A stretch of DNA of 57,207 nucleotides, from contig CABXKB010000008.1 in the NCBI GenBank assembly GCA_902512755.1, positions 1 to 57,207 of the forward strand, in the 5' to 3' direction. Source of the stretch: an uncultured Bacteroidota bacterium (GTDB lineage Bacteria > Bacteroidota > Bacteroidia > Flavobacteriales > Flavobacteriaceae). Each line of letters starts with the position of its first letter. The first letter of the stretch is position 1. The notes beneath the pieces were generated by a model. That model did not search any database, was not told the origin of the DNA, and saw only the letters and a list, made by a program, of their open reading frames with translations. The translations under genes and the position numbers were made by a program. This document shows, piece after piece, positions 1 to 57,207 of this stretch.

Positions 1-344
1 TTATTTTCTACTGTAGATTTGATTTTATTAGCAATTGACTTTAATAATTTTCTTTTGCCATAGAATTCATTTAAAACCGCCTTGTCAAGTTTACTACCAC
101 CTTTTAATCCAACTCCTTCATATTCAGGGTCATAATATTTGAAATTACCAAGTTTTAAATTTACACCGTTTGCGTTTCGAAATTTTTCCTGGTCTGGTCG
201 ATATATGTGTATAGGTAAACGGTTCAATAATTCAGATAATTTGATTACTTCTGGATTATTTGAGTTCATTTCTCCTGATTCTAAATCATAATATAAATCA
301 AGAGCTAAAATCACCTCATCTCTATGCCATTTTGGATTTCTCAT
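1..344 (-). CDS. HNH-type endonuclease, N-terminal part (cut by window edge)
   Basis: The reverse strand is open from an ATG at 344 to the window edge, 114 codons, and continues outside. The start (MRNPKWHRDE), the NPEVIKLSELLNRLP segment, KFRNANGV and YEGVGLKGG are the pattern of the N-terminal half of McrA/HNH restriction-type endonucleases, which read the DNA substrate before a C-terminal HNH domain. The nuclease domain itself lies outside the window, so activity cannot be judged. It is transcribed away from the cassette array. Family assignment rests on recognition of the N-terminal pattern only. Confidence 0.7.
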   Translation of the reverse strand, partial: MRNPKWHRDEVILALDLYYDLESGEMNSNNPEVIKLSELLNRLPIHIYRPDQEKFRNANGVNLKLGNFKYYDPEYEGVGLKGGSKLDKAVLNEFYGKRKLLKSIANKIKSTVEN

Positions 345-399
345 AACTTATGTTATACATTTTATACAAATGTAATTATTCTCACTCATCATATTTTTT

Positions 400-454
400 G
401 GCTATATACCATTATATGCACTCTAGTCTCAAAAGAAAAGTGGATTTAATTTTA
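400..454 (-). repeat. Left copy of a 55-bp inverted repeat framing the array
   Basis: Positions 431-454 are a perfect 24-base reverse complement of 10436-10459 (core AAATTAAATCCACTTTTC). The match continues without gaps for another 31 bases at lower identity and closes with GGCTATATA at 400-408 against TATATAGCC at 10482-10490. This copy lies just 3' of the EEP gene, as the right copy lies just 3' of the repeat-domain protein gene. It could be the end of a mobile unit or a second kind of gene-associated repeat. Confidence 0.75.
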
Positions 455-471
455 GGGACGGGGGTCTAATT

Positions 472-1200
472 TCAAAGTTTTAGATTGGAATTTTTGAGGT
501 TTTTTAACTCAAGTGTCATCATTGAATGGTCACTAATTTTTTTTTCTCTGAATGAATGTCTATAAGAGCAATTAGCAATATTTCCAGTGATTGAATTAGA
601 CACAAAAAAATGGTCTATCCTAAACCCATTTCCTGCATTACTATACCAGCTATATTCTTTTTTTTGGCCGTTTATTAACCTCCATGCATCAACCATTCCA
701 CTTTTTTCTAGTTTATCTAAATATTCGGAGCAATAAAATGAGCCTGCTTTTTCGTCTATGAAGTGCTTCCCTGTATTTAAATCACCTGCTATAATAATAT
801 TCTCTTTTTTGTTGGTTTTTATTTCTTTTAAAAGAAATTCAAAAACATCTTTTTTAAGATTTTTTTGAGGAAAATAACAGCCATAAATCGACAATTCTGA
901 AAATTTAATTTTAATGACTCTTTGTTTATGTTCTTCTAATTCAGAAAACAATTCAGGCTCATGTTTAATTTTACTTGCGATGAGGATTGAGTTTATCCTT
1001 TGCTCCGTTTCAACAGTCTTAATATATGTGTAACCAAGTTGTTTTAAAAAATATAATATTTCTGAGCCATTAGAATTGTTCCTAAACTCGGTAATAACGT
1101 AGACATCGCTTCTTGAATTATTTTTTAAGACGCCCAGAATATCATTTACTCTTTTTCCCCCTCCGTGTCTTATGTTCCATGTACTAATTATCATATCCAA
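472..1200 (-). CDS. Endonuclease/exonuclease/phosphatase (EEP) family protein
   Basis: The 242-residue product shows the EEP superfamily motifs in order: STWNIRHGG near the N-terminus (metal-binding Asn), a GDLNTG motif near residue 140, IDHFFVS near residue 195 and SDHSMM near residue 225 (catalytic Asp-His). Members are Mg-dependent DNases or phosphodiesterases. There is no signal peptide, so it is probably cytoplasmic. It is a single gene on the reverse strand between the HNH gene and the tRNA. Substrate is unknown; a DNA-repair or nuclease role is an inference from the family. The start chosen is the ATG at 1200. Confidence 0.85.
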   Translation of the reverse strand: MDMIISTWNIRHGGGKRVNDILGVLKNNSRSDVYVITEFRNNSNGSEILYFLKQLGYTYIKTVETEQRINSILIASKIKHEPELFSELEEHKQRVIKIKFSELSIYGCYFPQKNLKKDVFEFLLKEIKTNKKENIIIAGDLNTGKHFIDEKAGSFYCSEYLDKLEKSGMVDAWRLINGQKKEYSWYSNAGNGFRIDHFFVSNSITGNIANCSYRHSFREKKISDHSMMTLELKNLKNSNLKL

Positions 1201-1287
1201 ATGTATTAAAATGTAAATGATTTATTGAAAACATGGCTTAATAGTAAGATTTTTATAGCCAATCAGGGACAAATATAGGGACAAATA

Positions 1288-1323
1288 AGAAAAGGCGCTA
1301 ACAGGACATTCTCTGTTAACGCC
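1288..1323 (-). terminator. Rho-independent terminator of the tRNA gene
   Basis: On the reverse strand the sequence just after the tRNA forms a stem of GGCG(T)TAACAG with CTGTTA(G)CGCC (1294-1304 and 1313-1323), followed by TTTTCTT. Placement ten bases after the tRNA 3' end fits its terminator. Two copies of GGGACAAATA lie just beyond it (1265-1287). Confidence 0.75.
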
Positions 1324-1332
1324 TATCTTTGT

Positions 1333-1409
1333 TGGTGGTCCCACCTGGGCTCGAACCAGGGACCAACTGATTATGAGTCAGCTACTCTAACCAACTGAGC
1401 TATAGGACC
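1333..1409 (-). tRNA. tRNA with CAT anticodon (elongator Met or Ile2)
   Basis: On the reverse strand the 77 bases fold as a standard tRNA. The acceptor stem is GGTCCTA with TGGGACC, the D-arm contains AGCTCAGTTGGTTAGAG, the anticodon stem-loop is CTGA-CTCATAA-TCAG with anticodon CAT, the T-arm contains GGTTCGAGCC, and CCA is encoded. CAT serves both elongator methionine tRNA and the lysidine-modified Ile2 tRNA. The GGTCC start and the CTCATAA loop are compatible with either, and sequence reading alone does not settle it. The gene sits at the edge of the cassette region. Confidence 0.93.
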
Positions 1410-1575
1410 TGTATCAATGTTTATAGTGCTTACGATGATTTTTAAGGGTTGCCCTCTTAAGCGTCAATGTGAAAACATGTTTTGCAAAACTAGCACTTGC
1501 AACATTTCAAACATCTTTTGCGAAAATAACACTAATTACGTCAATTAGAAAACATTTTTATTTTATGCAATTCAA

Positions 1576-1713
1576 TTAATTATTATTCAACCATTTGTTA
1601 AATTCATCAGCTTTAGTTAATATATTATCAACAGGTATTTTATCTGCTACAGCTAAATCTTTAGCATAGCTTAATGTAAATATTCCTATTACTTTGTCTT
1701 TAAAGTTTTTCAT
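1576..1713 (-). CDS. Small hypothetical protein (45 aa)
   Basis: The reverse strand codes for a 45-residue protein starting MKNFKDKVIGIF and ending NKWLNNN, from an ATG at 1713 to a TAA at 1576-1578. The codon use and charged, helix-prone sequence look like a real small protein, and nothing else occupies this gap. No family is recognised, and there is no signal peptide or membrane segment. It lies between the tRNA and the first array repeat and is preceded on its own strand by a terminator-like hairpin at 1741-1766. It may be a remnant or a very small free-standing gene. Confidence 0.45.
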   Translation of the reverse strand: MKNFKDKVIGIFTLSYAKDLAVADKIPVDNILTKADEFNKWLNNN

Positions 1714-1740
1714 TTTGTTTAGAATTAAATCTAAAGCTAC

Positions 1741-1766
1741 AAAAAAACCCCCTCTATGAAAAGGGG
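1741..1766 (-). terminator. Terminator-like hairpin, reverse strand
   Basis: CCCCCT and AGGGGG pair around a short AT loop, with a run of seven A on the forward strand that becomes the T-tract on the reverse strand. No reverse-strand gene lies directly upstream of it, so it may belong to a lost module. Confidence 0.5.
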
Positions 1767-1802
1767 GAAACTGGAAACGCTAATTTTTAGAGTCTATCCA
1801 CC

Positions 1803-1923
1803 CATCATAATAAGCTATAAAAAGGGGCATAACCTCTTCATTAAGTTCAGAAAGAAAAATACGGAGTAGAGATATTGTAGAGTTTTCTATATTAGCACCT
1901 TAATTAATCATAAATCAATTAAA
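1803..1923 (+). repeat. Array repeat A (core plus leader)
   Basis: First copy of the array repeat. The core contains CATTAAGTTCAG, then CGGAGTAGAGATATTGTAGA, and the shared leader ends TAAATCAATTAAA directly before the ATG at 1924. The 5' part differs from other copies by an extra AT-rich stretch (1809-1823) between ATCATA and GGCATA. Confidence 0.85.
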
Positions 1924-2439
1924 ATGAAAAGCAAACATTTTTTTCTAGTAACAACAGTGTTTTCACTTTTTTTAACTAGCTGTAATATAAGTCAAAATAC
2001 TACTAAACTAATTGAGGAAAATCAAGTAGGAATAATAAAAGGAGATGATTTTAGGTCTAAAGCGATGATAAAGTTTACAGACGCTTATGTTAAAAACGAC
2101 TTGAATAGTATGTCTGATTTATTCACCCCTGATGCAAATATAATGGTGAATGATTCAAATTTAACGTTCCCCGAAATGGCAGCGGGGTTTTCAAGTGGAC
2201 ATAATTACTTTGAAAATATCCGCCACGAGGAAAGAGATGCTTTTACTATGCATTATAGAGAAGGGGATATCGCTGGAAATATTTTTACTCATTATTGGTA
2301 TACATGGAAGGCAACCAGCAAGAAAACTGGAGAAGAACTTTCTATTAGAGGCTATGCCTGGATGAAGTGGAGCGGGGATAAAGTTGAAGCAATGTATAAT
2401 GCTTTTGACCCTACTTTATACAATGCTTCAATAGAATAG
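1924..2439 (+). CDS. NTF2/SnoaL-like lipoprotein
   Basis: This is a 171-residue lipoprotein precursor with a lipobox ending at Cys20 (LTSC). Residues about 45-165 look like an NTF2/SnoaL-type cone fold: KAMIKFTDAYVKNDLNSM, then DLFTPDANI, and late YAWMKWSGDKVEAMYNAFD. Such folds bind small ligands or act as isomerases or lyases. No catalytic residue can be assigned, so function is open. It is the first module of the array, reading off the leader of repeat A. A decayed terminator-like sequence at 2445-2476 and repeat B follow it. Confidence 0.75.
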   Translation: MKSKHFFLVTTVFSLFLTSCNISQNTTKLIEENQVGIIKGDDFRSKAMIKFTDAYVKNDLNSMSDLFTPDANIMVNDSNLTFPEMAAGFSSGHNYFENIRHEERDAFTMHYREGDIAGNIFTHYWYTWKATSKKTGEELSIRGYAWMKWSGDKVEAMYNAFDPTLYNASIE

Positions 2440-2490
2440 CATTTCAAGTTAATACCCCCTGCCAAGTGGAATGGGTTTTTCATATAGCCT

Positions 2491-2589
2491 AAATCATCGA
2501 AAAATAATCTTCATCAAGTTCAAGAAGAAAAACACGGAGTAGAGATAGAGTTTTATATATTAATAGCTTATTAATCATAAATCAATTAA
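2491..2589 (+). repeat. Array repeat B (core plus leader)
   Basis: Begins AAATCATCG and contains GTTCAAGAAGAAAAACACGG and GTAGAGAT, with ATTGT deleted before the leader. The leader ends ATCATAAATCAATTAA at the ATG of the next gene. The bases just before it (ATATAGCCTAAA, 2483-2494) also occur at the outer edge of the right inverted repeat near 10483. Confidence 0.9.
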
Positions 2590-3528
2590 ATGAAATATTT
2601 CATTCTAATAATTTTATTTTCTTCATTTTCAATAGCCCAAACAAATGATAAGGATTTGGAGGCTTTTAGAAAAGTAGAAAAAGATGTTGAAAATAATCTT
2701 ACTGAAGAGGTCGTAAAGATCAATGATACTTTTTTTATGATCAAACCTATAGGCGGTGTAGCTGGAAATATAGGAGTTTTTATTTCTGATAAAGGGTTGG
2801 TTTTAGTTGATGATCAATGGGAAATTATTGAGGATTTAATTTTAGAAACCATTAAATCAATAAGTAAAAAAGAGGTAAGTTTTATAATAAACACTCATTT
2901 TCATTACGATCACGTAGATGGAAATAAAGCTTTTGGGAAAAAAGGAATACCGATTGTTTCTCACGAAAATGTTAGGAAAAGACTCAAAAGGAAAACAAAG
3001 CTTTATGGTCATCCCCAGCACAATTACAATATGGTCCAAGATAAATACCCAGATTACGCATTGCCCTCAACTGTCTACAATTCAACTATGAAAATTTATA
3101 TTGATGATGAAGAAATACAGCTTTCAAATTTTGGCCCCGGTCATACGGATGGCGACACAATAGTCTTCTTTAAAAAAAACAATGTGATACACGCTGGGGA
3201 TTCATTTGTAACATATGGCTACCCTTTTGTTGATTTAAATGACGGAGGTAGCTTTAAGGGATTCATTAATATCTTAAGTCAAATTATTGCTATTTCTAAT
3301 GGTCAAACAAAAATAATTCCTGGACACGGACCTGTTTGTGATATTAACGATGTCATAACCCTAAAAAATATTCTTCAAGAGCATTATGAAATTACCGAAA
3401 AAGGATTTACAGAAGGTTTGTCTGTAGAACAAATAATGGCTGAAATCAAATCAGAATTAAATGGCCCAGGAAATATAACTAAAGAGGATTTTATTAAAAA
3501 TATTATTTATGATTTAAAAATAAACTAA
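2590..3528 (+). CDS. Secreted metallo-beta-lactamase-fold hydrolase
   Basis: The 312-residue protein has a short signal peptide (MKYFILIILFSSFSIAQ). The metal-binding motif HFHYDHVDGN lies near residue 103, with FGPGHTDGDT near 185 (third metal His), HAGDSF near 206 and IIPGHGP near 250. This is the complete ligand set of the MBL superfamily, so a zinc-dependent periplasmic hydrolase is likely. The Gly-rich IGGVAGNIGVF start of the domain resembles the quinoprotein-relay/class B-like secreted group, but no substrate can be named. It is a single-gene module between repeats B and C. Confidence 0.85.
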   Translation: MKYFILIILFSSFSIAQTNDKDLEAFRKVEKDVENNLTEEVVKINDTFFMIKPIGGVAGNIGVFISDKGLVLVDDQWEIIEDLILETIKSISKKEVSFIINTHFHYDHVDGNKAFGKKGIPIVSHENVRKRLKRKTKLYGHPQHNYNMVQDKYPDYALPSTVYNSTMKIYIDDEEIQLSNFGPGHTDGDTIVFFKKNNVIHAGDSFVTYGYPFVDLNDGGSFKGFINILSQIIAISNGQTKIIPGHGPVCDINDVITLKNILQEHYEITEKGFTEGLSVEQIMAEIKSELNGPGNITKEDFIKNIIYDLKIN

Positions 3529-3630
3529 ATCATAGTCATATTCTCTTCATTAAGTTCAGGAAGAAAAACGCATGGTAGAGATATTGTAGATTTTTTATAT
3601 TAGCAGCTTATTAATCATAAATCAATTAAA
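3527..3630 (+). repeat. Array repeat C (core plus leader)
   Basis: Starts at AAATCATAG, overlapping the stop codon of the preceding gene by two bases. Here the palindrome is easiest to see. Arm 3527-3546 pairs with 3577-3593 in blocks of 5, 2, 2, 3 and 4 base pairs, 16 in all. Unpaired bases A, GT and T lie on the first arm and one on the second, with a 30-base loop. The leader runs to the ATG at 3631. Confidence 0.9.
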
Positions 3631-4404
3631 ATGAAAAAAATAATTCTTTGCTTTCTTACTCTTACTATAGTGAATTTTATAACTGCACAACAAGTTGCTG
3701 TAGCAGACTTTATTCATCTTGAAGAAGGAGTAGATTCTGATTACAATACTTTAGAAAAAATCTGGAGGCCATTCCATAATAGTGAGATAAAAGCTGGCAA
3801 AAAAATGTTTTGGGCTGTCTGGAAAATAGATAATGGACCCGAAATGGAGAAAGCCCCCGACTATGTTGTATTTAATATTTTTAAAGATGAGAATCAACAA
3901 AAAAGTTATATGAAAAATTGGGATGGAGATACGTCAAGAAAAAAGATTGAATCTCTGAATAGAGGAAAATATTCAAAATCTACGATTAAGAATATTATGA
4001 ATAAAAAAATAAAAAATGAAGTTCGTAGCTATACCATAAAAATTCTACACCAAACAGTTATGACAGGGGGAGAAGCTAAAATTGGAGATAAAATTTCAAT
4101 GGGTGCGATGAGAGAAAAAAGTGATGACTATGAGGAGTTTGAAATGAATGTTTTTTTACCAATGTGGGAAAAGCAATTATTAAACGGTAAAATTAGTCAA
4201 TGGTCTTTCGCAAAGGTGATTGACAAAAATGAAGCTGCAAATGACGTTACACATATGACTTTTATTTTTAGAAACAAAGCTAATCCTAGAGATGTTATGT
4301 TTATGCCTAACAATGAATGGTTAAGTAATAAAATTGTAGAGCAAGGATTGACGACAAGAGAATTTTGGCCCTCAGAGGCTACTCTAGTTTATATGTCAAA
4401 CTAG
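3631..4404 (+). CDS. Secreted protein of unknown function, probable dimeric alpha/beta-barrel type
   Basis: This is a 257-residue exported protein with signal peptide MKKIILCFLTLTIVNFITAQ. No family is firmly recognised. Two segments (about 25-100 and 140-230) show alternating strands and amphipathic helices, with WAVWKID and MWEKQLLNGKISQWSFAKV. The latter aligns by eye with FWRFSNRITEVYKKH in the module at 8201, so the two are probably paralogues, perhaps of an ABM/EthD-like ferredoxin-type fold. A strong terminator (4447-4473) follows and then repeat D. Confidence 0.65.
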   Translation: MKKIILCFLTLTIVNFITAQQVAVADFIHLEEGVDSDYNTLEKIWRPFHNSEIKAGKKMFWAVWKIDNGPEMEKAPDYVVFNIFKDENQQKSYMKNWDGDTSRKKIESLNRGKYSKSTIKNIMNKKIKNEVRSYTIKILHQTVMTGGEAKIGDKISMGAMREKSDDYEEFEMNVFLPMWEKQLLNGKISQWSFAKVIDKNEAANDVTHMTFIFRNKANPRDVMFMPNNEWLSNKIVEQGLTTREFWPSEATLVYMSN

Positions 4405-4446
4405 AAAATTAGCATCCTTCCCAGACGTGTGAATTTTAATATTATT

Positions 4447-4473
4447 ACCCCTAGTCTATTCTAGGGGTTTTTT
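4447..4473 (+). terminator. Rho-independent terminator
   Basis: ACCCCTAG pairs perfectly with CTAGGGGT around a 6-base loop and is followed by T's. It closes the 3631-4404 module, and repeat D begins immediately after the T-run, giving the order gene, terminator, repeat. Confidence 0.9.
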
Positions 4474-4474
4474 A

Positions 4475-4537
4475 TATCATAGGCATATTCTCTTCATTAT
4501 GTTCAGTAAGAAAAACAATTAGTAGAGATATTGTAGG
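4475..4537 (+). repeat. Array repeat D (core only)
   Basis: The core runs from ATCATAGGCATATTCTCT to AGTAGAGATATTGTAG. After that the sequence differs from the shared leader, so this module has its own 30-base leader. This helps define the right boundary of the repeat core. Confidence 0.88.
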
Positions 4538-4567
4538 TAAATTTAAATATCTAAAAAAACCAACACT

Positions 4568-5422
4568 ATGAAAAAGTTATTTACACTAATAGCAATATTG
4601 TTTATTACTACACCTGCATATGCTCAAGAAAAAATATTCTTAGACTATCAAAAATGGGAATTAAAATCATTCAAAGAAAACAGGGTTCTTATTTCAGAGC
4701 AAGAAGGCGTATGGCTAGATAATATATCCGAACCTGAAATGGACTTATATAAAGCTCAAGGAAATTCTATAACAGATAAAACTATGATAATTTGCCCTGG
4801 AGGAGGTCTTTTTTTTAGTGCTTATGAAAAAGAAGGGGTTAAACTAGCAAAAAAATTAGCTTTAAATGGAATTACTGCAATTGTCTTAAAGTATAGAACA
4901 TATCCAAGAAAAGGTTCTGTAATAGAATGGGCTGGAACATTATCGGATAAACCTCAAGTGGAAATAGATAGTGCCAAAATTATACTCCCATTTTCTACAA
5001 AAGATGCTTTAACAGCAATAGAAGTAATGAGAGAAAAAGCAGCGAAATACAATATTAATCCTAATAAAATTGGATTGATGGGATTCTCTGCAGGAGGAGC
5101 AGTAACTATGGAAGCTGCATATACTTCAACCTCAAAAAATCAACCAAATTTTATTGCACCGATTTATCCTTGGATGGATATTGTTGAAGGACAAAAGGTT
5201 CCTAGCAATAACCCTCCTGCATTTATTGCCTGTGCAAATAATGACGAATTTAGAGAGATTCCTACTTCAAGTGTTCAAATTTACCAGGACTGGATTCAAG
5301 CGGAAGCAAAAGTAGAGCTTCATATGTTTAGTGATGGGGGTCACGGATTTGGGATGAATAAAATAAATTCTCCAGTTGATAGATGGTCTCAATTATTGGT
5401 TGATTGGATATTAGCTCTTTAA
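4568..5422 (+). CDS. Secreted alpha/beta hydrolase (esterase/lipase type)
   Basis: The 284-residue protein has signal peptide MKKLFTLIAILFITTPAYAQ. Features of the alpha/beta hydrolase fold are the oxyanion loop ICPGGGL near residue 77, nucleophile elbow GFSAGG near residue 176, a probable acid in NNDEF near 218 and the catalytic His in GGHGFG near 260. The arrangement resembles acetyl-esterase or xylan-esterase type enzymes acting in the periplasm, and the substrate is not readable. It is a single-gene module with its own leader between repeats D and E. Confidence 0.85.
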   Translation: MKKLFTLIAILFITTPAYAQEKIFLDYQKWELKSFKENRVLISEQEGVWLDNISEPEMDLYKAQGNSITDKTMIICPGGGLFFSAYEKEGVKLAKKLALNGITAIVLKYRTYPRKGSVIEWAGTLSDKPQVEIDSAKIILPFSTKDALTAIEVMREKAAKYNINPNKIGLMGFSAGGAVTMEAAYTSTSKNQPNFIAPIYPWMDIVEGQKVPSNNPPAFIACANNDEFREIPTSSVQIYQDWIQAEAKVELHMFSDGGHGFGMNKINSPVDRWSQLLVDWILAL

Positions 5423-5434
5423 CTTAATACATTC

Positions 5435-5500
5435 AAATCATAGGCATATCCTCTTATATAATTTCAGGAAGAAAAACACGGAGTAGAGATATTGTAGATT
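5435..5500 (+). repeat. Array repeat E (core only, before a reverse-strand gene)
   Basis: The core runs from AAATCATAGGCATATCCTCT to GTAGATT. The final bases overlap the stop codon (TTA on the forward strand, 5499-5501) of the reverse-oriented Bax-inhibitor-like gene. The repeat keeps its orientation although the next gene is inverted, which argues against a simple promoter or untranslated-region element. Confidence 0.9.
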
Positions 5501-6236
5501 ATTTTCTTGAATTAAGTTTTGCAAGTAATCTTAATATTTCAAGATATAACCAGATTAGGGTTACTAATAAACCAAATGCTCCATACCATTCCATAAACTT
5601 AGGGGCTCCTTTTTCAGCACCCTCTTCTATAAAATCAAAATCTAAAACTAGATTTAGAGAAGCAATTATTACTACAACAATACTAAAGCCAATACTAAAA
5701 GGAGAAGAGTTGTTGATACTCATAACTCCAAGTTCTGAACCAAAAAAACCCATTATAAAGTTTATTAAGTAAACTATTGTAATACCTCCTGTAGCTGCAA
5801 ATATTCCAAGTTTGAAATTTTCAGTTGCTTTTATATAACCAGATCTATAAGCGATCAATAACGAAACTAATATCCCTACTGTTAAGAGTATAGAGTTTGT
5901 TACTATACCATCATATAAAGAATTATACATATAAGATATTCCACCCAACATAGCACCTTCTAATACGGAATAAATAGGAACAGTAATCGGAGCCCATTCT
6001 TTTTTAAAAACAGTGATAATAGCTAATATGAATCCCCCTATTCCATATCCAATCAATAAAACGGGACTAATTGCATCAAAAGTAAAATAACCTGTTCCTA
6101 CAAGCAGCAAGAGACTTATTGCTGTTTTATTAACAGTGCCTTCAATAGTCATCTTATTATCAGATAAAATTGAATTAGTAAAAGTTTTATTTGAAAGAAC
6201 AGGATTGCCTGATCTTAAGGATAGATGTCTATTCAT
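5499..6236 (-). CDS. Bax inhibitor-1/YccA-like membrane protein
   Basis: The 245-residue protein has a short N-terminal tail (RSGNPVLSNKTF) and seven predicted membrane helices between about 40 and 240. The tail, the KEWAPITVPIYSVLEGAMLGGIS segment and the C-terminal LDFDFIEEGAEKGAPKFMEWYGAFGLLVTLIWLYLE pattern are those of the Bax1-I/YccA family. Relatives act as membrane calcium leak channels or protease modulators, and the role here is unknown. It is the only reverse-strand gene among the array modules. It has its own upstream region with a TATATTTG box. Confidence 0.88.
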   Translation of the reverse strand: MNRHLSLRSGNPVLSNKTFTNSILSDNKMTIEGTVNKTAISLLLLVGTGYFTFDAISPVLLIGYGIGGFILAIITVFKKEWAPITVPIYSVLEGAMLGGISYMYNSLYDGIVTNSILLTVGILVSLLIAYRSGYIKATENFKLGIFAATGGITIVYLINFIMGFFGSELGVMSINNSSPFSIGFSIVVVIIASLNLVLDFDFIEEGAEKGAPKFMEWYGAFGLLVTLIWLYLEILRLLAKLNSRK

Positions 6237-6260
6237 AATATTTTTTTAGCAAAATCAAAG

Positions 6261-6268
6261 CAAATATA
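6261..6268 (-). promoter_or_regulatory. Possible -7 box (TATATTTG) of the reverse-strand module
   Basis: On the reverse strand TATATTTG fits the Bacteroidota TAnnTTTG -7 element, about 25 bases before the start of the Bax-inhibitor-like gene. No convincing -33 TTG was found at the usual spacing. Confidence 0.4.
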
Positions 6269-6323
6269 TTATGTTAAGATAAATAAGACCTTATCTTATA
6301 CCAAGATTTTAAAGCGATCTCTT

Positions 6324-6423
6324 AAATCATCGGTATATCCTTTTCTTAAGTTCAGGAAGAAAAACACGGAGTAGAGATATTAAAGAGTTTTTATATATTC
6401 GTTGTAATCATAAATCAAACATA
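6324..6423 (+). repeat. Array repeat F (core plus diverged leader)
   Basis: The core from AAATCATCGGTATATCC through TTCAGGAAGAAAAACACGG to GTAGAGATATTA is well conserved. The leader keeps TAATCATAAATCAA before the ATG at 6424 but differs in the middle. Confidence 0.88.
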
Positions 6424-6618
6424 ATGAGAGATTTTTTTAAAAAGTACGGCGCAACTTTAACAATAATTTTTGCAGTGATATTGTTTATTTCTTCTGAATT
6501 ATTAAAAGGGATTCCACAATATTTAAATTATACGAATCTTATTATCTTTTTTATAATCTGCATAACTCCTGTAGGATTAAGTATATACTTCAATAACACA
6601 AAAAAAGATAATTCATAG
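6424..6618 (+). CDS. Small two-helix membrane protein
   Basis: A 64-residue protein with hydrophobic segments at about 11-29 and 37-55 and a charged tail (NNTKKDNS). No family is recognised. It reads from the leader of repeat F. Its last codon (TCA, Ser) and its TAG stop come from the first bases of repeat G (ATTCATAGG), so its C-terminus was probably set by the junction with the repeat. Its single-gene module setting supports it as a real gene. Confidence 0.6.
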   Translation: MRDFFKKYGATLTIIFAVILFISSELLKGIPQYLNYTNLIIFFIICITPVGLSIYFNNTKKDNS

Positions 6619-6708
6619 GCATATCCTCTTAATTAAGTTCAGCAAGAAAAACACTGAGTAGATATATTATAGAGTTTTTTATATTAGCAGCTTATTAATC
6701 ATAAATCA
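6610..6708 (+). repeat. Array repeat G (core plus leader)
   Basis: Begins AATTCATAGGCATATCCTCT, overlapping the end of the preceding gene, and carries the full shared leader (TTTTTTATATTAGCAGC, then TTAATCATAAATCA) up to the ATG at 6709. Confidence 0.9.
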
Positions 6709-7308
6709 ATGAAAAATTTATTTATAATGTTTTTATGCATTATAGTGTTTTCATGCTTCAAAACAGACATAGTGCAATTTGAGACCGCAAATACAGACCC
6801 TGCAACATTCGCAAGTGGCCAACAACTTCCTGTAGCTACTCGCAGTTATACAAATTTTTGTAATCCCAATGGATGGGGGAGAAAGGGTTGTGAGTTTTTA
6901 GCAAAATATGATGGTACATTTTGGGCAGATACTGAAAATTATTATAGCGACTTTTCAGATTTAAAATTTATAAACGACGTATATTTTGTATCCTTCTTTA
7001 ATATTGATAATGATGTTTCATATTGTAAAGGATGGAGAACAGGTGAAAACACTTACGATGGAATAAAATGGAATATAAAAATCACAAAAGATGGGTGGGA
7101 TGTTTTGTGGTTTGATTATGATTATTATGGGTTTAGCGATGAAATTGAATATACTATAACTTATAAATATGAAGTAATTGACAGCTTACTTCATTTTACA
7201 AGTACCGATAATCAAACATTTATTTTTAGTCCATCTGATAAAAATTATTCAAAAGATTATGTTGACACAGGCGAAATAATTGAATTACAAGGGTGTATGT
7301 TTTACTAA
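6709..7308 (+). CDS. Lipoprotein of unknown function
   Basis: This 199-residue lipoprotein precursor has its lipobox at VFSC (Cys16). The mature part is rich in Tyr, Trp, Phe and Asp (NYYSDFSDLKF, WFDYDYYGFSDEIEY) and carries several Cys (NFCNPNG, KGCEF, SYCKGW, LQGC), which could form disulfides in the periplasm or outside. No known domain is recognised; a beta-rich fold is likely. It reads from the shared leader of repeat G and is followed by a half copy of the repeat. Confidence 0.65.
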   Translation: MKNLFIMFLCIIVFSCFKTDIVQFETANTDPATFASGQQLPVATRSYTNFCNPNGWGRKGCEFLAKYDGTFWADTENYYSDFSDLKFINDVYFVSFFNIDNDVSYCKGWRTGENTYDGIKWNIKITKDGWDVLWFDYDYYGFSDEIEYTITYKYEVIDSLLHFTSTDNQTFIFSPSDKNYSKDYVDTGEIIELQGCMFY

Positions 7309-7315
7309 TTAGGAA

Positions 7316-7355
7316 AAATTAAACCACAGTCATATCTTCTTTATTAAGTTCAGGC
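7316..7355 (+). repeat. Array repeat H (truncated 5' half)
   Basis: Only the 5' half is present (CAGTCATATCTTCTTTATTAAG, then TTCAGG). After TTCAGG the sequence becomes unrelated, so the 3' palindrome arm and leader are lost. Confidence 0.7.
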
Positions 7356-7651
7356 ACTTCTACCTTTGCCATTATTGACCTAACCTAAGATTACCTTGAA
7401 GTTGTTTTTTTTGGGTTTTTTTAAGTATTGGAGAAAGAGTGGAATATTGAGAAAAGGCTTCACATAAAAATTCAATTTTTGACGTTTTTGACTCATTTTT
7501 GACTCATTTTGAGAGTTTTTGAGTCATTTTTTGTCATTTTTGACTCATTTTCGTCATTTTTCAAGTTTTTCTAAATTTGCTTTTTAGACCTTGTTTTAAC
7601 CTCTTTTTGATATTTTGTATATATTGATATTATTAACTATATATCAATTTT
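7356..7651 (+). other. Non-coding stretch with a cluster of TGACTCA-type palindromes
   Basis: No coding frame is supported in this gap. Positions 7476-7565 are built from short units of the form TTTTTGACTCA. The near-palindrome TGACTCA or its complement TGAGTCA occurs four times, together with partial copies TGACG and GTCATTTTT, at a spacing of roughly 10-25 bases. The sequence then continues AT-rich to the ATG at 7652. It could be an operator cluster, a slipped simple repeat or structured RNA. Confidence 0.55.
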
Positions 7652-8158
7652 ATGAAGCTTATTTACCTTTCTTTCGTGCTTACATTATTTATCTCTTGTG
7701 AACAATCGAAAAAGATTTCTGAAAAAGAAGTAATGCAAACATTTAATGAATTCTTTTATCTATTAGACAACGATGTCGATAAAATTAGAGACTATTTATC
7801 AGAAGATTTTATGATTTTCGAAGTAAGTAGAAAATGGAATACAGATGAATTTATTGAATTTGTCGAAGGATTTGGAAAATTTGAATCTAAAAGAGATTTT
7901 AGAAACATTAAAATAGATACAGATTTTAATTCTGCTCATATTAGTCTTGAACATTCTGGTGAATTTGAACTTGAAAAATCAACACCTGATGGAGCAACAG
8001 TTTTATCATATGAATGGCTTGAAAGTGCATATCTTATAAAAGAAAAAGGTAAGTTAAAATTCAAGTTTTACTTTTCAGAACAAATAAATGATTCAAATCA
8101 TCTGCACACCCTATTAATTAAGCTCAGGAATAAAAACACAGAGTTAAGATGTTTTTAG
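7652..8158 (+). CDS. NTF2-like lipoprotein, C-terminus extended into a repeat
   Basis: This 168-residue lipoprotein precursor has its lipobox at FISC (Cys16). The mature part (EVMQTFNEFFYLLDNDVDKIRDYLSEDFMIFE, then KLKFKFYFSEQIN) has the length and pattern of an NTF2/SnoaL-like domain, ending near residue 147. The last 20 or so residues (from about SNHLHTLL to LRCF) are translated from repeat I, which begins at 8095. The original stop codon was probably lost when the repeat joined. Function unknown. It lacks a repeat-derived leader, because repeat H upstream is truncated. Confidence 0.7.
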   Translation: MKLIYLSFVLTLFISCEQSKKISEKEVMQTFNEFFYLLDNDVDKIRDYLSEDFMIFEVSRKWNTDEFIEFVEGFGKFESKRDFRNIKIDTDFNSAHISLEHSGEFELEKSTPDGATVLSYEWLESAYLIKEKGKLKFKFYFSEQINDSNHLHTLLIKLRNKNTELRCF

Positions 8159-8200
8159 AGTTTATTATATTAGCAGCTTATTAATCATAAATCAATTAAA
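8095..8200 (+). repeat. Array repeat I (core plus leader, overlapping the previous gene)
   Basis: Starts AAATCATCTGCA inside the preceding reading frame. It keeps ATTAAGCTCAGGAA, then AAAAACACAGAGT, and a full leader TATATTAGCAGCTTATTAATC to the ATG at 8201. The core is more diverged than C-G while the leader is nearly identical, which suggests that the leader is under selection. Confidence 0.88.
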
Positions 8201-8959
8201 ATGAAAAAACTATTATTTATTGTTTTTATTATATTTTCAATTTCATCTATGATTGCACAAAGTAATCCTGATGGGGAATTTTGGGTAACGGGAAGAGTTG
8301 AGATAAAAAATAGCATGACAGGTGAGTTTGAAAAAGCGGCAGCTTTAAAAACCAAGAAGTATAATAATTCTCAAGAAACAGCAATGACTACTTATAAAGT
8401 AATGGATGGCCCAGATCAAGGGAAATACGAAAGAATTCAAGGATACAAAACCTTAGATTGGTTTAATTCTAATATGATGTCGGGAACTGGATATAAATAT
8501 TGGCAAAATAATGTTTCCCAATATGTTCAAAATTATGAAGGAAGAAAAATTTGGATAAGAATTGAGAATTTGAGTCTAAACTGGGGCCCTGAAGTAAAGC
8601 CAAAAAAACATATTCACCGGCAAATTAGAATTATTAAACCCGGAAGGCTTGGAGATTTTTGGCGTTTTTCTAATCGAATAACAGAGGTTTATAAAAAACA
8701 CAATCATACTGGAGTTAGGGCTGTTTTTAAAATAACATCTGGAGATAATGAAAATATGATGGTTATTGTTAATGCATTTGATGATTTTAAGGATCAAGGA
8801 AAATTTCCTAATACAGAAAAATCATTAATGCAATTATACAATGAAATGTATAATGAATCTTGGGATAAGGATTTGGAGATCTACAATGATGCTATTGAAA
8901 TGTGGGGAAGACAAAAAGAAAGATTATCCTTAGTTCCAGAACTATCAACAGAATTATAA
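8201..8959 (+). CDS. Secreted protein of unknown function, probable paralogue of the 3631 module
   Basis: A 252-residue exported protein with signal peptide MKKLLFIVFIIFSISSMIAQ. It has paired strand-helix segments including GDFWRFSNRITEVYKKH and MMVIVNAFDDFKD. These resemble the second half of the 3631-4404 product in order and spacing, and the two proteins are of nearly the same length. A ferredoxin-like dimeric barrel is possible, but no family is proven. It reads from the shared leader and ends in a strong terminator at 8978-9002. Confidence 0.65.
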   Translation: MKKLLFIVFIIFSISSMIAQSNPDGEFWVTGRVEIKNSMTGEFEKAAALKTKKYNNSQETAMTTYKVMDGPDQGKYERIQGYKTLDWFNSNMMSGTGYKYWQNNVSQYVQNYEGRKIWIRIENLSLNWGPEVKPKKHIHRQIRIIKPGRLGDFWRFSNRITEVYKKHNHTGVRAVFKITSGDNENMMVIVNAFDDFKDQGKFPNTEKSLMQLYNEMYNESWDKDLEIYNDAIEMWGRQKERLSLVPELSTEL

Positions 8960-8977
8960 TTAATATCCGAACGAACT

Positions 8978-9002
8978 AACCCTCCCAAGTGGAGGGTTTT
9001 TT
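8978..9002 (+). terminator. Rho-independent terminator
   Basis: AACCCTCC pairs with GGAGGGTT around CAAGT, followed by a T-run that leads straight into repeat J. The central CCAAGTGGA also occurs in the decayed hairpin after the first module (about 2461-2469). Confidence 0.9.
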
Positions 9003-9066
9003 AATCATAGGCGTGGCCTATTTATTAAGTTAGTTATGAAAAACACAGTGTTAAAATATTGCAGAG
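9003..9066 (+). repeat. Array repeat J (diverged core)
   Basis: Begins AATCATAGGCGTGG and keeps TTATTAAGTTAG, then AAAAACACAGTGTTAAAATATTGCAGAG. The shared leader is absent; instead TTTATCTTTAAGAT precedes the ATG at 9085. Confidence 0.8.
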
Positions 9067-9084
9067 TTTTTTTATCTTTAAGAT

Positions 9085-9303
9085 ATGGAGTATTATAAAA
9101 AAAGAAAAAAAGAAATTGTGGAAGCTATATTATCAACCATAAGTAATATTAGGGATAACGAATACAACAAAATAGAAAATGCTTATAAGATATATGAGCA
9201 AAAAGGAGCAAAACACGTTACTAACATTGGTCAAAACACTTTCAACGAAGTAATTATTGACGCCTTAGATGAAGTAAAAACAACATTTGAAAAGAGCTTA
9301 TAG
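9085..9303 (+). CDS. Small cytoplasmic protein (72 aa), unknown
   Basis: A 72-residue, highly charged and helix-prone protein (MEYYKKRKKEIVEAILSTI, IENAYKIYEQKGAKHV) without a signal peptide. No family is recognised. It is one of few soluble cytoplasmic products in the array. It sits alone between repeats J and K, with a TATCTTTA box about 20 bases before its ATG. Confidence 0.6.
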   Translation: MEYYKKRKKEIVEAILSTISNIRDNEYNKIENAYKIYEQKGAKHVTNIGQNTFNEVIIDALDEVKTTFEKSL

Positions 9304-9315
9304 TGTAATATAAAA

Positions 9316-9380
9316 CTAAACCAAATGCACCTCCCCTTCATTAAGGTTATTAAGAAAATACGGAGTTAAGATATTCATTT
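9316..9380 (+). repeat. Array repeat K (diverged core)
   Basis: Recognisable by CCTTCATTAAGG, then TTAAGAAAATACGGAGTTAAGATATT. The 5' arm (AAACCAAATGCACCTCC) is diverged and there is no shared leader. It marks the boundary before the lipoprotein remnant and the last module. Confidence 0.7.
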
Positions 9381-9403
9381 AAATTTTAAAAACACCACAA
9401 TTT

Positions 9404-9484
9404 AAAAACTCACTCTTTTACCTTTTGTTTTATCATCCTCACTTGTTCAAAGGAAGAGGAAGATTCAAACACAGAAAAAGAATG
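9404..9484 (+). pseudogene. Remnant of a lipoprotein signal region
   Basis: Just after repeat K one frame reads KNSLFYLLF and a shifted frame continues FIILTCSKEEEDSNTEKE and stops (TGA 9482-9484). Joined, they give a typical lipoprotein signal with lipobox LTC and an acidic tether. There is no ATG, a frameshift splits the signal, and a stop comes within 20 residues of the Cys. It looks like the decayed start of a lost cassette gene. Confidence 0.4.
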
Positions 9485-9525
9485 ATATTTATTATATTTG
9501 ATTATAAAATTTTAATAGCTTGTAT

Positions 9526-10389
9526 ATGAAACTTCGTTTTTTTACGTCCCTCTTATTATCAATGCTAACTACTTCATTGGTTAATTGCCAGATAATTAAT
9601 GTTAAGATTAATGACTTTGTTGATCAACATAATGGTTTTGAAGAAAATGAAGAAGGGGAGATTAATCCAATTAACCTTAAAGAAATCAATAAGAGAATTC
9701 GTTTTTTTATTGAAGAAAAGCATCCTGATATTGTTGAATTTACTCGTAACATTATATGGGACTCTTATGGGACTTTTTTAAGTCCTTCTGACAGGCACCA
9801 CTCTCATACGTTTATTGTTCAAGTTAAAGTTACTGATGTTGATCGTCTAAAATACCTAGAAGTTCACTACGATCCTTATAAAAAGAAAGTTTCTGGTGAT
9901 TTTGAATGGATACCTGAAGATGAGGAGTTTTATTTAGTTAACGAGAAGGTAGAAGACCAAAAGCTGCTCCCGAATCTTAAAAATCTTGAAATTTCAAATC
10001 AAGAACAAATTCCGAACTTAAAAGACTTTATTGATGAGCATCAGGGCTTTATTGATGAAATAAAAAGACTGGATTTGAATGAAAACGAAATAGTTCCAAT
10101 AAACGTAGCTAAAATTAACAAGTTAATTCGTGCTTTCAACAAGGCAAATTATTCTAATGTTGAATATACTAGAAATATTATTTGGGATTCTTACACTACC
10201 TTTTTAAGTCCTTTTGATAAATACAACTTTCACGTATTTATTGCACAGGTTAAAGTTGAAGGGATCAATCGTTTAAAATATCTGGAAGTTTTTTACAATC
10301 CGGTATCTGAAAAAATTACTGCAGATTTCAAATGGATTGAGGAGGATGAAGAGTTTTTCAGAGTATTTGAAACTGATGAAGAATCTTAA
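9526..10389 (+). CDS. Exported protein with two tandem homologous domains
   Basis: The start is taken at the ATG 9526 (a TTG two codons earlier would add nothing), giving 287 residues with signal MKLRFFTSLLLSMLTTSLVNC. The mature part is a tandem duplication of about 115 residues. INDFVDQHNGF, TRNIIWDSYGTFLSP, DRLKYLEVHYDP and EDEEFYLV in the first half match FIDEHQGF, TRNIIWDSYTTFLSP, NRLKYLEVFYNP and EDEEFFRV in the second. Conserved WDSY, FLSP and acidic clusters may form a binding surface. No family is recognised. It is the last module of the array. Confidence 0.7.
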   Translation: MKLRFFTSLLLSMLTTSLVNCQIINVKINDFVDQHNGFEENEEGEINPINLKEINKRIRFFIEEKHPDIVEFTRNIIWDSYGTFLSPSDRHHSHTFIVQVKVTDVDRLKYLEVHYDPYKKKVSGDFEWIPEDEEFYLVNEKVEDQKLLPNLKNLEISNQEQIPNLKDFIDEHQGFIDEIKRLDLNENEIVPINVAKINKLIRAFNKANYSNVEYTRNIIWDSYTTFLSPFDKYNFHVFIAQVKVEGINRLKYLEVFYNPVSEKITADFKWIEEDEEFFRVFETDEES

Positions 10390-10435
10390 TCAGTTCAAGA
10401 AGTCCAATTTAAAACTCTCAAACTAGCCTCATCAT

Positions 10436-10490
10436 TAAAATTAAATCCACTTTTCTTTTAATGTTATAGCTTATATAACAATATATAGCC
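10436..10490 (+). repeat. Right copy of the 55-bp inverted repeat
   Basis: Perfect 24-base inverted match to 431-454, then 22 diverged bases and TATATAGCC (10482-10490), at exactly the offset found on the left. It lies 46 bases after the stop codon of the duplicated-domain gene. Confidence 0.75.
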
Positions 10491-10498
10491 TAAAACAT

Positions 10499-10858
10499 TT
10501 AAATTTTTGGATACTCATTTTTTGTGACTTCAGCAATTACATCCCCTGTATGCTTAGTGCTAATTGGTTCAAACAAAAGAATCCAAGCCTCTTCTTCAGC
10601 ATATGGACGATGTTCAACACCTTTTGGGACTATTATGATTTCTCCCGGTAATACCTCAACAGTTTTATCACGAAAATCCATTCTAAGCTTTCCTTTTATT
10701 ACATGAAAAAGTTCATCTTCATCAATATGCGAGTGCCATACGAACTCCCCCTTTACTTTGGCGAGTAAAACTTGTTGTCCATTTAATTCCGCGATAGAGT
10801 GTGGACTCCATTTGGCATCAAATTCTGAATATTTAGACAGGATATTTATTTTTTCCAT
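10499..10858 (-). CDS. Cupin-domain protein
   Basis: The start MEKINILSKYSEF at 10858 is preferred to an upstream ATG at 10918, which would add 20 unlikely residues. The 119-residue product is a single cupin domain: HSHIDEDELFHVIKG (metal-binding His and Glu, motif 1) and PGEIIIVPKGVEHRPYA (motif 2). Small cupins of this kind bind a metal and serve as isomerases, dioxygenases or sugar-binding proteins, and the substrate is unknown. It is a single gene outside the repeat array. Confidence 0.85.
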   Translation of the reverse strand: MEKINILSKYSEFDAKWSPHSIAELNGQQVLLAKVKGEFVWHSHIDEDELFHVIKGKLRMDFRDKTVEVLPGEIIIVPKGVEHRPYAEEEAWILLFEPISTKHTGDVIAEVTKNEYPKI

Positions 10859-11037
10859 GGTTAGTATTTCATACAAATTATATTCATAACAGCTTCTAAA
10901 AAACCAGATTAAACACAATTTTCTATATTTTTTGAGTTATACCTGTTTTAAGAAGATTATAATTAGTTTATTGAGCGCCGAACACCTATTTTTTAATAAA
11001 TTTTAAAATGAAAAAAAGTCATTTGGTTTATTGCTAT

Positions 11038-12006
11038 CTAGCCTTTGATTAATGAAAGCTTCATAAAATTTTTGGAAAATGTGAATGATTTTTTTCTTGC
11101 TTCAGAATTTCCCCCAATACTAACTCCACGTTCTACACAAAACAAAAAACCAATTTTTTGAAGGGTTGGGTTTGACATAGGTAAATTCAAATAATTCATT
11201 AATACATCTCCTTTTTCGGTTAAGTCAAATAGGCAATTTTTGAAGCTATATCCATTTTTATTTCTATGAACGGGCTCTTCACTATCAAAGCCATGGTGTG
11301 AATCGGGATAAACTGTAATTCCAATATTACTATTATTGGATAACTTGCTAACAAGATTTTCACATGGAGCCGCTGGCGTCCAGTCATCATCCCTCCCAAT
11401 TAAAATATGTATAGGAGCTTTGGTAAATGATAAATTTTCTAGATTTAAAAAACAGGGAGGATAAAAGACTAAATGTGCAGCAAAACTGAGTTCTTTTGAA
11501 ATAATATTTTTCAGCGGCATCCAGGCAGAAAAAAGAGCTACTCCACCTCCTAGACTCCAACCAGTAATGGCAACTTTATCTTTATCAATTTTAGAATTTT
11601 TTGCAAGTTTCTCCAGTGCTCGATATGAATCAAGTATTATTGCAGCAACAGTTACCTGATCTTGAGATCCCACTGTTGATGTAATTCCTCTACTTTTAAA
11701 GCTGTTTAATTCAAAAGTTGCAAAACCCTCTTTTTGGTACATCTTCAAATAGTCAAGATGATGTTTTCTCCAACCTAGACTCCCTGCAACCCCTATAATT
11801 AATGGATATTTTTTATTTGGATTTAAACTGTCTACAGGAATAGTTAGTTTACCAAAAACACTTTGTTTTTCTTGGTTATCAAGATCATTTATAATATCGC
11901 TTAACGAAAAAGGGTTTGCGCTTTGAAAATATACAAGCTCTTGGTTAGTTTGTCCGCTTGCATGAATAAAAAGCATAAATAAAGGAATAAAAAATCGCTT
12001 TTTCAT
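11038..12006 (-). CDS. Secreted dienelactone-hydrolase-like alpha/beta hydrolase
   Basis: The 322-residue protein begins with a signal peptide (MKKRFFIPLFMLFIHASGQ). The nucleophile elbow GWSLGGG lies near residue 149, the acid in IGRDDDWTPA near 203 and the catalytic His in SHHGFD near 238, the order of the dienelactone hydrolase branch. A periplasmic esterase or peptidase-like activity is likely, but the substrate is not readable. It is divergent from the next gene across a 280-base AT-rich intergenic region in which no further feature was found. Confidence 0.85.
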   Translation of the reverse strand: MKKRFFIPLFMLFIHASGQTNQELVYFQSANPFSLSDIINDLDNQEKQSVFGKLTIPVDSLNPNKKYPLIIGVAGSLGWRKHHLDYLKMYQKEGFATFELNSFKSRGITSTVGSQDQVTVAAIILDSYRALEKLAKNSKIDKDKVAITGWSLGGGVALFSAWMPLKNIISKELSFAAHLVFYPPCFLNLENLSFTKAPIHILIGRDDDWTPAAPCENLVSKLSNNSNIGITVYPDSHHGFDSEEPVHRNKNGYSFKNCLFDLTEKGDVLMNYLNLPMSNPTLQKIGFLFCVERGVSIGGNSEARKKSFTFSKNFMKLSLIKG

Positions 12007-12287
12007 TTGTAAATTTTTTAAATGTAATTAATAACATCCAGTTATTAATAATTATAAAAATAAACTTTAAAAAAGTTAAAATTTATTCATTATTTAAGAT
12101 TTCTAGTGTTGTAATTATTTTTGAATTAAATGTAAAGGGTATTATCATTGATACTTACGATTTTTAATTCTTATTTTTTGGATTGAACGCTTGAATTAGA
12201 TTGAGGACTGTTACTTTCATATGTATTCGCAATTTATTAAGTCCAGGCTTTATTGAAAACAGAGTTTTTAATTTCATACATTTAAGG

Positions 12288-13214
12288 ATGAAAAAGCTAT
12301 TTCTTATTTCAGTTTTTATCCCTTATGTTTTTTTTGGGCAAACCCCTAAAATTGAAAATTTTAAAATAACAATTCTTTCTACGATGCTTTCAGATACTCA
12401 TATTGGAGAATGGGGTTTTTCTGCAATTATTGAAGCAGATGGACAAAGAATTTTGTTCGATACCGGCTCAAGAGAAAATACAGTTATTCGTAACGCAAAA
12501 GAATTAAATATAAACCTGGGTGGCATCAAGAATGTCTTTTTAAGCCATAACCATAAAGACCATACAGGAGGTTTAATGACCTTGAGAAAGAGTCATCCTA
12601 ATTCTTTTTCGAACGCTCATATTGGCGAAGGAATATTTTATTTAAGACCTAATTCTAAAGGCAAGCCGCATTATATTTTACATAATAAAAAAAAACTTGA
12701 GGCTTCGGGCATAAATTTCATAACTCATAAAAAGGCATCTCAAATAATGAAAGGATTATGGACAACAGGTCAAATTCCAAGGGAGCATGATGAAAAAAAC
12801 TGGAGTCAGTTAGGCAAAGTAATTGACAGAAATGGGAATAAAATTGAGGACATTATACCTGAAGACCAATCACTCTTTTTTGACACTAAAAGAGGCATTG
12901 TTGTTATAAGCGGTTGTGGTCATGCAGGTCTAGTCAATACACTTGAACATATAAAACAGATAATTCCGAATAGACCTATATATAAAATTGTAGGCGGCTT
13001 TCATCTTTTAAAATTAACTAAAAAGAAGTTAGAGTGGACTGCTAATAAGATGAAAGAAGCTGGGGTTCAATATTTTGTTGGAGCTCATTGTACAGGAATA
13101 AATTCTACTTACTCAATAAGAAAGAATATGGGCCTTTCATCAGAGAAAGCTTTGGTTGGCTCTGTTGGGACTTATATAACTAAAGACGGCATATTTCCTG
13201 GTTATATGGAATAA
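12288..13214 (+). CDS. Secreted MBL-fold hydrolase, COG1237-like
   Basis: The start is set at the ATG 12288, preceded by AAGG and beginning a signal peptide (MKKLFLISVFIPYVFFGQ); an upstream in-frame ATG would hide the signal. The 308-residue protein carries SHNHKDHTGG (metal ligands) near residue 87, VISGCGHAGLVNT near 205, GGFHLL near 238 and GAHCTG near 265. This combination is typical of the COG1237 branch, named for 7,8-dihydropterin-ribofuranosyl-aminobenzene phosphate synthase. Being exported, it is unlikely to make pterins, and its true substrate is unknown. Confidence 0.82.
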   Translation: MKKLFLISVFIPYVFFGQTPKIENFKITILSTMLSDTHIGEWGFSAIIEADGQRILFDTGSRENTVIRNAKELNINLGGIKNVFLSHNHKDHTGGLMTLRKSHPNSFSNAHIGEGIFYLRPNSKGKPHYILHNKKKLEASGINFITHKKASQIMKGLWTTGQIPREHDEKNWSQLGKVIDRNGNKIEDIIPEDQSLFFDTKRGIVVISGCGHAGLVNTLEHIKQIIPNRPIYKIVGGFHLLKLTKKKLEWTANKMKEAGVQYFVGAHCTGINSTYSIRKNMGLSSEKALVGSVGTYITKDGIFPGYME

Positions 13215-13292
13215 CAAAATTTTTGGTTTTACCTCATTTCTTAGACTAATGAACATTTAGTATATTGAAGATTATAATTTAAAATTGAACAA

Positions 13293-13670
13293 ATGAAAAC
13301 TAAATTAACCCTTACAGTTATTGGAGTAATTATGATTCTTCAATCTATTGCATATCCTTTATTTTCTGAAACCTTTACCGATATGATGTTTAATGTTGGT
13401 GATGAAGCGAAAGAAGCATTGACCTTATTCCAAATAGCCGTAGCCCCTGTTTTTTTTATGGTTGGATTAATGATGCTTATGGCTCGATCTACAGATATTA
13501 AAACTTCAAAAAATCTTTTATTAGCATTTATTATTGGCTACATTCCTGCTTTTATTGCATTTTATAACTTAGCAACTTCACCACTAACAAATGCTGGTAT
13601 AGCTGACTTTGTCCCAGATATTTTAATGTTTGGTTTAGCTATTTTCACATATATAAAACCAAAAAGCTAG
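13293..13670 (+). CDS. Small four-helix membrane protein (DUF4345-like)
   Basis: A 125-residue protein with four membrane helices at about 4-22, 44-64, 73-93 and 100-121. Its layout (long first loop with ETFTDMMFNVGDEAKEAL, then AVAPVFFMVGLMMLMAR) matches that of the next gene, so the two are probably distant paralogues. The family link to DUF4345-type proteins is tentative and no function is known. Confidence 0.65.
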   Translation: MKTKLTLTVIGVIMILQSIAYPLFSETFTDMMFNVGDEAKEALTLFQIAVAPVFFMVGLMMLMARSTDIKTSKNLLLAFIIGYIPAFIAFYNLATSPLTNAGIADFVPDILMFGLAIFTYIKPKS

Positions 13671-13719
13671 CAATAATCCATAAAGCCCCTAGATAAAAGA
13701 TCTTCCTGAGCGTGTTTTT

Positions 13720-13798
13720 AAATTCATCGTTATGCCCTTTTAATTTTACATAAGGACTTCTTTGAATATTAATGTCGAGTAATTATAAATCAATTAAA
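13720..13798 (+). repeat. Decayed array repeat L with conserved leader end
   Basis: AAATTCATCGTTATGCCCTTTT resembles the first arm of repeat F (AAATCATCGGTATATCCTTTT). The segment just before the ATG at 13799, AATTATAAATCAATTAAA, is nearly identical to the shared leader end AATCATAAATCAATTAAA. The middle is strongly diverged. It shows an old cassette outside the compact array and 3.2 kb beyond the inverted repeat. Confidence 0.65.
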
Positions 13799-14203
13799 AT
13801 GAATATTAAAACAATTTTTAAAATTAATATGGGATTAATCTTTCTTCAAGGACTCCCATTATTTATTTCCTTATTTTCTCCTGAGTTTAAAATGATGCTT
13901 ACAACCGATGCTTTTGGAGACAAGCCCTCTCCTGACGCAATTACTATGTTTGATCAATTTGCTTTAGTGCTGGGGTTTGTAATTCTGGGAATTATTTCGC
14001 TCATATATGGAGCCTTATCTTTTAATGATATTAAGGTTTTAAAAAGAATATCATTCTTATTATTTGCCTTATCGGGCTTTTTTGCTTTACCAGATTTAAT
14101 TAATGTTTTTACAGGTCAACCGACCGCACCATTACCTGTGATATTTATGGGATTAGTATCGGTTGGGTTATTTTATTATGGTTCTAAGAAGGGTACTATA
14201 TAA
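13799..14203 (+). CDS. Small four-helix membrane protein, paralogue of the preceding gene
   Basis: The start is moved to the ATG at 13799 because the conserved repeat leader ends exactly there; an ATG at 13772 lies inside the repeat. The 134-residue product has four membrane helices (about 8-25, 50-70, 79-97 and 110-129). It shares the helix layout and a Phe-rich second helix with the preceding protein. Function unknown. The gap after it (14204-14399) holds only AT-rich sequence with a vague resemblance to the repeat core. Confidence 0.65.
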   Translation: MNIKTIFKINMGLIFLQGLPLFISLFSPEFKMMLTTDAFGDKPSPDAITMFDQFALVLGFVILGIISLIYGALSFNDIKVLKRISFLLFALSGFFALPDLINVFTGQPTAPLPVIFMGLVSVGLFYYGSKKGTI

Positions 14204-14399
14204 AGCACATATCATTTGCTTTTAATTATAAGAAGTTAAAATACACTAAAATTCAACACCCAGAAAGCTTGGAATATTAGTATCGAATAAAAAAGCTCGA
14301 GTTTCCTCAAGATTTTTCTTCTCAAAAAATCATGGAAATAACCGATAATGCTAGAAAAATATAAAATGCAACAACATTTGAACTTTTATATAGAAGATG

Positions 14400-15254
14400 C
14401 TAATTTTTATAGTTTCCATCGGGTAAAATTTCAGGCATTTTATATTTAGGATTAGTTAACAATTCAAATATTCTCAGATCTGTTTTTTTTAATAAATCGG
14501 CAGTGTTTAATTTCCATTCATCGCCTATTTCATTTAATCTGTTTTCTTGAGCCCCTAATAAAGAAGTTATAGCCCAATATAAATATTCTATTGTTTGGCA
14601 TGTTTCATAATCACAAGTCTCATCATAGTAACTAAACCATGCATTTTTAGGATAAACAGAAGGGATATCAAAAAATTGTCCACCCCGAGCAATATCCATT
14701 GCTTTTGATAATTCTGAATTAGGATTTTGCCCAAAAGCTTCTGGGAAAGCATTTGAATGTCCGGCATTATTTATTAAATGAAGGACTTCTTCTAGCGTTG
14801 CATCAAAGAGACCTTTTTTACCATTTGAAACAAAAGAAGGGTTTGTCTCGTCATTGCCTAAATCTTGTCCAATCCTACCTGAAGGGATATCAATATTTAG
14901 ATCTGTTTCTTTTTCCCACATAACTAAAAAGGCTTTATTTTCAATCATTTTATTTAAAACTAGTAGGTTATCTACCAAACCATCTTCATCATTATCAAGA
15001 TATTGAGCCATAACATTAGCAGCATGCAATAGTTTAGAATCCTCTACTTGAGCAACGGCATAAAGATCAATACCAAAGACAACAACCTTTCTATTAAATC
15101 TAGATAACTCAGGGTCATTATTTGACACTATTTTAAAATTAGGATCATTTCCCGAATCAATTATCTGGGAACGATTATTTCCCTTTATACAAGAAAAGAA
15201 AATTAATAATATACATGATAAAAAGAGCGCTTCAATTGTCTTTATGCTAATCAT
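14400..15254 (-). CDS. Lipoprotein with EF-hand-like calcium site
   Basis: The start is chosen at 15254, giving 284 residues and a clean lipoprotein signal (lipobox FFSC, Cys22); a longer frame to 15332 would bury it. A loop DNDEDGLVDN near residue 100 matches an EF-hand/dockerin calcium loop. EEVLHLINNAGH near residue 155 resembles a zinc-peptidase helix but lacks HExxH. The later part has paired Cys (ETCDYETC). The family is not recognised; a surface-exposed calcium-binding or hydrolase-like protein is possible. It is the last gene of a reverse-strand group of three. Confidence 0.65.
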   Translation of the reverse strand: MISIKTIEALFLSCILLIFFSCIKGNNRSQIIDSGNDPNFKIVSNNDPELSRFNRKVVVFGIDLYAVAQVEDSKLLHAANVMAQYLDNDEDGLVDNLLVLNKMIENKAFLVMWEKETDLNIDIPSGRIGQDLGNDETNPSFVSNGKKGLFDATLEEVLHLINNAGHSNAFPEAFGQNPNSELSKAMDIARGGQFFDIPSVYPKNAWFSYYDETCDYETCQTIEYLYWAITSLLGAQENRLNEIGDEWKLNTADLLKKTDLRIFELLTNPKYKMPEILPDGNYKN

Positions 15255-15359
15255 AAAATAGATTGATTTTATAATTTTTTCTTGAAAAAAAGAGAATATA
15301 CCACAAATAACAAATGAAGCTCCAGAAATCATTACAAGTATTTAGAATGAATGTCATAT

Positions 15360-15704
15360 TTAAAGTAAACCGGATTCGACTGCAGCAACAAATAGTGACA
15401 ATATCAAAAGAAGAAAAGAGGGGATATATTTTGAAAAGGGATTTTTTACTTTAATATGTGCTATTTGCGCACAAAGCATCAAAAAAGCCATCAGTAAGGC
15501 TGAAATAAAAACGACTTCTTTGTAAAAGATCCCAACAATCAATAAAGTAGCTAAAGCGATTTTTGATGCACCTACCATACTTCTAATCATGTCCGATAAA
15601 CCATATTGTTTGAATTCGATAACGATATTATCAAATCGAAATACCCAAACAATTACAATTGAAATTGCAATGATAAGCTGAGCTAGAATAGTCATCTTTT
15701 CCAT
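15360..15704 (-). CDS. DoxX-like four-helix membrane protein
   Basis: This 114-residue protein has four hydrophobic segments (about 5-22, 44-63, 66-86 and 94-111). Its size and layout are those of DoxX-like/DUF4149-type inner-membrane proteins: a first helix ending WVFRFDN, a GLSDM loop, then GASKIALATLLIVGIFYKE. Functions in this family range from redox partners to unknown. It lies 46 bases after PorP/SprF on the same strand, possibly co-transcribed. Confidence 0.7.
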   Translation of the reverse strand: MEKMTILAQLIIAISIVIVWVFRFDNIVIEFKQYGLSDMIRSMVGASKIALATLLIVGIFYKEVVFISALLMAFLMLCAQIAHIKVKNPFSKYIPSFLLLILSLFVAAVESGLL

Positions 15705-15750
15705 ATGATTTAAATATAATAATTTGATATTTTAATAACAACTAATATAG

Positions 15751-16674
15751 TTATTCCTCGAGATCGGTTTCAGGATCTTCTTCTTCGCTTGGCATACTTT
15801 CTCCTAGGTTAATTCTAAACACAAGCTCATGGGTTCTTATGTTTAATTGAGAAAGACCATTATCTATTGGTGTTTCATAAGCGTATCCTACATCAAACTT
15901 ACCCAAAGATACTAAACTCATAAGTGCCATTGAGCTATTTGTTCTTATTGATAGTCCAATATCAAACTGATTCTGCCAACTGACCATTCCGGTAATGTCA
16001 GCCGTAGTAGGTAAACCCTTTACTTTTCTAATCATAAGCGATGGTTTTATATAGATCCCATTAGAGACAGACAGGTCTACCCCACCCCCTAAGTAGGTAT
16101 GCACCTTATCTTTAGCTGTAATGGCTAAAAGATCGCTATTCCTTTTCACATTAAACAGGCGTGGTATGGAAAATGAGACCCAGTAATTAGGCGCTTTAAA
16201 ATAAGCCCCTGCTCCAATATTGGGATTAAACTTACTTAATATTATTTTAGTTGGATCACTTAATTGATTAGAAGTAACCAAAGAAATAGGATCAGCGCTA
16301 TAGAAGTTCCCTCCACCTTTTAGTCCTAAAAATAGGGCAGACTCTCCACTGGTTTGAAGCTTGTAAGAGAAGTCTATATAAGCAAAGGTCTGTTGTTCTA
16401 TAAAAACCTTGTCTGATACCAAAGAGATTCCAAGACCTACATTGTTTTCTCTGGCAGAAGAAAAAGCAAAAGCAAGAGTATTAGGGGCATCTTGAACTGA
16501 GGCCCACTGACTTCTAGAGGTAAAAGAAAGCATGTTGGCAGCATCGGCTCCTGCATAAGCAGGATTGATTACATTCATATTGTAAAGATACAGAGAGTAG
16601 TAAGACTCTTGCTGAGCAAAATTCAGTTCAGGTAGAACTATTATTAGCAAAAGAAAAAACCTCTTTAAAAGCAT
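15751..16674 (-). CDS. PorP/SprF family type IX secretion membrane protein
   Basis: The 307-residue protein has a signal peptide ending FAQ and then the family signature QESYYSLYLYNMNVINPAYAG. This is followed by repeated beta strands (SRSQWASVQDAPNT, GLGISLVSDKV, VGYAYETPIDNGLSQ). PorP/SprF proteins form a 14-strand-like outer-membrane barrel that anchors type IX secretion cargo, often gliding adhesins. The C-terminus is a short acidic tail (EEEDPETDLEE). No adhesin gene lies next to it in this window. Confidence 0.92.
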   Translation of the reverse strand: MLLKRFFLLLIIVLPELNFAQQESYYSLYLYNMNVINPAYAGADAANMLSFTSRSQWASVQDAPNTLAFAFSSARENNVGLGISLVSDKVFIEQQTFAYIDFSYKLQTSGESALFLGLKGGGNFYSADPISLVTSNQLSDPTKIILSKFNPNIGAGAYFKAPNYWVSFSIPRLFNVKRNSDLLAITAKDKVHTYLGGGVDLSVSNGIYIKPSLMIRKVKGLPTTADITGMVSWQNQFDIGLSIRTNSSMALMSLVSLGKFDVGYAYETPIDNGLSQLNIRTHELVFRINLGESMPSEEEDPETDLEE

Positions 16675-16780
16675 GATTATTTTAATAAATCAAGTTTCAT
16701 AAAATTAAATAAAAATTCAGGAATTCGATTATTTTGTGTTTTAAATTAATTCTTACATGAAAGAGAAAAAACGCATAACT

Positions 16781-16796
16781 TAATTTTGTAGTTTTG
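16781..16796 (+). promoter_or_regulatory. Tandem -7 boxes upstream of aconitase
   Basis: TAATTTTG and TAGTTTTG lie back to back, 20-36 bases before the aconitase ATG, and both fit the Bacteroidota TAnnTTTG -7 element. A clear -33 TTG at the usual spacing was not found. Confidence 0.5.
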
Positions 16797-16816
16797 CAAA
16801 AACAAAATCGACTTTT

Positions 16817-19084
16817 ATGGCCTTTGACATTAAAATGATCAAAGAAGTGTATGCTAAATTGGGTGATCGAGTTCAGGCAGCAAAGAAACTCACGGGGAAT
16901 TTTTTAACTGCGTCTGAAAAGATTTTATACTCTCACCTATGGGATGGAAATTCACAAAAGAGCTACGATCGAGGAAAAGATTATGTTGATTTTGCTCCTG
17001 ACCGCATTGCATGCCAAGATGCGACAGCACAAATGGCTTTATTGCAGTTTATGCAAGCTGGAAAATCAAAAGTTGCTGTACCCACAACGGTTCATTGTGA
17101 TCATTTAATTCAAGCTAAATCAGGGGCTTTAGAAGATTTAAAATCTGCTAACAGTTCTTCTGCGGAAGTTTTTAACTTTTTGGAATCTGTTTCGAATAAA
17201 TATGGAATTGGTTTTTGGAAACCGGGGGCAGGAATTATTCACCAAGTTGTTTTAGAAAATTATGCATTTCCAGGAGGAATGATGATTGGAACGGATTCAC
17301 ATACTGTGAATGCTGGAGGATTAGGAATGGTAGCTATTGGCGTAGGAGGAGCAGATGCTGTTGATGTGATGGCAGATATGCCATGGGAGCTTAAATTCCC
17401 TAAACTTATCGGTGTTAAGCTTACAGGAAAGTTAAATGGATGGACATCACCTAAAGACGTAATTTTAAAAGTAGCTGGAATTTTAACAGTAAAAGGCGGT
17501 ACAGGAGCTATTATTGAATATTTTGGAGAAGGAGCAGAGGCAATTTCCTGTACAGGCAAAGGAACTATTTGTAATATGGGAGCAGAGGTTGGTGCTACAA
17601 CATCAACTTTTGGATATGACGATTCAATGGAGCGTTATCTTCGGTCTACAGATCGAGATGATGTTGCTGATGCAGCAAATTCAGTGAAGCACCACCTTAC
17701 GGCAGACCCAGAAGTGTATGAGAATCCAGAAAAATACTTCGATCAACTAATAGAGATCAATTTAGACACTTTAAGACCACACATCAACGGTCCTTTTACA
17801 CCAGACTTAGCAACTCCTATTTCTGAAATGCCTAAAGTTGCCCAAGAAAATGAATGGCCTTTAAAAGTAGAATGGGGATTAATAGGGTCTTGTACAAATT
17901 CATCATATGAAGACCTTTCTCGCGCTGCATCCATTGCTAAGCAAGCTGTAGAAAAAAACTTGGTAACCAAAGCAGAATTTGGAATCAATCCAGGATCTGA
18001 ACAAGTCCGCTATACAGCTCAACGGGATGGTCTCTTAGAGATTTTCGAAGATTTAAACGCAAAAATATTTACTAATGCATGCGGCCCATGTATTGGACAG
18101 TGGGCAAGAGAAGGAGCTGATAAGCAAGAGAAAAACTCCATAATTCATTCATTTAATAGAAATTTTTCAAAGCGAGCTGATGGAAATCCAAACACTCATG
18201 CTTTTGTGGCTTCTCCAGAAATGGTTGCAGCAGTAGCTATTTCAGGAAGATTAGATTTTAACCCTCTTGAAGACATTTTAATAAATCAAAATGGAGAAGA
18301 AGTCAAGCTAGATCCACCGACGGGAATGGAATTACCTCCCTTAGGGTTTGACGTAAAAGAAAATGGCTATCTAGCTCCATCAGAAGACGGATCAGTAGTT
18401 CAAGTTGAAGTAAAAGAAAGCTCAGAACGCTTACAACTTCTTGCTGCTTTTGCTCCTTGGAATAATAAAAACATTATGGGAGCAAAGCTGTTGATTAAAG
18501 CATTAGGAAAATGTACAACAGATCACATCTCAATGGCAGGCCCTTGGCTTCGTTTTCGAGGTCATTTGGATAATATTTCAAATAATTGTTTGATTGGCGC
18601 GGTAAACGCTTACAATGAGAAAACAAACTTTGTAAAAAACCAGTTGACAGGTGAATACGCAGGGGTTCCTGATGTTCAAAGACAATATAAAGAATTAGGC
18701 ATTGAAACCGTAGTTGTGGGAGATCATAATTATGGGGAGGGATCTTCTAGAGAGCATGCGGCTATGGAACCTCGATTTTTGGGAGTGAAAGTTGTGCTGG
18801 TCAAATCTTTTGCACGTATTCACGAAACTAATTTAAAAAAGCAAGGAATGCTAGGAATTACTTTTGATAATGAAGGCGATTATGATATGATCCAAGAAGA
18901 TGATGTTTTTAACTTTTTAGATTTAAAAGACTTTACTCCTGGTAAACAAATTAAGATTGAGGTTGTTCATTCAGATTGCTCTAAAGACATTATTATGACG
19001 AATCACACCTATAATTCTCAACAAATCGAATGGTTTAAAGAAGGGTCAGCCCTTAATTTGATTAAAAAACAGAATGCTTCTTAA
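16817..19084 (+). CDS. acn: Aconitate hydratase
   Basis: The 755-residue protein is full length for the mitochondrial-type aconitase used by Flavobacteriia. It isomerises citrate to isocitrate in the TCA cycle. The signature PTTVHCDHL comes near residue 97, [20 protein letters not shown] near 160 and [11 protein letters not shown] near 357. [10 protein letters not shown] near 420 supplies the second and third Fe-S cysteines. The swivel domain contains [15 protein letters not shown]. All substrate and cluster residues that can be recognised are present. It is transcribed alone, divergent from PorP/SprF. Confidence 0.96.
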
Positions 19085-19262
19085 TTTCAAGAGGTTTTGG
19101 CTTTTTAAAACCAAAAAACTCTATATAATCTAATTTATGGACGATAATTAGATTACTTTAGCAAAACGTTGTTCACGCAACGGAATAACTTAAAGGGTTT
19201 GTCTAGTATGGTTGCTTTTCAAACTCTTTTTGCTTTTTATGGTTATTTTAGTAAATAATTTT

Positions 19263-20810
19263 CTAAAGCGCATCCGCTGCTTTTATAAAACGAGTCTTTA
19301 AATTGACATTTTCCATGTCTTTATCTAGTGGGAACATTGGTCTTTTGATTCGTTTATAACCTAAACGTTCTAAGTCTTGATCCACACCTCCCGGGGTAAG
19401 CGCCATTATCCAATCACCTCTCATATTATATAATTCAGGGACTAAATAACCAATTTTAACTACTAGAATATCGGCTTCTCTAGGATTTAGCCCAAGTTGA
19501 GTAAAGTCCTTTTCTCTATGATAGGGTTTTCGCTTTTTCGTCACAATAACTCTGATGCTACCTACTTTGACAACCACTTCTGTTTCGGCATAAACATCTC
19601 CCTGATGAATAGCTTCTACAACCCCTTCCAATAATAAAGGTGGAGCAAAACGATTATCAACCTGTGCACCTACTTTTGCTGAAACAATGCTATTCAGACC
19701 TGTTTTTAATGCTGATTTAATCATTTCTGGACCTGGAATAGAGGCATAGATGAGCTCGGGGCCAGAGTCTTTTTTAAAAGCCTTGTTGTTCAATAATTCA
19801 CGCAAGGTCCAAGTAACATCTCCAGCCCCACCAGCGGTAGGATTATCTCCCATATCGCTTATTATATATGGTTTTTTATCAGATGCTAAAGCATACGAAA
19901 GGCTGGTCTTTAGATTGGCAGTAGGAGCTACGAATTCAAACTCATTGCGCACATCCCAAAAAGCTTGAGCCAAACTTTCGGCACTTTCACTAACTTCTTT
20001 TTTATTGTCACCAGTAACCATTACAACACCATGATTTCTTGGTTCATCTGCCCAAGCGTAACCAATCCAAATCGCAGCATCTATTACTCCCTTTTTTTCT
20101 GTCATAGGCTGAACCTTCTGGTACAAACTTTTTCCAGGCTCGATGCGAGTACTTGTCTTTTCTCCAGGAAGTAAAATAGGAACTGGAATCCAAGCTTTGT
20201 ATTTTGGTTTTCCTTTGCCACTAATTAAACGGCTTAAAAGATTATCCACAGCCCTTTGTTTTGATTCTAAAGCATCTTCATGGGGAGCCATTCGATAACA
20301 CGTAATCAAATCGGTATGTTCAGCAAGACGTTTAGAAACATTTCCGTGGAGATCCATAGATGTGGAAATTAAAGTTTTAGTACCTACAAGAGCTCTAATT
20401 TTTTTAATAAAATCTCCTTCGGGATCCTCTAGACCCTCCACACTCATTGCACCATGAATATCAAAAAAAAGGCCGTCTAGGGGTAGTTCTCTTTCAAGCA
20501 TATTTAAAGTTTTCCCTACAAGTAAATCATAAGCTTTACGAGTTACAATTCCTCCAGGAAGAGCATGTCCTCTAAGTGTAGGTCTCCAATCTGCAGACTT
20601 TCTTTGAGAACTCTGATTATCAAGAAATGGATAATAATCAAAAACAGCATCTCCTTCTCTTGCCAAAAAAGCATCAGCTTCTGTTTTTGCTGGCGAAAAT
20701 GTGCTAGATTCAATGGCCAAACCAGCAATTGCAATTTTTGGTTTTTTCGATGGATCTGGTTGGCAAGTAAAAAAAACAAGGCAAAAGCAAAACGATATTA
20801 ATAATTTCAT
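19263..20810 (-). CDS. M81 family metallopeptidase (MlrC-like) lipoprotein
   Basis: The start is set at 20810 (MKLLISFCFC), giving 515 residues and a lipobox FFTC (Cys16); an ATG five codons earlier is possible. The family pattern is AGLAIESSTFSPAKTEADAF near the N-terminus, LFFDIHGAM with the metal ligands Asp-His, STSMDLHGN, and ISDMGDNPTAGGAGD in the second half. MlrC cleaves linear microcystin; most relatives have unknown peptide or amide substrates. It stands apart from and divergent to the sugar-porter operon. Confidence 0.88.
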   Translation of the reverse strand: MKLLISFCFCLVFFTCQPDPSKKPKIAIAGLAIESSTFSPAKTEADAFLAREGDAVFDYYPFLDNQSSQRKSADWRPTLRGHALPGGIVTRKAYDLLVGKTLNMLERELPLDGLFFDIHGAMSVEGLEDPEGDFIKKIRALVGTKTLISTSMDLHGNVSKRLAEHTDLITCYRMAPHEDALESKQRAVDNLLSRLISGKGKPKYKAWIPVPILLPGEKTSTRIEPGKSLYQKVQPMTEKKGVIDAAIWIGYAWADEPRNHGVVMVTGDNKKEVSESAESLAQAFWDVRNEFEFVAPTANLKTSLSYALASDKKPYIISDMGDNPTAGGAGDVTWTLRELLNNKAFKKDSGPELIYASIPGPEMIKSALKTGLNSIVSAKVGAQVDNRFAPPLLLEGVVEAIHQGDVYAETEVVVKVGSIRVIVTKKRKPYHREKDFTQLGLNPREADILVVKIGYLVPELYNMRGDWIMALTPGGVDQDLERLGYKRIKRPMFPLDKDMENVNLKTRFIKAADAL

Positions 20811-20988
20811 TATTGATTGTAACATTTAGAATTGATTTTAACTAAAGATAGAATATTCTAATTTTTTTTGTCACCATAAATTTAAAAGTATCATTATTAA
20901 TATAAAAAGCTCTTTAACAGACTTTTTTATTAAATGTCTATCTTGAAACTCAAAACAAATGAATTTTTTCTAAGCACATTATTTTAAC

Positions 20989-22302
20989 ATGAGACAAGTT
21001 TTATTTTGGTCATTAGTTGCTTCACTAGCAGGGTTGCTTTTTGGCTTTGACACGGTGGTAATATCGGGAGCAGATAAAAAGCTTCAGAACCTATGGCAAT
21101 CCTCTGACGCTTTTCATGGCACTGTAGTCATGGCTATGGCACTTTGGGGAACAGTTGTGGGTGCTCTTTTTGGAGCATTTCCAACTCAGAGATACGGAAG
21201 AAAAATAATATTATTGTGGGTTGGGGTGTTTTATACAGTCTCCGCAGTAGGGTCTGCATTGTCAAATGATCCCATAACTTTTGCAGTTTTTAGATTTATA
21301 GGAGGTCTAGGCGTAGGTGTTTCTGGAATTGCTGTACCGGCATATATTTCAGAAATAGCTCCAGCAAAAAGTAGAGGGAGATTGGTTGGTCTTTATCAGG
21401 CGAGTTTAGTTTTTGGAATATTACTAGCATTTATTTCAAATTATCTTCTAAGCGATACAGGTGAGAACGATTGGAGATGGATGATGGGAGTGGAAGCCTT
21501 TCCAGCGGCAATCTATACTCTTTTGTGTTTTTTAATTCCAAAAAGTCCAAGATGGCTCATTTCAAAGGGTTTTTTAGAGGAGGCAAAAGCTATACATAAT
21601 AGTATAGATCCTAAAGTTTCGTTTGAAAATTTGGTTAAAGAAATTAATAAAAGCACAAATACTCAAAGCACAGATGAATCAATTTTTGACAAAAAGTATA
21701 GACTACCTTTAAAGCTTGCTTTTTTGGTTGCTTTTTTTAATCAATTATCTGGAATTAATGCTTTTTTGTATTATGCACCAAGAATTTTTGAAGAGGGGGG
21801 TCTAGGGGAAAGCACATCTTTATTAAGCAGCATTGGAATAGGGGTAACCAATTTAGTTTTTACTTTAATAGGGGTGTCTTTAATTGATAGACTAGGTAGA
21901 AGAAGACTCATGTATTATGGATCATTTGGGTACATTATTTCTTTAACTTTAGTAGCATGCGCCTTTTTCTTTAAATGGGAAGGGATTTTGATTCCCCTTT
22001 TTCTATTTGTCTTTATAGCCTCACATGCAATTGGTCAGGGCGCAATAATTTGGGTTTATATATCAGAAATTTTTCCAAATCACCTTCGAAATTCTGGACA
22101 ATCCTTTGGAATTAGTGTTCATTGGATTTTAGCAGCTGTTATACCTTCATTTGTTCCAGTTCTATTTGCAACTATTGGGGCAGGGGTAGTCTTTTCTGTT
22201 TTTGCAGGGTTCATGGTGTTACAACTAGTTTTTGTACATTTTATGATGCCTGAGACAAAGGGAGTTTCTTTGGAAGAATTAAGTAAGAAATTAACATCAT
22301 AA
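20989..22302 (+). CDS. MFS sugar porter
   Basis: The 437-residue, 12-helix transporter has all sugar-porter marks: LLFGFDTVVISGA in helix 1, RYGRK after helix 2, PAYISEIAPAKSRGRLVG, PKSPRWL, QLSGINAFLYYAPRIFE in helix 7, DRLGRR and the closing PETKGVSLEEL. It probably imports a hexose with protons. The following GH32 gene starts on the base after its stop codon, so fructose or sucrose-derived sugar is the likely cargo. Confidence 0.9.
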   Translation: MRQVLFWSLVASLAGLLFGFDTVVISGADKKLQNLWQSSDAFHGTVVMAMALWGTVVGALFGAFPTQRYGRKIILLWVGVFYTVSAVGSALSNDPITFAVFRFIGGLGVGVSGIAVPAYISEIAPAKSRGRLVGLYQASLVFGILLAFISNYLLSDTGENDWRWMMGVEAFPAAIYTLLCFLIPKSPRWLISKGFLEEAKAIHNSIDPKVSFENLVKEINKSTNTQSTDESIFDKKYRLPLKLAFLVAFFNQLSGINAFLYYAPRIFEEGGLGESTSLLSSIGIGVTNLVFTLIGVSLIDRLGRRRLMYYGSFGYIISLTLVACAFFFKWEGILIPLFLFVFIASHAIGQGAIIWVYISEIFPNHLRNSGQSFGISVHWILAAVIPSFVPVLFATIGAGVVFSVFAGFMVLQLVFVHFMMPETKGVSLEELSKKLTS

Positions 22303-23901
22303 ATGGATAACATAAGTTTGAAATATAGTTTTATATTTTTAATTATGTCTAGCTTTTTATCATGCAAAAATTCTTCTGATTCGACTAAAGAAATAAAGAT
22401 GAAAGAAAAAAACAAAGATGAATTAATGTATCGTCCTAACATTCATTTTGCACCGCAAAAAAACTGGATGAATGATCCCAACGGAATGTTTTATTATAAA
22501 GGGAAATACCATCTTTATTTTCAACATAATCCTAATTCAAGTTTATGGGGACCTATGCATTGGGGGCATGCTACTAGTGAAAATTTGATTCATTGGGATG
22601 AGCATCCAATAGCATTATATCCAGATAAGTTAGGTACAATTTTTTCAGGATCTGTAGTGGTCGATCATAAAAATACTACTGGTTTTGGGACAATTGAAAC
22701 TCCTCCAATTGTTGCAATTTTCACAAATCATGACCCAGTAGAAGAAAAAAAAGGGTCTAAATTATTTCAAAATCAAAGTATTGCCTATTCATTAGACGAT
22801 GGATATTCATGGGAAAAGTATAATTTTAACCCCGTAATAAAAAATCCTGGGATCAAGGATTTTAGAGATCCAAAAGTAATTTGGTATGAAAAAGATCAAA
22901 AGTGGATTTTGACTCTTGCAGCTTCACAGATAACAAAATTTTATGAATCTAAAGATTTAAAGAAGTGGAATTTTGTTTCTTCTTTCGGTGAAGGTATTGG
23001 AAATCATAATGGAGTTTGGGAGTGCCCAGATCTATTTGAACTTCAGGTTGAAGGCACTTCCAAAACTAAATGGGTTCATCTAGTAAGTATAAATCCTGGA
23101 GGACCAAATGGTGGAAGTGCAACACAATATTTCGTTGGAGATTTCGATGGTAAAAAATTCATAGTAGATAAAAAATTTGAAAATCAGATGAAAAAAAACC
23201 ATGATTTTTGGACTGATTTTGGGAGAGATAATTACGCAGGGGTTACCTATTTTAATGGGAGTAATAAGAAGTTCAGGAAACTTTATCAAGGATGGATGTC
23301 TAATTGGCAATATGCTGGTGTGGTCCCAACAAATACTTGGAGAAGTGCAATGACTCTTCCAAGAGAACTAGAATTGTATTATTCTGATCAAGGAGTTTAC
23401 CGTTTAAGGTCAAAGATCATTTCTCAACTTGAAAAATATACAACTAAAACACTTGAAATAGAAGGTCAGGTTTTAAAAGAAAAAACAATTATAGCCAAAG
23501 ATGCTATGATTGATCTATCAAGCACAAAAATTCAAATGAAGCTTTCTGATATGGAAAAAACTATGTATTCATTTGTTTTGTCAAATTCTCAAGGAGACTC
23601 ATTAAAATTTGGTTATGATCACGAAATAGGAAAGTTTTTCATTGATAGAAGTAAATCTGGTATCGTAAGCTTTTCACAAAATTTTGCGCCTAATTCATCC
23701 TATGCTAATAGATTAAAACCCAGTAATAATTTAAATGTTGTCATTATTTTAGATAAAACTTCTATAGAATTATTTTATGATAATGGTGATATTGTGATGA
23801 CAGAGATTTTTTTTCCAAAAGCGCCTTATAAGGAATTTTCCCTTTATTACAAAGGTTCAAAAACGAGTTTAAAAGGACTAATTCAAGAAATAAAAAATTA
23901 A
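22303..23901 (+). CDS. GH32 family lipoprotein (fructanase/invertase type)
   Basis: This 532-residue lipoprotein precursor has its lipobox at FLSC (Cys21). The GH32 catalytic triad is visible: nucleophile Asp58 in WMNDPNG, transition-state Asp in the FRDPK motif near residue 188, and general acid Glu in WECPDLF near residue 238. The C-terminal part from about 380 fits the GH32 beta-sandwich (SIELFYDNGDIVMTE). It probably splits beta-fructosides such as levan, inulin or sucrose at the cell surface. It abuts the sugar porter gene and precedes the DgcA-like gene by 40 bases. Confidence 0.92.
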   Translation: MDNISLKYSFIFLIMSSFLSCKNSSDSTKEIKMKEKNKDELMYRPNIHFAPQKNWMNDPNGMFYYKGKYHLYFQHNPNSSLWGPMHWGHATSENLIHWDEHPIALYPDKLGTIFSGSVVVDHKNTTGFGTIETPPIVAIFTNHDPVEEKKGSKLFQNQSIAYSLDDGYSWEKYNFNPVIKNPGIKDFRDPKVIWYEKDQKWILTLAASQITKFYESKDLKKWNFVSSFGEGIGNHNGVWECPDLFELQVEGTSKTKWVHLVSINPGGPNGGSATQYFVGDFDGKKFIVDKKFENQMKKNHDFWTDFGRDNYAGVTYFNGSNKKFRKLYQGWMSNWQYAGVVPTNTWRSAMTLPRELELYYSDQGVYRLRSKIISQLEKYTTKTLEIEGQVLKEKTIIAKDAMIDLSSTKIQMKLSDMEKTMYSFVLSNSQGDSLKFGYDHEIGKFFIDRSKSGIVSFSQNFAPNSSYANRLKPSNNLNVVIILDKTSIELFYDNGDIVMTEIFFPKAPYKEFSLYYKGSKTSLKGLIQEIKN

Positions 23902-23941
23902 ATTAGCGAATATTTAATATAAACGGCGAATAGGAAAAAGC

Positions 23942-24991
23942 ATGGAAATTACCCTTCATAAAGTAGCCCTAAATAAGCGATTTCCGCTGGCCATAAGTCG
24001 AGGAGTTCATTATAATTCTGAAAATCTTTTTGTGAGATATGAAAAAGATGGGATTATTGGCTGGGGAGAAGCGGCTCCTGGGAAAAATGAGGGAGCTGGA
24101 ACTATTTCTCAAGTTAAGCAATCAATTGAGGAATTTGTTTCAGAAGGGATTGAGGGGCAATCTATACAGAAGCTTTATGATAGTTCAAGACAGTTGGATG
24201 TACCCCCCTGTGCTTATGTTGGTTTAGATACGGCCTTTTGGGATTGGACAGCAAAAAAAGCTGGAATGCCACTTTATCAAATGCTAGGCTTTTCAAAACC
24301 CTCTACACCTACATCAATCACAATAGGGATAAATACCCCTGAAGTTGTCAAAGAAAGGGTTCCGCTTTTATTAGAAGGAACTACGGTAAAATCTTTAAAA
24401 ATCAAGTTAGGATCACCTGAAGGATTGGAAGCAGATAAATCTATGTTTGAACAAGTAGTTGAAAGCACAGGAAAATATAATGTTAAGATAAGGGTTGATG
24501 CTAACGGAGGCTGGAACGTATCAGATGCTAAAAAAATGATGCCTTGGTTAGCAGAACGGGGCGTTGATTATGTAGAACAACCCTTAAAAGAAGGAGAAGA
24601 AAGTTATTTAAAAGAACTTTTTAAAAATCGGGCTTTACCAATTTACGTAGATGAATCTTGTCGATATTCTGAAGATATACCATCTTTTGCTGATTATGTT
24701 GATGGGGTGAATATTAAGTTGATGAAATGTGGTGGAATAACCGAAGCATTAAGAATTATTGGCACTGCTAGAGCTTACGGATTGAAAACAATGATTGGTT
24801 GTATGAGTGAATCTTCTGTTTCGATAGCTGCTGCCGCATCTTTAACTGGGGGAATCGACCATATTGATTTAGACTCTCATTATAACTTATCTCCTGACCC
24901 TGCAATAGGAGCACCATTAATTAATGGCATTACATTACCACAAGAAATTCCTGGGCACGGTGCTGAATTAAAAAAAGAATTTTATGCTTGA
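23942..24991 (+). CDS. dgcA: Enolase-superfamily epimerase/racemase (dipeptide epimerase or DgcA-like)
   Basis: The 349-residue protein has the complete active site of the muconate-lactonising subgroup: Lys153-x-Lys155 (LKIKLG), metal ligands Asp186 (VDANGGW), Glu212 (YVEQPL) and Asp237 (VDESC), and Lys259 (NIKLMK). Such enzymes include L-Ala-D/L-Glu epimerase. A paired partner of DUF1611 proteins, DgcA, has been described as an N-acetyl-D-glutamate racemase in marine bacteria. It overlaps the DUF1611 gene by 8 bases, which favours the DgcA reading. Substrate choice between the two cannot be read from the sequence. Confidence 0.85.
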   Translation: MEITLHKVALNKRFPLAISRGVHYNSENLFVRYEKDGIIGWGEAAPGKNEGAGTISQVKQSIEEFVSEGIEGQSIQKLYDSSRQLDVPPCAYVGLDTAFWDWTAKKAGMPLYQMLGFSKPSTPTSITIGINTPEVVKERVPLLLEGTTVKSLKIKLGSPEGLEADKSMFEQVVESTGKYNVKIRVDANGGWNVSDAKKMMPWLAERGVDYVEQPLKEGEESYLKELFKNRALPIYVDESCRYSEDIPSFADYVDGVNIKLMKCGGITEALRIIGTARAYGLKTMIGCMSESSVSIAAAASLTGGIDHIDLDSHYNLSPDPAIGAPLINGITLPQEIPGHGAELKKEFYA

Positions 24992-26033
24992 TCCCAAATC
25001 AAAAGTTGCCGTATACATGGAAGACCATATCGACAGTGATTATGGTAAAATGGGTATGGGAGTAGTAAGATATTTGAAAAATCCAATTGTTGGAATAGTG
25101 GACAGTAAGTTTGCAGGTAAAAACATAAACAGTATAGATGAGTTTAATGATGTTTCAAGAAATATTACTATTTATAAAAACTTAGCTGAAGTTATCAGTA
25201 AGGGTGCTGAGGTTTTAATTTTAGGAATTGCTCCATCTGGAGGAAGAATACCTGAATCTTGGAATTCTGTAATTAATGAAGCTCTAGATTCTGGTCTTAG
25301 TATAGTCAATGGCCTTCATGACTTATTAGAGCCTAAATGGAGAGACAAAATAAAAAATAAAAACACCCAATGGATCTGGGATGTTCGTGTACCTCAATTT
25401 ACCCCTGTTATTGCAACCGGGAAAGCTGCTAGTCTTAACAATAAGAGAGTCTTATTTATTGGCACTGATATGGCTGTTGGTAAAATGACCTCCGGATTAG
25501 AGTTATATGAAGATCTTTTGAAGCGGAAAGAAAATGTGGGGTTTATTGCTACAGGCCAAATAGGTATAACAATAATAGGAAAGGGAATTCCATTAGATGC
25601 TTTTAAATTAGATCACGCTTGTGGAGCAGTTGAGCAAATTGTGCTTGAGGAGGCAAATAAGGACATATTAATCATTGAAGGGCAAGGGTCTATTCTTCAT
25701 CCAGGAAGCTCAGCAACTTTACCTTTAATGAGAGGAAGTTGTCCCACACACTTAGTACTATGTGTAAGAGCAGATAAAACGACCTTAAGAAGTCCCGAAA
25801 ATATTAAAATACCTGATATTAATAAATTTATCGCTTTAAATGAATCCCTTTCGAATGTATTAGGCACTTATCCTAAAGCAGGCGTGATAGCAATTTGCGC
25901 TAATACAAGTATGCTTGCACAAGACAAAGCTTTAGGCTTTATCGAAAGTCTTTCAACTAAAACGGGAATAAAGGTTTACGACCCTGTTCGCTTCGGAGTT
26001 ACTGGAATCTCGGAGCTACTTTTGAAAGACTAA
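24984..26033 (+). CDS. dgcN: DUF1611 protein, DgcN-like
   Basis: The 349-residue DUF1611 protein has an N-terminal Rossmann-like part (VGIVDSKFAGKN, LILGIAPSGGRIP). Its C-terminal P-loop-type domain contains GTDMAVGKMTS near residue 162 and IIEGQGS near residue 233. DgcN, a member of this family, is reported to act on D-glutamate as an N-acetyltransferase together with DgcA. The overlapping gene pair here copies that arrangement. The stop overlaps the convergent dehydrogenase gene by four bases. Function by context is an inference. Confidence 0.82.
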   Translation: MLDPKSKVAVYMEDHIDSDYGKMGMGVVRYLKNPIVGIVDSKFAGKNINSIDEFNDVSRNITIYKNLAEVISKGAEVLILGIAPSGGRIPESWNSVINEALDSGLSIVNGLHDLLEPKWRDKIKNKNTQWIWDVRVPQFTPVIATGKAASLNNKRVLFIGTDMAVGKMTSGLELYEDLLKRKENVGFIATGQIGITIIGKGIPLDAFKLDHACGAVEQIVLEEANKDILIIEGQGSILHPGSSATLPLMRGSCPTHLVLCVRADKTTLRSPENIKIPDINKFIALNESLSNVLGTYPKAGVIAICANTSMLAQDKALGFIESLSTKTGIKVYDPVRFGVTGISELLLKD

Positions 26034-26950
26034 TACATTTTTTTACGACTAACTTGCTGGAGTAAAGGAAGTCCTTTTTCCAAACGATCAAAACAATCTA
26101 ATACTTGGCATGTGCTCTCTTTCGGATATGTCAGACTAGCAATGTGGGGCGTGATTTTGACCTTTGGATGATCCCACAAAGGACTATTTTTTGGCAAAGG
26201 TTCTTTTTCAAAAACATCTAAAAAAGCTCCTGAAAGCAATCCTTTATTTAAAGCTTTTACTATATCTTTTTCAACTTGTACACTTCCTCTAGAAACATTT
26301 ATTAAATAGGCAGGCTCTTTAAGTTTTTGAAATAACTTATAATTTAAAAGGGCATGAGTTTTTGGAGTATATGGAACCGTGCATATCAATACATTAATTT
26401 GCTCTATAAATTTATCAAAATCATTTCCAGTATAAGAAGGGAAATCAGTTTTTTTAGGTGAATTTGAGTAACCAACAACAGGAAACCCTAAATGATGAAT
26501 TTTATTTGCAGCATCCATTCCAAGGTGTCCAATGCCCAATACACCTACTCTAAGTGGACGTTCAAAGAATTCAAATTGAGCCCAGTGTTTTTTGTTTTGT
26601 GAAGCTTGAAATTCATACCAAGACCGGTGATAATTTAAAAGTGCCATTAGAATATAATTAGTCATTGAAAACGCCATTTGCGGGTCAACAACTCTGCAAA
26701 TTGGAATATGATCTGGGATGGTTTCATCTTTCAATATATGGTCAGCACCAGCGCCCATAGCAAAAATAAGTTTTAAATTCTTAAATGCTGTTAGTGACCC
26801 TTTGGGTTGATTCCAAACCATAGCACACAAGACTTCTTCAGGATATTTCGTTTTTGATCCAATAACTAGGGAAATATGTGGAGCAATTTTCTCAAAATTC
26901 TCTTTCCATTTTTGAGTAGGAGTCGGTGGAGCTATGATTGCAAAACGCAT
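26030..26950 (-). CDS. D-2-hydroxyacid dehydrogenase (GhrA-like)
   Basis: The 306-residue protein belongs to the NAD(P)-dependent 2-hydroxyacid dehydrogenases. It shows the dinucleotide motif GVLGIGHLG near residue 138, VSRGSVQ with the substrate-binding Arg near residue 225, DVFEKEPL with the catalytic Glu near 252, and ITPHIAS with the catalytic His near 272. The FEKEPLPKNSPLW stretch is typical of glyoxylate/hydroxypyruvate reductase A. It probably reduces a 2-oxoacid such as glyoxylate or a deamination product. Confidence 0.88.
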   Translation of the reverse strand: MRFAIIAPPTPTQKWKENFEKIAPHISLVIGSKTKYPEEVLCAMVWNQPKGSLTAFKNLKLIFAMGAGADHILKDETIPDHIPICRVVDPQMAFSMTNYILMALLNYHRSWYEFQASQNKKHWAQFEFFERPLRVGVLGIGHLGMDAANKIHHLGFPVVGYSNSPKKTDFPSYTGNDFDKFIEQINVLICTVPYTPKTHALLNYKLFQKLKEPAYLINVSRGSVQVEKDIVKALNKGLLSGAFLDVFEKEPLPKNSPLWDHPKVKITPHIASLTYPKESTCQVLDCFDRLEKGLPLLQQVSRKKMY

Positions 26951-27046
26951 GAAAAAAAAATTTACAATTGCTTTTTAAAGATAGGCTAATTTGTTTTATA
27001 CTTGAATCATGACACGAATGCCTTATTTATTGAAAGTGCTCGTAAT

Positions 27047-27496
27047 TTATTTACATTGATAATCTGCAGCTCGTGTGGCAATTTGATTATTCGGTTTTAT
27101 ATTTACTTTATAACCAAGCGAGTTTGCCCATCCTTTTGCGGCAGATATTAATTTGTGAGATTTAAAATTTTCATCCCCGTTGTAATCCATGTCGATCTCT
27201 ATTTTTATTGTGATTTTTTGTGTCAGCCATTCTGCAACATCAATACTATATTCGGCTTCTTTCCATAGGCGAGTCCAAATATCACGGATTATGTTTTTAC
27301 TTGATTTGCTAAATATATAGTGCACTCCTCTTGTACCTAGACGATATGCTATAACCGTAGTATAGCGTGTTTCTTTGTTAATGTTTTGGGAATCAGTTCC
27401 AATGTGAATTTCTGCATAGGGGTAATTTTTAATGACCTCTAGAGTATGATTTACAGGGTCTACACGATCACCTTTGATGTTTTTGAAAAGGAGCAT
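27047..27496 (-). CDS. RNase H-like YkuK/DUF458 family protein
   Basis: The 149-residue cytoplasmic protein carries the DUF458 pattern: IHIGTDSQN near residue 35 (acidic residue on the first strand), RYTTVIAYR, EIDMDYN near 112 and the closing AAKGWANSLGYKVNIKP with a Ala-Asp-Tyr end. The fold is RNase H-like. A ribonuclease role is inferred from the family and has not been shown. It is a single gene. Confidence 0.85.
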   Translation of the reverse strand: MLLFKNIKGDRVDPVNHTLEVIKNYPYAEIHIGTDSQNINKETRYTTVIAYRLGTRGVHYIFSKSSKNIIRDIWTRLWKEAEYSIDVAEWLTQKITIKIEIDMDYNGDENFKSHKLISAAKGWANSLGYKVNIKPNNQIATRAADYQCK

Positions 27497-27552
27497 AATT
27501 TGCCTCTAATTTAAAAATACTATTTTGGTAATAACTATATAATTTATGATTT

Positions 27553-27984
27553 ATGACTGAGCTTCTTTTCAATATTTGCAATATCACCATTCTGATTGTT
27601 TGGGCTGCTATTCTATTTTTTCCAAGGACTAACCTTTCCAAGCGTCTTATAGACTTTCCGTGGATTCCTTTAGTTATTAGTTTTTTTTATATCTACTTTA
27701 TAATTGTCTCTGGCGGACTTGCAGGAGCAGATTTTTCGACCTTGGAAGGGATAGTAAGTTTGTTTAATAAAGCAACTCCTGAATCAGCAGCAGCAGGATG
27801 GCTACATTACTTAGCCTTTGACTATTGGGTGGCTACGTGGATAATCAGACATAGTCAAATAAATGATATAAAACATATTTTTATTGTTGTTCCGTTACTA
27901 TTCACATTTATGCTTGGACCTGTTGGAATTTTGATTTATAGCCTTGTTTATTTTGGAAATAAAAAGCTTAAGAGGGCCAATTGA
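27553..27984 (+). CDS. ABA4-like (DUF4281) membrane protein
   Basis: This 143-residue protein has four membrane helices. It carries the ABA4/DUF4281 signature: FNICNITILIVW at the start, a central GWLHYLAFDYWVATWI with the conserved His, Asp and Trp residues, and GPVGILIYSLVY at the end. The plant relative ABA4 is needed for neoxanthin synthesis, and bacterial members are unassigned, possibly carotenoid-related. Its 3' end overlaps the convergent OsmC gene by 17 bases. Confidence 0.85.
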   Translation: MTELLFNICNITILIVWAAILFFPRTNLSKRLIDFPWIPLVISFFYIYFIIVSGGLAGADFSTLEGIVSLFNKATPESAAAGWLHYLAFDYWVATWIIRHSQINDIKHIFIVVPLLFTFMLGPVGILIYSLVYFGNKKLKRAN

Positions 27985-28372
27985 AAGAGATGTTTTGATT
28001 TAAATCAGGATGAAGGGAATGTGCTACAGGACAGCTTAGAGCAGCACGCTCCAAGAGGCTCCGAGTTTTGGAATCAAAGTTTTGTGAAAATGACACATCA
28101 ATTTTAATTTCTGTTATTCTTCTTGGCTCTGTTCCCATAACTTTGGATACTTCAGCTATTGTTCCTGTTAAGTCGATTTGAAGATCTCGCCCTATAATGC
28201 CCATGATGGTCAAAAGACAAGATGCCAATGCCGTAGAGACGGTATCGGTTGGAGAAAACGCTTCTCCCTTTCCTTGATTATCAATAGGCGCGTCAGTAAT
28301 AAAGTTGTTTTCTGAAGCCAAATGAGTGGCAGAAGTTCTTAGATCACCCAAATAAGTTACCGTGCTGGTCAT
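27968..28372 (-). CDS. OsmC family peroxiredoxin-like protein
   Basis: The start is set at 28372 (MTSTVTYLGDLRTSATH); a longer frame to 28414 would run into the upstream gene. The 134-residue product has the OsmC layout: GKGEAFSPTDTVSTALASCLLTIM with the first reactive Cys near residue 57, and LLERAALSCPVAHSL with the second Cys near 117. OsmC proteins reduce organic hydroperoxides with this Cys pair. It is probably co-transcribed with the small membrane protein just upstream. Confidence 0.9.
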   Translation of the reverse strand: MTSTVTYLGDLRTSATHLASENNFITDAPIDNQGKGEAFSPTDTVSTALASCLLTIMGIIGRDLQIDLTGTIAEVSKVMGTEPRRITEIKIDVSFSQNFDSKTRSLLERAALSCPVAHSLHPDLNQNISFNWPS

Positions 28373-28373
28373 G

Positions 28374-28616
28374 TTAAAAGATTTTCTGATACAAAAGATT
28401 TCCCACATGTGCACTTAAACCCAAAAAAAAGGGATAAATAATAAAAAGCCAAAGTCCGTCCTTAATACTAAGTTGATTCCAATAGGATAGGTTTAAAGAA
28501 ATGCCTTGAAGAAAATCATACCAGGTTTTACATTGAATTTTAATTGCGAATATATTAGCTATAATAGCACCTGTAAGAATAAATAAGCCCACAAAACATA
28601 AACGAATCATATCCAA
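28374..28616 (-). CDS. Small two-helix membrane protein
   Basis: An 80-residue protein with helices at about 5-23 and 53-73 and a short periplasmic or cytoplasmic loop (KTWYDFLQGISLNLSYWNQL). No family is firmly recognised. It lies directly before the OsmC start, so the two probably share a transcript. Confidence 0.65.
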   Translation of the reverse strand: MDMIRLCFVGLFILTGAIIANIFAIKIQCKTWYDFLQGISLNLSYWNQLSIKDGLWLFIIYPFFLGLSAHVGNLLYQKIF

Positions 28617-28666
28617 AAATAAACAACTTTGATTAGTATTATGTAATTTAGAAACAAACTCTAGCT

Positions 28667-28849
28667 ATGAAATTTAGATGGATGTTAAAAATAGTATTAT
28701 TTTTAATTGCAATTCTTTGCTTTATCGTTGTTGGGATTATGTACACCAAACTTTCTTTTATTGACTGGCCTTATCTAGCAGGGGGAGTAATTTTTTTAGT
28801 TTTGGGAGTTTTAGAAAGATTTCAAAAAAATAATTTAAAAAAAAGATGA
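28667..28849 (+). CDS. Small two-helix membrane protein
   Basis: A 60-residue protein with hydrophobic helices at about 8-26 and 33-50 and a basic end (RFQKNNLKKR). Its stop overlaps the ATG of the following M20 hydrolase (ATGA), a sign of translational coupling. No family is recognised; such proteins are often small inner-membrane accessories. Confidence 0.6.
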   Translation: MKFRWMLKIVLFLIAILCFIVVGIMYTKLSFIDWPYLAGGVIFLVLGVLERFQKNNLKKR

Positions 28850-30267
28850 AAAAATTTATTTTTGGGTTTATAGCCTTTATTACATTGATACCTCTTCAAG
28901 GGCAGAACAAAAAATCTATTAAAAATGACATCCAAGCTTCAATCGAGCGTCAGAAAGAGAAACTTATAGATATAAGTTATGCGATTTGGGAAGCTGCTGA
29001 GACATCCTTAGAAGAATTCAAGTCTTCAAAGCTTTTAATGGATTATGCACGTGAAAATGGCTTTGAGGTTAAAGAAAACATAGCCGACATACCTACGGCT
29101 TTTACAGCAAGTTATGGCTCGGGAAAACCGGTAATTGGAATTTTAGGAGAATTTGATGCAAATGCTGGAATCTCTCAAAAACTTAAACCAATCAAAGAAG
29201 CAAGAATAGCGGGTGCTGCTGGTCATGGATGTGGACATAACCTCTATGGTACGGCAAGTCTTGCTGCTGCAATAGCGATTAAAGAACAAATAGAAAAAGG
29301 AAAGTTAAAGGGCACAGTAATTTTTTATGGAACACCTGCAGAGGAAACCATTTTTGCAAAAGTTTGGATGGTAAGAGAGGGAGTTTTTGATCAACTTGAT
29401 GTATGTATGGATTGGCACCCTGGTGATACTAATGAATCAGGCACCCAATCTACTAAAGCACTAGTTGATTTTAGGGTATCATTCAATGGAAGTTCATCTC
29501 ATGCTTCATCTGATCCATGGAATGGAAGGAGTGCGGTGGATGCAATGGAGCTTTATACGACAGGATTAAATTATTACAGGGAACATATAATACCTACCTC
29601 ACGAATTCATTACCAATTTGAAGCTGTTGGAGATGTTGTAAATGTAGTTCCAGATTATGCAAAAATTTGGACTCGCCTAAGAGGTAATAGTGTTGAAAAT
29701 GTCAATGTACTTTATGATAGAGCTTTGGATATTGCAAAAGCAGCAGCCTTAATGACAGGAACTACCTATGAGACAAAACTTATTTCAGGAATTTATGAAA
29801 TTTTAGTTAATAGAACAGGTGCTGAAATAATGCAAAATAACATGGAGCTTTTAGAAGACATCTCCTATACTCCTGATGAAATTTCATATGCAAATACTAT
29901 TTTAAGTGAAACCGGAAAGCCTCAAATTGGGATTGATGGGGAATTAAAGCCATTAATGGAAACACTACCTGCAACCGGAGGTTCTACAGATGTAGGAGAT
30001 GTAAGTCAAGTTGTTCCAATTATTCGAATGTCAGCAACTGTTGCTGCAAAAAACGGCCCTTGGCACTCTTGGGCAGTAGTTGCTTGTACAGGAATGTCTA
30101 TTGGACATAAAGGGATGATTTATGCCGCTAAAGCATTATCAATGACAATGGCGGACTTATTTAAAGAGCCAAAATTGATTGAAGCAGTAAAAGAAGATTA
30201 TAAAAAAAATAAAAGCCCAAAGAAATATGTTCCTCGAATTGATCCTGGTCCTCCGACTCTTGATTAA
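28846..30267 (+). CDS. Secreted M20 family amidohydrolase (AbgB-like)
   Basis: The 473-residue protein has signal peptide MKKFIFGFIAFITLIPLQGQ. The M20 metal site appears as GHGCGHNLYG near residue 126, GTPAEET near 165 and WHPGD near 196, and the dimerisation domain begins with SSSHASSDPWNGRSAVDA. AbgB-type enzymes cut p-aminobenzoyl-glutamate; others cut acyl-amino acids or dipeptides. Export suggests that it frees amino acids, for example glutamate, in the periplasm. It is convergent with the alanine:cation symporter gene. Confidence 0.9.
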   Translation: MKKFIFGFIAFITLIPLQGQNKKSIKNDIQASIERQKEKLIDISYAIWEAAETSLEEFKSSKLLMDYARENGFEVKENIADIPTAFTASYGSGKPVIGILGEFDANAGISQKLKPIKEARIAGAAGHGCGHNLYGTASLAAAIAIKEQIEKGKLKGTVIFYGTPAEETIFAKVWMVREGVFDQLDVCMDWHPGDTNESGTQSTKALVDFRVSFNGSSSHASSDPWNGRSAVDAMELYTTGLNYYREHIIPTSRIHYQFEAVGDVVNVVPDYAKIWTRLRGNSVENVNVLYDRALDIAKAAALMTGTTYETKLISGIYEILVNRTGAEIMQNNMELLEDISYTPDEISYANTILSETGKPQIGIDGELKPLMETLPATGGSTDVGDVSQVVPIIRMSATVAAKNGPWHSWAVVACTGMSIGHKGMIYAAKALSMTMADLFKEPKLIEAVKEDYKKNKSPKKYVPRIDPGPPTLD

Positions 30268-30283
30268 TAATTTTTTTTCAATT

Positions 30284-31633
30284 TTAGCTAAACCATTTTC
30301 TTCCTTGCATTTCTTTTTTCACATGATTTGAAAGATATAAAATGCTAATCATATTCGGGATACACATTAATGCAAAAGATAAATCAATGATTCCAATAAC
30401 CACCTCTACCGTAACTAGGGCAGAAAAAATAATGCTTCCAACATAAAAATAGTTGTAGTAGTTACCCCATTTAATTTTGGTAAGGAATCCAAAGCATTTC
30501 ACTCCATAATAAGAATAGGTAAATAGAGTTGAAATTCCAAAAACAAAAACCATTAGTAGTAGTAAAATATCACCAAAACCAAAGAAAAGACGCCTGAAGG
30601 CTTCTAGAGTAAGAACAATACCATTTAGCCCCTCAACTTTATAGGCGCCACTGATAATAAGAACTAGCCCAGTAATTGTACAAACTAAAACAGTATCTAA
30701 TAAAGGGCCTAACATTGCAACTAAACCCTCGTCTGTTCCTTTTTGACTTTGAGATTGTCCATGATACATTGGAGCAGTTCCAATCCCACTTTCATTTGAA
30801 AAAACAGCTCTTCTAACTCCAAGTATAATTAATCCCCAAAAACCACCTGTAACGGCTGTTTTTAAATTGAAAGCTTCAAAAAAGATAAGTTTAAAGGTAG
30901 GGATTACTTCCCCTATGTTAGATAAAATCATATAAAGACCCATAAAAAAATAAAGGCCAACCATTACAGGGACTAAGTTGGAGGTAACTTTAATAATTGA
31001 TTTTAAGCCTCCAAAAATCACTAAAGCACTTGCTAGAGAAAGTAGAATTCCAAGAATTAATTTCCATTGGAAGTCTCCAATATTTAGATAACTATTTGGA
31101 TCTACAACATTCATAAAGGTTTGTGTCAATTGATTTGCAGTAAAAGCTGGGAGTACTCCAAAAAGTCCTGCAATAGAAAACCATACAGCTAGAGACTTAC
31201 CCCATTTATTTATTCCTATTTTCATATAGTACATAGGGCCCCCTAGGGGCTCTCCGTCTGCTTCAATTTCTCTAAGTTGAACCGCAAGAGTACAAGAATA
31301 AAATTTAATAATCATTCCTATTGCTGCAGTAATCCACATCCACACTAAAACCCCTGGGCCCCCCATATGGATAGCTATAGCAACTCCAGAGATATTACCC
31401 AAGCCTACAGTAGCAGCTAGGACAGCTGAAAGGGCTTGAAAACGAGAAATACCTTTATTTTCTTCTTTAGAAAAAAGCAGTTTAAAAGCTTTTTTTATTT
31501 TCAGCAAGGGATAACCTCTACTTTGGAGACTTAAATAAAGGCCACCCCCTATAATGGCAAAAAGCATGAACCACTCCAGAGGTTTAATCAAGTTTTGTAA
31601 AAGTAACTCTAGATTAGATATCCATTCTGTCAT
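30284..31633 (-). CDS. Alanine/glycine:cation symporter (AGCS family)
   Basis: The 449-residue transporter has 10-11 membrane helices and the AGCS pattern ALSAVLAATVGLGNISGVAIAI in helix 2, GPGVLVWMW, then EPLGGPMYYMK, and RRAVFSNESGIGTAPM. It imports alanine or glycine, L- or D-form, with sodium. It sits tail to tail with the M20 hydrolase, a likely functional link: hydrolysis outside, uptake inside. Confidence 0.93.
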   Translation of the reverse strand: MTEWISNLELLLQNLIKPLEWFMLFAIIGGGLYLSLQSRGYPLLKIKKAFKLLFSKEENKGISRFQALSAVLAATVGLGNISGVAIAIHMGGPGVLVWMWITAAIGMIIKFYSCTLAVQLREIEADGEPLGGPMYYMKIGINKWGKSLAVWFSIAGLFGVLPAFTANQLTQTFMNVVDPNSYLNIGDFQWKLILGILLSLASALVIFGGLKSIIKVTSNLVPVMVGLYFFMGLYMILSNIGEVIPTFKLIFFEAFNLKTAVTGGFWGLIILGVRRAVFSNESGIGTAPMYHGQSQSQKGTDEGLVAMLGPLLDTVLVCTITGLVLIISGAYKVEGLNGIVLTLEAFRRLFFGFGDILLLLMVFVFGISTLFTYSYYGVKCFGFLTKIKWGNYYNYFYVGSIIFSALVTVEVVIGIIDLSFALMCIPNMISILYLSNHVKKEMQGRKWFS

Positions 31634-31752
31634 ACTGAAAAATAGGGATTAATTTTTAGTTAGACTTGAAAAATAAAACTTACAAAGATATTTTATTATA
31701 AATATTTTGATTTGATTTAAAAAACTGTAAACTTTATTGAAAATCAAAAAGC

Positions 31753-32865
31753 ATGCAGACAAGAAGAGATTGGTTGCGGTCATCATTAGGAATAGGAGGC
31801 TTGATTCTTGCACCTCCCAACATTTTAAGTGCTCAAGAAAAAACAGATTTTATTCCCAGAAGTTTAGATTCTATAATTCGTTTAAGTTCAAATGAAAACC
31901 CTTATGGACCTTCCAAAATGGTTCAAAAGCGGATTAAAAACTCCTTTGTTCATGCTTGCAGATACCCTTATGCCTATTCGGATGATTTAGAATTAATTTT
32001 AGCTAAAAAACATGATGTGGATCCAGAATCTATTATCGTCACAGGAGGTTCTACAGAAGGATTAAAAATAACTGGCCTTACTTTTGCCTCAAATGGAGGA
32101 GAGATAATTTCGGGGAAACCCACATTCCTTGCTATGATGAAATTTGCTGAGCAGTGGGGGGCTTCGATTAATTGGGTTCCTGTTGGAGCAGATAAGGGAT
32201 ATGATTTGGATGAAATAGAAAAACGTATTTCTTCAAAAACAAAACTGGTATTCCTTTGCAACCCTAACAATCCAACGGGTACTTTGGTTCCATCAAAAAA
32301 ACTTGTTGATTTTTGCAATATAGTCAGCAAAAAAACTATAGTTTTCTCTGATGAAGCCTATTATGATTTTATTGAAACACCAAACTATCCGAGTATGGTA
32401 GAAGCGGTTAAACGTGGAGACAATGTTATAGTTTCAAAGACCTTTTCAAAAGTTTATGGCATGGCAGGAATGCGAGTAGGCTATCTAATTGCTAAACCAA
32501 AAATTGCTGACAAGATTCGTAAAAATATTGTAGCAATGAGTAATGTCTTAGCGGTTGAGGCAGCTAAAGAAGCTCTACAGGACAAGGCCTTTTATGAATT
32601 TTCTTTAACTAAAAATAAAGAAGCTAAAGCCAGAATATATAAATTATTAGACCATCTGAAATTGGATTATGTTAATTCACACACCAATTTTATCTTTTTT
32701 CATTCCCAAAAAGATATTCGTGAACTAGGCCCTAAAATGTTAGAAAAAGGTGTCCGAATCGGAAGGCCTTTTCCTCCCTTTTATGATTGGTGTCGTATAA
32801 GCACCGGAACCATAGAAGAGGTTGATATATTTATTAGTGGAATGTTGGAAATTTATGAAAGCTAA
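31753..32865 (+). CDS. Exported PLP-dependent aminotransferase (histidinol-phosphate type)
   Basis: The 370-residue fold-type I aminotransferase shows NPNNPTG near residue 172, a SDEAYYDF motif, and SKTFSKVYGMAGMRVGY with the PLP lysine near 230. Its N-terminus is a twin-arginine signal, TRRDWLRSS followed by a hydrophobic stretch GIGGLILAPPNILSAQ. It therefore probably folds with PLP in the cytoplasm and is exported. The closest class is HisC-like, but a biosynthetic role outside the cytoplasm is unlikely. Amino acid turnover in the periplasm is an inference from the neighbours. Confidence 0.88.
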   Translation: MQTRRDWLRSSLGIGGLILAPPNILSAQEKTDFIPRSLDSIIRLSSNENPYGPSKMVQKRIKNSFVHACRYPYAYSDDLELILAKKHDVDPESIIVTGGSTEGLKITGLTFASNGGEIISGKPTFLAMMKFAEQWGASINWVPVGADKGYDLDEIEKRISSKTKLVFLCNPNNPTGTLVPSKKLVDFCNIVSKKTIVFSDEAYYDFIETPNYPSMVEAVKRGDNVIVSKTFSKVYGMAGMRVGYLIAKPKIADKIRKNIVAMSNVLAVEAAKEALQDKAFYEFSLTKNKEAKARIYKLLDHLKLDYVNSHTNFIFFHSQKDIRELGPKMLEKGVRIGRPFPPFYDWCRISTGTIEEVDIFISGMLEIYES

Positions 32866-32867
32866 GA

Positions 32868-33539
32868 TTATTTTTCCTTAACAATTATATAAGTTGCCTT
32901 TACCCCCGTGGCGAGGTTCCATCGATTAGCACCAACTAATTGGCCATTATCATCAAATACACGAACTTCAGCAGTATTGGGTCCAGAAGTTCCTTGATTT
33001 AGAGCTACAAAATCAATCTTATTAAAGCCCATAACCAAATCAATGGAAATACTTTTGAATCTCTCCTGAAGAAGTACTTGCGAGACAACTTCTACATCAT
33101 TGAGCATAATGCGAATCAGGTCTCCATCAGGAGATTCGTGATCTCTTACCGCGATTTGGACAAACCTACCGTTATTTCTAAAATCTCCTAGATATTGATC
33201 AGTTTTAAACAAATTAGGATTCTTTTCCTTTTCAGGCTTTCGGTTTAATTTGTTTAAATATCGTTTGCCTGGATCTAAAAACTGTTCGTTTTCTCCAAAG
33301 CGAAGACGTGGATTTTCAATATCGTTTTTGGGATCTTCAAATTCTATTTTAGGATTAAAGAAATCCTCCGAAAGAAATGATTTTTCTTTTTTAGGCTCAA
33401 GTAAACCAGGCCCTTTTTTTTCAGTTGGGGATAGGAGGATTTTTGGAGGATCATTAGATTCAACAGTGTTTTGTCCCCAACATAACATTACTGAGAAAAA
33501 TAAACATATTGAAAAAAAAAGCCTTATTGCCTTCACCAT
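32868..33539 (-). CDS. Secreted protein of unknown function
   Basis: The start is taken at 33539 (MVKAIRLFFSICLFFSVMLCWGQ), which opens with a signal peptide; the frame is open 20 codons further. The 223-residue protein has a Pro/Lys/Glu-rich middle (residues about 25-120). Its C-terminal domain from about 125 (NGRFVQIAVRDHESPDGDLIRIMLND, GFNKIDFVALNQGTSGPNTAEV) looks like an all-beta fold. The domain is seen in other flavobacterial exported proteins but carries no function. Confidence 0.7.
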   Translation of the reverse strand: MVKAIRLFFSICLFFSVMLCWGQNTVESNDPPKILLSPTEKKGPGLLEPKKEKSFLSEDFFNPKIEFEDPKNDIENPRLRFGENEQFLDPGKRYLNKLNRKPEKEKNPNLFKTDQYLGDFRNNGRFVQIAVRDHESPDGDLIRIMLNDVEVVSQVLLQERFKSISIDLVMGFNKIDFVALNQGTSGPNTAEVRVFDDNGQLVGANRWNLATGVKATYIIVKEK

Positions 33540-33657
33540 TTTAATAATCCTTGCAACAAACCTAGTATGAAATCCACTTAAACTCAAGTGTTTTAACAAC
33601 TATTTAATCACGAAGGATCTTTTTATTTATCTTTAGCCAAATCAAATAAATAGTTTT

Positions 33658-35466
33658 ATGCAAATCGCAACTCTTGATTGGCTTATCATTTCCCTATTTT
33701 TTGCAGTTACTTTAGGAATTGGAATTTATGTTTCAAAATCTTCAGGGAAAAGCGCAAATGAATTTTTTCTTTCTGGAAGAAGCATGCCATGGTGGCTATT
33801 GGGCCTGTCTATGGTTGCTACTACTTTTTCAACTGACACACCAAATTTAGTTACAGATATTGTTCGCACCAATGGAGTTTCAGGAAACTGGGTTTGGTGG
33901 GCTTTTTTGATTACTGGCCTATTAACGGTATTCGTTTATGCTAAGCTATGGCGTAAATCAAACGTAAGCACTGATTTAGAGTTTTACGAGTTACGTTATG
34001 GAGGAAAGCCAGCAAGTTTTTTAAGAAAATTTAGAGCGATTTACTTAGGAATTATTTTTAATGTAATCACCATGTCGGCAGTAACTTTAGCCGCAATTAA
34101 AATAGGGAGTATTATGTTAGGTTTGGAACCTTGGCAAACTGTTATTTCAGCTGGATTGGTTACAGTTATTTTTAGTGCTGTGGGTGGTTTTAAAGGTGTT
34201 GTATATACAGATGTTGTTCTTTTTTTTGCTGCAATGGGAGGTGCTATTGGAGCGGCAGCTTACTTGGTGAACATCCCGGAGGTTGGAGGAATAGAGGCCT
34301 TACTTACCAATGAAAATGTAGTAGGTAAAATATCAATTCTTCCAGATTTTGGAAATCGAGAAGCTTTAATTACACTACTTATTATTCCCCTTGCAGTACA
34401 GTGGTGGAGTGCTTGGTATCCAGGGGCAGAACCAGGCGGTGGGGGCTATATTGCTCAGCGAATGTTTGCAGCAAAGGATGAAAACCATGCTATTGGTGCC
34501 ACCTTCTTTTTTAATATAATGCATTATGCATTACGTCCTTGGCCATGGATTCTAGTTGCCTTAGCCTCTTTAGTTGTTTTTCCTGATCTCGAAAGTATTC
34601 AAAACGCGTTTCCTAGCATTACACCCGATAAATTGGGGAACGATTTGGCGTATCCTGCCATGTTAACTAAGTTGCCTACTGGCCTACTTGGGCTTGTTTT
34701 AGCTTCATTAATTTCGGCCTACATGAGTACAATATCTACCCAATTAAACTGGGGTTCATCCTATATCGTTTATGATTTTTACCAAACTCAAATTAATCCA
34801 GAGGCTTCTCAAAAACGTTTAGTCGCTGTGGGTAGAATCTCCACTGTTTTACTTATGGTCCTTAGCGCACTTTTAGCATTGTTGCTTCAAAATGCGATGC
34901 AGTTGTTTAACTTACTTCTTGTCTTTGGTGCCGGTACAGGGCTTATATTTATTTTACGTTGGTTTTGGTGGAGGATTAACGCTTGGAGTGAAATCACAGC
35001 AATGGTAGCTTCTGGTTTAATTTCTTTGCTCCTCACTATACCATCGGTAAATAATTCTTTATTTGGGATAGAGGGTCTAATGCCAGGCTGGGCTGAGTTT
35101 CCTTTTGTAGTTGCAGTAACAACAAGCTTATGGCTTCTAGCAACTTTTATTACTACAGCAGAGGATCAATCTGTATTACGTTCTTTTTATAAAAAGACAC
35201 AACCCGGGGGTCCAGGCTGGACTAAAATTATCAATGAAGCTCAAAAAGAATCTATTGAGCTAGTAGACGACAAAGAAGGCTGGAGCGTTCCTTCTGGTAT
35301 TATTGCTATGTTACTTGGTTGTGCGATGATTTATAGTATTATGTTTTGCACGGGATATTTTATATATGGAGATTATCAATTTGCATTTCCACTACTAGGA
35401 ATTTCTATTGTTTCAGCATTTTTGTTAATCAAGATCTGGAAAAAAGTTAAAGTAAATGTTCTTTAA
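33658..35466 (+). CDS. Sodium:solute symporter (SSS family)
   Basis: The 602-residue transporter has about 13-14 membrane helices. It begins with the SSS pattern FLSGRSMPWWLLGLSMVATTFS near residue 38, and shows a well conserved FSAVGGFKGVVYTDVVLF near residue 185 and SAYMSTISTQLNWGSSYIVYDFY near 355. This is the core of the LeuT-like SSS fold. Cargo is not readable: sugars, sialic acid and amino acids are all known for the family. The gene is convergent with the nucleoside transporter gene two bases away. Confidence 0.9.
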   Translation: MQIATLDWLIISLFFAVTLGIGIYVSKSSGKSANEFFLSGRSMPWWLLGLSMVATTFSTDTPNLVTDIVRTNGVSGNWVWWAFLITGLLTVFVYAKLWRKSNVSTDLEFYELRYGGKPASFLRKFRAIYLGIIFNVITMSAVTLAAIKIGSIMLGLEPWQTVISAGLVTVIFSAVGGFKGVVYTDVVLFFAAMGGAIGAAAYLVNIPEVGGIEALLTNENVVGKISILPDFGNREALITLLIIPLAVQWWSAWYPGAEPGGGGYIAQRMFAAKDENHAIGATFFFNIMHYALRPWPWILVALASLVVFPDLESIQNAFPSITPDKLGNDLAYPAMLTKLPTGLLGLVLASLISAYMSTISTQLNWGSSYIVYDFYQTQINPEASQKRLVAVGRISTVLLMVLSALLALLLQNAMQLFNLLLVFGAGTGLIFILRWFWWRINAWSEITAMVASGLISLLLTIPSVNNSLFGIEGLMPGWAEFPFVVAVTTSLWLLATFITTAEDQSVLRSFYKKTQPGGPGWTKIINEAQKESIELVDDKEGWSVPSGIIAMLLGCAMIYSIMFCTGYFIYGDYQFAFPLLGISIVSAFLLIKIWKKVKVNVL

Positions 35467-35468
35467 AT

Positions 35469-36788
35469 CTATCCTAAAATAATCCCTGCTATTGTAGCGG
35501 ACATTAAAGAAACCAAAGATCCTGCAATCATTGCTTTAAATCCCAATTCGGTTAAGAGTTTTCTCGTCTTTGGGGCAATAATACCAATGCCACCAATTTG
35601 AATCCCTATGGAGGCAAAGTTTGCAAAACCACAGAGCATATAGGTTGCCATTATCACAGATTTTTGATAACTAAAATGAGTTGAGCTCATGTTGTTTTTA
35701 AGATCTACTAGTTGTGTGTAACCCACAAATTCACTTGCAACAATTTTGATGCCCAAGAGTTGGCCCATAAGCGCTAAATCTTCAGATGCAACTCCTATAA
35801 TCCACATTAAAGGAGCAAAAAGATACCCCAACAAAAATTCAATTGAAAAACTTTCATATGGGGTATTGAGTCCGATCCATGAATTAATTCCTATCAAGTC
35901 ACCAAATCCAGAAAAGATACTGCTTAACATGGCAATTAGCGCAATAAACACTAAAAGCATAGCCGCAACATTTACAGCCATTTTGATTCCTTCTCCTGTG
36001 CCGATGGAAATTGCAGATAATAAATTAGAACCAATTTTATCATTCGAAATGTTTATATCTGATTTTATTTCTTCTGTTTGAGGGTAGATTATTTTAGCAA
36101 TTATAACTGCTCCTGGTGCTGCCATTACTGACGCAGCTAGAAGACTTTTTGCAAACTCTAGCCGCAAAATAGGATCATCCCCTCCAAGGAAACCTATGTA
36201 AGCCCCCAGCACACTTCCGGCAACTGTTGCCATTCCGCCGACCATTACTAAAAAGATCTCAGACCGGTTCATTTTTTCTAGATAGCCTTTAATTAATAAT
36301 GGCGCTTCGGTTTGTCCTAAAAAAATATTTGCTGCTACAGAGAGACTTTCAGCACCTGAAATTTTGAAGATTTTTGTTAATCCCCACGCAAGAAAACCAA
36401 CCAGTCTTTGGATAATCCCAAAATAGTATAAAATAGAACTTAAAGCAGAAAAGAATATAATAACAGGCAGTGCCTGAAAGACAAATATAAAACCATAAGT
36501 TTCCGTATTTCCAAACTCTCCTAATAGCATTTTAGTCCCTTCTCCAGTATACTCTAATACTTTAATAAAGAATTCTCCCATAGTTTCAAAAACGCTTTTA
36601 ATGAAATTGATTTTGAGAACCCCAATCGCAATAAATACCTGAAAAAATAAACCAATTCCAACAGTTTTCCATGCTATTGCTTTTCTGTTATTACTAAAAA
36701 GATAGGCGATAAGGATTAGAAAAAGCATTCCCAAAACACCTCTAAAAAAAGAGGTAAACGAAAGCCCTGCATTTGGGATTAGTTCCAT
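35469..36788 (-). CDS. Concentrative nucleoside transporter (NupC/CNT family)
   Basis: This 439-residue CNT protein shows FQALPVIIFFSALSSILYYFGI near residue 105, GQTEAPLLIKGYL near residue 155, MTRSEIF-like MNRSEIFLVMVGGMATVAGSV and LGIKIVASEFVGYTQL near 345. These are the substrate-binding segments of NupC/vcCNT. It imports nucleosides with sodium or protons, and the GQTEAPLL motif is intact. Confidence 0.92.
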   Translation of the reverse strand: MELIPNAGLSFTSFFRGVLGMLFLILIAYLFSNNRKAIAWKTVGIGLFFQVFIAIGVLKINFIKSVFETMGEFFIKVLEYTGEGTKMLLGEFGNTETYGFIFVFQALPVIIFFSALSSILYYFGIIQRLVGFLAWGLTKIFKISGAESLSVAANIFLGQTEAPLLIKGYLEKMNRSEIFLVMVGGMATVAGSVLGAYIGFLGGDDPILRLEFAKSLLAASVMAAPGAVIIAKIIYPQTEEIKSDINISNDKIGSNLLSAISIGTGEGIKMAVNVAAMLLVFIALIAMLSSIFSGFGDLIGINSWIGLNTPYESFSIEFLLGYLFAPLMWIIGVASEDLALMGQLLGIKIVASEFVGYTQLVDLKNNMSSTHFSYQKSVIMATYMLCGFANFASIGIQIGGIGIIAPKTRKLLTELGFKAMIAGSLVSLMSATIAGIILG

Positions 36789-36854
36789 CGTGTTAATTAA
36801 CTTTTATAAAGATAGCAATTCGTATATCTTTGAGCCAATAAAAATATTCGAAGA

Positions 36855-38363
36855 ATGTATAACTATTTAGCACTCTTTTTAATAGTAATAAATATTAGTT
36901 GTAGTCCTGAATTAGAAGAATCCCCATCAGAACAATCTCTAACAAACAGCACCATAGAAGATGCTACACCAGCTTCTAGCGTTTCTGACTTAGCTAGCCC
37001 AAACTTAAACGAAGGCTCAATTACTTTTGAAGAAGTTATACTAAGGTTTAGAGAACAAGACATACAGCCCAGTAATAGGGCCTCAGGAAATTGGGGAAGA
37101 TTTGGGGGTATTGGCTCTGTAAATCTATCAGTAGAATACTCTGACAATCCAGAGAACAGTGATATAAATGAGTCTTCCAGGGTAATTAAAATAACCGAGC
37201 CCTCAGGGATTCAATCTTGGGCAGGATTTTATTTTGTCCTTGATGATAAACTTATTTTTCCCCAAGGAAAAGAAGCTATTTCTCTAATGTTCTATTCCCC
37301 TGGACCAGGACATATTGTACTCTTAAAATTGGAAGATGAACTTACTAACGATGCCTTTGGTAAAAAAACAACTGGAGAACTTTTTGCAGAAACTACAGGA
37401 ACAGGATGGGAGACCTTGGTGTTTAACATTCCAGAACTAGAGGGAAGGAATGGAATTTATAATACCATCACATTGATTTTAGGACACGATCTTTCAAATC
37501 AAACCGAAGTCAATTATTATATAGATAACTTCAACTTTTCAGCCCCAATATTGCTTGACGTGAATCTCTCTAATATTGATTCAAGTGAAGAATCAACTAT
37601 ATACCCAGGCTATCAGTTAGTTTGGAATGATGAGTTTAATTATGAAGGGGCTCCCTCTGATGAAAAATGGCATCTACAATACATCCCAATATTAGAGGAG
37701 GGCTGGGCAAATGATGAAAAACAACATTATACCACAAGGAGAGACAACTCTTTTGTAAGTGATGGGACATTAAAAATAGTAGCTAAAAAAGAATTATATG
37801 CTTATCAAGGTATTAACAAGGCATACACCTCCGCTAGATTAAATTCAAAATTTGATATCCGATACGGACGTATTGACGTTCGAGCCAAGCTTCCTAATTC
37901 AAAAGGTACCTGGCCTGCAATTTGGACCCTGGGAACTAATATTGGAGAGATTGGAAATTATTATGGGACTTCGGACGGTAATGTAGGTTGGCCTGAATGT
38001 GGTGAAATTGACATAATGGAACAAGACGGAACAAATAAACAACTTCTATATGGAACCTTTCACTGGTCTGATAACACAGGTCAACAAACATCATATGGTT
38101 TGATTAAAGATGTTTCCTCTTTAAATATTTCTGATTTAACTTCTGAATTTCATTTGTATTCTTTGATATGGACTTCCTCTTCAATTAAGGTTTCTGTAGA
38201 CAATTTTCTTGTATCAGAATTAGATAACACTGCCTCAGTTCCTTTTGACAACCCTCATTATTTAATCCTCAATATCGCCATGGGCGGCACTTTAGGCGGA
38301 ATTATTCCTGGCACTTTTGAAGAAGATAATATGGAAATAGATTACGTTAGAATTTATCAATAG
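36855..38363 (+). CDS. GH16 family lipoprotein (beta-glucanase/laminarinase type)
   Basis: This 502-residue lipoprotein precursor has its lipobox at NISC (Cys16). A Ser/Glu-rich tether is followed by a beta-sandwich carbohydrate-binding-like domain at about 70-230 (SWAGFYFVLDD, YYIDNFNFS). A GH16 domain follows from about 255 to the end. The catalytic motif EIDIME gives Glu384, Asp386 and Glu389, and WPAIWTLG precedes it. The ExDxxE spacing with Met fits laminarinase-type enzymes. It is probably surface-bound and cuts algal or fungal beta-1,3-glucan. Confidence 0.93.
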   Translation: MYNYLALFLIVINISCSPELEESPSEQSLTNSTIEDATPASSVSDLASPNLNEGSITFEEVILRFREQDIQPSNRASGNWGRFGGIGSVNLSVEYSDNPENSDINESSRVIKITEPSGIQSWAGFYFVLDDKLIFPQGKEAISLMFYSPGPGHIVLLKLEDELTNDAFGKKTTGELFAETTGTGWETLVFNIPELEGRNGIYNTITLILGHDLSNQTEVNYYIDNFNFSAPILLDVNLSNIDSSEESTIYPGYQLVWNDEFNYEGAPSDEKWHLQYIPILEEGWANDEKQHYTTRRDNSFVSDGTLKIVAKKELYAYQGINKAYTSARLNSKFDIRYGRIDVRAKLPNSKGTWPAIWTLGTNIGEIGNYYGTSDGNVGWPECGEIDIMEQDGTNKQLLYGTFHWSDNTGQQTSYGLIKDVSSLNISDLTSEFHLYSLIWTSSSIKVSVDNFLVSELDNTASVPFDNPHYLILNIAMGGTLGGIIPGTFEEDNMEIDYVRIYQ

Positions 38364-38366
38364 CAC

Positions 38367-38507
38367 CTAAAACTCGGTATCTAAGATTTTTTGAATCATT
38401 TCACGAGCTGTAATTAGTTTAATTTTATGGACACTATCTAGATAATTTCCTTGAGAAATTTTATTATCAATATGTTCGAGTAATTCTTTTGAAGAAGGAT
38501 TTTTCAT
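38367..38507 (-). CDS. Small protein downstream of pirin (46 aa)
   Basis: The reverse strand reads MKNPSSKELLEHIDNKI... to ...MIQKILDTEF, 46 residues. The ATG lies one base after the stop codon of the pirin gene, as expected for a translationally coupled operon partner. It is helix-prone and charged, without signal peptide or recognised family. Confidence 0.6.
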   Translation of the reverse strand: MKNPSSKELLEHIDNKISQGNYLDSVHKIKLITAREMIQKILDTEF

Positions 38508-38508
38508 T

Positions 38509-39222
38509 TTATAAATTTATAGGAACTTCGATTAATAAAATTCGACTATTTGAATTCATGCTTAAACTAAAATCATTAGCTTCCCAGACGCCAAGAGCAT
38601 CTCTTTTTTTAAGGTCTTCTCCAGCTATTTCTGCTGATCCATCGATAAGGAAAGCATAAACGCCGTTTCCCTGTTTATTTATTTGGTATTCAATTTTCGT
38701 TGGCTTGTCAAAATCGCCCATATAAAACCAAGCATCTTGATGAATCCACATTCCAGTGCCTTTTGGATCAGGTGTCACAATAGGATATAAGGCATTAGTC
38801 TTTTTAAGTTTTTTAATGCTTTTTTGATCGTAGCGAGGTGTAACGTTTTTCTCTTTAGGGAAAACCCATAGTTGAAGAACCTTCACAGGCTTGTCTTTGT
38901 TCTTGTTGTATTCGCTATGATATATTCCAGTGCCAGCACTCATTACCTGAATTTCACCAGCTTCAATTATACCAATATTATCCATACTGTCTTTATGCTC
39001 TATGGCACCCTCTAAAGGAATAGTAATAATTTCCATGTTATTATGAGGATGAGAACCAAAACCCTTTCCTGCGGCAATGGTATCATCATTTAAAACTCTA
39101 AGAGCTCCAAATTGAATTCGTTTGGGGTCAAAATAGTTTGCAAAACTAAAAGAATGTTTAGCATGAAGCCATCCATGATTCGCCTCACCACGGGTAGATG
39201 AAGCATGAAATACTTTTTTCAT
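38509..39222 (-). CDS. Pirin family protein
   Basis: The start is set at 39222 (MKKVFHASSTRGEANHGWL) because this is the normal pirin/YhhW start; nine residues upstream are unlikely. The 237-residue bicupin has GSHPHNNMEIITIPLEG and SAGTGIYHSEYN, which supply the metal-binding His, His, His and Glu. YhhW-type pirins act as quercetinases in vitro, and their physiological role is often redox sensing. It is followed directly by a 46-codon gene. Confidence 0.92.
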   Translation of the reverse strand: MKKVFHASSTRGEANHGWLHAKHSFSFANYFDPKRIQFGALRVLNDDTIAAGKGFGSHPHNNMEIITIPLEGAIEHKDSMDNIGIIEAGEIQVMSAGTGIYHSEYNKNKDKPVKVLQLWVFPKEKNVTPRYDQKSIKKLKKTNALYPIVTPDPKGTGMWIHQDAWFYMGDFDKPTKIEYQINKQGNGVYAFLIDGSAEIAGEDLKKRDALGVWEANDFSLSMNSNSRILLIEVPINL

Positions 39223-39258
39223 AACACAAGGCAACTGTTGTATATACAAATGTACTAT

Positions 39259-39507
39259 TTATTTTTTTGTTTCCTTTTCTTCCAATGATTTTTTAGTTTT
39301 GATTAATGAGTCTATAAGGTTTTTTTTGGAGTTAAAATATTCAATAAGAGTCTTAATCTTGGCTTCATTTTCCTTTTTCTCTTTTTGCTTTTGCTTTTCC
39401 TCGGCGACTGTATTTTTAATTTCCATGTAAGTAGTGGCCACAAAGCCAATTATTATGGCAATACAGACAATGTAAGCAACAATCTCTTCAGCTTCGGAGA
39501 GGTACAT
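39259..39507 (-). CDS. Small membrane-anchored coiled-coil protein
   Basis: An 82-residue protein with one membrane helix (about 9-27) and a long charged helix (TVAEEKQKQKEKKENEAKIKT) likely to form a coiled coil. No family is recognised. It is the first gene of the short reverse-strand group that contains pirin. Confidence 0.65.
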   Translation of the reverse strand: MYLSEAEEIVAYIVCIAIIIGFVATTYMEIKNTVAEEKQKQKEKKENEAKIKTLIEYFNSKKNLIDSLIKTKKSLEEKETKK

Positions 39508-39548
39508 AATTTTTTATCTTAGCGCTAATTTAAATAATAGGATTCAGG

Positions 39549-41564
39549 ATGAGGAGTTTAGAAGGAAGAATTTGGTTATTTTTAAGTGTGGTTATAGTCT
39601 TTATTTACCCCAATTTTATTCAAGCTCAAAGCCAAAGTCAAACGACGACAATTACACTTAAAGAGGTTGCTCTTATGGCCCCAAAAACAGAAACGGTTCA
39701 GAGCATACTCCCCTTTTCTTTAAGCACTAAAAATTTAACTTCTTTTCAAACCATTTACCAACAACTTTCTCTTCAAGAATACTTGGGCTCAGTACCTAGT
39801 TTATTTATACAAAATGCAAATAACTATGCTCAAGATTTGAGAATTTCACTTCGTGGTTTTGGGGCTCGAGCAGCTTTTGGAATAAGAGGGGTTAAAATAA
39901 TTATAGATGGAATTCCTGAAACCACTCCTGATGGACAAGGACAGTTAGACAACTTGCCTTTAGGCCTATTAAAAAGTTTTGAAGTCCTTCGTGGACCCTC
40001 TGCTAGTTTATACGGGAACGCATCGGGGGGTGTCATTTATCTTAATACACTTGACATACTCAAAAATAAAGCACTCCAATTTAAAGTAAATTTTGGAGCC
40101 TATGGATTTCAGTCTTATCAGTTAAACACCTCTTTGAAAAACAAGAAGACATTTGCTTTGATTCATGCAAATCGAACTCAAATCAATGGATATAGAAAAA
40201 ACAGCGGATTTGAGCAAAATTTATTTAATGTAAAATTAAAGCATCTATTCACATCACAATCAAGCGTGCAACTTCAGTTGAATTATACTAATAGTCCAAT
40301 AGCAGAGGATTCAGGAGGATTGACTTTAGAAGAGACAGAGGCAGATTGGAACCAGGCAAGACAGCGTAATGTAGATTATAACACCTATGAAAGCATTGAC
40401 CAGCTTAAAGTAGGAATTAGTTGGGATCAGTCTTGGCGAAGTAGATGGAACTTGAATACTTATGGGTTTTATTCCTACAGGGATTTTTATGGAAAATTAC
40501 CATTTGAAAATGGAGGGATTATAGATTTAAATCGAAATTATTTTGGCTTTGGAAGCCGACTGAATTACAAAAAAAAAGGACATCATTGGCAAATGGGATT
40601 AGAGACTTCACAGCAAAAGGACCAGCGTGATCGTTATCTTAACCTAAAGGGAATACAGGGCACAAAAAGCTTTTCACAATTAGAAAGTTTTAAAAGTTTG
40701 GGGATTTATATTTTGGATGAGGTCCAATGGCAACAATTGTTTTTGAGAACTAGCTTACGATATGATGATATAAGTCTAGGAGCAGATTCAGTTTCTGAAG
40801 ATCAACAATATCAAGTTTTAAATCCTAGTATTGGATTAAGTTATGAAATAGCGTCAAAGCAAAGATTATTTACTAATTTTTCCACCAGCTTTGAGACACC
40901 TAATCTATCCGAACTTTCATCTAATCCAAATGGTAAAGAAGGACTTAATTTAGAACTAAACCCATCAAGGGCATTAAATTATGAATTGGGCTGGAAGGGT
41001 TTATGGTCAAAAACTAGAATTGAAGCTAATTTATTTTTTATTGAAAACTCTAATGAAATTCTCCCTTATGAATTAGAGGCCTTCCCAGGAAGATATTTTT
41101 ATCGAAATACTGGTTCCACTCATCGATTTGGATTTGAACTTTCAGGTATGTATAAAACGAAAGTTTGGGAAGTACAAGCAAGTATAACCAGGGCCAGATA
41201 TGAATTTTCTGAAAGTGAAACAGTAAAAGGAAATGCGCTTCCTGGAATTCCCAATAGCCAATTTTTTCTTCAATTAGACTATGTAACACCAACTGATTGG
41301 AAATTTCAATTAACCGGAGAAAGTGTAGGCAGTTTTTATGCAGATAGTTCAAATTCAGTTCAGATTGACCCATATCAGAAAGTCAGACTCCAAGGGGGTA
41401 AAAAAATTTCTCTTGGAGGTCTAGAGGTAGATTTTTTTGGAGGAATAAATAATCTTTTTAATGTTCAGTATTTTGATAATATACGCTTAAATGCTTTTGG
41501 CAAAAGATATTATGAACCTGCGCCAGGGCGAAATGTATTTTTTGGACTAAGTGTAGGTTTATAG
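39549..41564 (+). CDS. TonB-dependent outer-membrane receptor
   Basis: The 671-residue protein has a signal peptide ending in QAQS, then a plug domain at about 60-165 with LRISLRGFGARAAFGIRGVKIIIDGIPET and LRGPSASLYGNASGGVIYLNT. A 22-strand-type barrel follows, ending NLFNVQYFDNIRLNAFGKRYYEPAPGRNVFFGLSVGL. There is no N-terminal carboxypeptidase-like domain and no SusD gene beside it, so siderophore, metal or vitamin uptake is more likely than glycan uptake. Transcribed alone. Confidence 0.93.
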   Translation: MRSLEGRIWLFLSVVIVFIYPNFIQAQSQSQTTTITLKEVALMAPKTETVQSILPFSLSTKNLTSFQTIYQQLSLQEYLGSVPSLFIQNANNYAQDLRISLRGFGARAAFGIRGVKIIIDGIPETTPDGQGQLDNLPLGLLKSFEVLRGPSASLYGNASGGVIYLNTLDILKNKALQFKVNFGAYGFQSYQLNTSLKNKKTFALIHANRTQINGYRKNSGFEQNLFNVKLKHLFTSQSSVQLQLNYTNSPIAEDSGGLTLEETEADWNQARQRNVDYNTYESIDQLKVGISWDQSWRSRWNLNTYGFYSYRDFYGKLPFENGGIIDLNRNYFGFGSRLNYKKKGHHWQMGLETSQQKDQRDRYLNLKGIQGTKSFSQLESFKSLGIYILDEVQWQQLFLRTSLRYDDISLGADSVSEDQQYQVLNPSIGLSYEIASKQRLFTNFSTSFETPNLSELSSNPNGKEGLNLELNPSRALNYELGWKGLWSKTRIEANLFFIENSNEILPYELEAFPGRYFYRNTGSTHRFGFELSGMYKTKVWEVQASITRARYEFSESETVKGNALPGIPNSQFFLQLDYVTPTDWKFQLTGESVGSFYADSSNSVQIDPYQKVRLQGGKKISLGGLEVDFFGGINNLFNVQYFDNIRLNAFGKRYYEPAPGRNVFFGLSVGL

Positions 41565-41641
41565 CTTAACTTTATGATTTATTTAGACTCGATAGATTTC
41601 AAAGTGAATTTAAGTAGAACACTTTATATTATATTTACTTG

Positions 41642-42916
41642 ATGCGTTACATTAATACATCTTTGCTTTTTTTGATAGGTTTTTCTCTTTATGCACAGAA
41701 TTTCTCTGAGCGAAAAATCTCCCGTATGCTTAGTGAAATTAAAGCTTTAAAGAATGCTCATGTCGCAATTAGCATCTTCCCTTTGAAGAGTTCAAAAAAG
41801 CCAATTGCTTCATACCAAGCTGGACATTACATGACCCCTGCATCAAATATTAAGTTGCTTACCTTTCTGGCTGCAATAGAAAGTTTTGACTCTCTACCAG
41901 CACTTTATTATTATAAGAAGGATTCCATTACACATTTTAAGTCAACTGGCTACCCTTTATTGCTTCATCCTTTTTACCCAGATATAGGGCTTGCATCTTT
42001 TTTTAATGAAAAGGACTCTTTGGTTTATCACAAACCAAAATCTAAACTAAAAAAACAGGGACCCGGTTGGTCATGGGATGATTACTATTACTACTATGCC
42101 GCTGAGAGCAGTCCATTTCCTATATACGGCAATACTATTCAAGGCTTTGGGGATCCCACTGCTCCAAATTTTATACCCAGTATTTTTGAAACTCTTCCCG
42201 CCCTAGACAGCTTAGCGAATAACCTTAAAAGAGAACGTGTTATAAACCGTTTCCATTATAGTCCAAAAAATTGGAATGCACAAGATACTTTGTATCGCCC
42301 ATTTATTACTAGTGATGATGTTTTTGTTAATTTATTAAAAGACCATTTAAATCGCCCGATTAGTTTATCAAATGAATCAAAAAAACTATCGTGGGAATTA
42401 CTTTACACTCGTCAAGAGGAAACGCTATATAAGGCTTTACTTCAGGACAGCGATAACGGAGTTGCAGAAGCACTACTGGTTATGATTTCTCAAAAACGCT
42501 TTGACGAAATGAATATTGAAAGGACTATCGATACTTTAAAGTCACAATGGAAAAAGTGGCTTCCAGATCCACTTGAGTGGGTAGATGGCTCAGGTGTTTC
42601 GAGATATAATATGGTTACCCCTAGAACTTTAATAGCAGTACTAAAAAAGATTTATAATAAAGTGGGGCTGCAAACTATTAAAAATTATTTCCCTGAAAGC
42701 GGCCTCTCTGGAACACTAAAAAAATATGACCTGAAAAATGTGTATGCTAAAACCGGGACCTTGCGCCACAATCATAACCTTTCTGGGTATTGGATTAGCC
42801 CTAATGGGAATGTCTACGTATTTTCTGTTATGGCGAATCATTTCACCTCTTCAACGAGTGAGGTTCGAAAAGGGATTGGCCAGCTTTTAAATAATTTTCA
42901 AGAAAAAATGAAATAG
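41642..42916 (+). CDS. dacB: D-alanyl-D-alanine carboxypeptidase/endopeptidase (PBP4, S13)
   Basis: The start is the ATG 41642 next to a TTG. The 424-residue protein has a short signal ending YAQ. The S13 motifs are the active-site Ser68-x-x-Lys71 (TPASNIK), the DGSGVSRYN segment near residue 320 and YAKTGTL near 370 (KTG). The large family insert is present. It trims peptidoglycan stem peptides in the periplasm. It is convergent with the membrane dipeptidase gene 13 bases away, and both act on D-residue peptides. Confidence 0.9.
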   Translation: MRYINTSLLFLIGFSLYAQNFSERKISRMLSEIKALKNAHVAISIFPLKSSKKPIASYQAGHYMTPASNIKLLTFLAAIESFDSLPALYYYKKDSITHFKSTGYPLLLHPFYPDIGLASFFNEKDSLVYHKPKSKLKKQGPGWSWDDYYYYYAAESSPFPIYGNTIQGFGDPTAPNFIPSIFETLPALDSLANNLKRERVINRFHYSPKNWNAQDTLYRPFITSDDVFVNLLKDHLNRPISLSNESKKLSWELLYTRQEETLYKALLQDSDNGVAEALLVMISQKRFDEMNIERTIDTLKSQWKKWLPDPLEWVDGSGVSRYNMVTPRTLIAVLKKIYNKVGLQTIKNYFPESGLSGTLKKYDLKNVYAKTGTLRHNHNLSGYWISPNGNVYVFSVMANHFTSSTSEVRKGIGQLLNNFQEKMK

Positions 42917-42929
42917 TTTTCATTTAGTT

Positions 42930-44132
42930 TTATCGCTTATTTTCATGTTGTAATGAGAGGGCTATATTCTGAGTTTTATCCAAAACCCTTAGAAGATTTC
43001 CACTCCATATCTTTGCAATCTCTTCTTGAGTATACCCTCGCTTTACAAGCTCAAAAGTTACATTTAAGGTTTCCGAGGCATCTTGCCACCCTTCAATACC
43101 ACCTCCGCCATCAAAATCAGAGCTTATTCCAACGTGGTCAATGCCAATTTTATTTTTGATATAATCTATATGATCTACAAAATCAGCTACATCAACTAGA
43201 GGGAATTCTTTTTTAATTTTTGCTTTAGCTTTTTCATCTAAGGGCCCGGTATGAGCCTCAAGTGCAGCTTGATGTTTTTCATGCTTCTTTATATTTACAA
43301 AACGAGCCAAAGCGACAGCCTGTATAACACCTCCACTTTCTTTGACCCATTGTAGCTGCTGATCATCAAGGTTTCTAGGATGGTCAGATAATGATCTTGC
43401 ACCTGAGTGTGAGGCAATAACAGGGGATTTTGAGTGCGTTATTGTTTGACGAATGGCCTCTTTAGACGGGTGTGAAATATCAACCATAATTCCATAATAA
43501 TTCATTGAGTCAATAACCTTTTTCCCAAGCTCACTAATTCCGTTGTGTTTCGAAGTATTATCAAACTCACCTGTGTTAGAGTCTGAAAACTGACTGTGTC
43601 CGTTGTGTGCTAAAGACATGTAGCGTGCTCCCATTTCAAAATAACGTTTCACTTCGTTTAGGTCTTCTCCTAGAGGATAAGCATTTTCAACTCCAATCAT
43701 TGCTACTTTCTTCCCAATTTTAATCAAACTATCTACTTGTTTTGAGCTTGTGGCTAATCCTATTTTTTTTGGAGCATAGACTTCTGTTAAACGATGTATG
43801 GCATCAAATTTAGCTTGAGCGTTTGCGGCTGCTTTCTTGTAACCATTTGAATTAAGCTCCCCTTGCCCAGTGTAAACAATAAACCATGCTACATCAAGGC
43901 CGCCACTATCCATTTTAGGTAAATTAACCTTGGTATTAGTGTTCTGCGAATAATTTAGGCTATCCGTAAAATTATTAACGTTTATATCAATGTGCGTGTC
44001 TAAGGTTGTTGTGACAAGGTGGATACGTTGTGCCTCTTGGATGAGCTGAACTTGTGTTTGTGGCTTTGTATGTTCTGTTTTACAGCTAATAAGACCTTGG
44101 ATAATAGACAGAACTAGTAATGTTTTTCTCAT
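42930..44132 (-). CDS. Membrane dipeptidase (M19) lipoprotein
   Basis: This 400-residue lipoprotein precursor has its lipobox at LISC (Cys17). M19 renal dipeptidase features are DTHIDI near residue 44 (metal His and Asp), GVENAYPLG near 147 with the bridging Glu, the SLAHNGHSQFSDS stretch, VDISHPSKEA near 218, SHSGARSLSDHPRN near 241 and GISSDFDGGGG near 335. M19 enzymes cut dipeptides, including those with D-residues at the second position, which matches the D-amino acid theme of the neighbourhood. Confidence 0.92.
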   Translation of the reverse strand: MRKTLLVLSIIQGLISCKTEHTKPQTQVQLIQEAQRIHLVTTTLDTHIDINVNNFTDSLNYSQNTNTKVNLPKMDSGGLDVAWFIVYTGQGELNSNGYKKAAANAQAKFDAIHRLTEVYAPKKIGLATSSKQVDSLIKIGKKVAMIGVENAYPLGEDLNEVKRYFEMGARYMSLAHNGHSQFSDSNTGEFDNTSKHNGISELGKKVIDSMNYYGIMVDISHPSKEAIRQTITHSKSPVIASHSGARSLSDHPRNLDDQQLQWVKESGGVIQAVALARFVNIKKHEKHQAALEAHTGPLDEKAKAKIKKEFPLVDVADFVDHIDYIKNKIGIDHVGISSDFDGGGGIEGWQDASETLNVTFELVKRGYTQEEIAKIWSGNLLRVLDKTQNIALSLQHENKR

Positions 44133-44288
44133 AAACTATATTCTTTAGTTTTTTTAAAGGTACTTACTTTTTGTTTTTCAAACTTGTTAATAGTTTTCCA
44201 GCCGCCTATGATTTTCAAAATCCTATAAATCAATAAGTTACAAAAACAACTCTCTTCACAACATATATTTTTTCAACAAAAAGCCAGC

Positions 44289-44306
44289 TTTGGCACGAAA
44301 CTTGTA
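44289..44306 (+). promoter_or_regulatory. Sigma-54-like promoter of the 969-residue surface protein
   Basis: TTTGGCACGAAACTTGTA carries the -24 element TGGCAC and a -12 element TTGTA. Ten bases separate GG from the GT that replaces the usual GC, which is the strict RpoN spacing. The distance to the ATG (44365) leaves a leader of about 48 bases. One base in the -12 core deviates from consensus. Confidence 0.6.
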
Positions 44307-44364
44307 TTACGTGCGAGGTGCAACAAATGCACATAAATATTTTTAATTAATTAAATTTTATCAA

Positions 44365-47274
44365 ATGAAAAAAGGTTTATTATCAATTTTGGCTGGAGCA
44401 CTACTTGTAGTGGGATGTCAAAATTATGACGATCAGTTTTCTGCTCTTGAAACACAAATCAACGCACTCGCTTCGACTGTTGCTGGTTTATCTCAAGTTC
44501 AGTCTGATCTTACCAGCCTAGCTAACACTGTAAATTCTTTACAGTCTAGTGTGGCTCAAACTGTTGATGCTGCTTTAGCTGATGGTTTAGCTGATATTGA
44601 CGCTGCCGTTGCTTCTTTAGAAGCTGCAACTGCAAATGCTGCTAGCGCAGAGGATGTTGCTGCAATTGCTTCTGGGGTAAGTGAAAATCAAGCAGATTTA
44701 GACGATTTATTAGCTCAATCTTCTGTATTTTCAGGAGCTGTAGTTGTTAATTCTGTTGCTACTTTAGATGCATATCACTCTATGGGTGAAGCTTTAGCTA
44801 TTGTTGCTAACGATGTAACTATTAATCCTAATGCTGAAATGGATCCAACTAAGCTTTCTGAGCTTTCGGATGTTTTTAAAACAATTACAGGAGATTTAAG
44901 TGTTACATCTGCAGCAAGTACTATTGCTGAGCTTGTTTTTACTAATCTTACAGGCGTTGCGTCTTTAACATTAGAGCAAGCAGGTGGATACCACTTCCCA
45001 GCTCTTACTTCTGCATCTTCTATGTACTTAAGTGATAAGTTTGAAAGTACTATTACTCGAGTTAACTTCCCTGCACTTACAAGTGTTCAAAATATGGGAA
45101 CTGATAGCCGTACTAATAACACTATCGAGTTTACAAAAGCTACAGAAATGAGCTTTGCTGCTCTTCCACGTTACGCGGCAAATTCACTTACCATTATTAT
45201 GAGGAAAGGTAAAGCGGTGGATGCTGATAATCCAACTCCATCTACTCTTGATATTGGTCTTTTAAGAGATGTTGACGGTGCTGGTACTCAAGCAGGTCTT
45301 GCTTTAAGTATTTCTGGACCAAATTCAGTTGTTATTGATGCCTTAGACGGTAAATCAGGAACTTTAACATTAGCAAATGTTCTTTCTGCAACTGTAAATG
45401 ATTATGATGGTGCTATCACTGTAAATGGAGGAGTAGAGACTTTTACTTCTAACAATGTAGTAAGTATTGCTGGAACAATGGCAGATATAGTTACTGTCGA
45501 TATTAAAGGAGTATTAGATCCTAACACAGCTACTGATAAAAGTGGACCAGCAATTGATTTTGATGGATTAGCTGACTTAGTAACTGCTACTTTAGACGGA
45601 AACTATGCTTCAGTTGATATTCAAAATAATGGTAACATTGAAACTTTGATATTTAAATCAACTACTGACGTTAACAATGGAGACATTGATATTGACACCA
45701 ATTCTGACTTAGAAACAATTACTTTTGCTGGAGCTAAGACTAGTGGTGTTATTATTAATGCTAACAACTCTCTTGTAAAGGTAACTGTTGATGCAACAAT
45801 GCAAAAAACACTTGCTGCAGGTGCTACTTTAGACGGATCTATTGCCGTTACTAGTAATACTGATTTAGAAGAGCTTACTCTTAGCGGTGCTAACGTATCT
45901 GTTTTAACTATTACAGGAAATGTTGATCTTGAAAAAATCAATGGATCATTAACTTCTCTTGGAGCTACTGCTGCATCTAACAATGTTACAATTACTGGAA
46001 ACAAGTTTTCTGCTTCTATAGCTCAAGACAAAACAAATGCTGCGGGTTGTACTGATTGTGCTAACTTAGGGGCTAATGATTTAGGTGGATTTTCTAGTTC
46101 ATCAAATATGTCTTCAATGAAAGGTTATTTAGCTTTAGTTGCTGCTAATACATCTGCTGCTGCATCTGTATACTGGGATACTGTAGAATCAACTACTGAT
46201 GCTGCTGGTACTGAAACAGTTGCTGAGACAACTGCTCAAGGTGATGTAACAGTTATTTTAGCTAAAAATGCTGCCTCTGGTGGTGTTGACGCTAAAGGTG
46301 AAATTGCTGCTACAAGAGCTTGGGTATTGGATCTTTCTGTAGGTGGTACCCTTCAATTTTCGAAAGCTACTCCTGCTGTAGATTTATTTGCAAGTAGTTC
46401 TGATGCAGCTACTGCGGCATCATTAACATTAAATGCTAATAAAGATCTTACTATCGCTGCTATCACTACTGCTGCTAATGTTGCTCGTTTTAATGCATAT
46501 GATATTGATTTAGCTGCAATTAGAGGTGGTAATTCAACAGGTTCAGTAAGTTTAGTATATGCTTTACCAGTTGGTGGAGCAACTGCTACAGGAATTGCTG
46601 CGGGTGAAAGATATACTTCATCTAGTGTTCCTTCTACTATATCAGCAACAAATTACGGTGTTGGTTTAGATGATCTATTTACTTTCGGAATTGGAGGTAA
46701 TTCAGTTACTGTATCTCCTGGAGGTGCTTACGGTGGTAGCCAAACTGTTACTACACTAACTGCAATTGCTGCTGCAATTGAAAATGCATATGAAACTACG
46801 TATGGTCCAACAGGAACTGCTTCTGGTTCTGCTCTTGCAACCTTGACTCTTTCTGGTGGTACAATTGCTATTACGATGCTAGATACAGGTTCTGGAGGAT
46901 ATGACAAAGCTGTTACATTATCTGTAGGTGCAGGAACTGTTACTGCGACAAATGCAGTAAACATCGACTGGCAAATAGGTGATTCTGTAGCTGATTCTGA
47001 TAACAAAACTATAGACGCAGACGTTATCTTAAAGATGACATCTCAAGACGAAGGAACCACTTTAAACAAAGTATCTACTGTTAGTTTTGTGTCTAGTGCA
47101 TTGTTGAATGCTTTAGAATTATCTTCTACTAAAACTGTTAATGTTGCAGATACAACTGCTCCATACACAGAAGCTCAAGAAGCTAGAAGTGATGTAGTTA
47201 ATGCTGAAGACGCAACTGACGCAGTTGCGCCAACTACTCCAGCGTCTAACAAGACTAGAGTACATTGGTTATAA
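44365..47274 (+). CDS. Large Ala/Thr/Ser-rich surface lipoprotein, possible S-layer-like protein
   Basis: This 969-residue lipoprotein precursor has its lipobox at VVGC (Cys18). Residues about 25-115 form a coiled-coil-like heptad region (LETQINALASTVAGLSQVQSDL). From about 120 to 560 short beta-helix-like repeats occur (VTINPN, SLTLEQAGGYHFPALTSAS, NGDIDIDTNSDLETITFAGA). The C-terminal half is very rich in Ala, Thr, Ser and Gly. Cys is nearly absent. Codon use strongly favours GCT and TTA, as in highly expressed genes. It lies alone between a sigma-54-like promoter and a strong terminator. Abundant flavobacterial surface proteins with this start are known only as hypothetical; an S-layer or sheath role is inferred. 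Confidence 0.75.
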   Translation: MKKGLLSILAGALLVVGCQNYDDQFSALETQINALASTVAGLSQVQSDLTSLANTVNSLQSSVAQTVDAALADGLADIDAAVASLEAATANAASAEDVAAIASGVSENQADLDDLLAQSSVFSGAVVVNSVATLDAYHSMGEALAIVANDVTINPNAEMDPTKLSELSDVFKTITGDLSVTSAASTIAELVFTNLTGVASLTLEQAGGYHFPALTSASSMYLSDKFESTITRVNFPALTSVQNMGTDSRTNNTIEFTKATEMSFAALPRYAANSLTIIMRKGKAVDADNPTPSTLDIGLLRDVDGAGTQAGLALSISGPNSVVIDALDGKSGTLTLANVLSATVNDYDGAITVNGGVETFTSNNVVSIAGTMADIVTVDIKGVLDPNTATDKSGPAIDFDGLADLVTATLDGNYASVDIQNNGNIETLIFKSTTDVNNGDIDIDTNSDLETITFAGAKTSGVIINANNSLVKVTVDATMQKTLAAGATLDGSIAVTSNTDLEELTLSGANVSVLTITGNVDLEKINGSLTSLGATAASNNVTITGNKFSASIAQDKTNAAGCTDCANLGANDLGGFSSSSNMSSMKGYLALVAANTSAAASVYWDTVESTTDAAGTETVAETTAQGDVTVILAKNAASGGVDAKGEIAATRAWVLDLSVGGTLQFSKATPAVDLFASSSDAATAASLTLNANKDLTIAAITTAANVARFNAYDIDLAAIRGGNSTGSVSLVYALPVGGATATGIAAGERYTSSSVPSTISATNYGVGLDDLFTFGIGGNSVTVSPGGAYGGSQTVTTLTAIAAAIENAYETTYGPTGTASGSALATLTLSGGTIAITMLDTGSGGYDKAVTLSVGAGTVTATNAVNIDWQIGDSVADSDNKTIDADVILKMTSQDEGTTLNKVSTVSFVSSALLNALELSSTKTVNVADTTAPYTEAQEARSDVVNAEDATDAVAPTTPASNKTRVHWL

Positions 47275-47330
47275 TAATTAACGTTTAGTTAATGATTATA
47301 CTGAGCTTTATATCATAAAAGCTTAAATTA

Positions 47331-47356
47331 AAACCCTCCGTACGGAGGGTTTTTTT
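47331..47356 (+). terminator. Strong rho-independent terminator
   Basis: AAACCCTCCGTACGGAGGGTTT is a perfect palindrome followed by T's, 56 bases after the surface protein stop codon. A TATTTTTG box overlapping its T-tract could serve the next gene. Confidence 0.93.
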
Positions 47357-47386
47357 ATTTTTGAAAATAAATCAACTTCAACAAAA

Positions 47387-48658
47387 ATGAAAATTCTTCT
47401 GAAAGAGAATTACATTTCAAAGCTTATTATAATTTTAATTTTATTAAGCTACGCTTGGCCTAATTTTACATCTATTGACAGGATTGGTAATCAGTGGCTT
47501 TATTTGAGCTTAATCAACCTTTTATCTATAATCTATATATATGTAAGATATTTAGGAAATTTTGATTTTAATCTATTTAAAGAAAATTCAATTTTAAAAT
47601 GGTATACTTTATATATAATAAGCTCACTTGTTTCAATACTATATGCTGAAAATATCCCTGAAGCAATTATAACATTTAATCAAATGTTTAATTGTTTTGT
47701 TGGACTATATGTAATTATATACAATTTAAGAAAGATAGAAAATCCAAAAAATTTTATTTTCGGCACCTTATTAGTTGCACTATTTATTGAAACGTTTATA
47801 TCATTTTATCCGATTTTGAAAGATATAGAAAACGGAAATTTTAAATTCAGATCCATGACTTATTCTGGTTTAGCGGCAAATATTAATATTACTGCATTTT
47901 CTATCGTTTTTAAATTTCCCATACTCTTATATTATATTATTAAAAAAGATAAAATTTTACATAAAATTTTGCTTTCTATTCTATTATGTATTTCACTGAG
48001 TATTGTTTTTATTTTAGGAACAAGAGGAGCCTTTCTAGGAATTCTTATTGGATTTGTATTTTATATACTATATATGATATATGATATTAAATATTTTAAA
48101 AAAAATATTTTAACATTATTTCTTGTTGTTATCTCAACCATTGCAGCTATTTTATTTAATACTTTAGGCTCAATAAAAAACAACTCAACAGATGTTTTAC
48201 AAAGAGCCTCAACGATATCACTTTCAACCAATGACGGGTCAGTTAATCAACGGCTAAGATATTATTCTCAAGGGCTAAAACATTTTATATCAAATCCTTT
48301 CATGGGGGTAGGAATAGGGAATTGGAAAATAAAATCAATTGATTATGATAAAGAAGACATCTTCGGTTATACAGTACCTTATCATGCACACAATGATTTT
48401 GTTCAAACTGCCGCTGAACAGGGGGTATTTGGATTAGTTTCATATTTAATGATTTTCATTTCTTTTATCATTATTATTATTAAAAACAATCTTTTTTTAA
48501 AGGATTCATCTTTTATATTCATTTCAGCATGCTTTTGTGTTTTTGTTTTAGACTCTATGTTAAATTTCCCGATCTCCAGACCTATTTCTCAAGTTCAATT
48601 TATTTTGATTTTATCTATAGTTTCATTAAAGCAAATAAAAATTAAGAATGAAAAATAA
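47387..48658 (+). CDS. O-antigen ligase/Wzy-like membrane protein
   Basis: The 423-residue protein has about 12 membrane helices and the large periplasmic loop of O-antigen ligase-like polymerases. STNDGSVNQRLRYYSQGLKHF near residue 285, GVGIGNWKIKS near 306 and PYHAHNDFVQTAAEQG near 330 are the Wzy_C pattern. It joins sugar units or ligates them in the periplasm. It overlaps the next gene by 11 bases, and the pair aligns end to end with the single fused protein at 50653. Confidence 0.88.
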   Translation: MKILLKENYISKLIIILILLSYAWPNFTSIDRIGNQWLYLSLINLLSIIYIYVRYLGNFDFNLFKENSILKWYTLYIISSLVSILYAENIPEAIITFNQMFNCFVGLYVIIYNLRKIENPKNFIFGTLLVALFIETFISFYPILKDIENGNFKFRSMTYSGLAANINITAFSIVFKFPILLYYIIKKDKILHKILLSILLCISLSIVFILGTRGAFLGILIGFVFYILYMIYDIKYFKKNILTLFLVVISTIAAILFNTLGSIKNNSTDVLQRASTISLSTNDGSVNQRLRYYSQGLKHFISNPFMGVGIGNWKIKSIDYDKEDIFGYTVPYHAHNDFVQTAAEQGVFGLVSYLMIFISFIIIIIKNNLFLKDSSFIFISACFCVFVLDSMLNFPISRPISQVQFILILSIVSLKQIKIKNEK

Positions 48659-49649
48659 ATTTTTTTTTATTTCATCGTTGATAGTTTTATTGGCATCGGT
48701 AATAATTAATTATAAGCTGAATGAATCATTTAAAGAACAGTCAGTCTTAATTTTAGAGTTTAATAATTCGGGCTCATTAAACTACCCAATTGAAATGGTG
48801 GAAAAATTTGAAGATGTTTTTCCTAATTTATCATCAACTGCGGTTCCTATTTCACTTTTTAAGGCAAGATATTTTTTAAAAGCAAAGCAACCTGTAGAGG
48901 GACTAAAATTACTTTATAAAGCAGAAAGTGAAAACCCATACATTGGACTTGTAGACTTTGAACTTGCAAAATTCTATTTTCATAGAAACAAAGATTCAGC
49001 ATATAAATATGCAAAAAGAGCTCATTTTAAACTACCAAGAAATGATTATCACTCAAAAATATATTTTAAGGTTTTAGCCAATAAGGGAAAGGAAAATGAA
49101 TTGGATAGCGCATTTAATATAATTAAGAATGCTAAAAGATTTGATCAATGGAAAGATTATATTTTTACAAAACTGGAGATGAACAACTCGAATAGAGACA
49201 AACTAAAAGAATTATTAAATAATGCTGATTTTTTTAAAGATCGTGAAGATGAGCTTTACACCCTTAAAACATTGGTGAATATTGGCTATGAGTCTTTGGG
49301 AGAATTTCAATCAAAAATTCTAAAGGCAGAAACTTTATTTGATCAAAATAGACTGTTAGAATCAGCAGTTATTTATGACGAAATTTCAAATTCTGATCCC
49401 ACTCGATATAAACTTAAGGAAAATGCTGGAATTGCATATTTAAAGGCAGGCATGAGTAAATCTTCCGAAAATTCATTTAAATATGTTGTTGAAAATTTTT
49501 TTGACAGGAAGGATAGCAAATCAGAATTTTATTTAGGAATAGTTTATTTAGAAAATGAATTTAAAAAAGAAGGATGTTTTTACATCAAAATCGCTCTTAA
49601 AAACAATTATTCAGGCTCAAGACAAGTGTGGGAAAAATTTTGTAATTAA
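48648..49649 (+). CDS. Membrane-anchored TPR protein, partner of the upstream ligase
   Basis: The 333-residue protein has one N-terminal membrane helix (about 5-21) and then helical pairs of TPR type (KARYFLKAKQPVEGLKLLYKAESENPYIGLVDFELAKFYF as the clearest unit). It aligns with the C-terminal part of the fused protein at 50653 in order: VLILEFNNS with FLLQDFNSN, VPISLFKARYF with IPINSVKARYY, and the end GCFYIKIAL with GACPLLETSL. The TPR part probably serves a polysaccharide-polymerising complex. Its stop overlaps the convergent transferase gene by four bases. Confidence 0.8.
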   Translation: MKNKFFFISSLIVLLASVIINYKLNESFKEQSVLILEFNNSGSLNYPIEMVEKFEDVFPNLSSTAVPISLFKARYFLKAKQPVEGLKLLYKAESENPYIGLVDFELAKFYFHRNKDSAYKYAKRAHFKLPRNDYHSKIYFKVLANKGKENELDSAFNIIKNAKRFDQWKDYIFTKLEMNNSNRDKLKELLNNADFFKDREDELYTLKTLVNIGYESLGEFQSKILKAETLFDQNRLLESAVIYDEISNSDPTRYKLKENAGIAYLKAGMSKSSENSFKYVVENFFDRKDSKSEFYLGIVYLENEFKKEGCFYIKIALKNNYSGSRQVWEKFCN

Positions 49650-50584
49650 AAAAAAATATTAATAAGGGTCAACATCAATGTCAACTCAATAAAAACTATC
49701 GCAACGGTTGTTTTTATGTGAGAAAGGTTAAAAAATTTAAACAAAAGATGATGAATATGTCTCTGATCGGCAGTGAAAGGAGATTTCCCATCTGTAATTC
49801 TTAAAATAAAGACACGTAATAAATCAATCAAGGGATAAATTATAATTAAAATGGCAAAGACTGTTTTATTAACTTTAAAACCTTCTTTAAAATGATACCC
49901 ATCACCCATTAAATAGAAGATATAGATTGAAATCATGGTTCCTAAAAGCAATGAACCGCCATCCCCTAAAAAGATTTTTCTTTTCTTTTTGAAATTAAAG
50001 TAATATAAAGGAATTAAACTAGAAGTTATCATTATCGAAATAGGTGTTAAAGGAGTTGTAGAATTACTAAAAAATTCAATTAAAATAATAGTTTTAACGA
50101 CCTCTGTGAGTGCCAACCCATCTATTCCGTCAATAAAATTTATAGCATTGACAACTACCAAAAAAACAAATACAGTGGTTAACTGAGCTAAAAGCCAGGG
50201 GACTTCATGAAAACCTAAAAAACCGTGATAATTTGTTATTACATATCCTTGATCTATAATGATTTTTGCAACTATAATTTGCAATAAAAATTTAAGTTTA
50301 AAGTCAGCGTTGTAAAAATCATCATAAACTCCAACTATAAACATGATTCCTATTGGTATAAACATTGAGTAGTCAAATAGCTCTACTTGATTAAAATAAA
50401 AGTAGGATGAAATAAAAAGAACGGTTAAAAAAACCCCCATACCCCCTGTACGAGTTGCGAGTGTTTTATGTGAGCTCCTATGATTAATATCATCAAATTT
50501 TTTATAGTAAAGAAAAAACTGTTGAATTATAAAATGAATAAAGCCGCTTAAAAATAGAGTTATTATATAAATAGAAGCATTCAT
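49646..50584 (-). CDS. WecA/MraY-type sugar-1-phosphate transferase
   Basis: This 312-residue, 9-10 helix protein of the glycosyltransferase 4 family shows HKTLATRTGGMGV near residue 40, VGVYDDFYNADFKLK near 80, VVNAINFIDGIDGLALTE near 145 (catalytic Asp) and FLGDGGSLLLG near 205. DQRHIHHLLF near 275 is the HIHH motif of the family. It transfers a sugar-phosphate to undecaprenyl phosphate and starts a surface polysaccharide chain. It is oriented against its neighbours. Confidence 0.92.
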   Translation of the reverse strand: MNASIYIITLFLSGFIHFIIQQFFLYYKKFDDINHRSSHKTLATRTGGMGVFLTVLFISSYFYFNQVELFDYSMFIPIGIMFIVGVYDDFYNADFKLKFLLQIIVAKIIIDQGYVITNYHGFLGFHEVPWLLAQLTTVFVFLVVVNAINFIDGIDGLALTEVVKTIILIEFFSNSTTPLTPISIMITSSLIPLYYFNFKKKRKIFLGDGGSLLLGTMISIYIFYLMGDGYHFKEGFKVNKTVFAILIIIYPLIDLLRVFILRITDGKSPFTADQRHIHHLLFKFFNLSHIKTTVAIVFIELTLMLTLINIFF

Positions 50585-50652
50585 GGGTAATGATAAAATT
50601 TACTTCTCATAGTATTTTAAAAGTAGTATTTTAGTTGGACTAAACATAAAGA

Positions 50653-52980
50653 ATGTCTAAAAAACAAATAACCAAGTTTGATACGGTCAATATTATCTCT
50701 CCATTTTTGCTGATCATTTATTTGTGTATAGGTTTTGTTCCCAATCTAGAAGCTGTTGATAAAATTGCCCCCCAATGGCTCATGATGTCAATTGTTAATT
50801 TATTTAGTGTTTCTTTTTTTTATTTTAACAGGTCTTCACTTACAAAAATAATTTCATCTGTAATTGTTTCTTCGATGTCACTAACATATGTAGGATTTAT
50901 TATTTGGGCAGGACTCTCATTTTTTTATGCTATAAACCCCACTGAAGTCATTGTAAATATAACCCGTCAAGTAAACGTTTTATTAATGTTTTTATCAATG
51001 GGAATTTTACTCTTTTCAATGAAAAATAAATTAAAATTTATTTCTTGGACGATAACATTAATTTTGATAATTGAAGTATATGCTGTGTTGTCTCAGGCAT
51101 TGGATATGATAGAAACCACAGGAATGATTTCATCAGGATCATTAAAAGGAATTACAGCAAATAGAAATATTACCGCCTTTTCTTTAGCAATAAAAATTCC
51201 ATTTGTATTGTACTTAATCTATGTTATTAAAAAGGGATGGTATAAAATAATTCTTTCAGGCCTAATTTTTTCAACTTTATTAAGCTTGACAATGATTCAA
51301 TCAAGAGCCTCTTACCTAGCTGTCGGTTTAATTTTTATTTCATATGCAGGGTTAAATATTTTTTTATTTCTGAAAGTAAACAACAAAACTTCCCAATTAC
51401 TTCATTTTGGGTATTTTCTTTTGCCTTTTTTGTTCTCTATAATTGTAAATCAAACTTTAATAGCAGATAAGGGGGCTGATGCACTTTCCCGTGCAGCAAC
51501 TATTTCAGTTTCAACTAATGATGGGTCCGTTAATCAAAGATTAAGATACTATGAAGACGTTCTTATACATTTAAAATCTAATCCAATTTTTGGAACTGGA
51601 CTAGGTAATTGGAAATTAAAATCTATTGATTATGATTCCCAGGATCTTGTAGGCTACATAGTTCCATATCATGCACATAGTGACTTCATTCAGTTGGGAG
51701 CAGAGTTGGGGATTGTGGGTTTTATACTGTATTTAGCGATATTTTTTATAGGAGTTTATTATGTATATTTTTTAATTCGTTTTTCAAAAGTTTCTATCGA
51801 AGAAAAGGTGTTTTTGTTTTTATTGATTGTTGCATTGGGAGTATATACAGTTGATGCTAATTTAAATTTTCCCATTGCTCGCCCTCAAGTTTTGGTTGTA
51901 TGGACCTTGATTATGGCGCTTATTATGATTTACTTTCAACAAAACAAATCTTTTTCTAAAAATTTAAAATCAAATAAGATAATTAATGCTTTTTTTATTG
52001 GTATATCATTTATAGCTGTTATTCCGAGTATTTATATAACTAATCAAGTGTATAAATCATTAAAAGGACAAATGTTCTTACTTCAAGATTTCAATAGTAA
52101 CCAATATAATATTCCTCTAAATCAAGTCGAAAACATTGTTCCTGATATTCCTAATATAACAGTAACAACAATTCCAATAAATTCAGTTAAAGCTAGGTAT
52201 TATGTTAATGCAAGAAAATACGACAGAGCACTTTCCTTATTAGATGAAGGAACTATGGCTAATCCATATCTTTTTTACAGTGAGATTTTAAAAAGTCAAA
52301 TTTTTGAAAGATTGGGTAAATTGGATAGTGCAAAGTTTTATGCAAAAAAGGCATTTTTTGGACTTCCAAATAATGATTTACATGCTTCGAGATACTTAAA
52401 CCTAATCGCTCAAACTAGCGATGAAAAGGCTTTGGACAAAGCTTTTGAAAAATTAACAATGAATAAAAAACTAAATAGCTGGAAAAACTATTTAATTGCA
52501 GCATCAAATTTAAAAAACAAAAATAGTCCCAAGTTAATTGAAAGAGCAAATAAGGCAATTGAACTTTTCCCGGAAGATCATGATATTAAAAAACTTCACA
52601 GCAAAATTCTAATTGGAGATTACGCTTTAAATAAATCAATTGAGCAATCTAACAAAGGCTTAGAATTTTTTAATAACCTAGATTATCTAAATGCAGCTAA
52701 AGAGTTTGAAAAGGCTATGACTAACAACCCTCTAGACTATTCTCATTTTGAAAACGCTGCAACAGCCAATTATATGATAGGTAATTTTGACAAGGCACTT
52801 AGACAAATAGATATTGTTATAAACGATTTGAATCCACTTAATGGAAAATGCGAATATATAAAAGCATTAATTTTCATTAGGTTACAAGATCCAATTGGAG
52901 CATGCCCGTTATTAGAAACTTCATTAAAATCAGGATTTACTCAAGCAAATGATATTCACAATCAATATTGTAATTTTTAA
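50653..52980 (+). CDS. O-antigen ligase-TPR fusion protein
   Basis: The 775-residue protein combines a Wzy-like part (about 1-435, 12 helices, with STNDGSVNQRLRYYEDV, GTGLGNWKLKS and PYHAHSDFIQLGAELG) and a TPR part (about 460-775). It corresponds in one chain to the two genes at 47387 and 48648, and the conserved loop motifs are nearly the same. Many flavobacterial ligases have such a TPR tail. The two sets may act on different repeat units or one may be a spare copy. Confidence 0.88.
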   Translation: MSKKQITKFDTVNIISPFLLIIYLCIGFVPNLEAVDKIAPQWLMMSIVNLFSVSFFYFNRSSLTKIISSVIVSSMSLTYVGFIIWAGLSFFYAINPTEVIVNITRQVNVLLMFLSMGILLFSMKNKLKFISWTITLILIIEVYAVLSQALDMIETTGMISSGSLKGITANRNITAFSLAIKIPFVLYLIYVIKKGWYKIILSGLIFSTLLSLTMIQSRASYLAVGLIFISYAGLNIFLFLKVNNKTSQLLHFGYFLLPFLFSIIVNQTLIADKGADALSRAATISVSTNDGSVNQRLRYYEDVLIHLKSNPIFGTGLGNWKLKSIDYDSQDLVGYIVPYHAHSDFIQLGAELGIVGFILYLAIFFIGVYYVYFLIRFSKVSIEEKVFLFLLIVALGVYTVDANLNFPIARPQVLVVWTLIMALIMIYFQQNKSFSKNLKSNKIINAFFIGISFIAVIPSIYITNQVYKSLKGQMFLLQDFNSNQYNIPLNQVENIVPDIPNITVTTIPINSVKARYYVNARKYDRALSLLDEGTMANPYLFYSEILKSQIFERLGKLDSAKFYAKKAFFGLPNNDLHASRYLNLIAQTSDEKALDKAFEKLTMNKKLNSWKNYLIAASNLKNKNSPKLIERANKAIELFPEDHDIKKLHSKILIGDYALNKSIEQSNKGLEFFNNLDYLNAAKEFEKAMTNNPLDYSHFENAATANYMIGNFDKALRQIDIVINDLNPLNGKCEYIKALIFIRLQDPIGACPLLETSLKSGFTQANDIHNQYCNF

Positions 52981-52995
52981 AAAAAATAAGAATGT

Positions 52996-53027
52996 TTTGA
53001 TTTATTACTTTATTTTAAGTACTTTTG
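52996..53027 (+). promoter_or_regulatory. Promoter of the upxY leader
   Basis: TTTG (52996-52999) and TACTTTTG (53020-53027) are separated by 20 bases and match the Bacteroidota -33/-7 pattern TTG and TAnnTTTG. The likely RNA start is near 53034, so the leader terminator hairpin falls inside the transcript. Confidence 0.65.
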
Positions 53028-53061
53028 TTACTAGATATATGATAATTAATTAAAAATATAT

Positions 53062-53112
53062 ACGCTAGATTATCTTTTATTTGCCATCATAATAGTAATC
53101 TAGCGTTTTTTT
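53062..53112 (+). terminator. Leader terminator directly before upxY
   Basis: ACGCTAGATTA (53062-53072) pairs perfectly with TAATCTAGCGT (53096-53106) around a 23-base loop and is followed by seven T's. The T-run ends three bases before the ATG. It lies between a good promoter and the antiterminator gene and so looks like an attenuator rather than the end of the upstream gene. Confidence 0.8.
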
Positions 53113-53115
53113 AAA

Positions 53116-53577
53116 ATGAAATGGTTCGTACTCTATACCAAGCCTAATTTCGAGATTCGTGTTTCGAAAGCTCTTAATTCAATTGGAATTAAAGCGTTTT
53201 GTCCTACATATAAAAAAATAATTCAATATTCTGATCGTAAAAAAAAGGTTGAAAAACCTCTTTTACCCTCTTACGTTTTAGTATATACTAATGAGGAAAG
53301 CAGATCAAAAGTCTTTGAAATTCATGGGGTAATTCGATATGTTTTTTGGTTAGGAAAACCTGCTGAAGTTAGAGCAAAAGAAATAGAACAATTACGAAGT
53401 AATCTTTCTGGTATTATCAAAAATATTTCGATTCTTAATTTAAAGAAGGGCACCAACTATGTAATTCCAGAAGGACCATTTAAAGGTAATAATGGAAAAG
53501 TAGTAGAAGTTTTTAAGAATAGATTGAAACTAGAGCTCACGGGTTTGGGGTTAATTATCATATTGACCACAGCTTAA
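53116..53577 (+). CDS. UpxY-type NusG-like transcription antiterminator
   Basis: The 153-residue NusG paralogue has an NGN domain at about 1-95 (MKWFVLYTKPNFEIRVSKAL, then PLLPSYVLVYT, HGVIRYVFWLG) and a short KOW domain at about 110-153 (GPFKGNNGKVVEVFKNRLKLEL). UpxY proteins act on RNA polymerase to let it read through long polysaccharide operons. It stands behind a promoter and a leader terminator, at the head of the sugar genes that follow. Confidence 0.9.
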   Translation: MKWFVLYTKPNFEIRVSKALNSIGIKAFCPTYKKIIQYSDRKKKVEKPLLPSYVLVYTNEESRSKVFEIHGVIRYVFWLGKPAEVRAKEIEQLRSNLSGIIKNISILNLKKGTNYVIPEGPFKGNNGKVVEVFKNRLKLELTGLGLIIILTTA

Positions 53578-53661
53578 GTGACTCATTTACTTTATTAAAT
53601 GCAAGTTAGTCAATTGTGACTGACATGGCGAAGCCATCAAAAAATTAAACAATAAAAAAAC

Positions 53662-54180
53662 ATGTTAGGTGAATTAATCACTTCAAAAACAAGACTACGT
53701 CTTTTGATTAAGTTCTTTATATCACAAGCAAACAGAGGATACCTTAACGGATTAGCCACGGAAATGGGAGAATCTACTAATTCTATTCGAAAAGAATTAA
53801 ATCATTTGCAAGGCGCAGGCTATTTGGAAAAAATAAAAGTAGACAATAAAGTTGAATATAAGGCCAATGCGAAGCATCCCTTATTTGATGTTCTTCAGAA
53901 GGTTGTTTTAAAGCATTTAGGACTTGAAGAGATAGTAGAAACAGTATTAGACCGAATGGGTGAAGTGGAAAAAATTATACTCATTGGTGACTATGCTAGA
54001 GGCAATGATTCAGGTAATATTGAAGTATTTTTGATAGGAAAAGACTTAAATATGCAATACATCTCGCAATTAGAAGAAAAAATAGAAAAACTAATTGGAA
54101 GAAAAGTAAGTTTTTATTTGGCTTCCAAATTTAAGATTGAAAAAGAGCATATAATACTATTTAATTCAAAATTAGAATAA
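53662..54180 (+). CDS. Winged-helix regulator with degraded nucleotidyltransferase domain
   Basis: The 172-residue protein has an ArsR/MarR-like winged helix at about 5-70 (LATEMGESTNSIRKELNHLQGAGYLEK). A nucleotidyltransferase-fold domain at about 85-172 shows ILIGDYARGNDSGNIEVFLIG. In active enzymes of that fold the motif reads GSxARG and later DxD. Here GD replaces GS and N-I-E replaces the acidic pair, so activity is doubtful. It follows upxY, as it does in other Bacteroidota capsule clusters. A regulatory role is an inference. Small hairpins at 53606-53636 precede its ATG. Confidence 0.75.
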   Translation: MLGELITSKTRLRLLIKFFISQANRGYLNGLATEMGESTNSIRKELNHLQGAGYLEKIKVDNKVEYKANAKHPLFDVLQKVVLKHLGLEEIVETVLDRMGEVEKIILIGDYARGNDSGNIEVFLIGKDLNMQYISQLEEKIEKLIGRKVSFYLASKFKIEKEHIILFNSKLE

Positions 54181-54182
54181 TC

Positions 54183-54608
54183 TTGATAAATCTAAAAGCA
54201 ATTATTGTTTCAGGTTATTTTAATCCCCTTCACAAGGGGCATATTGAACTTTTTCATCATGCAAGGGACAAAGGAGATGCTCTTTTTGTGATAGTGAATA
54301 ACGATCATCAAAGGATCCTTAAAGGATCAAAAGAGTTTATGTTAGAAGATGAACGTTTTTTAATAATTAATGAATTAAAAATTGTTAAAAAAGCTTTCTT
54401 ATCTATAGATTATGATCGTGGTGTGTGCTCAAGCTTAGAAAAAATTCACGACACTTTTTCGAAAAAATACGATCTATATTTTGCTAATGGTGGAGATCAA
54501 AACAACACAATATGCTATGAGGCTAAAAAATGCAAAGAATTAGGAATAGGTCTAATTGATGGTTTAGGCAATAAAATTCAATCATCCTCCTGGCTATTAA
54601 AAAAATAG
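54183..54608 (+). CDS. Cytidylyltransferase-like protein (adenylyltransferase/cytidyltransferase family)
   Basis: The TTG at 54183 is the only plausible start: there is no ATG, GTG or other TTG before the motif, and it follows the preceding stop by two bases. The 141-residue product carries the nucleotidyltransferase motif GYFNPLHKGHIELF (HxGH) near residue 12 and VIVNNDHQRILKGS near 38. This size fits GlmU- or RfaE-like activation of a small alcohol or sugar phosphate with CTP or ATP. The late ISSTR motif is not clear (QSSSWLL). Confidence 0.82.
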   Translation: MINLKAIIVSGYFNPLHKGHIELFHHARDKGDALFVIVNNDHQRILKGSKEFMLEDERFLIINELKIVKKAFLSIDYDRGVCSSLEKIHDTFSKKYDLYFANGGDQNNTICYEAKKCKELGIGLIDGLGNKIQSSSWLLKK

Positions 54609-54609
54609 T

Positions 54610-55986
54610 ATGCAAATAAAGAATATTTGTTGTATTGGAGCTGGTTATGTTGGTGGACCAACGATGGCTGTTATTGCTTTAAAGTGCCCGAATATAAAAG
54701 TAACCCTAGTTGATTCTAACCCAGATAAGATAAAAGCCTGGAATGGTCCAATTGAGGAACTTCCTGTATATGAACAAGGGTTATCAGACATTATAGAAAA
54801 AACTAGAGGGAAAAATTTATTTTTCTCAAATAATATTTCAAAAGCCATTAACGATTCAGAAATAATTTTTATGGCGGTTAATACCCCAACCAAGACTGAA
54901 GGTGAAGGAGCTGGTAAGGCATCAGATCTTAGACATATAGAGGCTTGTGCAAAAGATATTGCTAAATATTCTAGATCTAATAAGATTGTAGTTGAAAAAT
55001 CAACGTTACCTGTTCGTACTGCAGAAAAAATCAAAGAGATTTTAGAACAAAATAAAAAAGGAATTTATTTTGAAATTCTTTCAAATCCTGAATTTCTAGC
55101 CGAGGGTACCGCTATACAAGATTTGTTCAAATCAGACCGTGTTTTGATTGGTGGAGAACAGACAGTCTCAGGGCAAAAAGCTGTAAAAGCTCTAGTAAAT
55201 ATTTATGAGAATTGGATCCCTAAGGAGAAAATTCTAACCACCAATATTTGGTCTTCAGAGTTAGCAAAACTTGCGTCTAATGCAATGCTAGCACAACGTA
55301 TTTCCTCAGTTAACAGCCTCTCTGCACTATGTGAAAAAACAGGCGCAGATATTGATGATCTTTCTAAAGCTATGGGTATGGACCAAAGAATTGGACCACA
55401 TTTTCTTAAAGCCTCAGTAGGATTTGGAGGGAGTTGTTTTAAAAAAGACATATTAAATTTAGTTTATTTATGTCAATATTATGGGTTAGATGAAGTAGCA
55501 GAATATTGGTTTCAAGTAGTTAAAATAAATGATTATCAGAAGGAGCGTTTTAGCCAAAAAATAATTAATCAATTTGGCGGAAATCTAAAAGGAGATAAAA
55601 TCGCAATACTAGGATGGGCATTCAAGGCCAACACTAATGATTCTAGAGAATCGGCTTCTATTTATGTTGCAAATAGGTTACTGGAATTAGAGGCTAAACT
55701 CTCAATTTACGACCCCATGGTAGGGGAAAACCAGATTTTTGAAGATATAAAAACGTTTCTTGAGTTATGCGGGTTAGACAATCAAAAAATTGAAAATAGA
55801 CTTAAGAATGTTACAGTTTTCAATAATATTAATGATGCTGTTAAAGCAGTTTCTGCAATTGCTATTCTGACAGAGTGGGAAGAATTTAAAAGATATAACT
55901 GGGACGTATTGCCCCAGGCGATTATAATATACGATGGTAGAAATTTAATTAAGCTTAATAATAATAATAAAATAATTCATTTATGA
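54610..55986 (+). CDS. ugd: UDP-glucose 6-dehydrogenase
   Basis: The 458-residue protein is of the longer, eukaryote-like UGDH type. It has GAGYVGGPTMAVIALKCP at the N-terminus (NAD site), VNTPTK near 95, VEKSTLPVRTAE near 127, LSNPEFLAEGTAI near 160, KLASNAMLAQRISSVN near 218, GFGGSCFKKDI near 270 (catalytic Cys) and GWAFKANTNDSRES near 335. It makes UDP-glucuronate for the polysaccharide. Its stop overlaps the pseC start by four bases. Confidence 0.95.
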   Translation: MQIKNICCIGAGYVGGPTMAVIALKCPNIKVTLVDSNPDKIKAWNGPIEELPVYEQGLSDIIEKTRGKNLFFSNNISKAINDSEIIFMAVNTPTKTEGEGAGKASDLRHIEACAKDIAKYSRSNKIVVEKSTLPVRTAEKIKEILEQNKKGIYFEILSNPEFLAEGTAIQDLFKSDRVLIGGEQTVSGQKAVKALVNIYENWIPKEKILTTNIWSSELAKLASNAMLAQRISSVNSLSALCEKTGADIDDLSKAMGMDQRIGPHFLKASVGFGGSCFKKDILNLVYLCQYYGLDEVAEYWFQVVKINDYQKERFSQKIINQFGGNLKGDKIAILGWAFKANTNDSRESASIYVANRLLELEAKLSIYDPMVGENQIFEDIKTFLELCGLDNQKIENRLKNVTVFNNINDAVKAVSAIAILTEWEEFKRYNWDVLPQAIIIYDGRNLIKLNNNNKIIHL

Positions 55987-57152
55987 TTCCTTACGGAAAA
56001 CAAAACATTAATCAAGAGGATATATCTTCAGTGATTGAGGTTATGCAATCTGACTATTTAACCCAAGGTCCTATTACCCCTAAATTTGAGAAAGAATTAT
56101 CTAGCTATTGCGGGGTTAAACATGCTGCTGCGGTAGTTAACGCTTCAAGTGCACTCCATTTAAGTTGTTTAGCATTAGGTGTTGGAAAAGGAGATATAGT
56201 ATGGACATCACCAATTTCCTTTGTTGCAAGTGCTAATTGCGTTAAATACTGTGGAGCTAAAGTTGATTTTGTTGATATAGATTTGGAAACTTATAATATA
56301 TCAACACAAGCTCTAGAAAACAAATTATTAAATGCTTCTAAAAGTGGGGAGTTACCAAAAGTTGTTATCCCAGTTCATTTAGCTGGAAGGTCATGTGATA
56401 TGAAAAAAATCAAGGAATTATCTATTAAATATGGTTTTAAGATAATTGAAGACGCTTCCCATGCTATAGGAGGTAAATATTATGGAGAATATATTGGGAG
56501 TTGTAGCTATTCTGATATAGCTGTTTTTAGTTTTCATCCTGTTAAAATAATAACTACTTGTGAGGGAGGAGTTTGTCTGACCAATGATTCTAATATTTAT
56601 GACAAGATTTATAGATTAAGAAGTCATGGAATCGTTCGTAATGAAAAGCAGATGGTAAATAAATCTCATGGGTCATGGTATTATGAGCAGATTGATTTAG
56701 GATTTAATTTTAGGTTAAATGATTTACAATCGGCTTTGGGTATCAATCAATTAAAAAGAACTGATTCATTTGTTAAGTCTAGGCATGCGATAGTTAGAAA
56801 ATATGATGAATTATTTAAAGAAAGCCAAAATATAATTACTCCAAATCAAAATATAAATGAACACTCTTCATTTCATTTATATATAATAAGAGTAATTGAA
56901 AAAGACGGTATAGACAGAAAAGTTATATTCGAAAAACTGAGAAATGAAGGTGTTTATGTAAACATACACTATATTCCAATATATAGACAACCATATTACT
57001 CCAAAGAGTTTGATATTAAGGATTTTCCTAATTCAGAAAAATATTATTCAGAAGCAATTAGCTTACCCATTTATCCAAGCTTAAAAGAAGAACAAATTAA
57101 GGAAGTAGTTGATATAGTAAATAAGCCAGCAAATTTTCAAAATATTTTTTAA
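55983..57152 (+). CDS. pseC: PseC-type UDP-4-amino-4,6-dideoxy-N-acetyl-altrosamine transaminase
   Basis: The 389-residue DegT/DnrJ/EryC1/StrS aminotransferase starts in the PseC manner (MIPYGKQNINQEDI, SDYLTQGPITPKFE). EDASHAIGGKYYG lies near residue 158 and FSFHPVKIITTCEGG near 185 (PLP lysine). RSHGIVRN and YYEQIDLGFNFRLNDLQSALG near 225-260 are also typical. It performs the second step toward pseudaminic acid. No PseB gene is seen in this window. It overlaps ugd and is followed directly by a PseF-like start. Confidence 0.9.
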   Translation: MIPYGKQNINQEDISSVIEVMQSDYLTQGPITPKFEKELSSYCGVKHAAAVVNASSALHLSCLALGVGKGDIVWTSPISFVASANCVKYCGAKVDFVDIDLETYNISTQALENKLLNASKSGELPKVVIPVHLAGRSCDMKKIKELSIKYGFKIIEDASHAIGGKYYGEYIGSCSYSDIAVFSFHPVKIITTCEGGVCLTNDSNIYDKIYRLRSHGIVRNEKQMVNKSHGSWYYEQIDLGFNFRLNDLQSALGINQLKRTDSFVKSRHAIVRKYDELFKESQNIITPNQNINEHSSFHLYIIRVIEKDGIDRKVIFEKLRNEGVYVNIHYIPIYRQPYYSKEFDIKDFPNSEKYYSEAISLPIYPSLKEEQIKEVVDIVNKPANFQNIF

Positions 57153-57154
57153 TT

Positions 57155-57207
57155 CTGAAAAAGATATGTATTATTCCTGCAAGGGGAGCAAGCAAGAGAA
57201 TTCCTAG
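57155..57207 (+). CDS. pseF: PseF-like CMP-sugar cytidylyltransferase, first codons (cut by window edge)
   Basis: Two bases after pseC a frame reads (CTG)KKICIIPARGASKRIP. This is the beginning of acylneuraminate/pseudaminate cytidylyltransferases, with the CTP-binding loop ARGxSKR. The expected MKKICIIPARG start has CTG in place of ATG, or ATT one codon earlier overlapping the pseC stop. Only 17 codons are inside the window. Confidence 0.65.
   Translation, partial: MKKICIIPARGASKRIP

What the first reader, a model, noticed from the sequence alone, without database searches (positions are those of the whole stretch)
1803..9380. Single-gene cassettes separated by a conserved repeat of about 62 bp
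Eleven copies or part copies of one repeat (A-K) lie between unrelated single genes in 7.6 kb. The constant core runs from AATCATAGGCATAT through ATTAAGTTCAGGAAGAAAAA to GTAGAGATATTGTAGA. Several modules read gene, own terminator, repeat. The products differ (lipoproteins, MBL-fold, alpha/beta hydrolase, membrane proteins) and there is no operon logic. This is how a gene-cassette array looks, yet no integrase or transposase is in the window and the repeat matches no element I know. It could be a new cassette-capture system or an integron-derived cluster lacking its integrase.
Basis: partly seen in the sequence, partly recalled or inferred. Interest (0 to 1): 0.92.

Follow-up and report, generated by a model that had tools for sequence, protein, structure and literature searches.

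The report
Gene cassettes at an integrase's tail
Marine flavobacteria carry rows of swappable single genes separated by a short repeat that is the tail end of a DNA-cutting-and-joining enzyme's own gene, which looks like an integron-style gene-capture system separate from integrons, though no experiment has yet shown it working.

Summary
In detail: ten full copies and one half copy of a composite repeat separate mostly single genes at 1824-9376, beyond chance. The first 33 nt, read on the other strand, are the last 11 codons of a tyrosine-recombinase gene; the second half is the 3' end of a small island gene. The window's incomplete MAG (54.7%) shows no such recombinase, but relatives do, and there the gene's 3' end is the first repeat of an array. 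In array copies the triplet after the core is an integrase-frame stop in 142 of 183 (0.5-8.7% at 12 other offsets). Cassettes up to 99.6% identical occur in different genomes with unrelated flanks. In 16 of 44 integrase loci the integrase's own 3' end is repeated nearby in the same direction; a tRNA or fragment lies beside the integrase 5' end in 32 of 39. It is not an integron: not IntI, no attC-like fold. Best reading: a tRNA-anchored, integron-like cassette platform whose attachment site is the recombinase's own 3' coding end. Catalysis and crossover point are inferred.

The parts
1824..1882 (+). repeat A (core = antisense 3' end of integrase gene, plus R1 leader = 3' end of a small island ORF)
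   Evidence: 64.2 bits; composite reading
1924..2439 (+). cassette gene 1, 171-aa SnoaL-like lipoprotein-like ORF; homologue 78.6% in G031 (L073)
   Evidence: (SnoaL_2 8e-4, below cut-off)
2491..2551 (+). repeat B
2590..3528 (+). cassette gene 2, metallo-beta-lactamase-fold protein; cassette core B..core C is 96.4% identical to G030:C29 (L082:4846-5913)
3527..3591 (+). repeat C
3631..4404 (+). cassette gene 3, 257 aa, no Pfam match; distant homologues (41% and less) in other arrays
4475..4537 (+). repeat D, preceded by a terminator-like hairpin (by eye)
   Evidence: sequence
4568..5422 (+). cassette gene 4, alpha/beta hydrolase; homologue (78.9%) in an array of G003 (L076)
5435..5499 (+). repeat E
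5499..6236 (-). cassette gene 5, Bax-inhibitor-1-like, antisense to the repeats; homologue (86.9%) also antisense in the integrase-bearing array of G022 (L099)
6324..6387 (+). repeat F
6424..6618 (+). cassette gene 6, 64-aa membrane-like ORF
6610..6674 (+). repeat G
6709..7308 (+). cassette gene 7, 199 aa; homologues next to arrays of G018 and G028
7321..7353 (+). half repeat H: core only, continuing antisense into a few more integrase-like codons (EVPELNKEDMTVV*), possibly a junction to a lost integrase body
7652..8158 (+). cassette gene 8, 168 aa; homologues in arrays of G028 and G015
8095..8156 (+). repeat I
8201..8959 (+). cassette gene 9, 252 aa, no Pfam match; only distant homologues (33% and less)
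9003..9066 (+). repeat J
9085..9303 (+). cassette gene 10, 72 aa; homologue (91.7%) beside cores of G001 (L094)
9318..9376 (+). repeat K (end of array)
1333..1409 (-). intact tRNA-Met(cat) beside the array; arrays of the genus often lie beside tRNA genes, but its strand is opposite to that usual for such arrays

Best explanation
The array is the cassette part of a tRNA-anchored genomic island whose tyrosine recombinase uses the 3' end of its own coding sequence as the attachment site for single-gene cassettes. SHOWN: (1) the core repeat is the last 11 codons plus stop of this recombinase gene; (2) in several relatives the recombinase gene is directly followed by arrays in which that 3' end is repeated in the same direction; (3) cassettes bounded by cores are shared between genomes with unrelated flanks; (4) most array-resident cores keep the recombinase reading frame and its stop; (5) the recombinase 5' end mostly abuts tRNA genes or truncated tRNA genes. 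INFERRED: the recombinase joins a circular cassette (leader-gene-core) to the core at its own 3' end, so each capture swaps the last codons of the recombinase for similar codons carried by the cassette and the enzyme stays whole; the same or a related enzyme integrates the island at tRNA anticodon arms. The window's array has lost, or its incomplete MAG lacks, the recombinase.
For: Core = integrase 3' end in the five intact integrases of the genus (G016, G022, G018, G032, G060); PF00589 in the two scanned. Same codon among identical residues: 0.93 in the last 8 codons, 0.76 and 0.63 in the two 25-codon blocks before, 0.26-0.51 elsewhere. Array cores: integrase-frame stop in 142 of 183; 0.5-8.7% at 12 other offsets. 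122 of 156 inter-core intervals hold exactly one ORF; 162 ORFs sense, 23 antisense. Exchange: 18 of 19 cassette pairs (body identity 75-99.6%, some pairs sharing a member) have unrelated 60-nt flanks on both sides; 78 of 210 ends of >=85% matches fall in cores against 2.5% at random; a duplicate cassette in one G001 array at 98.6%. G001 shares the right flank and has an array with none of the window's array genes; eight further genomes show no convincing core in the 0.9-17.7 kb seen upstream of aconitase. 16 of 44 integrase loci (13 of 39 outside the six I could match to the genus, five of which are in the 44) have same-direction copies of their own 3' end: 35 same-direction (27 downstream, 8 upstream of the integrase) against 5 opposite; control segment 0, shuffles 0. 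tRNA match upstream of the integrase 32 of 39, downstream 0 of 37, random windows 14 of 733.
Against: No clean empty-site/occupied-site pair was found; the one indel between close genomes (G018/G028) shares only ACTAATTTGTATATT at its ends. In shared cassettes the cores differ as much as random cores (0.79 downstream, 0.775 random), so the crossover point is not resolved. 132 of 210 match ends lie outside cores. 28 of 182 array cores have stops inside the 11 codons. 28 of 44 integrase loci have no same-direction copy nearby (many are cut by contig ends), 8 of the 35 copies lie on the other side of the integrase, and three of four copies in L178 are reversed. Of 28 copies outside the genus only 17 match their own integrase best or equally. 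Similarity of near-identical integrases ends at the stop codon in most pairs, but it also ends 1.1-1.2 kb upstream, near the tRNA, so the gene may simply sit in different places; and L154/L155 and L181/L189 stay similar about 90-136 nt beyond the stop. One of the two peptide patterns used was the DMP tail itself, so its frequency in that set is partly chosen. The own MAG has no such integrase. The window tRNA has the wrong strand, and in 12 of 28 loci the array is on the 5' side of the tRNA. No activity is shown.
Confidence: 0.67

Rival explanations
1. The recombinase only integrates islands at tRNA genes. Cassettes are shuffled by ordinary RecA-dependent homologous recombination between the short repeats and shared leader/promoter sequences.
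For: Cores of shared cassettes diverge at background level; the G018/G028 indel has only the shared leader ACTAATTTGTATATT at its ends; 132 of 210 match ends lie outside cores.
Against: Cores are 33 nt and about 78% alike, short and diverged for RecA (recalled general knowledge); does not explain why the repeat is exactly the recombinase 3' end, why array copies keep its stop codon, nor why other integrases have copies of their own, different 3' end nearby.
Confidence: 0.2
2. Accretion and decay: successive tRNA islands, each with its own integrase, inserted in tandem; deletions left only integrase 3' ends as scars.
For: Some downstream copies carry longer integrase remnants (L192 ORF +395..+601; the 14 nt before the copies in L179 and L199 match the integrase); integrases with stops in G011 and G007; the integrase gene as a whole differs in place between genomes; a few tRNA fragments within arrays.
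Against: In the genus most copies are joined, right after the core, to recurrent leader families; cassettes are not separated by tRNA fragments; unit-sized cassettes are shared between unrelated contexts.
Confidence: 0.09
3. The repeat is a regulatory element (leader, promoter or terminator) that spread between genes and has no part in mobility.
For: The part after the core often leads into TATATTAG/TGTATATT and a start codon.
Against: The core sits at the end of the preceding gene, is read as integrase codons on the other strand with a kept stop, and bounds exchanged segments.
Confidence: 0.02
4. A classical integron or CALIN with unusual attC sites.
For: Single-gene cassettes, array, tyrosine recombinase at one end.
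Against: Recombinases score 17-28 bits to the integron integrase model, cut-off 265; no consensus fold in the window copies.
Confidence: 0.02

Closest known systems
Integrons (IntI with attI and attC cassette arrays)
   Same: tyrosine recombinase at one end of an array of mostly single-gene cassettes, each with a recombination site at its 3' end; arrays without integrase exist
   Different: recombinase not IntI; site is the recombinase's own 3' coding end instead of a separate attI near its start (attI placement recalled); no attC-like fold; cassettes bring their own leaders; islands sit at tRNA genes
Additive flexible genomic islands with tRNA-fragment repeats in streamlined bacteria (Ca. Actinomarinales PMC7771536; Ca. 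Methylopumilus PMC10872708; passages seen)
   Same: small gene cassettes added one after another beside tRNA genes, marked by short direct repeats; cassette transfer between genera reported for Actinomarinales
   Different: there the repeat is a piece of the tRNA gene; here it is the 3' end of the integrase gene, and tRNA fragments mark mainly the integrase side
Suicidal archaeal integrases such as SSV1 and pT26-2 (PMC8371274; passages seen)
   Same: attachment site lies inside the integrase gene
   Different: integration there splits the integrase gene; here only the last codons would be exchanged and the frame stays whole; no cassette arrays in the passages seen
pdif/Xer modules of Acinetobacter (PMC7399989; search listing and start of abstract only)
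   Same: genes flanked by short tyrosine-recombinase sites
   Different: host XerCD act there on Xer sites; here a dedicated recombinase whose own gene end is the site
Tycheposons (original work recalled; described in PMC10872708 passages)
   Same: tRNA-linked islands with a tyrosine recombinase in aquatic bacteria
   Different: no integrase-tail repeats or single-gene arrays in the passages I saw

Membership tests
Integron | IntI-family integrase | tested here: not met
   four integrases scanned: TIGR02249 17.1-28.3 bits, cut-off 265
Integron | attC sites with conserved bottom-strand fold | tested here: not met
   ten window copies: 0 consensus pairs; R/L box motifs not separately scanned
Integron | array of mostly single-gene cassettes | tested here: met
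   122 of 156 inter-core intervals with exactly one ORF of 55 aa or more
Integron | cassettes exchanged between arrays | tested here: met
   18 of 19 pairs with unrelated flanks
Integron | integrase-catalysed excision and insertion of circular cassettes | not testable with these tools
   needs bench work or reads
tRNA-integrated genomic island | integrase next to a tRNA gene or a tRNA fragment | tested here: met
   32 of 39 upstream of the integrase, 0 of 37 downstream, 14 of 733 random windows; four of the 32 (L153-L155, L197) match ARAGORN calls that may be chimeric
tRNA-integrated genomic island | intact copy of the same tRNA at the other end of the island | tested here: inconclusive
   same-type tRNA downstream of the integrase in 10 of 32 loci, 8 on the strand opposite to the integrase; 16 of the 22 without one have less than 5.2 kb of DNA there, six have 8.7-10 kb and still none
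Additive fGI with tRNA-fragment repeats | cassettes separated by repeats of the tRNA gene | tested here: not met
   repeats are integrase 3' ends; tRNA fragments only at few places
Suicidal integrase elements | integrase gene split by integration | tested here: not met
   integrase frames next to arrays are whole in L116 and L099 and in many loci; broken ones exist too
pdif/Xer modules | dif-like site recombined by XerC/XerD | tested here: inconclusive
   the array-linked recombinases score far below XerC/XerD cut-offs; dif motif not scanned, so host Xer action on the cores is not excluded

The most novel reading that the evidence does not exclude
An independent, integron-like gene-capture platform spread over Flavobacteriales, in which recombination site and recombinase coding sequence are the same DNA: each captured cassette must supply a working C-terminus for the enzyme that captured it, so site and enzyme tail are renewed together at every capture.
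Probability: 0.57. Interest if true: 0.95.

Novelty: new variant of a known kind. Interest (0 to 1): 0.86.

Why it matters
Integrons are the textbook natural gene-capture device. A system with the same output built from another recombinase and a site hidden inside that recombinase's gene would be a separate solution, found here in flavobacteria known mostly from single-cell genomes and MAGs, and would explain how they trade single genes. Finders that look for IntI and attC would be expected to miss it. The design makes a testable prediction about site-enzyme co-evolution.

Tried and rejected
Rejected: an RNA or attC-like fold in the window copies (0 consensus pairs); IntI membership; any Rfam family for the repeat (at gathering scores only the tRNA matched). 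Considered that the core imitates the tRNA anticodon arm, which would unify both insertion sites: for the genus core p = 0.025 against tRNA-Asn alone, 0.076 over the four arms tried; 0 of 44 integrase ends below 0.05, so not kept. Tried to fix the crossover point from cassette pairs: not resolved. G018/G028 indel as an empty site: ambiguous. A search for the chromosomal genes beside the G018 integrase island in five relatives gave no usable locus. Phage, plasmid and viral-contig searches for the integrase gave two phage records of one phage at 26%, one plasmid at 24%, and no viral contig. Not explained: the role of the small GRIAGxPNK protein gene whose 3' ends form two of the three recurrent cassette starts. 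That this is not in print rests only on searches, in a library of open-licence papers without preprints; hits were judged by listing except for four papers.

Full report
Observation. The window holds ten full copies and one half copy of the repeat at 1824-9376, all on the + strand; the weakest full copy has 49.4 bits, the half copy H 19.9, the best other place in the window 8.7. A 28-nt pattern gives 7 matches against 0 in 100 shuffles. The window is contig C8 of a MAG of 1.22 Mb, 54.7% complete; further copies lie on its contigs C1, C6, C37 and C3.

What the repeat is. In many relatives only the first half (model positions 1-34) is found; what follows comes in several families. Read on the opposite strand, the first half is the protein end PELNEEDMPMI followed by a stop, and in G016 and G022 it continues without break into a 347- and a 360-aa frame of the Phage_integrase family. 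Five intact genes of this kind were found in the genus; 8 of 38 genus genomes have a match at E<=1e-20, the window's own MAG none. The second half of the window's repeat reads forward as EEKHGVEIL and a stop, the end of a 100-aa protein in G001.

Distribution. The 66-nt model finds the repeat (E<=1e-4) in 28 of 36 same-genus relatives and the own MAG, and in 0 of 23 genomes of other genera of the order. The integrase reaches further: one scan of named genomes, capped at 80 loci of 81, gave mostly uncultured Bacteroidetes and Flavobacteriales MAGs and single-cell genomes, one cultured species with the DMP tail (Flavobacterium ammonificans, L188), and more distant Pedobacter and Mucilaginibacter proteins without it; one of its two search patterns was the tail motif itself. 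In an even sample of the order 20 of 395 genomes and 8 of 109 genera have a match at E<=1e-30. Viral contigs gave none, phage and plasmid records only weak hits.

The integrase end and the arrays. In G060 (L116) the integrase is followed by seven further cores in the same direction, in G022 (L099) by five. Outside the genus, L158, L163, L164, L179, L187, L192 and L199 each show an integrase, then cargo, then a same-direction copy of that integrase's own 3' end. Over 44 loci with an integrase frame of 300 aa or more and the DMP tail (five of them genomes of the genus), copies within 8 of 36 mismatches number 35 same-direction (27 downstream, 8 upstream of the integrase) and 5 opposite; 16 loci have a same-direction copy, 13 of them outside the genus; a control segment 150 nt upstream and shuffled sites give none. 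28 loci have none; many contigs end close by. Of 28 copies outside the genus, in 14 loci, 17 are matched best or equally by their own integrase. In L178 three of four copies are reversed. 'Outside the genus' means not among the six loci that I could match to genus genomes.

Coding constraint. Among five integrases about 50% identical, residues that agree use the same codon in 0.93 of cases in the last 8 codons, 0.76 and 0.63 in the two 25-codon blocks before, 0.26-0.51 elsewhere. In 183 array cores from 20 genomes, not fused to an integrase body, the triplet after the core is a stop in the integrase frame in 142 (TAA 87, TAG 38, TGA 17); at twelve other offsets the fraction is 0.5-8.7%. Single-codon changes are synonymous in 140 of 528 (0.27; 0.16-0.22 expected), and second codon positions vary least, but 28 of 182 cores contain an internal stop. 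This fits sites that pass through the integrase end from time to time, not a constraint acting on every copy.

Cassette exchange. Of 156 inter-core intervals 122 hold exactly one ORF of at least 55 aa; 162 ORFs run with the core and 23 against; median spacing 844 nt. The window's MBL cassette is 96.4% identical over 1070 nt, core B to the end of core C, to one in G030; a G001 cassette is 99.4% identical over 628 nt to one in G030; one G001 array holds the same cassette twice at 98.6%. Of 19 cassette pairs with body identity 75% or more, 18 have unrelated 60-nt flanks on both sides; some pairs share a member. For matches of 85% or more and 300-2500 nt, 78 of 210 ends fall within a core, against 2.5% at random; 132 do not. 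Against a simple picture, cores of shared cassettes differ as much as random cores (0.79 downstream against 0.775), so the crossover is not located. The G060 cassette next to the integrase recurs in arrays of G025 (88%) and G028 (76%), with similarity ending at the core.

Same locus, other genes. G001:C4 shares the window's right flank (PorP-like protein 88%, aconitase) and has an array there, but none of the window's array genes (blastp E<=1e-5). The best relatives of those genes lie in loci of G031, G030, G028, G003, G022, G015, G007 and G001; the 64-aa gene 6 has none. All 13 genus genomes searched for this flank matched (G022 only weakly); of these, eight stretches upstream of aconitase were fetched (G004, G030, G007, G011, G028: about 17 kb; G018 6.6, G003 2.6, G016 0.9 kb), with no core at E<0.1 (two weak hits at E 0.19 and 0.94) and no window array gene at E<=1e-10. 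Gene order further left differs, so this is presence/absence near a shared gene, not strict synteny.

Ends of the integrase unit. Ten pairs of integrases with 91.8-97.4% identical bodies were compared, and six at 80-90%. In L179/L181, L179/L189, L165/L173, L163/L167 and L171/L182 similarity ends at or just before or after the stop; in L153/L154, L153/L155 and L185/L186 the last codons already differ more than the body; L154/L155 and L181/L189 stay similar for about 90-136 nt further. After the stop, 80-nt identity averages 0.50 over 14 pairs with data, near unrelated DNA (0.45); where stops differ in place these segments are out of register. On the other side similarity ends about 1.1-1.2 kb upstream, near the tRNA, so the shared unit is roughly the integrase gene alone; this fits a mobile integrase unit and does not by itself prove swapping at the 3' end.

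tRNA anchoring. Upstream of the integrase lies a tRNA or a tRNA fragment in 32 of 39 loci, downstream in 0 of 37, in random windows 14 of 733 (a wider count was 54 of 61; four of the 32 match possibly chimeric ARAGORN calls). In 21 of the 32 the tRNA is on the strand opposite to the integrase; of the 19 of these that reach the tRNA 3' end, 13 begin at position 22-30. Four others hold a 5' part ending at 43-50. Both limits enclose the anticodon arm. A tRNA of the same kind follows downstream in 10 of 32. In the genus 28 of 52 loci with cores have an intact tRNA within 3.5 kb; strands agree in 22 and disagree in 6, the window among the 6, and two of the 6 are integrase loci with a chimeric tRNA call.

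Reading. The simplest account is a tRNA-targeted island whose recombinase also uses its own 3' coding end as cassette site. Shown: identity of repeat and gene end, architecture, exchange, frame constraint, tRNA anchoring. Inferred: that this enzyme catalyses cassette insertion, that cassettes circulate as circles, and where strands are cut. Known relatives in function are integrons and additive tRNA islands; it fails two defining features of integrons. Papers: passages of PMC8371274, PMC10872708, PMC7771536 and PMC8138268 were seen; others only as search listings. No paper on this system appeared in searches.

Noticed in passing
L090:8244-8546, L089:3559-3774, L078:2292-2519, L170, L172, L180, L228: A small protein family (GRIAGxPNK...) recurs in the islands; its gene's 3' end, often followed by TAAGTTCAGG, forms two of the three common cassette starts, including the second half of the window's repeat. 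Role unknown.
   Followed up: partly
window 395-463 and 10427-10495: A 69-nt inverted repeat pair, 77% complementary, brackets the tRNA-Met and the whole array.
   Followed up: no
window 7472-7570: Runs of TTTTTGACTCATTTT beside half copy H; similar TTTTTGACTC runs follow the integrases of L181 and L189.
   Followed up: no
L188 (Flavobacterium ammonificans GENT11, complete genome): A cultured species carries the integrase (44% identity) beside a tRNA-Ala fragment with an intact tRNA-Ala about 3.3 kb on, without core copies in the stretch held; a possible laboratory host.
   Followed up: partly
L069 and L103 (G018/G028): Tandem family of related 190-200-aa lipoprotein-like genes next to an array, with copy-number differences between close genomes; window gene 6709-7308 belongs to it.
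   Followed up: no
window 9729-9875 and 10155-10301: Internal duplication (72%) inside the ORF 9520-10389 just after the array.
   Followed up: no
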